Assembly (NCBI GenBank): GCA_964020085.1
Contig: OZ026604.1
Location: 22,110,232 to 22,174,231 of the forward strand
Source of the DNA: Micromussa lordhowensis
Taxonomy: Eukaryota; Cnidaria; Anthozoa; Scleractinia; Lobophylliidae
Length of the DNA stretch: 64,000 nucleotides
Reading direction: 5' to 3'
The notes below the pieces were generated by a model. That model ran no database searches, was not told where the DNA came from, and saw only the letters and a list, made by a program, of their open reading frames with translations. A program made the position numbers and the translations under genes. Within the stretch, counting starts at the first letter, position 1. Every line of letters begins with the position of its first letter. Positions 1-64,000 of this stretch are shown in pieces.

Positions 1-544
1 TAATGGCCGAAATAAAAATCGGCGGCATATTATCGTTATCTACTTCAAAGCATGTAACTCAATGTAGTAAAAAAGTCTTATCTGTCAGGAACTATCCGTA
101 AACCGTGATCAGGTAGAGAAAAGTCACAACCGCTGTCAAATTTTGGTTGAGCGAACACGCCCCCTCTCCTTCACCACTGAACGCCTGACGGGAGCGCAGA
201 CCTCAAAATTCACTTATGAGTCTATTCTATGCCCCTGTCTTGAATGTCACTTTCGACATGGGGGAGCTTGTTGGAATAGGGGCGCTTATTAAAAAAACGG
301 CACTCATAGGAAATTAAATAAACTGCAGAGCCGTGAATGAAGATCCTGCTCGATTGAACCTTGGATCTCACAGGAGATCTAATCAGCCAAATTTGAAAAG
401 TAAACCGGCGATGAAAAGTCAAAGATTACTGGGCGCTTATGGGAAGAAGGGTGCTAAATCAAACAACACGAGCACGCTTATGTTTATTTCTTTTTATTCT
501 TTTAAAGTTAGTCAACTTAATGGATCAGTCGATGTCCAGTCATC
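1..544. other. 3' flank of the first FGF gene; no gene seen
   Basis: I see no convincing coding sequence here. The short open frames on both strands resemble no family I know. The only functional signals recognised are two AATAAA hexamers on the minus strand, at 493-498 and 483-488, which would serve the FGF gene that ends at 545. Confidence 0.5.
483..498 (-). terminator. Tandem polyadenylation signals of the first FGF gene
   Basis: Read on the minus strand, AATAAA occurs at 493-498 and again at 483-488, about 47-60 nt beyond the FGF stop codon. Two signals 10 bp apart suggest a short 3' UTR. This is inferred from hexamer and spacing only. Confidence 0.5.
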
Positions 545-2837
545 TTACAGCAAAGATTCCTTCATGAAACTAACAGCCCTCTGGCCACGTTTAGTTTTGG
601 GACCAGGCTTCGCCTCGCCTTGTTTCGTCAGCGCTAGATACCAGTCTGTATTGAGCATGGACTGATACGAGGTGCACTGGGTCCCACAAATCTCTTTGAA
701 GACGCATTCTGGCCGAGATGGGCAGGTCTGTATATAAAATAAAATAATGGAATAGGATTGAGTTGAGTAAGATCAAAACTTAACGAGTAACAAGACGAGC
801 AAGTTATTTGCATCGTATAAAGAAAAATCGTACCCCACCCTTATCAGTGATACCTGGTTATTCTGAACGCTACTGTTCTTTAGACAATTCCAGGTTGAAG
901 TACACCTCAATTCAAAACCAGAGAGTTCTCACTTACTGTGGAATATAACTCTCCGTTTTCACTCATGGCAATGTATTTTCCTGCAGCTTTTCCCTTAATC
1001 ATGACCACACCAGCCTCCATGAACTCCATCACAAGAAAAACTATTGACAAAGAAACGGATTAAGTACTGCATATCACTGCAGGAGCCAGCTGCAACTTGT
1101 TTCATTTATTAATTCAAATTTGTATATCATGGAGCAACTGCAGGGAGCTGCTGGCTGACGTCAGACAACACAGCAGCCATTAGTACTCCAGCTAATAGGT
1201 CGACCTGCAGCCTTGGTTTATATATTTGATTTTGGAAATCCACGCTTTGGAAAATTGACACCTGTCAAAACAAAGTATCCGCTGACCAGTATGAACGTGA
1301 CCATATTGTGGGCTCAAGTTTAGATTTCACCTAGGTCAGGTGTTTTTGAAGTTGACCGTTCCCCAAGTACCGGTTTTCGATTGGATCGTAGGCTCAAGCC
1401 AGGTTAACTTAATAAAACAGTGGGACATCGTTGGCGGGAAAGCGTTTTTCATCGACTTGGAGTTAATAAAGGTAAACTAATCGCAGAAGCGAGTAACAGA
1501 AGATTTGCCTAGCCAGTTCTGGTTTTCTCTTTTTCTGATCAATTCGTGCGAAGCCATCTATACACTCGGGCATTGTGGTGTAGTGCATGTCTCAATTTAT
1601 TCAAGATCTACTTCCAAGCCATCTTTTTAAAAAACAGTATACAGCGCCCGGCGAGGTCAAAAAGATAAATGAAAGAAGTGAAATCATCAACAATGAGGTA
1701 TGATTTTGATGTTCCACCAAATTATCTAAATTAACACTGAAAGCGGAATAATGGCCGACAATCGATTGGAAAGAAAAACAAATCCATCACCGTCATTGTG
1801 GATTTCTTTTTCGTGTCTGGCTACACGTAGAAACTGATATATTTTCAATAACAGTCAGAATTAATTCCTTTTTTTAGTTCAGTTCAAGACCTAGTAACTC
1901 AGTTCGTGATGACCACATCAAAAATATATTTTTTATTGGCACTCGGCGTTTTCGCATGCAAATCTTGATTTCTTGAAACTGAAAAATGCATAAGCCATGT
2001 AGATTTAAAAAGCGATAGGGAAGTAAATCATCAAAAATTCTTCAAGTCTCCTGAAATTTTGAATTATTACACAAAAAAGCACCCAAGTGCATTTTCAGCA
2101 AGATGTAAAATGTTTCTTCCACAAGACAAGGTTTTGCAATTTTTCAAATGGTGTTTCGTTTGTTAATTACTATCGAAGATGTATACAAAAAGGTTAACGG
2201 ACTTGTTAAAATATATACCAGAGACAGTCACTTTCCTATAGAAACACTGCAGATGGCTATGAGCCTTGAATAACAATAAGGACAATGATAGAAATTTTGC
2301 TTCAAAATGAAAACATTTTTAATCATCTCGGTCACTTCGCATGGGTGATAACAGGTTAAATTACTTGCTTCGAGATGAAAGTACATTAGATCATTTCCGT
2401 CCCCAGATTGAAATACCAATACTCCTACATTCACTTACATTTCCTTTAATGTAAGTTTAGAGAATATCACTCTATGTGAAGGCGACATCCTTTCCTCGCT
2501 GATGATTCTCTTTAATCTCCTCACCTGCCTACTTGACAATTGCAACATTGCAAAGAGAAATTAGAAGTTGATCGCTCTTGGAAATACTGAATGGCTATCA
2601 GTGCAAAGGAATCACTTCAGTTGTGCCTGGGTTACAATTTCAAGGCGCGAATTTAACTCGCAGCCATTTTGAAAGTTATGTGTTACATCATACTTAGCGA
2701 AATAAATTTCTGTACTCACTGTAAATATCATTTTCGTTGCGGCTTCCCTGTACGCCGTTCTCGGTGACTCGGAGATAGAAGCCATGACTGCATTTTAAAT
2801 GCTTCGGTGAGGACGTATCGGGCGTGAAATGAACCAT
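545..2837 (-). CDS. Fibroblast growth factor-like protein, 3 exons (tandem copy 1)
   Basis: The spliced model joins exons 2720-2837, 937-1040 and 545-727 on the minus strand, giving 134 residues. Donors are GTGAGT and GTAAGT and acceptors are AATAG and ATACAG. The intron phases are 1 and 0, and the central exon is exactly 104 nt, the size typical of vertebrate FGF middle exons. FGF core motifs appear in order: HGFYLRVTENG with an acidic ND-IY end (exon 1), GVVMIKG and KYIAMSENGELY (exon 2), then ECVFKE, DWYLAL and GEAKPGPKTKRGQRAV (exon 3). The last is the heparin-binding loop and holds more Lys/Arg than the neighbouring paralog. ECVF carries the cysteine conserved across FGFs. The product should be a secreted beta-trefoil ligand for FGF receptors with heparan sulfate. 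No signal peptide is visible after the ATG at 2837, so either an upstream exon is missing from the model or export is unconventional, as for FGF1/2. Confidence 0.87.
1790..2165. repeat. Diverged non-coding segment, copy 1 (FGF intron 1)
   Basis: This segment of the first FGF intron resembles 3600-3970 in the same order. Shared blocks include a TTTCGTGTC-like start, a TTTAGTTCAAGAC-like block, a 'cttgaaactgaaaaatgc' block, 'gggaagtaaat', and an end with 'cattttcagcaa' followed by AAATG-rich sequence. I cannot tell an old repeat family from a local duplication that came with the FGF genes. Confidence 0.45.
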
Positions 2838-2965
2838 GTAATTTGTTGTTTTCCAATACACTCAAGATATTTTGAGTGTATGAGTCTAACTTTACTGCAC
2901 ACCTCGATTAATCGTGACCGACACCTATCAAGTTAAAAGAATTTCGTTTCACCCACCCTACGAAT

Positions 2966-3119
2966 AGACCAATTTCGATATATTAAAATTCAGCCTAACA
3001 CAATAGACCTCAGCACGAGGCTCTGGGGAATAAACCCCACTAACTCTGTAGCTATACCCCAGAGCCTCGTACTGAGGTCTATTGTTTTAGGCTGAATTTT
3101 AGTATGTCGAAATTGGTCT
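2966..3119. repeat. 154-bp foldback (hairpin) MITE-like element
   Basis: Two arms of about 63 bp are near-perfect reverse complements around a loop of roughly 28 bp. The left arm starts 'agaccaatttcgatat' and the right arm ends 'gtcgaaattggtct'; only a few mismatches are visible. The shape is that of a foldback MITE. No coding potential or clear target duplication was recognised. Confidence 0.85.
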
Positions 3120-3599
3120 GTCCCTTTGCATTTCTTTTTGTATGGGGAGGGCACGTGATTTTTTGGTCTACATCGTTTCTTTTGAAGAACTTCCCTGCAT
3201 TCTGGTTGCTACTAAACCGGGAAACTGCTGTACTTAGCATTTGAGACGCCGCCTTCCTTAGACCTCAACAATGAAAATTCCCAAGTGCCGAGATGGGATA
3301 TGCCTTTTGCCTCTGTTTCAAAACGAGGCTTGGTGCAAAGACTGTGGCTATTAGCCCATGAGCCCACGACAAAAATACTTCATTATGACAATGTGGTACG
3401 ATCGCGCACACGTCATTTTTGAAAGGGGAACTTTCCTGACCGCTCGTTAAGTATGAGCGAAAGTCAACTGGCTGGGCCTTGTTGACTAGGAGCTCATAGA
3501 AAATCTGGGCTTGTTGTCCAATAATTGTTGAATGGCCTTTGTGTACCATCAAATCTTTTCTTACATGTAACGTATCGGTGGAGAGAATACATTAATTTT

Positions 3600-3970
3600 C
3601 TTCAGACTACCCTGAGTCTTGGGTATTTCCTTTTCGTGTCTTGCTTAATTTGCAAACTCAGTTCTATTTTTTGAATATAAGTCAGAGTTTCCTTTATTTT
3701 AGTTTCAAGACTTAAACAATTCAAAGAAAATGACACATAAAGGGCTTGCCCTTTTTCGTTTGGTATTGGGCTTCTTCCGCATGCTATGAAAGCCTCGTTT
3801 TTGAAACTGAAAAATGCGTAAGTAATGGGACAGGAAGTAAATATTAAATGAGATGAAACCTGAAGTAAGTAAAAGAAAAATCCGCTGTAAAAATGCAGTA
3901 CACAAAAAATTACTAGGACATTTTCAGCAAATGAGGAAAATTAGGCAGGATTTTAAAAAGTTTCAAATAA
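3600..3970. repeat. Diverged non-coding segment, copy 2
   Basis: Direct-orientation relative of 1790-2165, sharing 'gaaactgaaaaatgcgtaag'-type sequence, 'ggaagtaaat' and 'cattttcagcaaatg' in the same order. The copy lies upstream of the first FGF gene, whereas the other is inside its first intron. Confidence 0.45.
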
Positions 3971-4130
3971 CGTTGAAAATAGCAAAGTTACAACCTTAAG
4001 CCTCGTTTCAAAAACGAGGCTGAGTTTGTCTAAAATTAACATGGCTAATAGAGGTTCAAAGCAACTACTCAAGTCAGACACCTTGAACTTTTATCAGATT
4101 TATGACTTCCATAGATTTGTATATTTAACC

Positions 4131-4167
4131 AAGAGCCATAATAGGACTCTGTCCTATTATGGCTCTT
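4131..4167. repeat. Perfect 17-bp inverted repeat with 3-nt loop
   Basis: The arm 'aagagccataataggac' at 4131-4147 is exactly reverse-complemented at 4151-4167, separated by 'tct'. It could extrude as a cruciform or be the remnant of a foldback element. No function is implied. Confidence 0.85.
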
Positions 4168-5053
4168 GATTTAACACATTAACGTTAGGTGAGAGTGTAA
4201 ATTCACTTTAACACAAGGAATGAATTCGGTTTCCATTTATCTTTTAAAGTATAGTTTTTACCAAAAGATTATATTATCTTGTTTTCAATCAGAAAAATGC
4301 GAAGAATTGCGAAGTTCTACTGAGTAATAAGACTGTTTCGAAAAATGCAGACTCGTACTTTGAAGACTGTCTTTACTTTAAGGCTGGCTTCCAAATGATC
4401 GCAGACGTAACAGTAAAGATTTCAAAAACAAAAACAAAAAAAATAACAGCTTGGAAAAAATCGGGGAGAAATATAATTATCGGCGGCGGAGGAGGAGGTC
4501 AAATTCCGCAACATAAGAACTGCGCATGTGTGGAAGCCTCCAAGTTCTTGTCTCTTCAAGAATATTTTGCGAACCCAAAAACCGATGTTTTCGACAGTTG
4601 TGAAGCTGACGATGACGTCGCTTAAGGACTAAAAGAAGAAATAAATTTGCTTGCAGCAAAATTTCCTCCTCGACGTCCGCCATGTTGTTTGCTGCGATCT
4701 TCCCGCCAGAACAACGCGCGCGTAATTTTGACATTTCGGCTGACCGAAATGCATGGCAACAGTCGGCTCTGCGATCGTGTGCGATTCTCTTTGCGATCGT
4801 TTGCGATCATATGGAAACCAGCCTTTAATCCACTTCTATCTTTGTCACCATTTATCATGTTCCCTTGCCAAAGGATTTCTGCAATTTATCACGTGCTGTT
4901 TTAACATTTAACCCTCCTATAATAAAGTAATACTACTATATAATAAAGAACATTTTTAAATAATGGTTCTGCTCTAGCCCAACTAAAAAAGAGTTATTGT
5001 GCTATTAGCATTATAGAATGTACCAAGAATTTAATATTGAGCGGGAAATTTAA

Positions 5054-5059
5054 TTTATT
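5054..5059 (-). terminator. Polyadenylation signal of the second FGF gene
   Basis: A minus-strand AATAAA lies only 6 nt beyond the TAA stop codon (5066-5068), within TTAATAAATTAAA. If it is used, the mRNA would have an extremely short 3' UTR. Confidence 0.5.
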
Positions 5060-5065
5060 AACAGC

Positions 5066-5867
5066 TTAAACATTTTCTGACAAAAAGTCCACGGCTCTCT
5101 GACCGAACGCAGTTTTGGGCCCAGGTTTTGCTCTGCCATCATTAGTCAGTGCAAGGAACCAGCCTGCGTAAGGCCTGGACTCAAATGAACTGTAGCCATT
5201 GGCGTTATGATGTTCTTTGAAAACACAATCGTCCACCAAGGAGTTCTGTTGACAGATAACGGCATAGAGTAAGGGCCTGTTTACATGGAGGTGGGGGACC
5301 CCAGGTAGGTGAGGTAACCCGCCTAGCCGTGGTCGAAAAATGGCCAGCGTTTACATGCAAACTTACGACCCCGGGGTCCCGGGGTGACTTTACTTGACGT
5401 TGTTGCGTGGTCGCTAGGCATGTAAACATTGAAAATGGCGGTCAGTGTTATTTTATCTTTATTTTCTGCTCTCGCTGCAGCATTTCAATGCTGTGGCGTT
5501 TTACTGTCACTTTTGATGATACAAAGCCTCAGCCAGAGGCAGTTAACGGCCATATTCTTCTGGTTCAAATTTTTACGCGCTTTGGCGCGCTTGCAAATGT
5601 AACATGAACTCGACCCCGGCTAGGCGGGTTACCCCACCTCGAGTCGTTTACATGGCAAAATGCGACCCCGGCTAGGCGGGTTACCCTACCTGGCAGACCG
5701 GGCAACCCGCCTAGGCGGGTTACCCCACCTATCATGTAAACATGATCAAATAAAAATGAGAGATTATATGGAGAGGCGGGTTACCCCACCTAGGCGGGTT
5801 ACCTCACCTACCTGGGGTCCCCCACCTCCATGTAAACAGGCCCTAAGTTAAGTGATTAAAGGGGGCA

Positions 5868-5899
<32 letters not shown>

Positions 5900-8800
5900 T
5901 GGGAGTATTATTGGGAGTATAATTTGGTTTTATCAACTGAGTGAACTCTAGAACAAAAATTCATTTTTCAAATCGGCACTCTTAATCCTCACGGTATCAA
6001 CCAACGCTTTTAATTCAACTAATTTATTCTGTTGTTTTTCACTTTACCATGCTCCAACCAATAGCGTAGCTCCATCTTTCTGTATACCACACACAACCCA
6101 CATTTCTTCGATTCGCTCCGACGCTCGAAACGTCAGGCTTTCGAATCTTTTTACGGCGGCCAATTCACATTATCAACTCAGTTGAATGATGTAGATTCGA
6201 TCGATCGAGAGAGCCAGCAAGGGAGAAAAGAAGGAAGGGAAGGTGGATGACTTGGCGCGCGTGCACTGATTCGCGCGCGTTACGTGCGTGTATGACTGGC
6301 TAACAGAATCCTCAGCAGTAACATCATTGATACTTACGTAAGTCAAGAGGTTTCCATGACTGTCCATTCCAATATACCTATTAGATACTTCTCCTCGTAA
6401 CACAATTTCCCCTGGTGCAACGGATATCATTTCAAGGGTATCTGCAAATCAATTTTAAAACATTTCTCGTCAAAGGCACTATCACAACAAAGTTACGAAT
6501 AAATGCAAGTTAGTAAACTTGTGTCTACTTCAGTTTGACAACGTTTGGCGGCCAATATATGTGCATCTACGCAAGTTATCCAATTCTTCTCAAAATTCTT
6601 CTGCGACACAGTTAAGTTGCCACTAAGAAATTGCTTAGTGTGTTGAAAACACCGTTAAAAATGAGAACATTCATGAAACTTGACATGCAGCAAGCGCTAC
6701 AAGTTCGAATCTTTGCAAGGATTGCGGCAACAACAGAGACATTTTTGGCGTTGCTTATGCTCGGTGTTAATACTATGTCTCGCAACGGGGCAGCTAAATT
6801 CTGCGACAAGTTGCGCCAAACATTGCTTTCAGTATGAACGCACAAGCGGTACTAGAGATTAACAAGAAATCATCATCTTACGGAGGCGCGGAGGGCTAAT
6901 GATTAGCTGGAATCCGGATCGAGCGGTCCGGGTTCGAGCCCTGGCCGGGGACATTGTGTTGTGTTCTTGGATAAGACGGCATGCACTTAACTCTCACAGT
7001 GCACCCAGGTGTATAAATGGGTACCGGCGAACTTAATGCTGGGGGTAACCCTGCAATCGACTAGCTAGCCCGGCCATCCAGGGGGGAGTAGAAATACTCC
7101 TAGTCTCTTAATGACACAAAAGCCAGGTTTGCTTATGTTAATTGTATGGACCGTTTGGCCTGACGCAGAAGTTACCTCGCATATCATGTGTTACAACATG
7201 ATCGCGTGTCATTTCGAAATATACTCCATGTTGCCGTGCGTCTCAGTGTTCAGTAATAGATCACAGATGACGTCAAAATGTGCTGAGAACAAAAGACGTT
7301 GCACACGATCTGTAAGCCAAGTGTGTCACTGATTATTTTACCACATTTTGACGTCTTCTGGGATCTTTATACTGAACCGAGAACGTCCAACGCCGTCCAT
7401 CGAGGTCAGCTCTCAGACAGAAAAGAGGCGACATGCAGTACGAGGAACGATGTAACATTTTAACTTGGCCTCTTTTGTCCACTCATAGAACTTATTTTTC
7501 ACTGGTGGAATGTTATAAGATTGTTTTTGGTCTGTCCCATTTAGATTTCCAAGAATTTTTTGAATTTGCACGAGAGCTAATCACTCTTATAAACTTTTTT
7601 TTTAAATCTTCAAAAATTAACTGTTTTAAGCATTCTTTTTTTATTAGAGTAGAAAGCGACGGGAACAGTTTATCAAAGGATATTGTAGAAGCAGAGACTC
7701 TTGAACTTTTTAAATCAAGATTGAAATCATTTTTAAAATTATAAACATTAGATAGATTTTCTTCGTTTTTATTTATGTACATAATTTTACACATTTTACT
7801 CTTAATTATTTCTCCAAACTCTCCTTTTCAAAATTTTTGAATAAAGGAGTATGACAACAGAAGCACGGTAACATGGATTCTATTTGTTTATATTTTTATT
7901 TTATAAAGTAACAAAAACATGTTTATGACACCATCTATACCATCGTCCTCTGATAGATCTTAACTAAGAACCAATCAAAATTACATGCGAGAATAATTTG
8001 ACTTTTATTATATAAAACAGTTTATTCGCTAAAGCCAATTCACCTCTAAATCAAATGATTCCGAGTCTTTCAGTAACGAAGGTCAGGTCCGTAGCCGTTA
8101 TGAGGCAACCGAGGCATTTTTCTCAGCGTTTTGTTGTTTTATTTTGTCGCTTCGGTTGGTTTACTTTTTAAAGGGGAAAGTAAAACACTGCGAAATACCT
8201 AGGAAAAGAATATGACAATGGACATTGCATCAGTCATAATCCTTTTCTGGCTAAGACTCTATAAATCAGGCTGTTTGTATGCAGCAAGCCACACATATCA
8301 GTGTTATGAAGTCACTTAACATTACAGCTGATCCCTGTTTTTTTAAATTATAAATGAAGTAATTACCGCCTACTCAGGTAAATATGCGAAACACCGAAAA
8401 ACTTCTCGTCAAACCACTCGTCTGCAAAATAGTTTCGCCGCGCCCACCAATCGAATTTTTCCAATATAACGTAATTGCTATCAGGCTATATTGCTACTGA
8501 CACACATATGTGCTTAACACTTGAAAAAAATATATTTAGACAAATTAAAGTCGTGCGATGATTGTTGCAACGGCGAAAGCAACCCTCGCGCGACTTAAAC
8601 TTGTCTTACAAGGTTGTCATTTGACTCACTCGATTGAGACAATTGAGAACTAACTCTTTTTTCCGGTTCGATGTGTTCTTTCTCAGTCCAAAAGATGGAG
8701 ATAAAAATTAACCTAATAAAGAATTGATGTAGCCGGTACACCTGTTGAAGGCGTTTTCATCCCAAGACTAACCTTCCAAGTCACCACACATTTTTAAGGA

Positions 8801-9160
8801 CTTTATGAAAAGAGAATTTCTTTCATCTGATTATTTACGCTGAACCTTCAACACAAGTTGTGAACAATACAAACAAACGTAAAGTGATCGAAAATTAAAC
8901 TTTAAAACCACGAAGCAGGGCTAATTTGTTTATCCTGGTTTAAGCTCTGATCTTTCATTAGCGAACTTACACTCGTTGTTTAAGAGACCTGTTGGTTAAC
9001 AGTGTCTGTAATAAACAGAAGAATTAAACTTACTGTAAACATCACCGATTTGTTGTTGACTCCCGTCAACCGTGTCATCTGTTACTCGCAAATAGAAGCC
9101 GTGGCGGGAGATTAAGCGCGTCTTTCGGGACACGTTTGTAGTGAGCTGAGGAGAAGTCAT
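5066..9160 (-). CDS. Fibroblast growth factor-like protein, 3 exons (tandem copy 2)
   Basis: The model joins exons 9034-9160, 6338-6441 and 5066-5245, giving 136 residues. Donors are GTAAGT (twice) and acceptors are TTGCAG and CAACAG. Phases (1, 0) and the 104-nt middle exon match the neighbouring FGF gene exactly. Motifs: RHGFYLRVTDDTVDGS and DVY (exon 1), GEIVLRG and NRYIGMDSHGNLL (exon 2), DDCVFKEHHN, GWFLAL and GRAKPGPKTAFGQRAV (exon 3). The heparin-binding loop lacks the extra Lys-Arg found in the tandem copy. The ATG at 9160 has a good context (GCC ATG A). An in-frame TGA lies upstream at 9206-9208, so any signal-peptide exon would have to splice in between. The gene is larger than its twin because introns 1 (2.6 kb) and 2 (1.1 kb) have filled with repeats, including a MITE starting 27 bp beyond the exon 3 edge. 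Confidence 0.87.
5273..5843. mobile_element. 571-bp MITE with long TIRs and TAA target duplication (PIF/Harbinger-like)
   Basis: The ends 'gggcctgtttacatggaggt' and its reverse complement are part of terminal inverted repeats of about 50 bp. The element is flanked by TAA at 5270-5272 and 5844-5846, matching the 3-bp TWA target preference of PIF/Harbinger elements. Internally the motif 'aggcgggttaccccacct' recurs several times. No transposase is encoded, so it is non-autonomous. It lies in intron 2 of the second FGF gene, 27 bp upstream of the exon 3 acceptor edge in transcript sense. Confidence 0.85.
5918..6185. repeat. Inverted-end dispersed repeat (TTTTATCAACTGAGT family)
   Basis: 'tttggttttatcaactgagt' begins near 5921, and an inverted relative ends near 6185 next to 'ttcgaatctttttacggcgg'. 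A second copy of the same family lies at about 60803-60925 ('tttatcaactgagttgataa', then 'agattcgaaagctgacgttt'). The family is abundant in cnidarian genomes as I recall. It is intronic in the second FGF gene. Confidence 0.6.
6882..7125 (+). mobile_element. tRNA-derived SINE, family 1, B box intact
   Basis: The 5' part is tRNA-like, with a B-box sequence GGTTCGAGCC at 6931-6940. It is followed by a tail shared with the copy at 11186-11430 ('tgtgttgtgttctt', 'cccaggtgtataaatgggta', 'aatgctgggggtaaccctgc'). The A-box region is rearranged compared with the other copy. It lies inside intron 1 of the second FGF gene, opposite to the gene. Confidence 0.75.
7433..7744 (+). mobile_element. Non-LTR retrotransposon 3' end (reverse-transcriptase C-terminus remnant)
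   Basis: An open frame of 103 codons matches the C-terminal tail typical of coral non-LTR (CR1/L2-like) reverse transcriptases: TYFSLVECYKIVFGLSHLDF, then a Lys-rich stretch, CFKHSFFIRV, NSLSKDIVEAETLELFKSRL and a final LK-rich end. The polymerase core and endonuclease are absent, so it is a 5'-truncated dead copy. It sits in intron 1 of the second FGF gene on the opposite strand. The frame is intact across the fragment, suggesting a fairly recent insertion. Confidence 0.7.
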
Positions 9161-10559
9161 GGCCGGCGCTGCGATCTGGCTGTACACAGTTTCAGGCACA
9201 GCCTTTCACTTTCAAAGGTGAATATGCAAAGCCGGTTTATTGGTGCAGATCTAACATATTCCTCCTAGCCGTCAGAGTTGTCCAATTCATTTTCTGTGCA
9301 TTACTTCAGTCACCAAAATAATAATCAAGGGACCTTCCCACGAAATTGTTTTAACCGCTATGTCTACAACCGTTTGCATCTGTAACCCTAGGTGGTAATT
9401 AGAATACCTTGAATAACAATTAAGAGCTTTTTCTGCGGTGTTTAAAACAATAGCTTTTCTTTTGCTGGTTGATTTGCATGTTTCATCAGTTGACCAGCCA
9501 TGCGTGTTAGTGTTGGGGCAAAACGGCGCTGGCATTTCAATTAGCTGCAAAAATAGTTCACAGATAACTGTGACTTTAAGAGGACACTTAGTATATTGTG
9601 CATGAGTTGATATCGATGACATTACCTTAATTTTTAAGGGGCCTCAACCTTGGTAAGCGGTTTGTGCTGTTTGAACGCTAAGTTAGGAGAGTGCGAATCT
9701 CCCGCTCACCAGAAGCTATGTGTCGTCATAAAAGCATCACGTCAAACGTTAGCATGAAGGGGGTGCCTGGGTAATAGTATTTCATGACAGCTTTGCCTTT
9801 CGGTCTCTTTCTGAACAAGACTTGTCCACACCAGGGGAGTCGAGAAAGGAGTGCTGAAATCTCTGTTAATAAATGGCTAGCTCCGTGAGCGGGCAAGATG
9901 AACCAAATCCTTCGCTGTGATTGGCTATTCGAGCAGGAAAGATGGCGCTATTTGACCCGCTCGGGAATTTTCGTCGTGTCCCGGCGGCAAGAAAAATTTC
10001 CCCGAAATCCATATAATAAATCTTTATTAACCAAGCTTGGCCTCGTTCGTTTGGTGCAAGTTTATTGATCTCGACTCCGTGTAGGTCCATAAGAAAGAAC
10101 TTAGCCAATGTTTAGCTCTTATTAACCGAGCAGGAGGTCTGTATGGGGGAGTCGTGAGTACTGACCGAATGCAGTGAGGTCTGTACACACGACCGAGGTC
10201 AAGATTGACTAAGCTCGGTTAATATTATAAAGATGTTTATTATATGGCGCAGACAAGAACAATCTAATTCGTTGAATGAGACTGGTTCAGTACTAACTGA
10301 CGTTTCGCTAGCGAATGGCAATAAGCTGAATTTAATTCTACCAACTTTACCTTTTTTTCTCATCAAGCTTTTAGGCACTGCCGTAAATAAATATTGTTAC
10401 ATGAAAATAGTCAATGATTTTGAATTTTAGTTTCCGCGAAAACTCGTCAGTTTTGAAACCGAGGCAAAAGGAAATGGCCTACTGTCAGCTATCAGCTAAA
10501 CCCCGTTATGCCCTGACACGAGCATGCGCACATTCCCCGATAGTGATCAAGGAAGTTGC

Positions 10560-10727
10560 CACATCTCGTTCCCAGAGTCTTCGTTCCCCTTGACCAGCGG
10601 TCGGAAAACGAGAGCTCTGGGAGCAACCATTCAGGCATGCGCTTTAGATGCAGACTGGATGGGCAGAATTCGGTTATTTTCTTTGTTTTTCAAACTGGTT
10701 GCTTCCAGAGCTCTGGGAACGAGATTG
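10560..10727. mobile_element. MULE-like MITE, internally deleted copy
   Basis: The ends are 'cacatctcgttcccagagtc' and 'gctctgggaacgagattg'. The element is flanked by the perfect 9-bp direct repeat 'ggaagttgc' at 10551-10559 and 10728-10736. Sequence between the ends matches the fuller copy at 20719-20936, but most of the right inverted repeat is missing. A 9-bp target duplication fits Mutator-like elements. It is non-coding. Confidence 0.85.
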
Positions 10728-11185
10728 GGAAGTTGCGCGATAGGAAACATGGAAGTTGCGCGAATGGAGATTAGGAAAGTGCTGACCACTGACAGCGTCA
10801 AAATTAAAATTCAAGAAGTGACAAATAACAAAGCATGAAACCAAATGAGAAAAAAATCATCCCGTCCATTAAGCGTCTTAGTTTGGTCTTAGTTGTCTTA
10901 GTATAATAGATACACTTGTAACGAGCGCGCCTTCGCTTTAGGCTCACTGATGTTATTTTAGCAGCGTGTATCACTTTATTTTTTCGGACGTTGGTAACTT
11001 TCTTTCTTCTGTACCCTGATTAATTAATCAATCGATGACCTAGTTGTCTCGCAATTTGTTTTTGTTTCTGTTTGTTTCTTTCCTGTTTAGACTGGAACTC
11101 GTTGCATTTTCGGATCCATCTCACCGGAAGGAGTTGATTTAATCGCACTAGATTGTCTGGGGATGCTATTTCGAATTAATTACCA

Positions 11186-11430
11186 GGAGGGCGCGGTGGC
11201 CTCATGGTTAGTGCGCTCGACTCCGGACCGAGCCCTGGCCGGGAATATAGTGTTGTGTTCTTAGGCAAGACACTTTACTCTCACAGTGCCTCTCTCCACC
11301 CAGGTGTATAAATGGGTACCGGCGAATTTAATGCTGGGGGTAACCCTGCGATGGACTAGCATCCCATCCTGAAACAAGGATAAGCTCCGGCCCGATGAGA
11401 CACTAGGCTCGTATGCAGAGTTACCTTTTA
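11186..11430 (+). mobile_element. tRNA-derived SINE, family 1, B box deleted
   Basis: A clear A-box region (catggttagtgcgctcgac) opens the element. The following segment jumps from 'ctccggaccga' to 'gccctggccggg', so about 15 bp containing the B box, present in the 6882 copy, are missing. The remainder aligns with that copy through 'taccggcgaatttaatgctg' and continues to about 11430. Without the B box it should be dead for RNA polymerase III transcription. Confidence 0.75.
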
Positions 11431-12462
11431 CCAGGACTGGGACAGGACTAGCCAGGATTTTGATTTCAGTTTTGTAACTTCTCGCTGTTTATGGATTGTC
11501 TAGATGAAAGAAGCTTGCTACGTCACGATTTGCGCATCTTGAAAAGTTCAACCTAAATTTTAAAAACGTTCGTCGTTTGTAATCCGCGTCAATTTTCTCC
11601 ATCCTTAAGGCGGGGTTACACGTGAAGGCTGTTTTGACGTCGCTTAACATGGCCTTTCTGCCAATATCTCGGTCACGTTTCAAGCGACACTAAATCAGTC
11701 TCTGCTTATCTCATTAACCACTGTTTCAGTGGCGGTTTTGTGTAAATTTTTGGATGATTTTTGGGCATTTTAAGAAAGAGATATTTTTCTCAAAGGATAG
11801 GTTAAATTGAGGAAAAAGTGAAATGTTGAAGATTTGATGGATTTGGAAAATTGAAATTTGAAGTGAAGAATTAGTAGACGGATACCAAACAGTCCCCTAG
11901 CAGCCTGGGGCTCTCTTTTGTGGGGGTCAACTGTCTGGTAGTGTTTTCAACCCATCTTAATCCTAACAATTTCCTTTTTTATATCACTTCAAATTTAACT
12001 GTTTCTTTATGGTTTATCATTAACTCTTTAGTGTTTTTTCATCTTATCGGGTTTCCTTCATTAAAGAGGTAATTATGTACGTGCCCAAGATAACTCCGAA
12101 ATACCGTGATTAATAGCCCAATAAAGCTAACCCAGAATTAGCGAGAATATTGATTTCAGTTTTGTAACTTTTCACTGAGGTTTTCTGTTTATATTGTTTG
12201 CCCTTTAGTTTTGAATCTGACTAATCTAAAACTACACACAAACACAAGCAGTGAAAAACGTAAATTTTTACATGAGAAAAATAAATACTTTGATAAATTT
12301 TGAATCCTGGGTCCCCGGCTTTCGAACAACCCGGCCCAGACTACGCTGTTTCTTCTAAGCAGTTGGGACTGAGAAGGAGTATGAGTGAAAATCCAGAAAG
12401 CGTTTTATTATCGTATGAAGTTGTCCTTCAGTAGCACTGATTTCGGAATAGATTAACAAGAT

Positions 12463-12617
12463 GATTCGATTGAGGCCTTGAGCTACTGCATTCTTGAGCA
12501 TTCCCTGACTATGCCGTAGAACGGCGAAAGCTTGGAATTAAAATACAGTAGCTCAAGGCCTCAATCGAATCAACCATAGTTAGTCGAGGGAAATCCATTT
12601 CCCTCGACTAACTATGA
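12463..12617. repeat. Two adjacent hairpins (foldback element)
   Basis: The 26-bp arm at 12463-12488 (starts 'gattcgattgaggcc') is reverse-complemented at 12546-12571. Immediately after it, 'catagttagtcgagggaaa' from 12575 pairs with sequence ending at 12616. Both stems are nearly perfect. This is probably one foldback element inserted next to or within another. Confidence 0.8.
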
Positions 12618-13130
12618 ATCAACTTACCGTATTTATCCATTTTATTATCATATAGCGCTCTATAGTTTTACCATCTTAATTTGAGACTAACAAACAATGT
12701 GAGGAGAACTATTTGACACCATTTCTTGCCTGCCTCTTCAGTTAGTAAGGAACTTTTTAGCACTTCATTGACGGCTGAAGCTCAAACTGGGGCAGTAACG
12801 CCATTTTTCGTTTCAGGAAACAAAGCCACGCTAGTTTTGTTTCTGGGTGTTGAAGCGGAACAATGAATTTTAAATATTGCTTTAATATCATAAAGGAAAA
12901 TTGAGTATTGCTTCAAGAGCATGCATTAAGGAACATTGAATATAAAGTACTTCGTTTTTACTTCGTTTTTTAGCTCAGAAACAAAGAATTTCTGTCACCG
13001 TGAAACAGATCAGCACGACATAAGCTAACACGAAATGCAAATTACTCAAGGGCTTTCGGTTTAATAAAAACCGAAGTAAGAAAATCGCTTGTAAATAGCT
13101 CTTTTGTCTGTCATGAAGCGTAAATAACCT

Positions 13131-13785
13131 GATTCTCGGTGGGGTGGGGGGGGGGGGGGGGGGCTCCCAGAAATATTACGTGGGGCTTGCGCGGCCAGCT
13201 TACCAAAATCCTTACCCTATTTATGACCTATATCTGCGATTTTCCCTACCCTATTTATGACCTAACCAAAAATTCCATACCCTATTTAAGACCTGACCCT
13301 TACTTAAATCCCTAGTTCAGATCTGCCTTTAATTAGGTATAAAGACAATAGGCTGCAAGGCTGATACTACGTGAAAAACGTTTCGAGACACCAACAGCGC
13401 TTATCGTATGCGGTGCCTTGCAGTTCATCATCATCATTGTCCTCATTACACCTCAGGGGGGTGTGTAAGGCCGCGGGCCTTGCAGTTAGTCACTCACTTA
13501 TAATTAGCTACCTAGTTCAGACCGATGTTAAAGGCATTGTGAAGGCTTGGTTAGTAGTAGTTTCGATTCGTCATGAAAAAGTAGCTTCATGCCTTCTTCT
13601 AAAAAAACATCAGTTCAAGACTAGAAAGCAAAAACCATACCCTATTTGAGACCAAAATGGTCAAAATCGCTATCCTATTTATGATCAAAACGGCTAAATA
13701 TAACATAACTCTTTGGAGCAGCACATCTATATAGCCATATAAGGGAGTAACACCACCCTCCCCCTCCCCCCCGGGCCTGATCAAC
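13131..13785. repeat. Dispersed repeat flanked by inverted G/C homopolymer tracts
   Basis: The left edge is a G tract including 18 consecutive G at 13146-13163. The right edge is C-rich (ccctccccctcccccccggg near 13757-13776). Between them the motif 'taccctatttatgacc' and close variants recur at least five times. The G tract could form a quadruplex. I assign no coding function to the 92-codon open frame at 13371-13649. Confidence 0.6.
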
Positions 13786-15295
13786 GACGACCTCTTCCGG
13801 GCGTTAATCGTTCGTTCATTGATTTGACATGGTAATTATATGGCAAAATGAAAGAAGAGTTCATTGAAAGGAGTTTATTACTTTTATAAAACAGCCTGGC
13901 TAATATCAGTACAACTTTTAAGGTCGTCTAAGCTAGAAACTAAACTAACGACATTATAAATATGACCCAGTGGGGAGCAAACTCGCGAATACCGCGAAGT
14001 TATATATAAATATAATTTACTAAGTCTGTTTCCCAGAATAGAAAATATTTTCGCTCAAATTAGACACGACCTAAAGTAAACGTTAGAATAAATAAAATAA
14101 AACTAGACACGCTCCGGAAATTCCAGCCAAATTTGAAATATTCTCCTAGAAAGCAGTTGTCGCTTTATCTCTCGCATCTGAGTAAAGTTGACTCTTTCAT
14201 TTTCCTTCTTTTCAAATGTCTGATTCTATACGAGATCTACCGCTTTTTATCAGAACACAAAAACGATAAGGCTGCTTCAAAAATGCGGGAAAAATCAGTA
14301 ACCTTACGTTAATTTAGCGAGCCAGCGAAAAAGGTCAAAAAAGAAGCCCAGATTTTATCATACAAAGAAAAATAAATATAGATTTCAAAATATACGTTTA
14401 TATATACATTCTCGTTGGCGGCTAAATTAAGCAGTTTTTAAAGCAACAATAATTCATTTTGGTATAGTCATTATAGAAATGTTGGCAAAGAACTTTACAC
14501 ATTTTGTTAAAAGTACAAATCTTCATTTTATGCGGTATATTGCATCTTAAAACCTCTGTAACAGGGTCACCAAACTGGAGGGGATGAGGCTGAACCCATT
14601 TTCCGTATTATTGATGTCTGCCATTGAGGTCCGTACCATGGATGTGTTTGTATTTAATATAGTGGAAGCTGTAAGGATACCGAAAGGTTCTGCTTAAATT
14701 TCTGTTTCAATCAAAGTAAGTACAAAGAATAACCGGAGGCGAAACCGAACATCCTTTACAACCAGTTACAGAACGACTGCACAAAAAACGTACAATTTCA
14801 ACAACTTAACGCGTTTGTATATTAACGCGTTGATATCAAGTAAATTGAGTTCAGTGGCAAACTACGCCGAGATCGAAGTCACGGTGAATTCTTTTTTTCT
14901 TTTAGAAACATCGCATTTCCAATGGTGCAAATATTTGCATATGTACTATTAAAATCCTCTATTCTTTTGTCTGTTCGTCTTTTGACATATAATAACTCCA
15001 GTTCTATTCGAGAATTGTTTATACATTTTGCAATGTATTCTTTAAAGAAAAAAAAACTGATCTAAAGCGATACTTAGTAAAAACCTTAACAACCGTACTT
15101 TAAATATCTTTTCTGGCGCGCTTAAACGTGCTAAAAACACCTGCTTTTTAAAATAACTTTCCGCTAGCCAAAGCTGTCAGCACAAGCAAAGTTCGACAGC
15201 AAGGCTTTTCAGCCAAGCGTTTTCCAATCGAAATTCGACAAATACCCTTTCGTAGGGTGTTTCTCTCAAATATTTTTAGGTCCAGAAGCAATCCG

Positions 15296-15301
15296 TTTAT
15301 T
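15296..15301 (-). terminator. Polyadenylation signal of the syndecan-like gene
   Basis: A minus-strand AATAAA lies about 50 nt beyond the stop codon at 15350-15352. The position suits a short 3' UTR. Confidence 0.5.
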
Positions 15302-15349
15302 AAAGTCACGAAAGCACGTCGTTTGTAGCAAAAGCTAAACACGACTAAT

Positions 15350-16321
15350 TTATACAAAAACCTCTTTCTCTTCGGCATAACCGGCTGTATTCAAGTTAAG
15401 CGTTTCTTGAAGCTCGTAACTTCCCTCGTTTCGTTTTTTAAGACGATGAACTAAGAAAACAAGCAAGATTACCGCGCAAGCAGCACCAGCGAGCAGGGCC
15501 ACAAGAATTTCGATCGTGACAAACCCAAATAAAGTTTTTCGGCCTTCGTTCTCTTCCTTTTGATCCAGTACATCGCCGTCGCCTTTTGTGGTAGTTTCAA
15601 TTGTCGTGGATTGTTCGGTTGCAAGCCTTGTGGGATCTACAATCGTCGAGCGAGTAATAACCAAAACACTGAAACTTGTAGAAGCTACCACTTGAGATGA
15701 CAACAACGGCGAACTTTTTACGGTCGCCGCGTCGATTGTATTGACAGCTCTCATATGTGGAGTGCTGTATAGCGGATTAGTAACAACAGTATTGCTTGAA
15801 TTCCCATCACTTCTCGTTGTAGGAGCTATATTAATCGTGGCATTACCCGAGGGAGTGTTAGTCACAAAACCCGTCACCGTGGCCGACACGTTCGCTGAAA
15901 CGGTTTGACCCAGCGCACGTGTTGTGGTGCCGGTTAAGTTTCGCCCACTGCTCGAGTTTCTTTGCACGTTCAATTTTTTTTCATCATTTCCGTCAATAGG
16001 AGCTGATGGTTCATCACTCTGTATATATTCTCCTTCGTCGCCAGTTCCCAGACCGTCTGTTTCTTTCTCTCCATTTTCATCCTCAGAAATGTAACCGGCT
16101 GAATATTTTTCCGTCTTGCCATCTGTTTCCCTTTTTGTTCTGATTTCGACGTACGGTTCGTTAGGAAACTCTTCGTCTAAAGTCACAATTTTGTTTTCCT
16201 CTCCGCCTACCTTATTTGTCTTTTCTTTGAGTGCAGCATTCTCGGATCCAATTTTAGCGGCGTTCCCTTCAAAACAACCATAAATTACCAGATTGAACAT
16301 GACAAATCGAAAGAACTTCAT
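15350..16321 (-). CDS. Syndecan-like transmembrane proteoglycan
   Basis: A single open frame of 323 codons from the ATG at 16321. Residues 1 to about 22 form a signal peptide (starts MKFFRFVMFNLVIYGC). The ectodomain is rich in Ser, Thr and acidic residues, with several N-glycosylation sequons and two Ser-Gly pairs (in NSSSGRN and PSGNAT) that could carry glycosaminoglycan. One membrane span (VTIEILVALLAGAACAVILL) holds a small-residue GxxxA pattern. The 32-residue tail opens with HRLKKRNEGSYEL, which matches the syndecan C1 signature (R-K-K-x-EGSY). It ends EKEVFV, a diverged C2/PDZ-ligand end where classical syndecans have EFYA. The known role of the family is as a cell-surface heparan-sulfate co-receptor for FGFs and matrix ligands. 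The whole coding sequence is uninterrupted, which is unusual for this family. The alternative is another mucin-like receptor, but the C1 motif argues for syndecan. Confidence 0.8.
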   Translation of the reverse strand: MKFFRFVMFNLVIYGCFEGNAAKIGSENAALKEKTNKVGGEENKIVTLDEEFPNEPYVEIRTKRETDGKTEKYSAGYISEDENGEKETDGLGTGDEGEYIQSDEPSAPIDGNDEKKLNVQRNSSSGRNLTGTTTRALGQTVSANVSATVTGFVTNTPSGNATINIAPTTRSDGNSSNTVVTNPLYSTPHMRAVNTIDAATVKSSPLLSSQVVASTSFSVLVITRSTIVDPTRLATEQSTTIETTTKGDGDVLDQKEENEGRKTLFGFVTIEILVALLAGAACAVILLVFLVHRLKKRNEGSYELQETLNLNTAGYAEEKEVFV

Positions 16322-17726
16322 GATAAATTCCACTCAGGCGACAGACAGTGCTGTAGGTTTGAGTTTTAAACACAATAAAAAGGGTCAATTCATCGTTTGT
16401 GCACGCTCTCTTAATCCCGCTCTTTGCCAAATGTCAGTCAGTTCTGTAACAAAAGCCTGATTTGTCTGCGCAGACGAGAGCGGTTCGGCAGTACGTGGTT
16501 CGAGAGTTCGTGTGTGTGTTGTCAACTTCCTCTCGCGAAATTGCCCTCTTTAGCCTTGGCGCGTGTTTACATTCTGCGGTTACCTGCTGTGACTGTCAGA
16601 GCGAAAAATTGTCTGGGCGAAAGCGAAGTGTAACTCAATAGCTTCGGCATCGTTCACATAACAATAGAGAACGTTTTCAGTTGTGCCTTCACAATGGACA
16701 ACCTGAATTTATCATTTTGCTGTCAAAATAATGACACGTCTTTTTCATGCTAACACCTGAATTGGGCGGGTATAGAAACTTCTTTTTTATGTTAATTTAT
16801 TGTTCTAGTGCCAAGAGACTTTCATAATTTAACGGAATCTTTCAATATATTTATTTTCAGTTTCTAAAAATCACTAACTTCTCTTGCTCTCAAGGGTTTT
16901 TTTCTTTTACATGTAAAACAAATCTGCTTTCACAGCGCTATTAAAATTTAAAATCACGTTTTTCTACGGTACCATCGCGGAAAAAAAAATTAAACAATTC
17001 TTTGGATTTATTTGTATCACAAATGGTAAAAACCTTGAGGTTACTATGGAAAGGAAAACTCCGGGAAAAAATTAAAATTCCTTTGAAATAATGCCAAGGC
17101 ATATTGATTGTGAGTTTGCATTTTAAATGGCCGGCCAAAAACAATTAAACCCCTTCGAAACTTTACCTCATTTGTAGATCTTAATAAAATGTTCACAGTT
17201 CCTTTAAAATTCAATCTCGTGCCAAAGCCGCAAAAATTGTAAATAATTTATGCCATAGTTTGTTTAGACTTTAGCACCACTAAATTATTCTGAATCTGTG
17301 ATTTTATGTTATCAATTCATCGTAAAAGGCATTTAATTTTCATGACAGTTCCTTTTTTCGTCATTTGTTTCATTTTGTGCTAAGGGGTTTTTTTAAAATA
17401 AATTGGCAGGATCAATAATTTACGTAGTTCTTAATTTCGATGTGTGTTGGTCACATTTGAGATTGAAGTCATCTGCCCGCCAGACTGCATGACAGCAAAC
17501 CTAACATGACAAAAATGTAAATAAAAGCCTCTGGCGCGCCGAGTGGACTTTTGACGCCAATTTGCTAAATTCTTCACTTTCGTGCCAATTAAAAAGCGCG
17601 GTTTATTCATTGGCTCGGCAGAACTGCTTGAAGTATTTGAACCAATCAGAGCAAAGTATTTTATTTTTAATTTTTACAGTCCACGCTACGTTCGTGATCG
17701 CATAGTCTTTATTTCTCTGTTAATTT

Positions 17727-17950
17727 TACAGGGACTCTGTCACGGAGTTTCCATTAATTTTGGCCACGTGCAAAATTACCCGCTTTAAATTGAAGGAAAC
17801 CTGAAAACAGTAGTTTACAGAAAAACACCAAAGAGATAATAATAAACCATAAAGGAGGAAGGATGGTTAAGGATGGAGAAGATTAACACGGATTACAAAC
17901 GACGAACTTGAAAAATTTAGGACAACCTTTCAAGATGCGCGAACGGGTTT
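17727..17950 (+). repeat. Dispersed repeat, copy 1 (relative of 37983-38190)
   Basis: Shares with 37983-38190, in the same order, 'agaaaaacac' plus 'aataataataaaccataaag', then 'gatggttaaggatggagaag' and a cold-spot end with 'cttttcaagatg'-like sequence. The part 'ggattacaaacgacgaact' also recurs near 54790 and, inverted, near 11575. It is an interspersed family without coding potential. Confidence 0.65.
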
Positions 17951-18270
17951 AAATCAGTTACATAGCCAATTCCCACAGCTTTCTCTTCAACGGCGATTTT
18001 TACTTTGTTTCTTTAATTTACTGACATTTTTTTAGGAAAACGTGCATAATTGATTGGTAGTGCAAGCAGGCCAAATTAGGTGGTAGATGTCATTCGAAAA
18101 TCGAGTCCGTTGAAAAAGTCACGGAATAAGATCTCTGTCGCATCGATTAGTCCAGACCATATGAAAACTTCATTGAAATCTGAGATCTGCAAAGCTTAGA
18201 AATTGCCCGAGATCGGTTTTAGCTCATGGTTGAGAAATCACCAAAAAAATTAAATTTATCTGAAATCTGA

Positions 18271-18465
18271 GGTTAAGTTCACACTTGATGCACGGCACCA
18301 GAGCACGATTATGCGTATAGACCTTTCTTCCAAGCACTCACACCAGAATTAGAACACAATACACGTGCCCGGGTTTAACGTTTTGACCTTGTACACGCGC
18401 ACTAAATGGTACTACGGTACTTGGAGTACGCAGTGTCTGAACGCATCCCTTTTTTATGTTGCTGT
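18271..18465 (+). repeat. TIR-like dispersed repeat, truncated relative of 53570-53805
   Basis: Shares with 53570-53805 the order 'gttcacacttg', 'actcacaccagaatt', 'gcccggg', 'ccttgtac', 'ggtac' and 'agtgtctgaacgca'. The right terminus seen in the other copy is missing here. Non-coding. Confidence 0.6.
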
Positions 18466-18557
18466 CCTCAGCTTCCGGTATTCCCCATACCGACGAACCT
18501 CGTTCCCAGTGTCTCTCCTCTTCTCGTACCTCTCTTGCTTCACAACATGTCCTCACC

Positions 18558-19181
18558 TCTGAAATTACCGATTATCGTTAATTGTAAAGTCCTCCTTGAA
18601 TTTACGATTATCGTTAATTTAGAACACTGTTTCCAAGGACATTTCAGAAAAGAAAAAAAAATCATATTATTTGGAGCGGATTTGAACCCGGAACTATCCG
18701 GCGCTAGGAAAGACTACTTACCACTAGACCACTGAAGCACAAGACGACGGTAACGGTATTTAACTAAATATTTAATAGAATCTTGCATAGAATATCACTG
18801 ATCTACACTGATTAGGCCTAAGCGCAGATTTCAAATGGTTAGCTTTTTGTTAAGGTTTGGTGATCGACCTTTTCCATTCACTTTCTAAAATTATTTTTTA
18901 GCGAGTAATGATATATGCTTACTGCAGGATGTAGAATAAGCGCATGAATTATATTGTTTAAAAATCGAGGTTTGTCCAACTGGTCTAATGGTTAGAAGAC
19001 AGGATTACAAAGCGAACAATCCCAGGTTCGAGTCCCGCGTCCAGACACTTGGGTTTCCTTTTAAACAAGATATGTTCATTTCCCAGAATTCCTATCAAAC
19101 TGTGAGTGTTCTAAATTAACGATAATCAATAATTCAGAGGAAATTAGGAATTGTCGATAATCGGTAATTTCAGAGGTGAGA
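18558..19181. repeat. Inverted repeat enclosing two divergent tRNA-like units
   Basis: The outer arms 'tctgaaattaccgattatcg' (from 18558) and its inverse near 19161-19181 are each about 100 bp. Inside, 18671-18738 on the minus strand contains TGGTCTAGTGG and GGTTCAAATCC. On the plus strand, 18973-19050 contains TGGTCTAATGG and GGTTCGAGTCC. These look like RNA polymerase III A and B boxes. Neither unit folds into a clean cloverleaf when I pair the T stem and acceptor, so I regard them as tRNA-derived repeats or pseudogenes, not functional tRNAs. Confidence 0.55.
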
Positions 19182-20436
19182 ATGGGTTGCCCCGGAGGGG
19201 GAAGAAAGTGAAGACGTGGTAGTAGAGCGAGTGAAACCTGGCGCAGACCCGTAGAGGAGGAAAGGACAGCCCTGGGTTTTGTGTTGTGGATCGAGGCAGT
19301 AGTCTTACACGTGACCGAGTGGCATGGCGGCCCATTCCCTCCGGGTTCATGGCAAAAAGTGAAACCAGTCGAAAAAAGGTTATCTTGGCTTAAAGATGAT
19401 TTCCTGTCCGTACTACGCACTCTCGAGAGGTTGTTTTCGTTGTTTGTTTTGCCTCATGTAAGACATCACAAAATGTAAACATTTCCCAACCACTTACATG
19501 AAATAAATTCAAAGTTTCATAACAACCTCAATTATAGATGCGAAGCGGTCGAAGCTCAATGCTTCGTTCTTCTCATATCACTTGATGAAACAACTTCGCA
19601 GCTGTAAAACTCAATCGAGCTGCTGGAAAAAGAATTTGAAAGGCCTCAAAGATAAGGTATGTGGCTCGTAACGAGTAACATCGATTCGCATTCCATCGAG
19701 TGGGAACTTATAATATTTACAACCAGAAGGGTGCTGAGACTGTGCAGTACGGACTGGAAATCATCTTTAAAAAACAGGGACTCAGATAAGCGGGCATTTA
19801 TTGCACTCTTTTGGGAAATGCAGTGTGTGGACAACAGAAACAGGCCTTAACAGAAATAATCTACTGAAAATCTTACGCAGATATGAAATAAAAGGGAGAA
19901 GAGACGCCGTTCCTCATACAGTACTCAGCTCAACACTCATTTGACAAAGAATTCTTTTTTACATTGGTGCGAAGAAACCTTATGAGGATGGCCTGGACCA
20001 AACAGTACCATAAACACTTGCGGTCCTACGTTCGTCCCAGGCTCTCTCGTCCCAGGCTCTCTAGTCTTTGCTGTTTGGTAAAGTCAACCAATTCCCTTGT
20101 CTCTTAGTGAAATAAGTAAAGTACGTAGAGGATGCTATCGTCATTTTGAATCGTTGAAATAATAATATGACGTTTATTGAACAAAAACTGATAATATGCT
20201 TATTTATATTCCATTTATGAACTTTTCAGTTGGAATATCGTGTCTACATGTTATTCATATGAAAAAAAAAACTAGGATTGTCAACATTGGACTCTGCCAA
20301 CGACCTGGTCTAATTATTTCTAAGCAGCACATAGTCCTATTTCCTTTCTAAGCGTATCTATAACAAAATTCTCGATCGTGATTGGTTCTCCGCAAGCCTG
20401 TTTGTCACGTTATAGGTCATTTCCGAGTTCCCTTGT

Positions 20437-20560
20437 GCCTCTGTTTCAAAACGAGTCTAAGTGCAAAACCTTTCAAATGAAAATGAGTTTGATTTGCATG
20501 AAAATGAACCTGTAGGCGGAACTCATTTTCATATGAATGGTTTCGCACGAAGACACAGAG
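20437..20560. repeat. Foldback repeat
   Basis: Begins 'gtgcctctgtttcaaaacga' and ends with inverted related sequence 'cacgaagacacagaggca'. Inner arms 'aaaatgagt' and 'actcattttcat' also pair. A related fragment 'tgcctctgtttcaaaacgag' occurs near 3310. Confidence 0.6.
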
Positions 20561-20718
20561 GCAATAGGTAACAAGGAAATGGCTTATTGGCTGGCGATAA
20601 CGTGGGTGTTCAATTATAGGTATCGAATTACAAGTTTATATAATTGGATACCTATAATTGGATGCCTTCGCCATTCGCACGTCCATTACGCGCGCTTTAA
20701 TAGCTTCCTCAGTGTTTC

Positions 20719-20936
20719 CAATCTCGTTCTTAGAGTCTTAGTTCCCCTTGACCAGCAGTCGGAAGACGGGAGCTCCGGGAGCAACCATTTCAGGCATGCG
20801 CCATAGATGCAGACTGCGCAGTGAAACTGGATGGGCAGAATTCGGTTACTTTTTTTGTTATTCAAAATGGATGCTCTCAGAGCTCTCGTTTTCCGACCGC
20901 TGGTCAAGGGGAACGAAGACTCTGGGAACGAGATTG
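20719..20936. mobile_element. MULE-like MITE, complete copy with long TIRs
   Basis: Terminal inverted repeats of about 55 bp start 'caatctcgttcttagagtct' and end 'gaagactctgggaacgagat'. The element is flanked by the perfect direct repeat 'cagtgtttc' at 20710-20718 and 20937-20945. It is the fuller relative of 10560-10727. It is non-coding and 218 bp long. Confidence 0.88.
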
Positions 20937-21044
20937 CAGTGTTTCCTACAGTTTTTAGAACTTACGAAAAGCGTTACAAACGTTTTCGCTCAAAAACGTT
21001 CTCCAAAGACATTTCAAAATTTGTTATAGATAGGATTAATTCAG

Positions 21045-21075
<31 letters not shown>

Positions 21076-21587
21076 AGAGTAATCGTGCTCAGAATTTCAA
21101 ATCGTCTGATTTTGAACTGCTCGCGCTATTAATCCCTTTATTAAATCCATTTTGAAATCACTGGTTATCCTTGTAATCTGATTGGTTCTCAGCGGTGCGA
21201 TTTATTCACGAATCGCACTATCTTTTGCTCTAAATCACATCTTGGGGCACGTAGTTCCCGGTGTTGTGGTCTGGCCTTGTCTCTTGGGTTGGTGCTTTAC
21301 ATAGGGATAACCTCATGCACCTTTCCCCCTTGGACAGAATTGTCCAAGAAAAATTGCTATGACTATGACTATCTTTTTCTCAGCCAATGAGAGTGGGACA
21401 GTAAAACAAACAACCAATCAGATTTTAAGGCTTTTTTTAAACTCACCAATCACATTGCAGGAAAATAAAAGACAAAAAAAGCCATTGTTTGGCAAATTTG
21501 GCAACTTGGTTCAATAAATGTTGGTCCTGACCAAAATCTTGTTCCTGTATTTAGGCTATTAAATTGTGCGATTTAAAAATGGATCTA

Positions 21588-21818
21588 ATAAAGTGGTAAT
21601 TGAACTTCGGGTCGTGCAATTTTGGTCTGAAATCATACTTGTGATTTCAAATTGAACTCGCGCTGCGCGCTCGTTCGATTTTGAATTCAGACCAAATTGC
21701 ACTCCACTCAGTTCAATTACCGTTATTAAACAATTATTGGATGAGGTTGAGCATGATATGAACTTGGCATGATAAATGCAATATCTGCAGCAGATATTGC
21801 ATTTATCATGTCAAGTTC
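21588..21818. repeat. Two neighbouring palindromes
   Basis: The first, about 21588-21727, folds on itself ('ggtaattgaact' and 'gcaattttggtctgaa' against inverted 'ttcagaccaaattgc' and 'agttcaattacc') around a GC-rich centre 'cgcgctgcgcgc'. The second, 21760-21818, has arms of about 29 bp meeting at 'ctgcag'. A diverged relative of the first lies at about 21040-21140. Confidence 0.75.
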
Positions 21819-22426
21819 ACTAGCTATTGTGAATTGATTGAATGCTCTTGACCAATCAGAGTTTTCATAGTGAGTCTGATGTATAATAAAAATTGTTATT
21901 TGTTGTATTACCTACTGTACGTGAAACAAATGATCGTATAATTTCGGGTTGTGATATAATTACAGTCAAAACTATCTAAAGCGTGTTACACCCGCACTAC
22001 ATAAAAATAGATATTTAAAAAACAAAGATATGCTGTAAGAAAAAATAATTCTTTCTCAATAAATAATCACTATTACCCAGCAAACATTTGAGTAAGAGAC
22101 AAAATTGGCTAATTATACTTAACTTGACCAGCATTAACGTTAACTTTTAGTGGAATGAGCAAACTACAACGCAGGTTATCTATTTTAGTAATTTTGAGAA
22201 GATATTATACATCCCTAAGTGATTCGAAGCCCACCAGGTTTATGTATAGCCCTCAACGCTTAACACCGGTTTCTGTTGGATGAAGCGACTTGGAGTATCG
22301 TTATGATGCTGATCGTGTGGATCCAACTCGACGAAGATCATCGTTGGGGCATATTCCTGAATCAAGGTTGATTACAAGACCAGTTTGATGAATATGAAGA
22401 ATGTGTTAGTTTTAGTGATGCCTCCT

Positions 22427-25270
22427 TCATACCACTGCATAAGCCAGTACTTCACTTATGCTGCTTATTTCGTCCACATCAGCTGTCCCCGTTTCCTTTC
22501 CTTTCGTTTGTCTGGGGTCATTATCAGTAGCTACCACCTCGTCTGTCATTTCACTAACAGGCGCTAAGCAATCATGTGACAATTGGGGCGTCGTTCTTCC
22601 ATTGGTTAAACCGAACGTGGCGCCATGATTTATGTGACCCTGGTCTTGACTCAACTGGGTGTCTGAGGTGCCTTGATTAGGCGATGATCCCGGATGTGCG
22701 ACGTACTCCTCAACTGTTTCGTGATTGGTCGCTACGGTGTTTATTTCTGGTTTGAAAAATATGATGTACAGTTTAGGGATAAAAACACAGCCCATGCAGG
22801 CAAACACGGCGAAGAACAACGTGAAAGCGACCACAAGGATTCGGTTGTTTCCCGCAACAAAGCGATAAGTCGGAATGAAAGCTACGAGAAGGATGCAGAG
22901 GGCAATGGTGGAGAAGCTCATTGACTTTGCCTCGTTGAAGTTGTCCGGTAAACGCCTTTCGCGGAAGGCCAACAGAGTTGCCAGCACCAGAACAACAATA
23001 GGAAAGCAAAAAGCGATGATATGTGAGGCAGGAAAGTCTTCGTAACACTCAAGCAACCGAGTGTTGTCGTCCTGATTTTCATAACGAGCCAAGGACAGTG
23101 ACGTCGCCTGCCAAGCGATGATCAAAACAACTTGAAGCAGAACTACCACGCCCACCTCAAGGAGTTGTAAATACGCCGTGCGCATGTCCGTCAGATGCGA
23201 AACCGCTGACTGGAGCAACTGCGTTACAGTCTTTGACTTGGCAAGGAAAAAGGCTGCGTAAAACACCAATATGATGAGAAGTAGGACACTTGCCGCGATA
23301 CAGGAACCATCAGTTGGTTTTATAGTCACTTGTGTGATGGTCATGATAAACGACAAGTACAGTGTGATAAAAAACAAGATCAACAGGTATGGACTCGAGT
23401 CCATAACAACAGGTGTGTTCCGTGCACGGAGGAAAATAACTGCCACAGCGGTCACGACAACTATGCCAACACAGCTTACAGTTATAATGGAAATTCCGGC
23501 GGGATCCGAGGACTTTGTATACACTACTTCACGTAAGATGCATTGTGTTCTCTCAGCATTCGCATAATGCGTATCATCGCAGAGCGTGCAAGACAGAGAA
23601 CCCGACATAAAGCTGACCGTGCCCTTCTCACATTTTTGACAGTTCCAGCAGCATTCTGATTGGCCGACGACTCGTTCGCCGGGTTGACAATCACGAAAGC
23701 AGGTCGACAGTGGTTTTCTTCCAGAATTCCACTTGATCTTAGTTTCATTAACACTGAAACTTGATTGTTGGTTATTTTTACTCCAATAACCCACGTCAAC
23801 ATATTGAAAACGGTTGTCACTGGTCAGCTGAAGATTCCTTATTACATAGTCACTGGCAATTCGCTCACCATCTTTGTCAAATTGGACCTTGTTGTAATCA
23901 ACTCCCAGAAATTCGACGCTTGACGAAAACTCGAACAGCGTCTCTGGTGTTATGGGCAGGCTTGCATTCGGACACCGTCGCAGAGGCCGCGATGCATTGC
24001 AAGTTAAAATATCGTGCATGGCGTGAGCGATAACGAAAACAGCGTCTATAACATTTGCAACGAAGTCTTTGCCAAGTTCGTGGTCAGGGGGGAGCACTGC
24101 ATCAAGATTACATGTCCTCTTCAGTTGTAACGGTTCAGAGTTTGAACTGACAGCCGCGTTTTGGGGAGCTTCACAATTCAAATGTTCCTCCAAGTATCTA
24201 GTAAACCACGGGTTGTTCTGCGACTGCGCATCGCGAATCGACAATTCTCGAACAAACCTTTCAAACTCCTGCACTTGCTTGGACCTTATTGAGAAACTAA
24301 ACAGCCCCTCTAACATAGCCTTGCTAACGTTCGTGTTGGCTAGCTCAGAACTAAGTGAATTCCACCCATCGCTCGTCACCCATGTGCGATCTGTGAGCTC
24401 CATTATTTCCGCCTGTTTCAACAATCTTTCTCCCTGTTTGAAGTAACTGAAAGCAACCACAACTTGAGCTCGTTCTGTGTTTTTTAATCGAAATAGAGTG
24501 TCCTCGATTTGCCGATCAGAGTTCGGCGAGCCAAATGCAATGTATTCGTCATTAGCAATGCACACACTCAGGTTCTTGGCAGCGGTTTTGAACGCTGCAG
24601 CTCCCATTTTGCCGTAGTCGTCGTCGCTTGCGATTAGAAACACGTAATTCCAGTGAAAGTGATGAACAAATTCTGCCATTGCCTGAGCTTGATATTCGTC
24701 GGAGGGCACAGTTCTCAGAAATGAGTTATAGCGGGTCTTGTCGCCAAGAATACGGCTCGTTGAGGCATAGCTGATCTGAGGTATACCGTACAAACCCAGT
24801 AATCTCGCAACAGGAATGGAAATCCACGAGACGGATGGTCCTATTACAGCAGAAATTTGCTTATCGCCCGGCCGTGCATAACTGACGTTTTGACAACAAT
24901 CATCGTGGCCTTTGCAAATCGAATTGGGACGATATTTCGACACGATTTGAATTGCGTAACTCATCGATTTCGGGATGCTCTCGCAAGTGTTCTCGATTTC
25001 GTAACCAATGGTTTTGTTTGGTAAAAGTGAAGTCGAATTGTTGATCTTTTTCACTGCGTAGAGCATTGCCATCATCCATGCGACGCCATTCGAAGACAAA
25101 CGCTCGCATTTTCCGCCGTCTTGCGATGTTATCGGAAATAGCCCTTTTAGCATTACATCTCCATTTTTCCAAATCCACTTGTGTTCATCATCGTGTTTAT
25201 GAAATTGCTGCTGATATGTAAATGGAAAGAGAGAGACGAAGAAAATAACACACCAGCAAGAGCTCCACAT
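22427..25270 (-). CDS. Class C G-protein-coupled receptor, intronless (CaSR/mGluR/GPRC6A-like)
   Basis: One open frame of 947 codons from the ATG at 25270. Signal peptide 1 to about 22 (MWSSCWCVIFFVSLFPF). Venus-flytrap ligand domain about 35-490. Nine-cysteine NCD3G domain about 524-580 (CFRDCQPGERVV, CCWNCQKC). Seven membrane spans about 593-840 with the class C signatures FNEAKSMSF and PKLYIIFFKPE. The tail is about 100 residues. The pocket residues that hold the alpha-amino acid backbone are kept: Ser148 (GPSVS), Ser170/Thr171 (YASTS), Asp191 (VPSDE), Tyr219 (DDDYGK) and Asp301 (TSDGW). They fall within a few positions of their CaSR counterparts. It is therefore likely to be a surface receptor for an amino acid or related ligand, but the exact agonist and subfamily are unknown. 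A 7-codon-long upstream frame (with stop) precedes the start. Absence of introns suggests an old retrocopy or intron loss. Confidence 0.92.
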   Translation of the reverse strand: MWSSCWCVIFFVSLFPFTYQQQFHKHDDEHKWIWKNGDVMLKGLFPITSQDGGKCERLSSNGVAWMMAMLYAVKKINNSTSLLPNKTIGYEIENTCESIPKSMSYAIQIVSKYRPNSICKGHDDCCQNVSYARPGDKQISAVIGPSVSWISIPVARLLGLYGIPQISYASTSRILGDKTRYNSFLRTVPSDEYQAQAMAEFVHHFHWNYVFLIASDDDYGKMGAAAFKTAAKNLSVCIANDEYIAFGSPNSDRQIEDTLFRLKNTERAQVVVAFSYFKQGERLLKQAEIMELTDRTWVTSDGWNSLSSELANTNVSKAMLEGLFSFSIRSKQVQEFERFVRELSIRDAQSQNNPWFTRYLEEHLNCEAPQNAAVSSNSEPLQLKRTCNLDAVLPPDHELGKDFVANVIDAVFVIAHAMHDILTCNASRPLRRCPNASLPITPETLFEFSSSVEFLGVDYNKVQFDKDGERIASDYVIRNLQLTSDNRFQYVDVGYWSKNNQQSSFSVNETKIKWNSGRKPLSTCFRDCQPGERVVGQSECCWNCQKCEKGTVSFMSGSLSCTLCDDTHYANAERTQCILREVVYTKSSDPAGISIITVSCVGIVVVTAVAVIFLRARNTPVVMDSSPYLLILFFITLYLSFIMTITQVTIKPTDGSCIAASVLLLIILVFYAAFFLAKSKTVTQLLQSAVSHLTDMRTAYLQLLEVGVVVLLQVVLIIAWQATSLSLARYENQDDNTRLLECYEDFPASHIIAFCFPIVVLVLATLLAFRERRLPDNFNEAKSMSFSTIALCILLVAFIPTYRFVAGNNRILVVAFTLFFAVFACMGCVFIPKLYIIFFKPEINTVATNHETVEEYVAHPGSSPNQGTSDTQLSQDQGHINHGATFGLTNGRTTPQLSHDCLAPVSEMTDEVVATDNDPRQTKGKETGTADVDEISSISEVLAYAVV

Positions 25271-25299
25271 TGTCTCGAATCCGCACGTAAATGTTCTGT

Positions 25300-25320
25300 T
25301 CAAAGTTGTGAATTTTCCAT
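25300..25320 (-). promoter_or_regulatory. Short upstream open reading frame before the intronless GPCR
   Basis: ATG-GAA-AAT-TCA-CAA-CTT-TGA ends 29 nt before the receptor ATG at 25270 and is in another frame relation. If it lies in the 5' UTR it could dampen translation of the receptor. The transcript start is unknown. Confidence 0.35.
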
Positions 25321-27779
25321 TGGTGAAATTAATTGCTCCGAAAGATGGAGATTACATCGGGTGAGCAATGTTTTTTTAATTTTTCCGGTCGACTCGCTCA
25401 AGTACAGCTGTTTTTAGGCACGGAGTTCGAACAATAGAAGTGAACAGATATTCAGAACTGTCATGTCATCTGATGAAATATTCTGCGACCGCCTTCGGAA
25501 ATATAGTCATCTGTAATTGCATGTAAAATGCGATGAGTTGATTAACCAACGCACATTGCTAATCTTTTTGCTAATGTTCTAAAAAAAATTAACACTCAAA
25601 GGAAATGGTCCTTTCACGTTTTATAGAGCAGCGAGCTGATGACTAATTAAATGCAAAATTTGAATAGTCAAAAATTCATTGCTTTTAAAGAAGGCAAACT
25701 CCCCAGTGTCAATAGCAACCGAATTACGTCGATCTGCGTCGACATAATGTAAATATTGACTACAGTATTTTTTTTAATCTAAATCAACCCAGGACTGCAA
25801 CAGAAACAAAACACACAGAAACATTTTCGAGGATAATTTGCGTTAGCGATGAATCGTTTGTGTTTATCACAAAGACAACCAAGTCAAGCCGTTCAAGGAT
25901 CGTCAAGGATTGATAGGATTTAACTACGCCATTTTTTGTGCTTTTGTTACTCATTGTTCTACGTTTTTCTTCCCACTTTGATTAAACACAGCCATGACAA
26001 CATGCCAAAACAACCTTCTTAATTCGCGATGTACGTGCTATGATTAGTATGAATTTTCGTGAAAGGATTAAACAGACCCTAAACAGCAGTTGACATTTTT
26101 GTTCAAGGAACATACGCTTCAGCGAAAATACTAACGGACCCCTCAGTCTAGCGTCTGAATTTCATTACTTTATAATTACCACTGAAAAAAGTGAAAATAA
26201 AATAAATACAGTGAGCTTAACATCAATTATACGTGTGTATCTAAAACCTGCGACTCGCCTGAATTCACTTGCATCAACCAGCGGATTAACAGTAGAAGAA
26301 AAATACGTTGTGTAACAAACAATAATTATACCCAAAAGATTACTGGTTCTTCAAGAAAGGAATACACTTAAAGAAGTTCTCTATCGAGCAAAGATACATA
26401 AATATACGATGTTTTTTTGTTTGTTTTTTTTTTAATGGAATTTGTTTAATTGAAAAATTCACATTTTTCAAAGTGAGCAGCAAGCGTATTGTCAAGAAAT
26501 TGAATTCTGATATTTATTTTCACTGAAACGTGCCTTCCCTTACAGCATATTCAACAATTCTATCTGTTTTTGGCACGTAAAAAGGAAATTAGTGCCGTCA
26601 TCCGTCTTCTCTTAATGGGTTTCCCACAACTGATGGCTTTGTCGAGAGACAAAAACAACACGGGGATCTTATCAAACATTTCCCCCAGTGATGCTTTCAC
26701 AAGTGAACAATAATAAAATATCTCTGCCATCTTGATCTGAGACTTCCGCGTTGCTCAGTAGGTGATGTGGTGGTTTGGAGCCTGTGTATTTCCTAACGAA
26801 CAAGGGTTTCAGTTTTTAACAGCTTGAATCAGAAAACGGTACAAGCGAGAGGTTAAAATGTGGTCTTCAGCTCAACACCAGTAGGTATTTGTTTGCGTTT
26901 ACATGTTTTGCTGGCATTTTAGTATCATCACAGCATGAAGCTATCAAATAGCAAAATGCATGCATATTTCGTTGAAACAAGTATTAGACCAGAAATACTC
27001 CTTTCTTAAAGTCAAAGTCAAACAGAGTTAGAATTCCCTTTGAGTTGGAATAAAATCCAACTTAAAAACGACACTTTCTGTTGAATTTTAGCCCAAACCA
27101 GTAGTACGTGGACGAGCAAGAAAACTAGATAAAAGCTGAAGACATCCTGTAATGAAATTTATCACTTGTTCGCTTACTGCGCTGCGGATTAAAATTAAAC
27201 TAATGTGCTTACGAACAAACCCTAATTGAATCTAACTCCAAAAGTACATGCCCGGCGAGGAAAGTGTTCCAGAACACTTCACTCTGTACCATCAGTAAGC
27301 ATAAACTAACTTGGCAAATACTTTTTCCAAATATAAATTTTCTTAACTTGCAGTAAACAAAAATTTTTATTTTGATTCTGATTTCAATAAGACAATTACG
27401 GTCATTTTAATAGCTTGTAGTAGATCGAAATCAGATTCGTAATGATGCTTGCAAACCTTGTTAGGCTTTTAATTTATTTGAAGAGATTTTGCGTCTGAAA
27501 AATTTAGATGTACCATGATCTCTAAACATAAACGATATGAAACAGTAAACAAGCAATATAGACTGAAATGAACATCGAACAGTCTTTTGCATGATGCTAT
27601 AATTGCATAAGATCCAAAATGTATAAGATGCAAAATCAGGTTCTGTATTAATGAGTAAGTTTTAGCAGGGGGCCAAATAATCGAAAAATATCGTAACACC
27701 CATTCAGCTAAATCTAAATATTTTCCTATATGAGCTTTTCTTTAAAATTGGATCATTGGATAATGCAATTCAAGACTTC

Positions 27780-28210
27780 TCATTGGCTTAGCTATCATGG
27801 TATATGAGCCATTATACCATGCTCTACAAATATAGCAAGCGGACGCGCAATTTTTGGGGGCTTTTCTATTTTTGTTTTTATTCAGTCAGATATTTTGGGG
27901 GCGTTTTTAGTAAAACGATTATTCCACTCACGCTTGTTGGAGTGGATATGAGATGATTATAGCCAACTCGAAGCTACGCGTCTCATATCCAACGCGCACT
28001 CGTGCAATAATTGTTAATTATACCATGCTCTACAAATATATTAAGTCGGTCCGAGTAAGTTTTTGGGGCGTTTTTAATTTTTTCTATATATGTTTTTTTT
28101 TGGGGGGGGGGAGGGCAGGGGGGGGGAAGGCGTTTTCAATGATGCGCCGAGTTGGCTATAATCACCTCATATCCAACAAGTGCGAGTGGAATGTTTGTTA
28201 AATATTCAGG
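27780..28210. repeat. Compound repeat with duplicated and inverted blocks and a G-tract
   Basis: 'ttataccatgctctacaaat' occurs at 27813 and again at 28018, each followed by a TTTTGGGG(C)G(T)TTTT block. 'gagatgattatagccaactc' near 27950 is inverted as 'gagttggctataatcacctc' near 28149. A 10-bp G run lies at 28102-28111, followed by further G-rich sequence to about 28128. No coding potential. Confidence 0.65.
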
Positions 28211-29717
28211 AAACTTTATCATCACAGTTTTTTGTCTGAAATTTAGAGGGATTATTTCGGGGTGCGGAGCAAAATTTGCTTTTCTAAACGTCTGACTATG
28301 CGAGCTGTACTCTTCTGTAGAAAATTCTAAACTTTGAAATAACTCTCCTGCGGACCACAACTCAAAACTGTCCAGCTTTCCAAGCGGCTCTCAATCTAGA
28401 AGTTGTCCGACTTGTCAAGTACTGCATTGCATTACGAGACTGAATAGCAACCACCTAACTGTTCTGTGTTAGCAACTGCTTTTGGCAAAACTTTATTGTT
28501 TGATGATGTTGTGCTGGATTGACAATGCACGTGACAAAATAGCTTATAGAAGGCTTATCACCAATCCCAGAATACTACACGAAATGCCGGGATTCCTTTC
28601 TCCAAATAATTAACCGATCACAAGTAATAATCCGACGCCAAGATGTTTTGCAAGACCTATCCTATGATTTATTTTGACTTCATAGATCAGTTATACAACT
28701 TATTAATTGATAATTATCTTTGCCACGCAATATATTAAAATAACTGAATAATTGAAGGTAATAACAGACAAGGAAGTGAAACGTGAAATGTGAAGTGAAA
28801 CGTGAGGCCCGCCAAACTGAACTCTCGAGTCAAGAAACAACGAACAATGTCAATAGTTTTAGAACTTGTTTAATCATATTTTCGAAAGGTCCGAAAATGA
28901 TTGGTTCTAAACACGCTCTATTTTTATCAAATTGGAGAGCATGCAGATAAAGTGTCCAATACAAACAAAGTGTCCTTGACACAAAATTCGCGTTCCGAGC
29001 ACTTGATTGGGTTCCCTCTTATAACGGACTATCCCATTTTTGTATTTCCAAAAAAAACATTTTCAAAAACGTTCCTTTTCTGCAGCGAATTCTTTCTGGT
29101 AGAGATGGCCCACTTTTAACTTCGGTTCTTCGATTCTATCTGTATCGTGATTGTAGTATAATCATAAAAAACGGAATCGTGCAGTTCGCGGTCACCCAAT
29201 TAGTTAATTTAATTCCAACCGATATCTCATTACTTAACTATGTTATCTAAAGAAGACAGTGTAATTAAATTTTCGTGCAGGCAATTTTAATATTCACCGT
29301 CGAATTTGGCCTTTCGCCGACCATTCAAGGTATGTTGCCTTAAAGAATATTTTTTCTCGTAGAAAACGTCTTCGTTGTTACTATCTGTGGTGTAAAAACC
29401 AAATTCCGCAAATTTTAAGCAGTTTAACATAACCGACAAACAGCAAACATAACTTATTAGAACTTGGAAATTTATCTCCCTCCGGCTTGACAGCAGGTCT
29501 CAATGTTTGCTTGTATATTTTACCGTGCCCTAATTTTGAAGAGCTTATCTCCAAGCACGCAGTTACCGATCATTTTAACCTCAGTCTTTTAAGGCATTCT
29601 ACATCTGCACAACTTTCGATCAGGATCTACTTGCTTCTTCGTTAATATTGCCGTGGAAGGATTTTAACTTGATCAAAATGCAATTTTATTCTTTATCGAA
29701 GCGTTTTGTTGTTTCAG

Positions 29718-29864
29718 GTAAATTGGTGTTTGAACGGAGCAAGAGTTCCGTGAGAACCCTCAAGCTGTAAAAATAATCGTGGAGTGGTCGGAAAAACAGG
29801 AACGATTTACTCGTCCGACAATCTCCAGACGGCAAACAGAAACATTTACCAAGAACAGGATAAG
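29718..29864 (+). other. Possible non-coding 5' exon of the plus-strand GPCR
   Basis: The segment is bounded by a good acceptor (tttgttgtttcag) and a good donor (ATAAG followed by GTAAGC). A plausible partner acceptor (ctcattgcag) ends at 33166, 121 nt before the receptor ATG. Such a 5' UTR exon would put the promoter about 3.5 kb upstream. This is inferred only from splice signals. Confidence 0.25.
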
Positions 29865-31397
29865 GTAAGCTTCCAACTTCAAAATGTAAACTCTCCTAAC
29901 AGATCGTTGCACATTTCTTTCTAGCTAGTTCGGAGAATTTGGTGGGACATCAGGATAACTTTCCCTTGTTGTTGGTTTTCTTTGGTTCCCTATCTAGACA
30001 GTTCAACTGAAGTTCAACAGTGTTCAATATTGAATACTTCAAATAATGTGTCAGCCTTTTTTCTTCGATGTTCTTCTAGTCTACTGCCGAACCATGCAGA
30101 GACAAAGACGTGGAGGGAATGCATTTTTAATTTCATCAAATTTCAAAAAAGGCCTGCCCCATAAGCTATCGATCTTCCCGATAAAAAGCAAAACTAAATA
30201 TAAAAACCATCAACTCAACAACCTGTTAATTTTATTCGAGTTCAGTAAAAGGCGAAAACGCTCTCCTATCGAAGATACCATTAAGATTTGTTCATTTTTT
30301 CGTACGAAGATTCGTGTGAAAGCTGCGAGATTATGACTCATGTAAAACCAACAATATTAAACTGGTTCATTCGTAATTTAATTACGCCTACATGAAAATA
30401 CAAAACAGCGTTTGCCATTTGAGTTCAGTTGGTTCCCGCCGTTTGGACGCCATATTGAATAGGGAGCAAGCCAGGTTACTAAGTTGCACGATAAGACTTA
30501 GGTAGTTACTTTAACAAAATGAAGAACAGATGGTTGTATATACCCTAGCGAAAAACATTGTTTTTCGAACTGAATTTTCGGTAGGAAATCAAACGAATCC
30601 AAGTTACTTTAATAGTTGAATTTATGATGTCCATCGATTAATTAATAGAGATTCTTTTGCAAAACTGTACAATGAATGGCGACTTTTTGGTCAAGCAGCG
30701 GCCACAATAACACAGACTGTATGACGCCTAGGAATAGTGCTTCACGCTGATTGTTTTCTTTAAAGGCTACTCCTGTTTGACGACTGTTTAGTGCTAATAC
30801 ACGCCTTTTATTATAGTTAATTTAATTACATAGGACGATTAACTCCACTGCTTCCCTCTCTAAACAAGTCGGCAACGTTAATTAAGCGGAAAATCATCAC
30901 CAAAGAGGACAATAAGCAACAAAAGAAAGGTTTAAATACTTTTTTTAAGACAAATTTTTAAAACACGTTAATTAAAGAAAAGGATGTCCAATTGAGAGGA
31001 CGACAGCGTGCGCTTAATAGAAATAATAATCACGTTCTTCAAACAGTGTGTTTTTGTCAAGGCAAAATGTGAACATACTAAGAATATACAGAAGACTGAA
31101 ATTTTGAAAAGAACTTTGTTTTTCTGCCATTCGTCCTGGGAATGCGAATCAAGTACAAAATGAATCAACCTGACTCGGCTAGGAATCACCCGACGAGGAG
31201 TGTTTTACAGCAATAGCATTTTGGTTTTCAAACTACAAAAAGATAGGAGCATTTTAAAACTAATGCAACATTTCAGCCCCTTGCCTCTTACACTGTTAAA
31301 CGAAAACATGGAAAAATTTGTAAAACAAAACCTGCAAATCCCTATACTGGCTTTTACAAGTCAGTTATAACCTCTGCTTGTTTCTTTTAGGGGAGTA

Positions 31398-31645
31398 GGG
31401 TTGGTGCAGTGGCGAGAGCGCTCGCCTCCCGACTAGTATGGCCTGGGTTCAAATTCCGGCCCGGTGCCATATGTGGGTTGATCGAGTTTGTTGTTTATTC
31501 TCGCCTTGCTCCGAGGGTTTTCCTCTGGGTTATACTCCGGTTTACCTCCCTCCACCAAAACTAACATCTCCCAATTCAAATGCGACCAAGATAGAGAACC
31601 CACATGAAAATCAGCTATGACTGGTGTGGCTTTCTCTCTAATAAT
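31398..31645 (+). mobile_element. tRNA-derived SINE, family 2
   Basis: Starts with a tRNA-like head: 'ttggtgcagtggcgagagcg' (A box) and GGTTCAAATTCC at 31446-31457 (B box). The body carries 'tatgtgggttgatcgagttt', 'ttgctccgagggttttcctc' and 'actccggtttacctccctcc', the arrangement I remember from a common coral SINE family. The 60-codon open frame within it is spurious. Confidence 0.75.
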
Positions 31646-31665
31646 AATTTTAGTTTTCTAATATA

Positions 31666-32005
31666 CCAGGAGCCCATCACTAGGAGCTTGCAACTCCAAT
31701 ACTAAGCCTATGTCACGGCATTTTTACAGACCGGTCTATTTTTAGACTTCTTTTCCCGCAAAATAGGTCAGTTCCGTTCTACACGAGCGCGCATCGGTAA
31801 GGGAAACAATGGCGGCTTTTCCTTTTAATCTTCCAGTGAAAATGCCGACGTCAATTAAAGAATCAAGTCCGCGCTTATGATTTGTCACCGTTGTCCCTGC
31901 GGGAGTCTGAATTCGCGGTAAATTCAAGCTAAAAATAGGCAGGTCTGTGAAAACGCCGTGACAGGAATATGGGGTAGTTGCTGGCTCCTAGTGATGGGCT
32001 CCTGG
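31666..32005. mobile_element. 340-bp nested foldback MITE (CAGGAGCCCAT family), copy 1
   Basis: The ends 'ccaggagcccatcactagga' and the inverse ending at 32005 form outer inverted repeats of about 22 bp. An inner pair, 'gtcacggcatttttacagac' from 31712 against sequence ending at 31962, forms a second stem. No transposase. Resembles 38434-38747 in terminal sequence and architecture. Confidence 0.8.
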
Positions 32006-33287
32006 ATATCCTTATTTATTGTTGTTTAAAATTATTTTTATATCATTATAATTAGATTTGATTAATGTACTTGTGTAGTGTTACTTAAAAAGAAATTGAT
32101 AATACTTTGTCCTGTGAGTAATCAGTGTATGGTTTTGTTTCCTTCACTAATGGAACAAAAAAAACATTTTTTTTGGCTAAAATCATCGACGCACTAAACG
32201 CGTTTTGTCTCGGACCCCGTCCACACATATCTGGGTATATTTTAATCCGCAAATTTCCGCGTCCATTCGTAGCGTATTCAAATCGAATTCGCCTGTCCAC
32301 ACGCATCCGATGGTATCCGGATTCACTCTAGAGAAACTAGGCCTACACGTTGTACCGCCATATTGGTTTATTGTTCGGTAAGAGACTGGACACGATTCTG
32401 CTACGTCATCGGATTCGAAAGTACCCGGATTCACCGTCCACACGTTATCGGATTCGCTGCGCATTTATTTATTTGTTTTTTTTTTTTTCACTCTGGAGAG
32501 CGGATTCGAAAATTTCCCGATTCGCTGCTGAATTGGCCGGATGCGTGTCGAAGGAAGCCGTATGCGGAAGGAAAAACATTGGGACGCATAGGGGACATTT
32601 GCAGGTTGACACAAGCACAATCAATTGTCCATTATTCCAAAAAAAATAAAAAATACTGTTACATAGAACATATTTCAATTAGCATCGAAATTGCATGGTA
32701 GAGTGATTTATCCCTGTTGTCTGCTACAGCACCAAAGTACATACAGTGGATGAAATTAGGCGGTACCTTTTGAGTAACAAAAACCCTACAATATTTTTCT
32801 GTTTGAGTTAAAACAACTGAGGTAAATAAAAAATGTTTTTAGTTGAAACAGCTTACAAATAACCGAAAAGAAATGTACACAGATCGAAAAATCTTTATTT
32901 GAATAAGTCATAGCAAAGTGCAGGTGACGAGAAGTCGTTGAAAATAACTTTTTTTCCCTCCCCGAATATTGTTTGCCATTTATTTAGTTACAGTTTAGCA
33001 GCGTACGGACATAGGGACTATCCCTATCTTCTTAAGGACTGGACAAGTTCAATCGTTAAAACATAAGCATTGTTAATTTTTTTTTACTACGCAGTCTCCC
33101 ATAGAGTCGAAATAGAATGTTTTTTGAAAGATTCGACAATAGATTGACACGAACATCTCATTGCAGATTGCACAAATTGTGCACTGTCAGCGACTGCTGA
33201 TCATAAGGAGCTGTGAAGAGCTGTTCATAACCCTGGTTATGAGGACGACAGAATGAATGAAGAATCGACAAGGCAAGGCGGCCAGTT

Positions 33288-36200
33288 ATGATGCTATCCA
33301 CTCCTGAACTTGAAAGGAACTCTATAAAATGTCGCTGCTTTAAAACTGTTTTTTGCTTGCTTGCGGTACATCTAGTTATTTATGCCTCGTGTGCGCAAAG
33401 TTCGAGTTTAAAATGGCCCAAAAGGACGCAAGATTTAAATGCCGATTACATCATTGGTGGATTATTCCCCGTGTTTTTGAGCGAGAAAAACGCGACGAAA
33501 TGTCAGAGCGATAACAATCGATTTCAGCTCTTTGCATCTCTGCGCGGAACGTCGGTAAATTGCTATCGAATGAATGTGTTTGGATTGATGTGGGTCGAAG
33601 CCATGTTGTTTGCAATTGAGGAAATTAACAACAACTCAAAAATCCTGACGAACGTTACACTAGGATACGATATACGGGACAGCGCGAATGAAGTCCAGTT
33701 CGCGATGAACAATGCATTGGACTTCTCTTCGACAGAGGGAAGAGCGATATATGAGGAAGACTTTCTTACCAACGGAACCTGTGCAAATTCTTCCGTTGTC
33801 GCAGTCATCGGTGGAGCTGGTTCAAAAATATCGAAGGCGGCAGCCTATGTGTTAGGAGTGACTTCCATTCCGCAGATCAGTTACTCTTCCACGAGTCCCT
33901 CGCTTAGTGATAAGGCGAACTTTCCATCCTTTTTACGTACGATCCCACCAGACTATGTCCAAGCACAAGTCATGGCAGATTTGGTGACTTTTTTCAACTG
34001 GAGTTTTGTCTCCACAATAGCGACAGACGAGGATTACGGGCGATTAGGGATTGAAGCATTTAAACGCGAAATAAAGACGAGAAACGTTTGTATCTCCGTC
34101 GATGAGCTTTTCCACCCCGACTACACGCTGTCCGAGACGAAGAATCAAATCGCGCGCATTGTTAGCGCGCTGAAAGGGGACAAACTCGCGAAGGTTGTTG
34201 TGCTTTTTTGCGAGATCCCAAACGCGCTTGCGTTCTTAGAGGAGGCGGAAAAACAAAACCTAGCGGGAAAAACCTGGATTGGGACAGATTCATGGGGTGA
34301 TAAAAATTCAATCTTATCATTCAGAGAATCAACGGTTGGCGGGATGTTAGGCATTGTGCCGAGTAAAGGGAACATTGAAAAATTTGAACAACATATGGCG
34401 CATTTAACACCACTGAACACCGAACATAATCCTTGGTTTGAGGACTATTGGCAAGGAACGTACGGATGCCGTAAACAAAGGACGAAAAACAAGTGCAAAG
34501 GAAGCTCATCGAACAACACGGAAGTAAACCAACAAAACTGCTCGCTGTATCGCGTCAGTTGCAATGGTCTTCCGAGCGACACGCAACTACCGAATGCTGC
34601 GAGTTTGGAATTGAACAAAGCTGCAAGCGTCATGGATGCGGTTTATTCCGTTGCTTTGGCGCTTGACGATGTAATCAAATGCAAAAAAGGACGCGGTCTT
34701 TTAGTAAATGGGGCTTGTCCCAGCGTGAAAAATGGAGTCAGGCCGTCCGAAATTTTGACTTATATCAAGAATTTGTCGTTCACCGGTAAACTTGGTTTCC
34801 CAATTGTATTTGACAAGTACGGAGACATTAAAGGTGCGTGATTTATTCCTTTCTGTTAATTAAAAAATAATCAACATTTACAAGACCGTCTTTGAAACGT
34901 TTCATTCGTTAATAGCACTCAGGATAAAAAAAACTTGAATATTATTGAAATGCCAGGAGCGAGCGAATGAATTACTTTTAACAGTTTAAAAACGCCATGC
35001 TGTACAAATATTGCAAATTCTACTGACATTTACGAGGCATATAACATCATTCCGATTCTTATTAAGGCTTCTAGTAACAATAGCCAAGAAGATGACAGAA
35101 AATTAAACTCAGCATTTTTAAGTCCAGTTTAATGAAACCAAGCAATAACTCTTTTTCATTTGAAAATTAAATTTTCCAAACTGTTTGTTTAAAGCTCAGA
35201 CAAACACAATGGAGGTAGGTTTGATTCTTTGAATCGCATATGTCATAAGTTTCGTTCATAAAAAGAAAAAAATTGACACAACGAAGCCGAAAAGCAAGAT
35301 TTTATTCCGCAACAAGTTATCCTGCCAATGATTTTTTTTATATTTTTTGCCTTTCTCACAGACGTATGTATTATCTGCGCCGGTTTTCATTGTGTAAGGC
35401 GTATTTTTATCGACAAAATATGTAAAAGAAACGAGAAGCGATCAATAGTTTTCCCGTGCCTTAATTTTAACTTCTTCTCAAGTTCAAGGCCACCTTAAAG
35501 GCGGGAAATCTCCGCAAAGAGCGTTGGAGACCGGACGAATTTATTGTTCAATTTAATAAAAACATAAATCTCGTCAATTCATCATGTTCAATGGCCAGCT
35601 ACTAAGGTTCAATTTTGTACTTAACATTTCATAGCCTTTTCCTCCAACACTTTATTACTCTGTTAAAATTTAAGGATCAAATAGTTCCCAGTTTAACCAC
35701 ATGATAAGCGCAAAAAGCTTCCTTAATTTTCCATTCAAAACAATAAAAACACTATTTACAAATTTATCAGATTAAAATCCATCTGGTGCTTCTATTCAAA
35801 TCAATTTGTGGCAGTCAAATTTCACATCGTTATCAATAACTTTTTCTTTTGTTTTCCGGCCCGTCTCGCTTTACACAAAGAAGCGTTATAAGAGGAAAAA
35901 TATTCAAAATAAAATAAATCATGAAGGTGAGAGCAGAAAATAAGATATGGAACACAAAAACTGGAGAAAATAAAATATCTATATATATTTCCATTTCCTT
36001 TATTTTTGTCAGGTAACTACTTAGTAAAGAGTTTACAACCCGCCCCAGACTCCGCGCACGGCAAGACGTTCATCACGCTGGGAAGCTGGGACTGGGCCAC
36101 GCGTAAACTCAATTTCCACAACACCACAAACATCATGTGGAACGGATGGAATCCCAGAGTGCCTCACTCTCGCTGCAGCTCACCGTGTGAGCCTGGGTAC

Positions 36201-37268
36201 TACAAAGTCCAAGGTGATTTGCTATGCTGTTGGAAGTGTGTTCAATGCCCGTTTGGAGCAATAACAAACAGGACGGGCCAATCAGATTGTGACATTTGTC
36301 CCTTGGGATTTACCTCAGATGTAAATCACACGCGGTGCTTGGAGCTGCCAGAAGTGTACCTAGAATGGGATTCGAAAGCCGGAAGTGCGATTCTAGCCGT
36401 CTCCGCGCTGGGATTCATGTGTACAGCTTTCACTCTTGGTGTGTTTTACAGATATCGGAATAGCGCTGTCGTTAAAGCTTCCACCCGCGAGTTTTCGTTA
36501 CTGATTTTACTTATGATAGCCTGCATGTTCCTACTTCCTCTTTTACACTTAGGCAAAGTAACTGATATCGTTTGCAAGGCTCGGCCGTTTTGTTTCGCGT
36601 TCGTTATCACGTTCTGGGCCTCGCTAATGCTGACGAAAACCAGGCGTCTTTTACTTATCTTTAAAAACAAGACACTTCCAGGAAAAGTAGGTTACGGTAT
36701 TCGCTTGCAGCTGTTAATAGCGGTTCTACTCACTTCAGCAATTATGGTAGCGACCATTCCATGGATCTTGTCATTTCCGCCGGAAGTCACTATGCACTAT
36801 TACGATACGCGCGTCAGTGTTGACTGCGGCGAGAAGGCGAACAAACTACTCATGATCATATTGGGTTATGCCGCTGTGCTGGCTATACCGTCAACGTATC
36901 TCGCGTACAGAGCACGAAATTTGCCGGCAAATTTCAACGAGACTCGGCTAATTGGTTTCACAATGTTTACAGTCTGTGTAATTTGGATAATATTTGTTCC
37001 ATGTTACTACGACAGTGATGTGGAGAACAGGAGTATTGTTCTTTCATTTGCGCTCATCATGACTGGCTTTACAATCCTCTTTTGCATTTTTTCCATTCGA
37101 CTGCGGATCATTTTCTTTCAGCCTGAGAAAAATAAAACCGAACTCGTTCGAGCCAGCATGTTCGACTACACAATGCGCGTGCGCAAGGGATCGAACGCTG
37201 CCAAGAACCTTCGTCGAATGTCTGTTGTGACTGTGGGCACATTTTCTGTGCCAGCAAGGGATCGTTGA
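33288..37268 (+). CDS. Class C G-protein-coupled receptor, two exons (CaSR-like)
   Basis: Exons 33288-34833 and 36013-37268 join in phase 1 (donor GTGCGT, acceptor TTGTCAG), giving 933 residues. A signal anchor or peptide lies at about 20-37. The Venus-flytrap domain spans about 55-515, with NVFGLMWVEAMLFAIEEINN and LGYDIRDS as in CaSR-type receptors. The cysteine-rich domain is about 570-624, the seven spans about 638-890, and signatures FNETRLIGF and IIFFQPEKN follow; the tail is short. The amino-acid-binding residues are present: Ser179, Ser200-Thr202 cluster, Asp222, Tyr250 and Asp334. The intron falls at DIKG, between the ligand domain and cysteine-rich domain. The gene is tail-to-tail with the next receptor, 1.7 kb away. 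The ligand is unknown; amino-acid or polyvalent sensing is a family-level inference. The ATG is doubled (ATGATG); I chose the first. Confidence 0.92.
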
Positions 37269-37291
37269 CCCTTTCATCTCCATCAGAGCCA

Positions 37292-37297
37292 AATAAA
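37292..37297 (+). terminator. Polyadenylation signal of the two-exon GPCR
   Basis: AATAAA 23 nt after the TGA stop codon. Its use would exclude the downstream tandem repeat from the mRNA. Confidence 0.5.
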
Positions 37298-37371
37298 ACT
37301 GCAAAATATCTCCGGGTTTCATTCCACAAAACGCTGAGATCAAGAAGAGCTGATCATAAGAGTCTTCAAGC

Positions 37372-37605
37372 GAATGGTCACACACTCGAGTTTAATCCAG
37401 GCTTAAAAATTAGAAACATCTTGCGCAGCATAATAAACAGCACCATATGAAAGTACTGCTCAATAGCTGTCATGTGAATAGTCACACACTAGGGTTTCAT
37501 CCGCAGACTTAAAAGTCAGATCCACCTTGTACAGCATAACGAACAGTACATGAGTGTACTGTTCAATAGCTTTCATTTGAATGGTCACACACTGGGGTTA
37601 CTACC
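37372..37605 (+). repeat. 104-bp tandem repeat, about 2.2 copies
   Basis: Unit starts 'gaatggtcacacact' at 37372, 37476 and 37579 (spacing 104 and 103 bp). Each full unit includes 'cagcataa' followed by 'aacag' and 'ctcaatagct' or 'ttcaatagct'. The copies are clearly diverged. Confidence 0.8.
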
Positions 37606-37982
37606 ACAGAGGTTAGAACCGCATTAACTGCAGTTGGACTCCGAGAGTAAAGGGGTTAAACCATCATATCATGAGGTCAAACCATGAAATCTTTTTAATC
37701 AATATATAAATATCAATTCTGATACAAGAGAAAATTTGCAAGTTACACAGTAAAACAAAACGTAAACACATTTCGTTGACTGTTTTGGAACAAAACACCA
37801 CATTTAATATGCCGCGACTTAACGGCCAACAAGTCAGATTAATTAACCTCCAGGCTTGAATTGTGCATACTTTTAAAACTAACCCCAATAACTAAATAAC
37901 TCCATGACAAGACATAGACAGAAACGATTCCTATAGGTTCTCCATTGTGGCTTATTACATGGCCACATGGCTTTTTAAAAAG

Positions 37983-38190
37983 AGCTCAGTCACGGAATTT
38001 TGAGTTATTTTGGCCACTTACAAAATTACCTTTGAATAGAAGAAACCTGCAGGAAAAAATAGTTTACCAAGATAGAAAAACACTAAAGAAATAATAATAA
38101 ACCATAAAGAAACAACGATGGTTAAGGATGGAGAAGATTGACACGGACTTGATAAATCTTGGGCTAAACTTTTCAAGATGGGCAAAACGT
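37983..38190 (+). repeat. Dispersed repeat, copy 2 (relative of 17727-17950)
   Basis: Same block order as 17727-17950: a 'gtcacgga' start, 'ttttggccac', 'aataataataaaccataaag', 'gatggttaaggatggagaag' and 'cttttcaagatg'. Non-coding. Confidence 0.65.
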
Positions 38191-38433
38191 CACCTAGCTC
38201 CTCTAAGGGTCGCCTAAGCAAACCGGCTTCCTATAATTCACCGGATCAAATCAAAAGCCTATGACCTATAGGTTTCTGAGCAAAGTCAAACTCATGAATT
38301 GACTTCTTGTCAAGGAAGCCAAGGATATGTTACGAGAACTCGATGTGCGAATGAGTTGTGGAAGAAGCGCTGTTGAACACAAGCAGAAAACTAGAAAATG
38401 TTGGCAGTCTTGACATAACTGAATTACCTCAAT

Positions 38434-38747
38434 CAGGAGCCCATTACCGGAGCATCTTCTATACTAACCCTCTGAGTCAACCCTGTCCCGTATCTTTTTA
38501 TTTTTAGAAGCAGTTCTCACGAGGTTTTCGCGAGTGTTTTTATAATAGTCAATCATAGGAGAGCTGTGGTCCTCTCTTGTTATACGTCACATGCAGGCCG
38601 CACGAAAGTATTTCAGTAATGCGGACGTCAGCGTGTTTTCGCGGGAAATTAAAGAACATCCGCAGATATCACAGTTCTAAAAATAAAAAGATACGGGACA
38701 GACTCAAGGGTACAATTCGTATGGAGACTCCGGGTAATGGGCGCCTG
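38434..38747. mobile_element. 314-bp nested foldback MITE (CAGGAGCCCAT family), copy 2
   Basis: Outer ends 'caggagcccattaccggagc' and inverse ending 'atgggcgcctg' at 38747. Inner stem 'gtcccgtatctttttatttt' against 'aaaaataaaaagatacggga'. Termini and two-stem layout match 31666-32005. It lies in the convergent spacer between receptors. Confidence 0.8.
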
Positions 38748-39006
38748 CCTCAATTTGGTGTAAATGTCGAATTAGTTTCGCTATTATTTAGTTGGTCAAC
38801 TAGTAAAGTAGGCGAGAAAACATTTAAATGATATTTGTTTGCGTTGTGTATACTTCAGTGCAGGATAAATTATGGGTCTCTTTGGTCACCTAGCTCACAT
38901 CTGTTTCATATGACTTGTGACTTCCTTTACTGGGAGCTTGAAAAACGAAAATTCCCAACCCTTCCCTTCTCTACTTTCAATTATGGAAGTAGAATGTCAA
39001 AACATT

Positions 39007-41452
39007 TTAAACGCTTGATTTCCTTTCTTCAGGTAACTCCTTTATCGTTGCAATAATTGAGCCATGAGAACGTCTGGGGCCCAGACTGTTTTTGGCGACT
39101 GCCAACTTACCAATCGAGCCGTTCATAAACTGCAGCGCCAAACATGCCGGAGATGATTTCCTTCGCGAACCGACTCCTTGAGTCGGCGATAAACCGATGC
39201 CCGAAGCTTGGTCGATAGAATATCGACGAGTGCTTTCTATCGCAGCCTGTTTTGTGTTCTTCTCAGGCCGGAAAAATATAACGCGAACTTTGGACAAAAA
39301 CAGCAGAAAAAGCATGGAATACGCACCCAAGACAAGCGCAAGAATTGAACAAATAACGTTAACCTTTCCGCGAGGCGGGACATGACGGAAAATCAAGATG
39401 ACCAACCACGATGAAAAGTTTGTAAACATGCTAAGGCAGATCCACTTGAATTCGTTGTAAGCTCGAGGAAGATTACGAGATTTGTACGCCAGATAAGAGC
39501 ACGCTATCGAAAGCAAAGTGTTATAGCCTAGCGAAGCTATATCAAAGCCGAGATTCTGGTCACATGATATCAGTAGCGAATCAGTAACGCTGTGGTCGTA
39601 AGTGACTTTTGGCGGGAAAACCAAGAGGTGGATTGTGCCCAACGCAAGCTGCCCGAGAATCAGTGTGCATGTCAGAAACCCATACCAGCAGTTGTTGAGA
39701 AAACAATGCTTCTTAATGGCCGAGAAAATCTTGATCAACCGGTTTGTCTTGGTCAGTAGAACAGCGGTGATAGCGGTGTACAACACAGCGAACGAGACAG
39801 TTCTCGTTTTACAAACAGCGTCGGACGGTCTACCAATATAAAGGACAGGATTCACGAACCAAACTAGGAGAATGATCAAAGACAATACAGTAAAAGTGAG
39901 GTTTGTAGCCTTCACTACAGGCGTATCTTGGTATCTCACCAACACACCGAGAACAAACAACGTAAGAATCAAACCGAGGCCACACACACCCAGTAGAATA
40001 CTCGCAATTAATTCTCCAAACCCTAGGATGGTCAGCGGTTTTTCCACACAGCCGCTCTGAAGGATATTTGTCATTTGGCCCTCTGGGCACACTTTACAGA
40101 GGGTCGCGGTGTAGTTGCTGTTATAGGTCCCGTGAGGGCATTTATGACAGCTCCACCAACATGCCCCAAAACCATATTTAGTAAAGGTGCCCAGAGGACA
40201 GCGCTCACGGCATCTCGAATAAGGAGCCTTATTTTCGTTCCCAGGCCACTGAATGTCACTCTCATTCATTACCAGTCTCTTGTCTCGGGTCCATTTTCCC
40301 ACCCGATAGGGGGCCAGAGTTTTATTAATGTTCGCACGAAAGTTTATGACTTCATATTCAGCATTTAATTCTCGGTTTGTGTCAAAACCCACGCTGATGT
40401 TTCGATTGTTATCAAACGGATTCTTCTCTAAGTTTTTAAGAAGCCGTTGACGAACGTGTTGTAAGGTAAAATTGGCCTCCAGGCAGTTTAAACCACTCGA
40501 CTGCATCCCGCATCGAGTAACATGCTTAAGTGCGTGAATAATGGCGAGTGCTGCATTCATGACGTAAGCACTTTTAGCCAATGACAAACCTTGTAAACCA
40601 ATGAAATTGCCTTCGCCTTGACGCCTGCAGTAGGCGGGCCAGCGACTGTCCTTTTCAAGCGATGCGCAATATGCTCCTGATATGTTTCGCGACAATCGAC
40701 TAACATGAGCTTTAAATTCGCCCAAGTCTTCCTCGGTCACGGAAATCGCAAACATCCCATCTATGACGTCAACATAACCATTAGTCAATCGGAAGCGGTC
40801 GTTGCGTGTGTCGGTTCCAATCCACACTCTTTTTGTGTTTGCGAGATTATTTTTTCGTACCTCCTTGAGAATATCGGCGACAAAATCCTCGCTTCCCAAA
40901 AGAACGCTAACAGAAACACTCTTGCGGGCTTTCATCGCTGACACCACACGAGGAATTTCAACTTGAGTGACTACCTCATGTAGCGCGACACAAACGTTGT
41001 GTCTCTTTAGGTTTCGTTTGAGGCTTCCAATGACTCCACGATTAAAAGAATCCTTTGAAGAAATGATATTAATACAGGACCATTCAAAGTAAGCTATGAG
41101 ACTTGCCAGCAACGCCGTGAATTGTTTGTCAGACGGACAGGTACGGAATAATGTACTGTAGACTGATCTGTCGCTGAGAACTGAACTTGTAGCTCCATAA
41201 CTGACCTGGAGGAAAAAAACAAACAAACAAAATATCAATAGCTTAGTTATGGCACACACCTTGCATTCGGCTGGCACGCCTCAAATTTTGAATTGACGAA
41301 GCAGGATTCAAGAGGTGGAGAGAAGTGTACTGTCCTGACGGCAATGTTGACAAGAAAGGCATTGAAGTCGGGCAGCTTTGCCCACTAGAGACGGCACTCA
41401 ATATTCACGAGAACGGGTCAAAGAAGCCATACTGTCTTAATAGGCGGATTCA

Positions 41453-41484
<32 letters not shown>

Positions 41485-44400
41485 TGCGTACGGCTTTGCG
41501 TATAGAAGGAAACATGTTAGATATGAATTGACTTCAGGCAGCTAAAGAACTAGTGAAACTTAGTACATGGTGAAATGTTTAGCTCTTTGGGTGTAATATT
41601 CAAGGAGAAATTGTCTTTCAAAAACTGCAATATGTCTGGGTGGCAAAAGCGCTAATGAGCTCATACATTCTTTGTTAAATTTTGAGTTTTTAAACCCGTG
41701 TTGCACAAAAAGTATTCAATACATCAGGCTCATATTCACTGGCAGAGTTAATCATACTATGGCCTTTCAATATTCAGAACTGATTTCTTTGTAGCTCCAT
41801 CAAAAACTGAATTGCTTATGCTAATGAGGCAAATATTGTAAACAAGGATTCCCTTATAGACGACATCGCATACTCGTGTAGCTCGCATTTACTGTGCAAC
41901 TAACCCCTCAAATGCTTTTCGCTAATATAAATCTCCTATTTTTTTCTGATCACCACTGCGAAAAAATTATTGTTGTAGCTATTTTGGTTAATTTTCTACG
42001 AATTCTCAAAGTTCGTAAAATTAGCCCTTTCCGCGGCCATGACCGAGCAGAAGCGAAGAATCTGGCGAGTTGGCCTGTGACGTCATCAAAGGACTAACAA
42101 TGTATGCGAACATGCGACAGTGTGATTCAAAATCGTTGCAGAATACAAGGAAGATGTGTTTTCGGAGGGATTCGCAGTACAGCATGCTTAGGAGAGAGCA
42201 ATCGTCTTCTTTCAATTCCTATATCCCAATGACACTGGTCCACAAGCGAGAAAAAGCCGAAAGCAGCGTGCAGACTTGTGCGAAGTCGGACATCGAGCAG
42301 TTCTTCGATCTCGGGTTCGCTGCTGCTGTAAAAACCTAGGATTTTCATGGCCCGTACATTATTCCCTAGCTTCTAGTGCAAAGCTCGACATTGTCAAGGT
42401 CGATAAGACACAAATGGTTGAGATAAGCTGGGAGCCATCTGACTATTCAATCAAATGAGCCCCAAAATAATGGAAACTTCTGTAGGTGAGATAGTTATAT
42501 TTTTTTCATACGCAAATTATACCCATCGAGTTTTCTTTGTCCTCGAAATAGAGAGCTTTCTAAACGAATAATCAATGACATGTACGTCCTACAACGATGC
42601 GATTGAGATTAGTGAGGCTTCGAACTGCAGAACTAGCTAAAGTATTTGTGGATTTCATATACAACCACCCGCGCGAGGTCGACAATCGGCGCTTGAATTT
42701 CTTATCTACATAAATCTGTTCTTTGAGCAACGAAATATATCTCAGCTACAAACTTAAAACGAATCAAGCATTGATAGGTACACGAGGAAAGTAAAACAAA
42801 CCATTTAGATTCGACTTTACCGACGGAGATTGCAGCGCTGAAAGGAGAAGCTAACGGAGACCAGGGAGGAGAACGAGCTTCTTTTGGAACGAAACGCAAC
42901 ACGCAGGATATTAGCGTACGTATAAAAGACGTACGTATCAAAGACGCTCGAAACCAAGTCAAACGTCTCTTGACAAAATTTCGGACACTTAGCTCAAAGA
43001 CGTTTTATACTGAAACAGCATCTATGAAAAACGATAGTTTTACTGCACCCTCAAGTAACTAACTAATTTTATTTCAACTCGGGTTTATGAGGCTGATTAG
43101 GCCCCTAGCAATAGAGTCATGCTACTATGCCGAGAAAAATATAAAGATATGAAAAAAAAGATAGTAAAAAAATTAAAAGATCAATAAATACTGACATTTT
43201 AACAGTGAATCATAGAAAACTGCACATTACAAGCTCTCTTACAGCACTTCTAAATTCCTTGAGAATCCTCAAGGTCTTATAGACACACCGACGCGAAAAA
43301 TAAAAAAAACTCCTATCAAGCCGTTACGTATCTCAAGCAGTGTCTCAACTAGAGTTCGCTCTATAATAGGAAACTAGCGGCTCTGGGGCTGTTTAAAAGT
43401 TTTATTCTGTACTGTACGGTTTTATTGTCGGACACTTTTTTAGCCAAAATTAAAATCGTCCGAAATTTTTTGCATTGATGTGGGGGACATCGCCTGCAGG
43501 GCGATGGGTTTTGATGGGTGGGTTGGCGAGTGTGAGAGAGTGTAACGCGCTTCTTGAAATCCTTACTCTATCTCGAAACGAATTATGTACTTTTCCTTAC
43601 CCTAGTTCAGAAAAGTCAGAATCGACTCTATCCAGGAACTGCTTCAAGGTTGCATAAGAAACAAAGGAAGTCATAAGAGTGGTAGATCTTATTTAACAGA
43701 AACATTTTACCAGTCTATTCTTAGTTTTTTCCTTATATCAAAACCTCGTATTTTCAACTCTCTTCGCGGTATACGGAAATGTGATAAGCCAGTTTGTCTC
43801 GTGTTAAAAATCTGGACATGAAAAACAACGATAAAAATAGTTTTTACTTAATTGTATGTCAGAGTGCACAAACAATATATCAAGTTCAGACAAAATGGCT
43901 CAAAGACACGTCCTTTGGCCCCGCCCTTAGCAGTGAGGTTGATTTAAGGGTTATCCCCTCTACGGGTGACATTTTTGAATGATAACTGGGTACTGGGTAT
44001 AGCGTGGGCAGTACAAAAATAGACTTCCGTCACAAACTGTCTTGTCAACGGTATATTTATGGCAACAGGAGCATAAAAATAATGTCAAAAGAAATAAAAT
44101 GACACATTAACTTACAAACAGGAAGGTCTTAGGTCCAATCAAAAATCATATTAGATCTACAGCAGTGCCATTTTAATTGAAACACCAAAAAAAGAACAAT
44201 TTATGAGCAACTCAAGTCAGGAAACTTTGTGGTCGCAAAATTACGTTTACCCCAGCAGAATCTCGAAATAAAACAAAATGGTACAACACCAAAAAAGTTA
44301 ATATATAAACCAAAACGAATCAAGAAAATAGGAGATTAAGATCGGGAAGATGGTAAAGCATTACCATTGAGGAACTTGTATAATTTAATATTTCAAAGCA

Positions 44401-47400
44401 ATACCCAATAAATGCCTTCAGCTTTACAATGGCTCTATTTTTAGCACTTGACTGGGTTCTCAAAGTTTCTAGAACTTGCATTCCTTAATGACATTTAATT
44501 TTACCAGCAACAAGCTTGCTGTGATTTGGTTAAAGTCAAAACGATAACATAATAATGGGACGTTTTTAAATATGTTTTCACCAAATGATGCCGGAAAAAA
44601 GCAAAAAAACAAAACAAAACTGAACTACGAAGATAAAATTTCAAGACTGAAAAGGGTTTCCTTCAGTTCTCTTTAAAACTGTACAATTCACAAAAGAAAG
44701 CAACAGAACCGGCTGGCGATGTTTCGAATGTATACACGTCAATTGAACGAAAATAGACAGCCCACCGGATCTTCGAGCGCCGCAAAAACGAGACAAAAAG
44801 AAAGAACAGTTTAAAAGCGTCAAACCTTCTAGAATTGTCAACATTGTGTCCACAGAAAACAGTTTTGTCCGTCTATAAGCCAAACACCATCTGGAAACAC
44901 AAGCACCTCGCAAAATCTTCATTCGATATTTTTATAAGGTACTCGAGTTCTTAACGTCTGACGCCTCTCCCAGATTATTAAACACATTCAACTGAGTCTA
45001 GAATGATCATCCCAGCGATGTACACAAGCAGTTGTAAGAATAACCCCTAAATAAAGGCTAGAAAGGGTTTAATAATATTAATGGGATACTGGGCTATGGT
45101 TGGACGTGATTATAAATAGGAATGTAAAAATACTCCGTTTAAGAAATGATATCAATAATATTAATTATAATTCATCAAGTATTTTCGCCCGCCTACATGA
45201 CTGAATACGCCCCAGCTAAAAATGGAGAATGTTCGAGTGATGTTCCGAAATTTTCAAACTGTGCATGTTGCAAAAATTATTTATAGGATAATAAACACAA
45301 TAGCCTCCATCTGGCGGGAAAATATGTTCAGATATTATCTGCTCCTCGCAGTTCACAGTTTTCCGAGAGCCACGCCACAGAGAAATAGTTCAATGTGAGA
45401 TTTTGCATCGAGTCCGTTTAGGTACTTTCGATGCTCATTTGACAACCATATAAATTTGTTTCGTGTTTCAATCAACACCCTCGGCTTATTATTTATTTTA
45501 TGACCAGCTAGTCACTAACTTCCAACTGACCGAGCGCGAGGGCCATACTAAGAAATATTGGACCGAGGTCGTGGCAGTGCGGAGCGAGCGCAGCGAGGTC
45601 CGTACAGAAACGACCGAGGGCTGATATTCTTCAGTATGGCCTTGAGCACGATAGGTTATTAAGTAGTTTATTGTACGTCACTTGGTCATGCTTTCAAAAA
45701 TACACGCATAATGTCTGCTTGCATGAAAGGTTCGTATGGCAAAATCACGACCAAGAAAGAACCAATCAGAACGCTCGGATTTACCTAAGACTACCTTGCC
45801 ATATAATAATATGCGGTGTTCGCAAATGAACTTGGAACCGATTCTTGAACTTGAAACGCAAGATTCCTTCCGATAACAGTGCCTCCTCTTGGCCTCTCCA
45901 ATGATAAACCCACCGAAAATGATTTTTAGCGGAAAATGCCCAAGGCTCGTAATCAGAATTTTACGGTAGACATGAAACGATTAGTAATTATCAATTTGCA
46001 AAATCAAGGACAAGCAAAGGAGAATAAAGCTCATCAGGTACTTGAAATCGACAGGGGGGATTGCTTTTAGGAACATTAAAGAGGTTTCCAATCTGTATTG
46101 TTTTTCTTTTTCTTGTATTATTTCAGAATTTACTGTATCCACAATATTGCTATGATACTGCTGGTTTGGATAAAGATCCGGCTTTTCTTTTTATTTCAAT
46201 GTACCAATTGAAAAAAAAGGTTGGGTTTTTTTGGCTCAAAGGAAAAAAAAGAAACCCCAAATTACTTCAAAAGAGTTCTTTGTACCAAGCCATTGAACGT
46301 CATTCGAACACATTCGAAACCTTGAACACAGCAGGGGAGCTGAAATGGCTTTTAGCAATTGAAAGGTTTTGCTGGCTACCCGATGTGAGTGATGATAAAC
46401 GATTTTAAAACCACTCTAGAGAAGATGTTATTTAGATTAATCTAAACTCATAAACAACGGCAATTTGAAAAAAAGCTACAATTTTAGGCAAAGGAAACAA
46501 GCCAAATTTTCAAAACAATCATTATATTGAACTGAATGTGCGAGCTGAATAGAAATACATAAACATTGAATTCTTGTAGCAAAACGTTAGAGGTTACTTT
46601 ACTGAAATACTTCAGCATATCGTCAGCAGTCTCCACGGGAAATGTTTCACATCCTAAAAAATGTAGATCGTTGAGGAAGTTGCTAATGAATTCAAAACGG
46701 AAAGAACACTGCAAGCAAACACAATACTGCAAACTGACAATAAGAAAATATATCTCGAAAAAATACGTCGCGTTCTTTAAAAAAAATGGTCGTAAAGCAC
46801 GGACTGGTTATCGTAATTTCTTAAGACATCGCGTCAGTTTTTTTTTTTTTTGCCTAATGTGCACATTTTGTATAAGAAATATTCCTTCGATACAGGCACT
46901 GTTGCTGAAGAATATTCAAATCTATACCACTTGAAATCACATTGGATAAAAAACCACATTGTCACTAATTAGCCCACATCTTCCCCCGATTGAAAAATAT
47001 GTTAATAGAAATAAAACGATAAGATCATTTGAGTACATATAATCGACAGGAAAAACATCCGCCTTCATTAAGCTAACCGCAAAAAATGCGCATGAGTTTT
47101 CCTCTCACGTACAGATCTCGAAAAAAAGATAGGTTTGAGGCTCACCAAACGTATGAAAGCAGATCGAATTTTCACAGAATTTTTTTGATCCATTAATAAC
47201 GTTAAAAAATTTAAAAAAATTGAAATCACCACGCTCTTAAGGCAAGCATTCGTTAAGAACCACATTCGAACAAATGAACAAATTCTCGGCATTCTATATT
47301 TAGATCGAATCTACAAAACAACCTAAAAATCAAAAGAAGATACATACAACATACTGTTAACTTTGTTATTTGCTCGAGAAACCGTAAAAAAAGAATTGTT

Positions 47401-60500: not shown

Positions 60501-61681
60501 TTTCCTAAAGAAATTTGTCTTGAAAGAAGCCAAAAACTTCGACTTCAGAGGCTGCCATTTTGAAACTGTACTTGGCAGGCAGGCTGTGTTTATGTGACGT
60601 CATTCTGTCCAACTCAAAATTAGCTGGAGGGAGAAAAATCAGCAACTGACTTTGCGTCCTTCACAAGGTCAGCATGATGTATTTTTTTCAAGCGGATATC
60701 CACTTCACTATCTCCACTGCTATCATTTTCAGAGTTTGGAGCATGTTTAGCCAGCATGATATAGCCCAAGAGTAGTCATAACCCAGAGTGGTAGTTAAAA
60801 GATAATTTGGTTTTATCAACTGAGTTGATAATGTGAATTGGCCACCATAAAGAGATTCGAAAGCTGACGTTTCAAGCGTTAGCCCTTCTTCAGAGCGAAT
60901 AGATTCCCCTTTATTCATTGGTAGTTAAAAGGCTTGTCGAAGTCACTTGGACAAAATCTCTTGGACAGAATGACGTCACAAAAACGCGGCCTGCCAGCCG
61001 AGTACTGTTCAAAATGGCGGCAACGATGTCAAATTTTGGGCTTATTTGGAGACGAATTTCACTTGCACTTAAGTGCCCATATTGTCAAATTTTTTATTTT
61101 CTTATCTGATTCTATATATCACCCAATGAACTTCTGCGAAAGAAAAATTCGATTTGGATAAAATGCAATCTTTTTTAGAAGTTTTAAAATCGTTCAAATT
61201 TGCCGCCATTTTGGTCAACCATTCGCACCAGTCTTGAATGAGTTGTGATGTACATGTACATGTAGATTAAGGAACACATGACTTCAGGCTTCACTCATCT
61301 CGCTTGTTTTACCTCTGTAAATGTAAGTTAGTAGCTCATACAAAATGCTGGAAAGGAGCATTTTGCATGGACTACAAAGCTAAATTTACAGAGGTAAAAC
61401 AAGTGAGATAAGTGAAGCCTGCACTCTCATGTTCCTGAATCTACGTCACAATTCTGAGCATGTCGATGCTGTGATCAGTGGCACGGGTTGACCGCAAGAA
61501 AATAGGATTTTTGGGTTTTTAAAACTTCATTAAAAAATCGCTTTTTATCCAAATCGAAAATTTTTTTCACTGAAGTTCATTGCATTAAACATAGAATCAG
61601 ATGGGAAAATAAAAATTTTGATGATATGGGCACTTTAAAGGAGATAGTTTTTTAACCCTTTGCTGCCCGAGGGGTCTCCCT

Positions 61682-61714
<33 letters not shown>

Positions 61715-62216
61715 CAAAATCTATAAGTCACTCTTGGGCAGTATTAAAAGGGTTAATAAGATGCTGAAACTTCGGTGAGTGGCTAAACATAGTTCGAGGT
61801 TTTTATTAGCGTTGACAAAAAATATAAGTTTCTTAGAGTGACCTTCTTCTTTAAAGTGATCTTAGGCTGACTGGAGTCACAAGAGTACGTGCCAATCAAG
61901 CTCGAAACTTTAACAACTCTAACTGCCATAACTGTTAAACGCTTACCTCTCCATCACAAGACCCAGACAGCAACACTGATAAACTCCTAGGGTGTCTAGC
62001 AATACAGTGTACGCCATCCGTGTGCCCGTCCAGCGAACTGACGAACGGTTTTGCGAAAACACGTTCGAGTTTCACGGCGTTAAGCGCCCTAGTGTACTCT
62101 CTTGGTGCTTCAAAAGGATGCAACGATGGGTCAAGATTACGATGGAGCTTATGAATGTCTGACCTACTCTCTCGTATGTACTCAGCTGGGTTCCTTGAAA
62201 GGATTTTAACCTTCAT
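51501..62216 (-). CDS. DCAF13: DCAF13 / SOF1 WD40 repeat ribosome-biogenesis protein, ten exons
   Basis: Exons (minus): 61947-62216, 58994-59101, 57228-57326, 56676-56831, 55067-55392, 54879-54977, 54378-54414, 53445-53533, 52564-52638, 51501-51588. All have GT donors and AG acceptors, and phases are compatible, giving 448 residues against about 445 in human. Landmarks: N-terminus MKVKILSRNPAEYIRESRSD, LDGHTDGVHCIARHP, GIDHHWRNAVFATCGEQVDI, NPLEAFVFTAANED, HMDHVSAVLDVDYSPTGQEF, then the C-terminal SOF1 domain with RHRHVPKAVFKAAKE, HSKPGSVP and ERKKH. The beta-propeller acts in 18S rRNA processing in the nucleolar small-subunit processome. In vertebrates it can also be a CUL4-DDB1 substrate receptor. 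Exon 7 is only 37 nt. The start ATG at 62216 is fixed by the conserved N-terminus. A divergent gene begins about 280 bp upstream. Confidence 0.95.
53570..53805. mobile_element. MITE-like repeat with ends GTTCACACTTGGTGC
   Basis: 'gttcacacttggtgctcgag' at the left and 'gggcaccaaatgtgcac' at the right are inverted relatives. The interior contains short GGTACTCGAGTA palindromes. A truncated relative is at 18271-18465. The 86-codon open frame inside is spurious. It lies in DCAF13 intron 7. Confidence 0.65.
53925..54103 (-). mobile_element. tRNA-derived SINE, family 3
   Basis: Read on the minus strand it opens 'ggtttgatagttcagttggt' (A box) with 'catgggtttgaatcccgttc' (B box), followed by GGCCTGGATTTTTTTAGGC, the hairpin-forming junction I remember from a very common coral SINE. 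A 61-codon open frame starting MIVQLVEHFTGIAEVMG runs through the tRNA head and is a repeat artefact, not a gene. It lies in DCAF13 intron 7, same strand. Confidence 0.8.
55987..56341. repeat. TIR repeat plus adjacent palindrome
   Basis: 'ttagtatcacccaactac' (55987) and a second internal 'agtatcacccaactagtg' (56043) face 'ctagttgggtgatactaa' at 56221-56238. Directly after it, 56241-56341 is a palindrome with ends 'caattagaccc' and 'gggtctaattg' and an inner 'tcaatagccca' stem. Both are in DCAF13 intron 4. Confidence 0.75.
56611..56632 (+). repeat. ATA/TAA microsatellite
   Basis: Seven uninterrupted trinucleotide units (ataataataa...) in DCAF13 intron 4, about 45 bp from the end of exon 4 in transcript sense. 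Confidence 0.85.
60064..60249. repeat. 186-bp foldback element
   Basis: 'gaaatagaaaacatgtgccg' pairs with 'cggagaacatgttttctatt', continuing through 'agtttgggagaac' and 'gttctcccaaactttcac'; arms are about 75 bp. Extra 'gtgtttctatagagttataga' copies lie just downstream near 60362. In DCAF13 intron 1. Confidence 0.75.
60555..61640. repeat. Nested inverted-repeat cluster
   Basis: At least three stems interlock: 60555-60615 with 60955-61020 ('tgacgtcattctgtcca' and 'tggacagaatgacgtca'); 61070-61160 with about 61545-61640 ('agtgcccatattgtcaaatt' against an inverted relative); and 61264-61432 with arms of about 60 bp ('ttttacctctgtaaat', 'atttacagaggtaaaa'). A TTTTATCAACTGAGT-family copy lies at 60803-60925. 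It is in DCAF13 intron 1. Confidence 0.7.
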
Positions 62217-62496
62217 TTTTAAGGCTTAAAAGTCTCGAAAAGACTTACTTAGATCATGTCCACAAAGTCGCCATGTTTCTTTCTGTGTCGCCCGCTTGAT
62301 TATTGACCAGCGGAAAACTAGGCCTCATCTTGATGTTGAGGATGTTGAGATATTCTTTCAGTTTCCATGACGACTTCTCGCGCACAAGAAGAACAAGATG
62401 GCGGAACATCCCGAAGTGATGTTAAAGATCTCCAGTTTACAATATAAGCATAGTTAATCGTTTGCTTCATGATTTAATGTTAGTGTGTTTTAAGCA
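62217..62496. promoter_or_regulatory. Probable bidirectional promoter interval
   Basis: Contains both putative transcription starts: DCAF13 to the left (ATG at 62216) and a plus-strand gene to the right (candidate ATG at 62497). It includes an 'aagatggcggaacatc' segment, an ATGGCGG-type motif often found at TATA-less housekeeping promoters. No TATA box is evident. This is an inference from the divergent layout. Confidence 0.4.
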
Positions 62497-62818
62497 ATGG
62501 TAAGTTTAAATTGACAATTTTTGAGGCTTACTTATAGAAATATTGTAGGATTTATTCTTTGAGCTCTTCGCGAAAGAAATCGTATTCTAAAGTTTCGAAG
62601 TTGTTGACATCGGTGGAATAATCTCACGATAGTTATTTCGCAATGAATTAACCCGACAGGACAAGTCTTCATCGAGTGTTAAATTACCCAGTGTAGAGAA
62701 GAAAAGTTCGCCTGTAGGAGGTGATGACAGAGAGAGATTTCACGCCAGAAACTGGAAAGCTCTGAGCAAAAAGGAGATTCTGAAGTTGCCGCCACAGCAA
62801 AGGAGTAAATACCTGGCT
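62497..62818 (+). CDS. Unidentified protein, 5' end only (two candidate exons)
   Basis: Candidate exon 1 ends in an ATG at 62497-62499 directly followed by the strong donor GTAAGT. Candidate exon 2 (62660-62818) follows acceptor CGACAG, reads 53 codons in phase 0 and ends at donor GTAAGA. The predicted start is M-DKSSSSVKLPSVEKKSS, followed by a charged stretch DDRERFHARNWKALSKKEIL and KLPPQQRSKYLA. The compact, charged helix-like sequence looks like real coding DNA, but I do not recognise the family. The next exons would lie beyond the 79-bp repeat element or outside the window. Another upstream ATG at 62399 (MAEHPEVMLK) runs into a stop after 19 codons and may be an upstream frame. Confidence 0.4.
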
Positions 62819-62945
62819 GTAAGACACATATCTTTTGGTTTTACTCGTTAGTGGTAATAGAATAAGTGTCTTGTTTTGATGGAGAACACGGGACTAAAGA
62901 CGATCCACGTGTTCACACTAGTTAGTGTGTTGGAGATTTTGGCTA

Positions 62946-63568
62946 AACTACAGAATACAGGGCCACTTTTAACCCTGCACCAAACGAGCCGGCTCGTTTG
63001 GCTCGTTTGCTCTTTGCCACTGCCGAGCCAAACGAGCCGCGAAATACATGAAGCCAACACTCAAACGCCATACAAGTTATTTTTCGTTCTTTCATCCACT
63101 GCCGAGCCAAACGAGCCGCGAAATACATGAAGCCTCAAACGCCATACAAGTTATTCTTCGTTCTTACATCCACTGCCGAGCCAAACGAGCCGCGAAATAC
63201 ATGAAGCCAACACTCAAACGCCATACAAGTTATTCTTCGTTCTTACATCCACTGCCGAGCCAAACGAGCCGCGAAATACATGGAGCAAACACTCAAACAC
63301 CATACAAGTTATTCTTCGTTCTTACATCCACTGCCGAGCCAAACGAGCCGCGAAATACATGGAACCAACACTCAAACACCATACAAGTTATTCCTCGTTC
63401 TTACATCCACTGCCGAGCCAAACGAGCCAAACCGCGAAATACATGAACACTCATTCCTCTTTTTTACATCTATTTAGCGGCATACATGAACTCAACACTT
63501 CCCACTGCCGAGCCAAACGAGCCGGCTCGTTTGTTGCATGGTTAAAAGTGGCCCTGCATTCTGTAGTT
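62946..63568. mobile_element. 623-bp TIR element carrying an internal tandem array
   Basis: The left end 'aactacagaatacagggcca' and the right end 'tggccctgcattctgtagtt' are parts of inverted repeats of about 34 bp that continue through 'cttttaacc'. No transposase is present. The interior is almost entirely the 79-bp tandem array at 63017-63520. I could not define a convincing target duplication. Confidence 0.8.
63017..63520 (+). repeat. 79-bp tandem repeat, six units plus a partial seventh
   Basis: The block 'ccactgccgagccaaacgag' recurs at 63017, 63096, 63170, 63249, 63328, 63407 and 63502 (spacings 79, 74, 79, 79, 79, 95). One unit has a 5-bp deletion. Because 79 is not a multiple of three, the long open frames crossing the array (for example 63048-63446) repeat the same peptide in shifting frames and are artefacts. 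Confidence 0.92.
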
Positions 63569-64000
63569 GCTCCGAGATTTTGTAGGGACGTGGGATCATG
63601 AGTACTAATTCTAAAGGCATCCGCAATCAAGTGTCGATTGAAACCCTCGATTGATATCCTTGATCTGCACTTGATCGACGTCTCAATCGATACTCGATCA
63701 ACAATTGATCAACATCTCAACTGACACTTGATTGACCATCTGTCGATAGTCAGCCACTTGTTGACTGCGTATTGATCACATGTCTGCAAAAATTAGTCAA
63801 TCCAAGCAACTATCATTCATAATGACACCAATAACACGAAAAGTAGTGTTGTAAAAACGTAATGTGTGTGGGTAATTTGTTGTTGTTAATTTGTGCAATA
63901 TATGTCAGTTTTTTTAACCAGTGCATTGTGAATTTTAATGAAAAAAAAAGTAAGTAAGCCAACTGTAAATTAATTAGGTATTGCATGTATTATATGTTTT
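63569..64000. other. Intronic or intergenic right edge with TTGATCGA-rich degenerate repeat
   Basis: From about 63625 to 63785 short variants of 'attgatcgac' and 'atcgattgag' alternate in both orientations, an imperfect, partly palindromic simple repeat. The rest to the window edge is AT-rich without recognisable features. Confidence 0.5.

What the first reader, a model, noticed from the sequence alone, without database searches (positions are those of the whole stretch)
545..9160. Tandem FGF gene pair hidden in small exons
Two complete FGF genes lie head-to-tail on the minus strand, each in three exons too short to stand out as open frames. Both middle exons are exactly 104 nt, the phases are identical (1, 0), and core motifs (HGFYLRV, KYIAM or RYIGM, CVFKE, KPGPKT, GQRAV) occur in order. 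The proteins are clearly diverged, so the duplication is not recent.
Basis: partly seen in the sequence, partly recalled or inferred. Interest (0 to 1): 0.75.

Follow-up and report, generated by a model that had tools for sequence, protein, structure and literature searches.

The report
Old coral FGF gene pair
Two small, intact fibroblast growth factor genes sit side by side in a stony-coral-like genome; the pair is real and old, but it has counterparts in other corals and belongs to a large known gene family, so it is ordinary.

Summary
Spliced as listed, the two minus-strand genes give 136 and 134 aa proteins, both matching Pfam FGF over nearly the whole profile (E 2e-28 and 8.6e-27); their best solved-structure matches are FGF2 and FGF1. 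All four introns are GT-AG, and most coral relatives carry the same joined sequence (one Stylophora model differs at junction 1). The genome (580.8 Mb) has about 20 FGF loci, 12 of them in four clusters, this pair being the smallest. The 104-nt middle exon with phases 1 and 0 is a family trait: 14 of 16 FGF exon-2 hits have it. Gene a has orthologues in both scleractinian suborders looked up; in Oculina, a and b relatives carry consecutive gene numbers. The copies are 40% identical with near-saturated silent sites, so the duplication is old. Neither coded protein has a signal peptide, which suggests FGF1/2-style non-classical release; that is inferred, and an unseen upstream exon is not excluded. 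Verdict: a correct find of an ordinary, conserved gene pair. A syndecan gene lies about 6 kb upstream.

The parts
9034..9160 (-). FGF gene a (distal), coding exon 1, 127 nt, ATG at 9160, ends in phase 1 before GTAAGT
   Evidence: 6 of 7 full-length relatives start at the corresponding Met
6338..6441 (-). FGF gene a, coding exon 2, 104 nt, acceptor TTTGCAG, donor GTAAGT
5066..5245 (-). FGF gene a, coding exon 3, 180 nt including stop TAA; protein 136 aa
   Evidence: Pfam FGF E 2e-28
2720..2837 (-). FGF gene b (proximal), coding exon 1, 118 nt, ATG at 2837, ends in phase 1 before GTGAGT
937..1040 (-). FGF gene b, coding exon 2, 104 nt, acceptor GTCAATAG, donor GTAAGT
545..727 (-). FGF gene b, coding exon 3, 183 nt including stop TAA; protein 134 aa
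   Evidence: Pfam FGF E 8.6e-27
5272..5844 (.). MITE-like element (62-nt terminal inverted repeats, 95% complementary) inside intron 2 of gene a, ending 26 nt before exon 3
   Evidence: the MITE label is my reading

Best explanation
Two intact paralogous FGF ligand genes of the FGF1/2-like, leaderless kind, left by an old tandem duplication and kept side by side in stony corals. Shown: gene structure, FGF domain, relatives in other corals, age, lack of a signal peptide in the coded proteins. Inferred: each is made as a small beta-trefoil cytokine without a signal peptide, leaves the cell by a non-classical route as FGF1 and FGF2 do, is held by heparan sulfate through the retained K.GPKT..GQRA loop, and activates an FGF receptor tyrosine kinase.
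For: Pfam FGF over positions 1-124 and 4-124 of 124. The 60 best PDB sequence matches listed for each protein (of 119 and 124) are FGF2, FGF1, a designed consensus FGF (5zxe) and, for a, one FGF7/FGF1 chimera. AlphaFold models of relatives P0001 (of a, pLDDT 85.9) and P0019 (of b, 81.6) match FGF crystal structures, rank-1 TM 0.85 and 0.81. Relatives of a are annotated 'fibroblast growth factor 1-like' or '2-like' in Pocillopora, Stylophora and Montipora. 6 of 7 full-length relatives of a begin at the same MTS/MAS start. Hydropathy maximum of the N-termini is 0.40 and 0.27 against 2.46 to 2.98 in the exon-1 frames of five of eight paralogues seen.
Against: No transcript of this species was available. 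The Oculina a model starts later (MVRK), and the Stylophora model has four extra residues at junction 1. The two surface cysteines of FGF2 (C78 and C96 of the 8hue entry title) are V and S in a, and A and C in b, and the b cysteine is R in Oculina, so FGF2's own export mechanism is not supported. Several heparin-contact positions differ (KR of FGF2 is TN in a, TK in b). Gene b diverges at FGF2's NYNTY stretch (QCTSY). In three of the five paralogues with a hydrophobic stretch no Met precedes it in that frame, so leaders or starts may lie in separate upstream exons in this family. The tree does not resolve whether a and b are sisters.
Confidence: 0.82

Rival explanations
1. The genes have an unseen upstream exon with a signal peptide and are ordinary secreted FGFs.
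For: Exon 1 of a lies in an open frame that runs 15 codons above the ATG, with possible AG acceptors. Five of eight paralogues carry a hydrophobic stretch in the exon-1 frame, and in three of these (L010, L011, L019) no Met precedes it there, so their start may be in another exon.
Against: In those five the hydrophobic stretch is in the same open frame as the first beta strand, whereas the frames of a and b have none. 6 of 7 full-length relatives of a (Pocillopora, Stylophora, Montipora and three unnamed) start at the same Met. In b a stop lies 8 open codons above the ATG. Three other paralogues (L017, L022, L026) also show no strong leader.
Confidence: 0.15
2. Intracellular FGF-homologous factors (FGF11-14/FHF type), which also lack a signal peptide and do not act on FGFRs.
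For: Leaderless N-termini; FHF1b is rank 2 by fold for the b relative, with TM 0.83, the highest of the 50 rows shown.
Against: By sequence none of the 60 PDB matches shown for either protein is an FHF (60 of 119 and 60 of 124 seen). Only the short core is coded, without long FHF tails (the tails are recalled knowledge).
Confidence: 0.06
3. One of the two is a decaying pseudogene or an assembly duplicate.
For: Gene b has fewer database relatives (9 against 18).
Against: Both frames and all splice sites are intact; the copies differ at 60% of residues, so no assembly duplicate; a b-like exon 3 at 92% identity exists elsewhere (P0021) and Oculina codes a full b relative.
Confidence: 0.04

Closest known systems
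Oculina patagonica ACROYT_G030429 and ACROYT_G030430
   Different: annotated only as hypothetical proteins; the distance and strand there were not seen
Coral 'fibroblast growth factor 1-like' and '2-like' (Pocillopora verrucosa, Stylophora pistillata, Montipora capricornis)
   Same: 69-72% identical to a over 97-100% of its length, leaderless, same start
   Different: Stylophora model has four extra residues at junction 1; whether a b gene lies beside them was not tested
Vertebrate FGF1 and FGF2
   Same: best solved-structure matches by sequence, and among the best by fold; no signal peptide; 104-nt middle exon (last two points recalled for the vertebrate genes)
   Different: 34-36% identity in most fold alignments of the relatives; FGF2's two surface cysteines are not kept; subfamily placement not resolved
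Nematostella FGFs (13 to 15 genes; PMC3420111 section 2.1 read, PMC10781443 passages read)
   Same: expanded anthozoan FGF set with six genes said to fall near FGF1/2 with low support
   Different: no Nematostella sequence was aligned here; relations to NvFgfa1/NvFgfa2 not tested

Membership tests
FGF family (PF00167) | Full FGF domain above Pfam's cut-off | tested here: met
   99.3 and 94.0 bits against 24, positions 1-124 and 4-124
FGF family (PF00167) | Beta-trefoil fold | tested here: met
   tested on relatives P0001 and P0019, not on the window proteins; the 50 fold hits shown for each are FGF-family chains, rank-1 TM 0.85 and 0.81
FGF family (PF00167) | Three coding exons with a 104-nt middle exon, phases 1 and 0 | tested here: met
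   both genes; 14 of 16 FGF exon-2 hits scanned in the genome
FGF family (PF00167) | Binds heparan sulfate and activates FGFR | not testable with these tools
   K.GPKT..GQRA loop kept; contacts partly changed
FGF1/2 subfamily | No N-terminal signal peptide | tested here: met
   for the coded frames: hydropathy scan, 6 of 7 relatives of a start alike; no dedicated predictor was run and an upstream exon is not excluded
FGF1/2 subfamily | Groups with FGF1/FGF2 in a tree | tested here: inconclusive
   one FGF2 row falls beside the coral clade but the fork has 39/43 support, on 98 columns
FGF2-type non-classical export | Surface cysteines C78 and C96 | tested here: not met
   V and S in a; A and C in b; the b cysteine is R in Oculina

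The most novel reading that the evidence does not exclude
A coral-specific pair of leaderless FGF ligands kept for a long time beside one of the genome's two syndecan matches, so that two growth factors and a heparan sulfate co-receptor form one co-regulated block. Only the adjacency in this one genome is shown.
Probability: 0.07. Interest if true: 0.4.

Novelty: new member of a known kind. Interest (0 to 1): 0.15.

Why it matters
It adds a well-delimited FGF pair to a coral genome and suggests that leaderless FGF1/2-like ligands are old in stony corals. It helps anyone curating coral FGF sets, because the small exons are easily missed. It changes no general view: tandem duplicates make up almost a third of the genes in two well-assembled corals (PMC10236652, abstract passage and section 12 read).

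Tried and rejected
The idea that identical 104-nt exons mark a special pair was rejected: 14 of 16 FGF exon-2 hits share the structure. An earlier count said 15 of 17; that was a miscount.

A recent or assembly duplication was rejected.

A third copy nearby was looked for in the window and in 9,932 bases beyond its low end and not found. A whole-genome search with protein a gave no other close copy (best outside the pair 43% over exon 3, at C6 5.51 Mb). The same search with protein b did not complete.

Literature searches for a described coral or cnidarian FGF pair and for the 104-bp exon (no paper) showed no paper on this pair among the titles listed. Most subscription papers are not in the library, and Matus et al. 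2007 was not held.

I lowered the best explanation from 0.85 to 0.82 and raised the first rival from 0.10 to 0.15 for this.

Full report
What is there. The window is bases 22,110,232 to 22,174,231 of contig C10 in a 580.8 Mb assembly of 1,383 contigs. Gene a lies at 9160-5066 and gene b at 2837-545, both on the minus strand, each in three coding exons. A script spliced them into open frames of 136 and 134 aa with phases 1 and 0; all four introns are GT-AG. Pfam gives one family for each, FGF, at 99.3 and 94.0 bits. Against the PDB, 119 and 124 distinct sequences match; the 60 shown for each are FGF2, FGF1, a designed consensus FGF (5zxe) and, for a, one FGF7/FGF1 chimera.

Are the junctions right? 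No RNA of this species was available. Indirect support for a: P0001 and P0009 encode the protein uninterrupted on contigs of at most 1,608 and 1,695 bases, while the gene here spans 4,095 bases from ATG to stop, so those contigs are spliced or retrocopied forms (inference). For b, Oculina codes a full 132 aa relative (P0019), and in Pocillopora damicornis two gene models cover exons 1-2 joined (P0035) and exons 2-3 joined (P0020) at the predicted places. These are annotations, not proof. Against: the Stylophora model P0006 has four extra residues at junction 1, and the Oculina a model P0002 starts later.

Is the pair special? The genome search for FGF gave 24 matches, which I group by position into 20 loci; one, at C7 33.01 Mb, has a TGA inside its match. 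Twelve lie in four clusters: four loci at C1 21.81-21.99 Mb, three at C4 31.06-31.08, three at C7 33.01-33.03, and this pair. A scan of the 16 exon-2 hits in the window and fetched loci found a 104-nt, phase 1/0 exon in 14; the next most frequent length, 108, in 10 of 16, probably comes from the second GT of the GTAAGT-type donor (my reading). The exceptions are a 101-nt exon with a GC donor (L022) and a 107-nt exon (L024). A further exon-2-like frame in L013, below the HMM threshold and not in the 16, fits 107 and not 104. The 104-nt exon is therefore a family trait here; that vertebrate FGF1 and FGF2 share it is recalled knowledge.

How old? a and b are 40% identical; NG86 gives dN 0.52 and dS 2.04 (the second method failed), and 17 of 29 fourfold sites in shared residues differ. 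blastn between the two regions found only short weak matches (best 31 bases, E 4e-5, in opposite orientation; the next, at E 0.002, lies in exon 3). Relatives of a at 69-79% occur in Oculina, Pocillopora, Stylophora and Montipora; the taxonomy places Oculina and Pocillopora in suborder Vacatina and Montipora in Refertina, so a predates that split if these are orthologues, as the tree suggests. b relatives are in Oculina and Pocillopora damicornis. Oculina carries both with consecutive gene numbers. Two further unnamed sources show a-like and b-like exons with equal longest-contig lengths (P0032 and P0021, 557,968; P0033 and P0066, 1,654,178), which suggests but does not prove linkage. In a tree of 28 rows and 98 columns a falls with the other a genes (100/100), b with Oculina and Pocillopora b (100/99), and both in a coral clade with P0028-P0030 at 86/97. 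Five of the 20 loci were left out because only one of exons 2 and 3 was in hand, among them C6 5.51 Mb, the nearest outside match to a. Direct sisterhood of a and b is not resolved.

How it likely works. Neither protein has a hydrophobic N-terminus (maximum 0.40 and 0.27 over 11 residues). Of eight paralogues whose exon-1 frame was seen, five reach 2.46 to 2.98 (L010, L011, L016, L018, L019), but only in L016 and L018 does a Met precede the stretch in that frame; L017, L022 and L026 show no strong leader (1.19, 0.43 and 1.11 after the relevant Met). So leaderless-looking FGFs are not confined to this pair, and starts in separate upstream exons are possible in the family. 6 of 7 full-length relatives of a start at the same Met. 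AlphaFold models of P0001 and P0019 match FGF structures; the 50 hits shown for P0001 are FGF1, FGF2, FGF9 and one FGF7/1 chimera, those for P0019 are FGF1, FGF2, FGF9 and, at rank 2, FHF1b. The stretch around residues 121-130 is poor in both models (pLDDT 59 and 52). The simplest reading is a leaderless FGF1/2-like ligand. Against a full FGF2 analogy, the two surface cysteines are not kept and some heparin contacts are changed. Non-classical release of leaderless factors is the subject of PMC3914728 (search listing and start of abstract seen only).

Literature. Anthozoan FGF expansions are known: 13 FGF genes in Nematostella (PMC3420111, section 2.1 read) and 15 transcripts (PMC10781443, passages). 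The latter reports Fgfa2 absent in Scleractinia; I did not test it. An Aiptasia scaffold with three FGF and seven FGFR gene models is described in PMC4772690 (passages). Tandem duplicates are 29.9% and 32.6% of genes in two corals (PMC10236652, section 12); a search of its main text for FGF or fibroblast found nothing. So the finding is correct and ordinary.

Noticed in passing
window 15353-16333 (-): A 327-codon open frame (first Met is codon 5) with a signal-peptide-like start and a syndecan transmembrane/cytoplasmic domain (E 6.9e-11), about 6 kb upstream of gene a on the same strand. It is one of two syndecan matches in the genome, the other at C10 27.31 Mb. Syndecans are heparan sulfate co-receptors of FGFs (recalled), so the adjacency is curious; conservation was not testable.
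   Followed up: partly
window 5272-5844: MITE-like element with 62-nt inverted ends and internal repeats of CCGCCTAGGCGGGTTACC, in intron 2 of gene a, ending 26 nt before exon 3.
   Followed up: no
window 22427-48650: A group of family C (metabotropic-glutamate-like) GPCR frames on both strands, one a 974-codon uninterrupted frame.
   Followed up: no
window 62973-63601 (+): Minisatellite-like repeated frame (HTSYSSFLHPLPSQTSREIHEANTQ-type units) open in two frames.
   Followed up: no
genome C1 21.81-21.99, C4 31.06-31.08, C7 33.01-33.03 Mb: Three further FGF clusters (4, 3 and 3 loci). In the exon-1 frames seen, L010, L016, L018 and L019 have a hydrophobic stretch and L017 does not. L010, L013, L021 and L030 contain N.
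   Followed up: partly
L022 4845-5475 (-), genome C9 10.26 Mb: Another FGF with a leaderless-looking exon 1 and a 101-nt exon 2 ending in a GC donor; its exon 3 was not found in L022 or in the next 10 kb, L029.
   Followed up: partly
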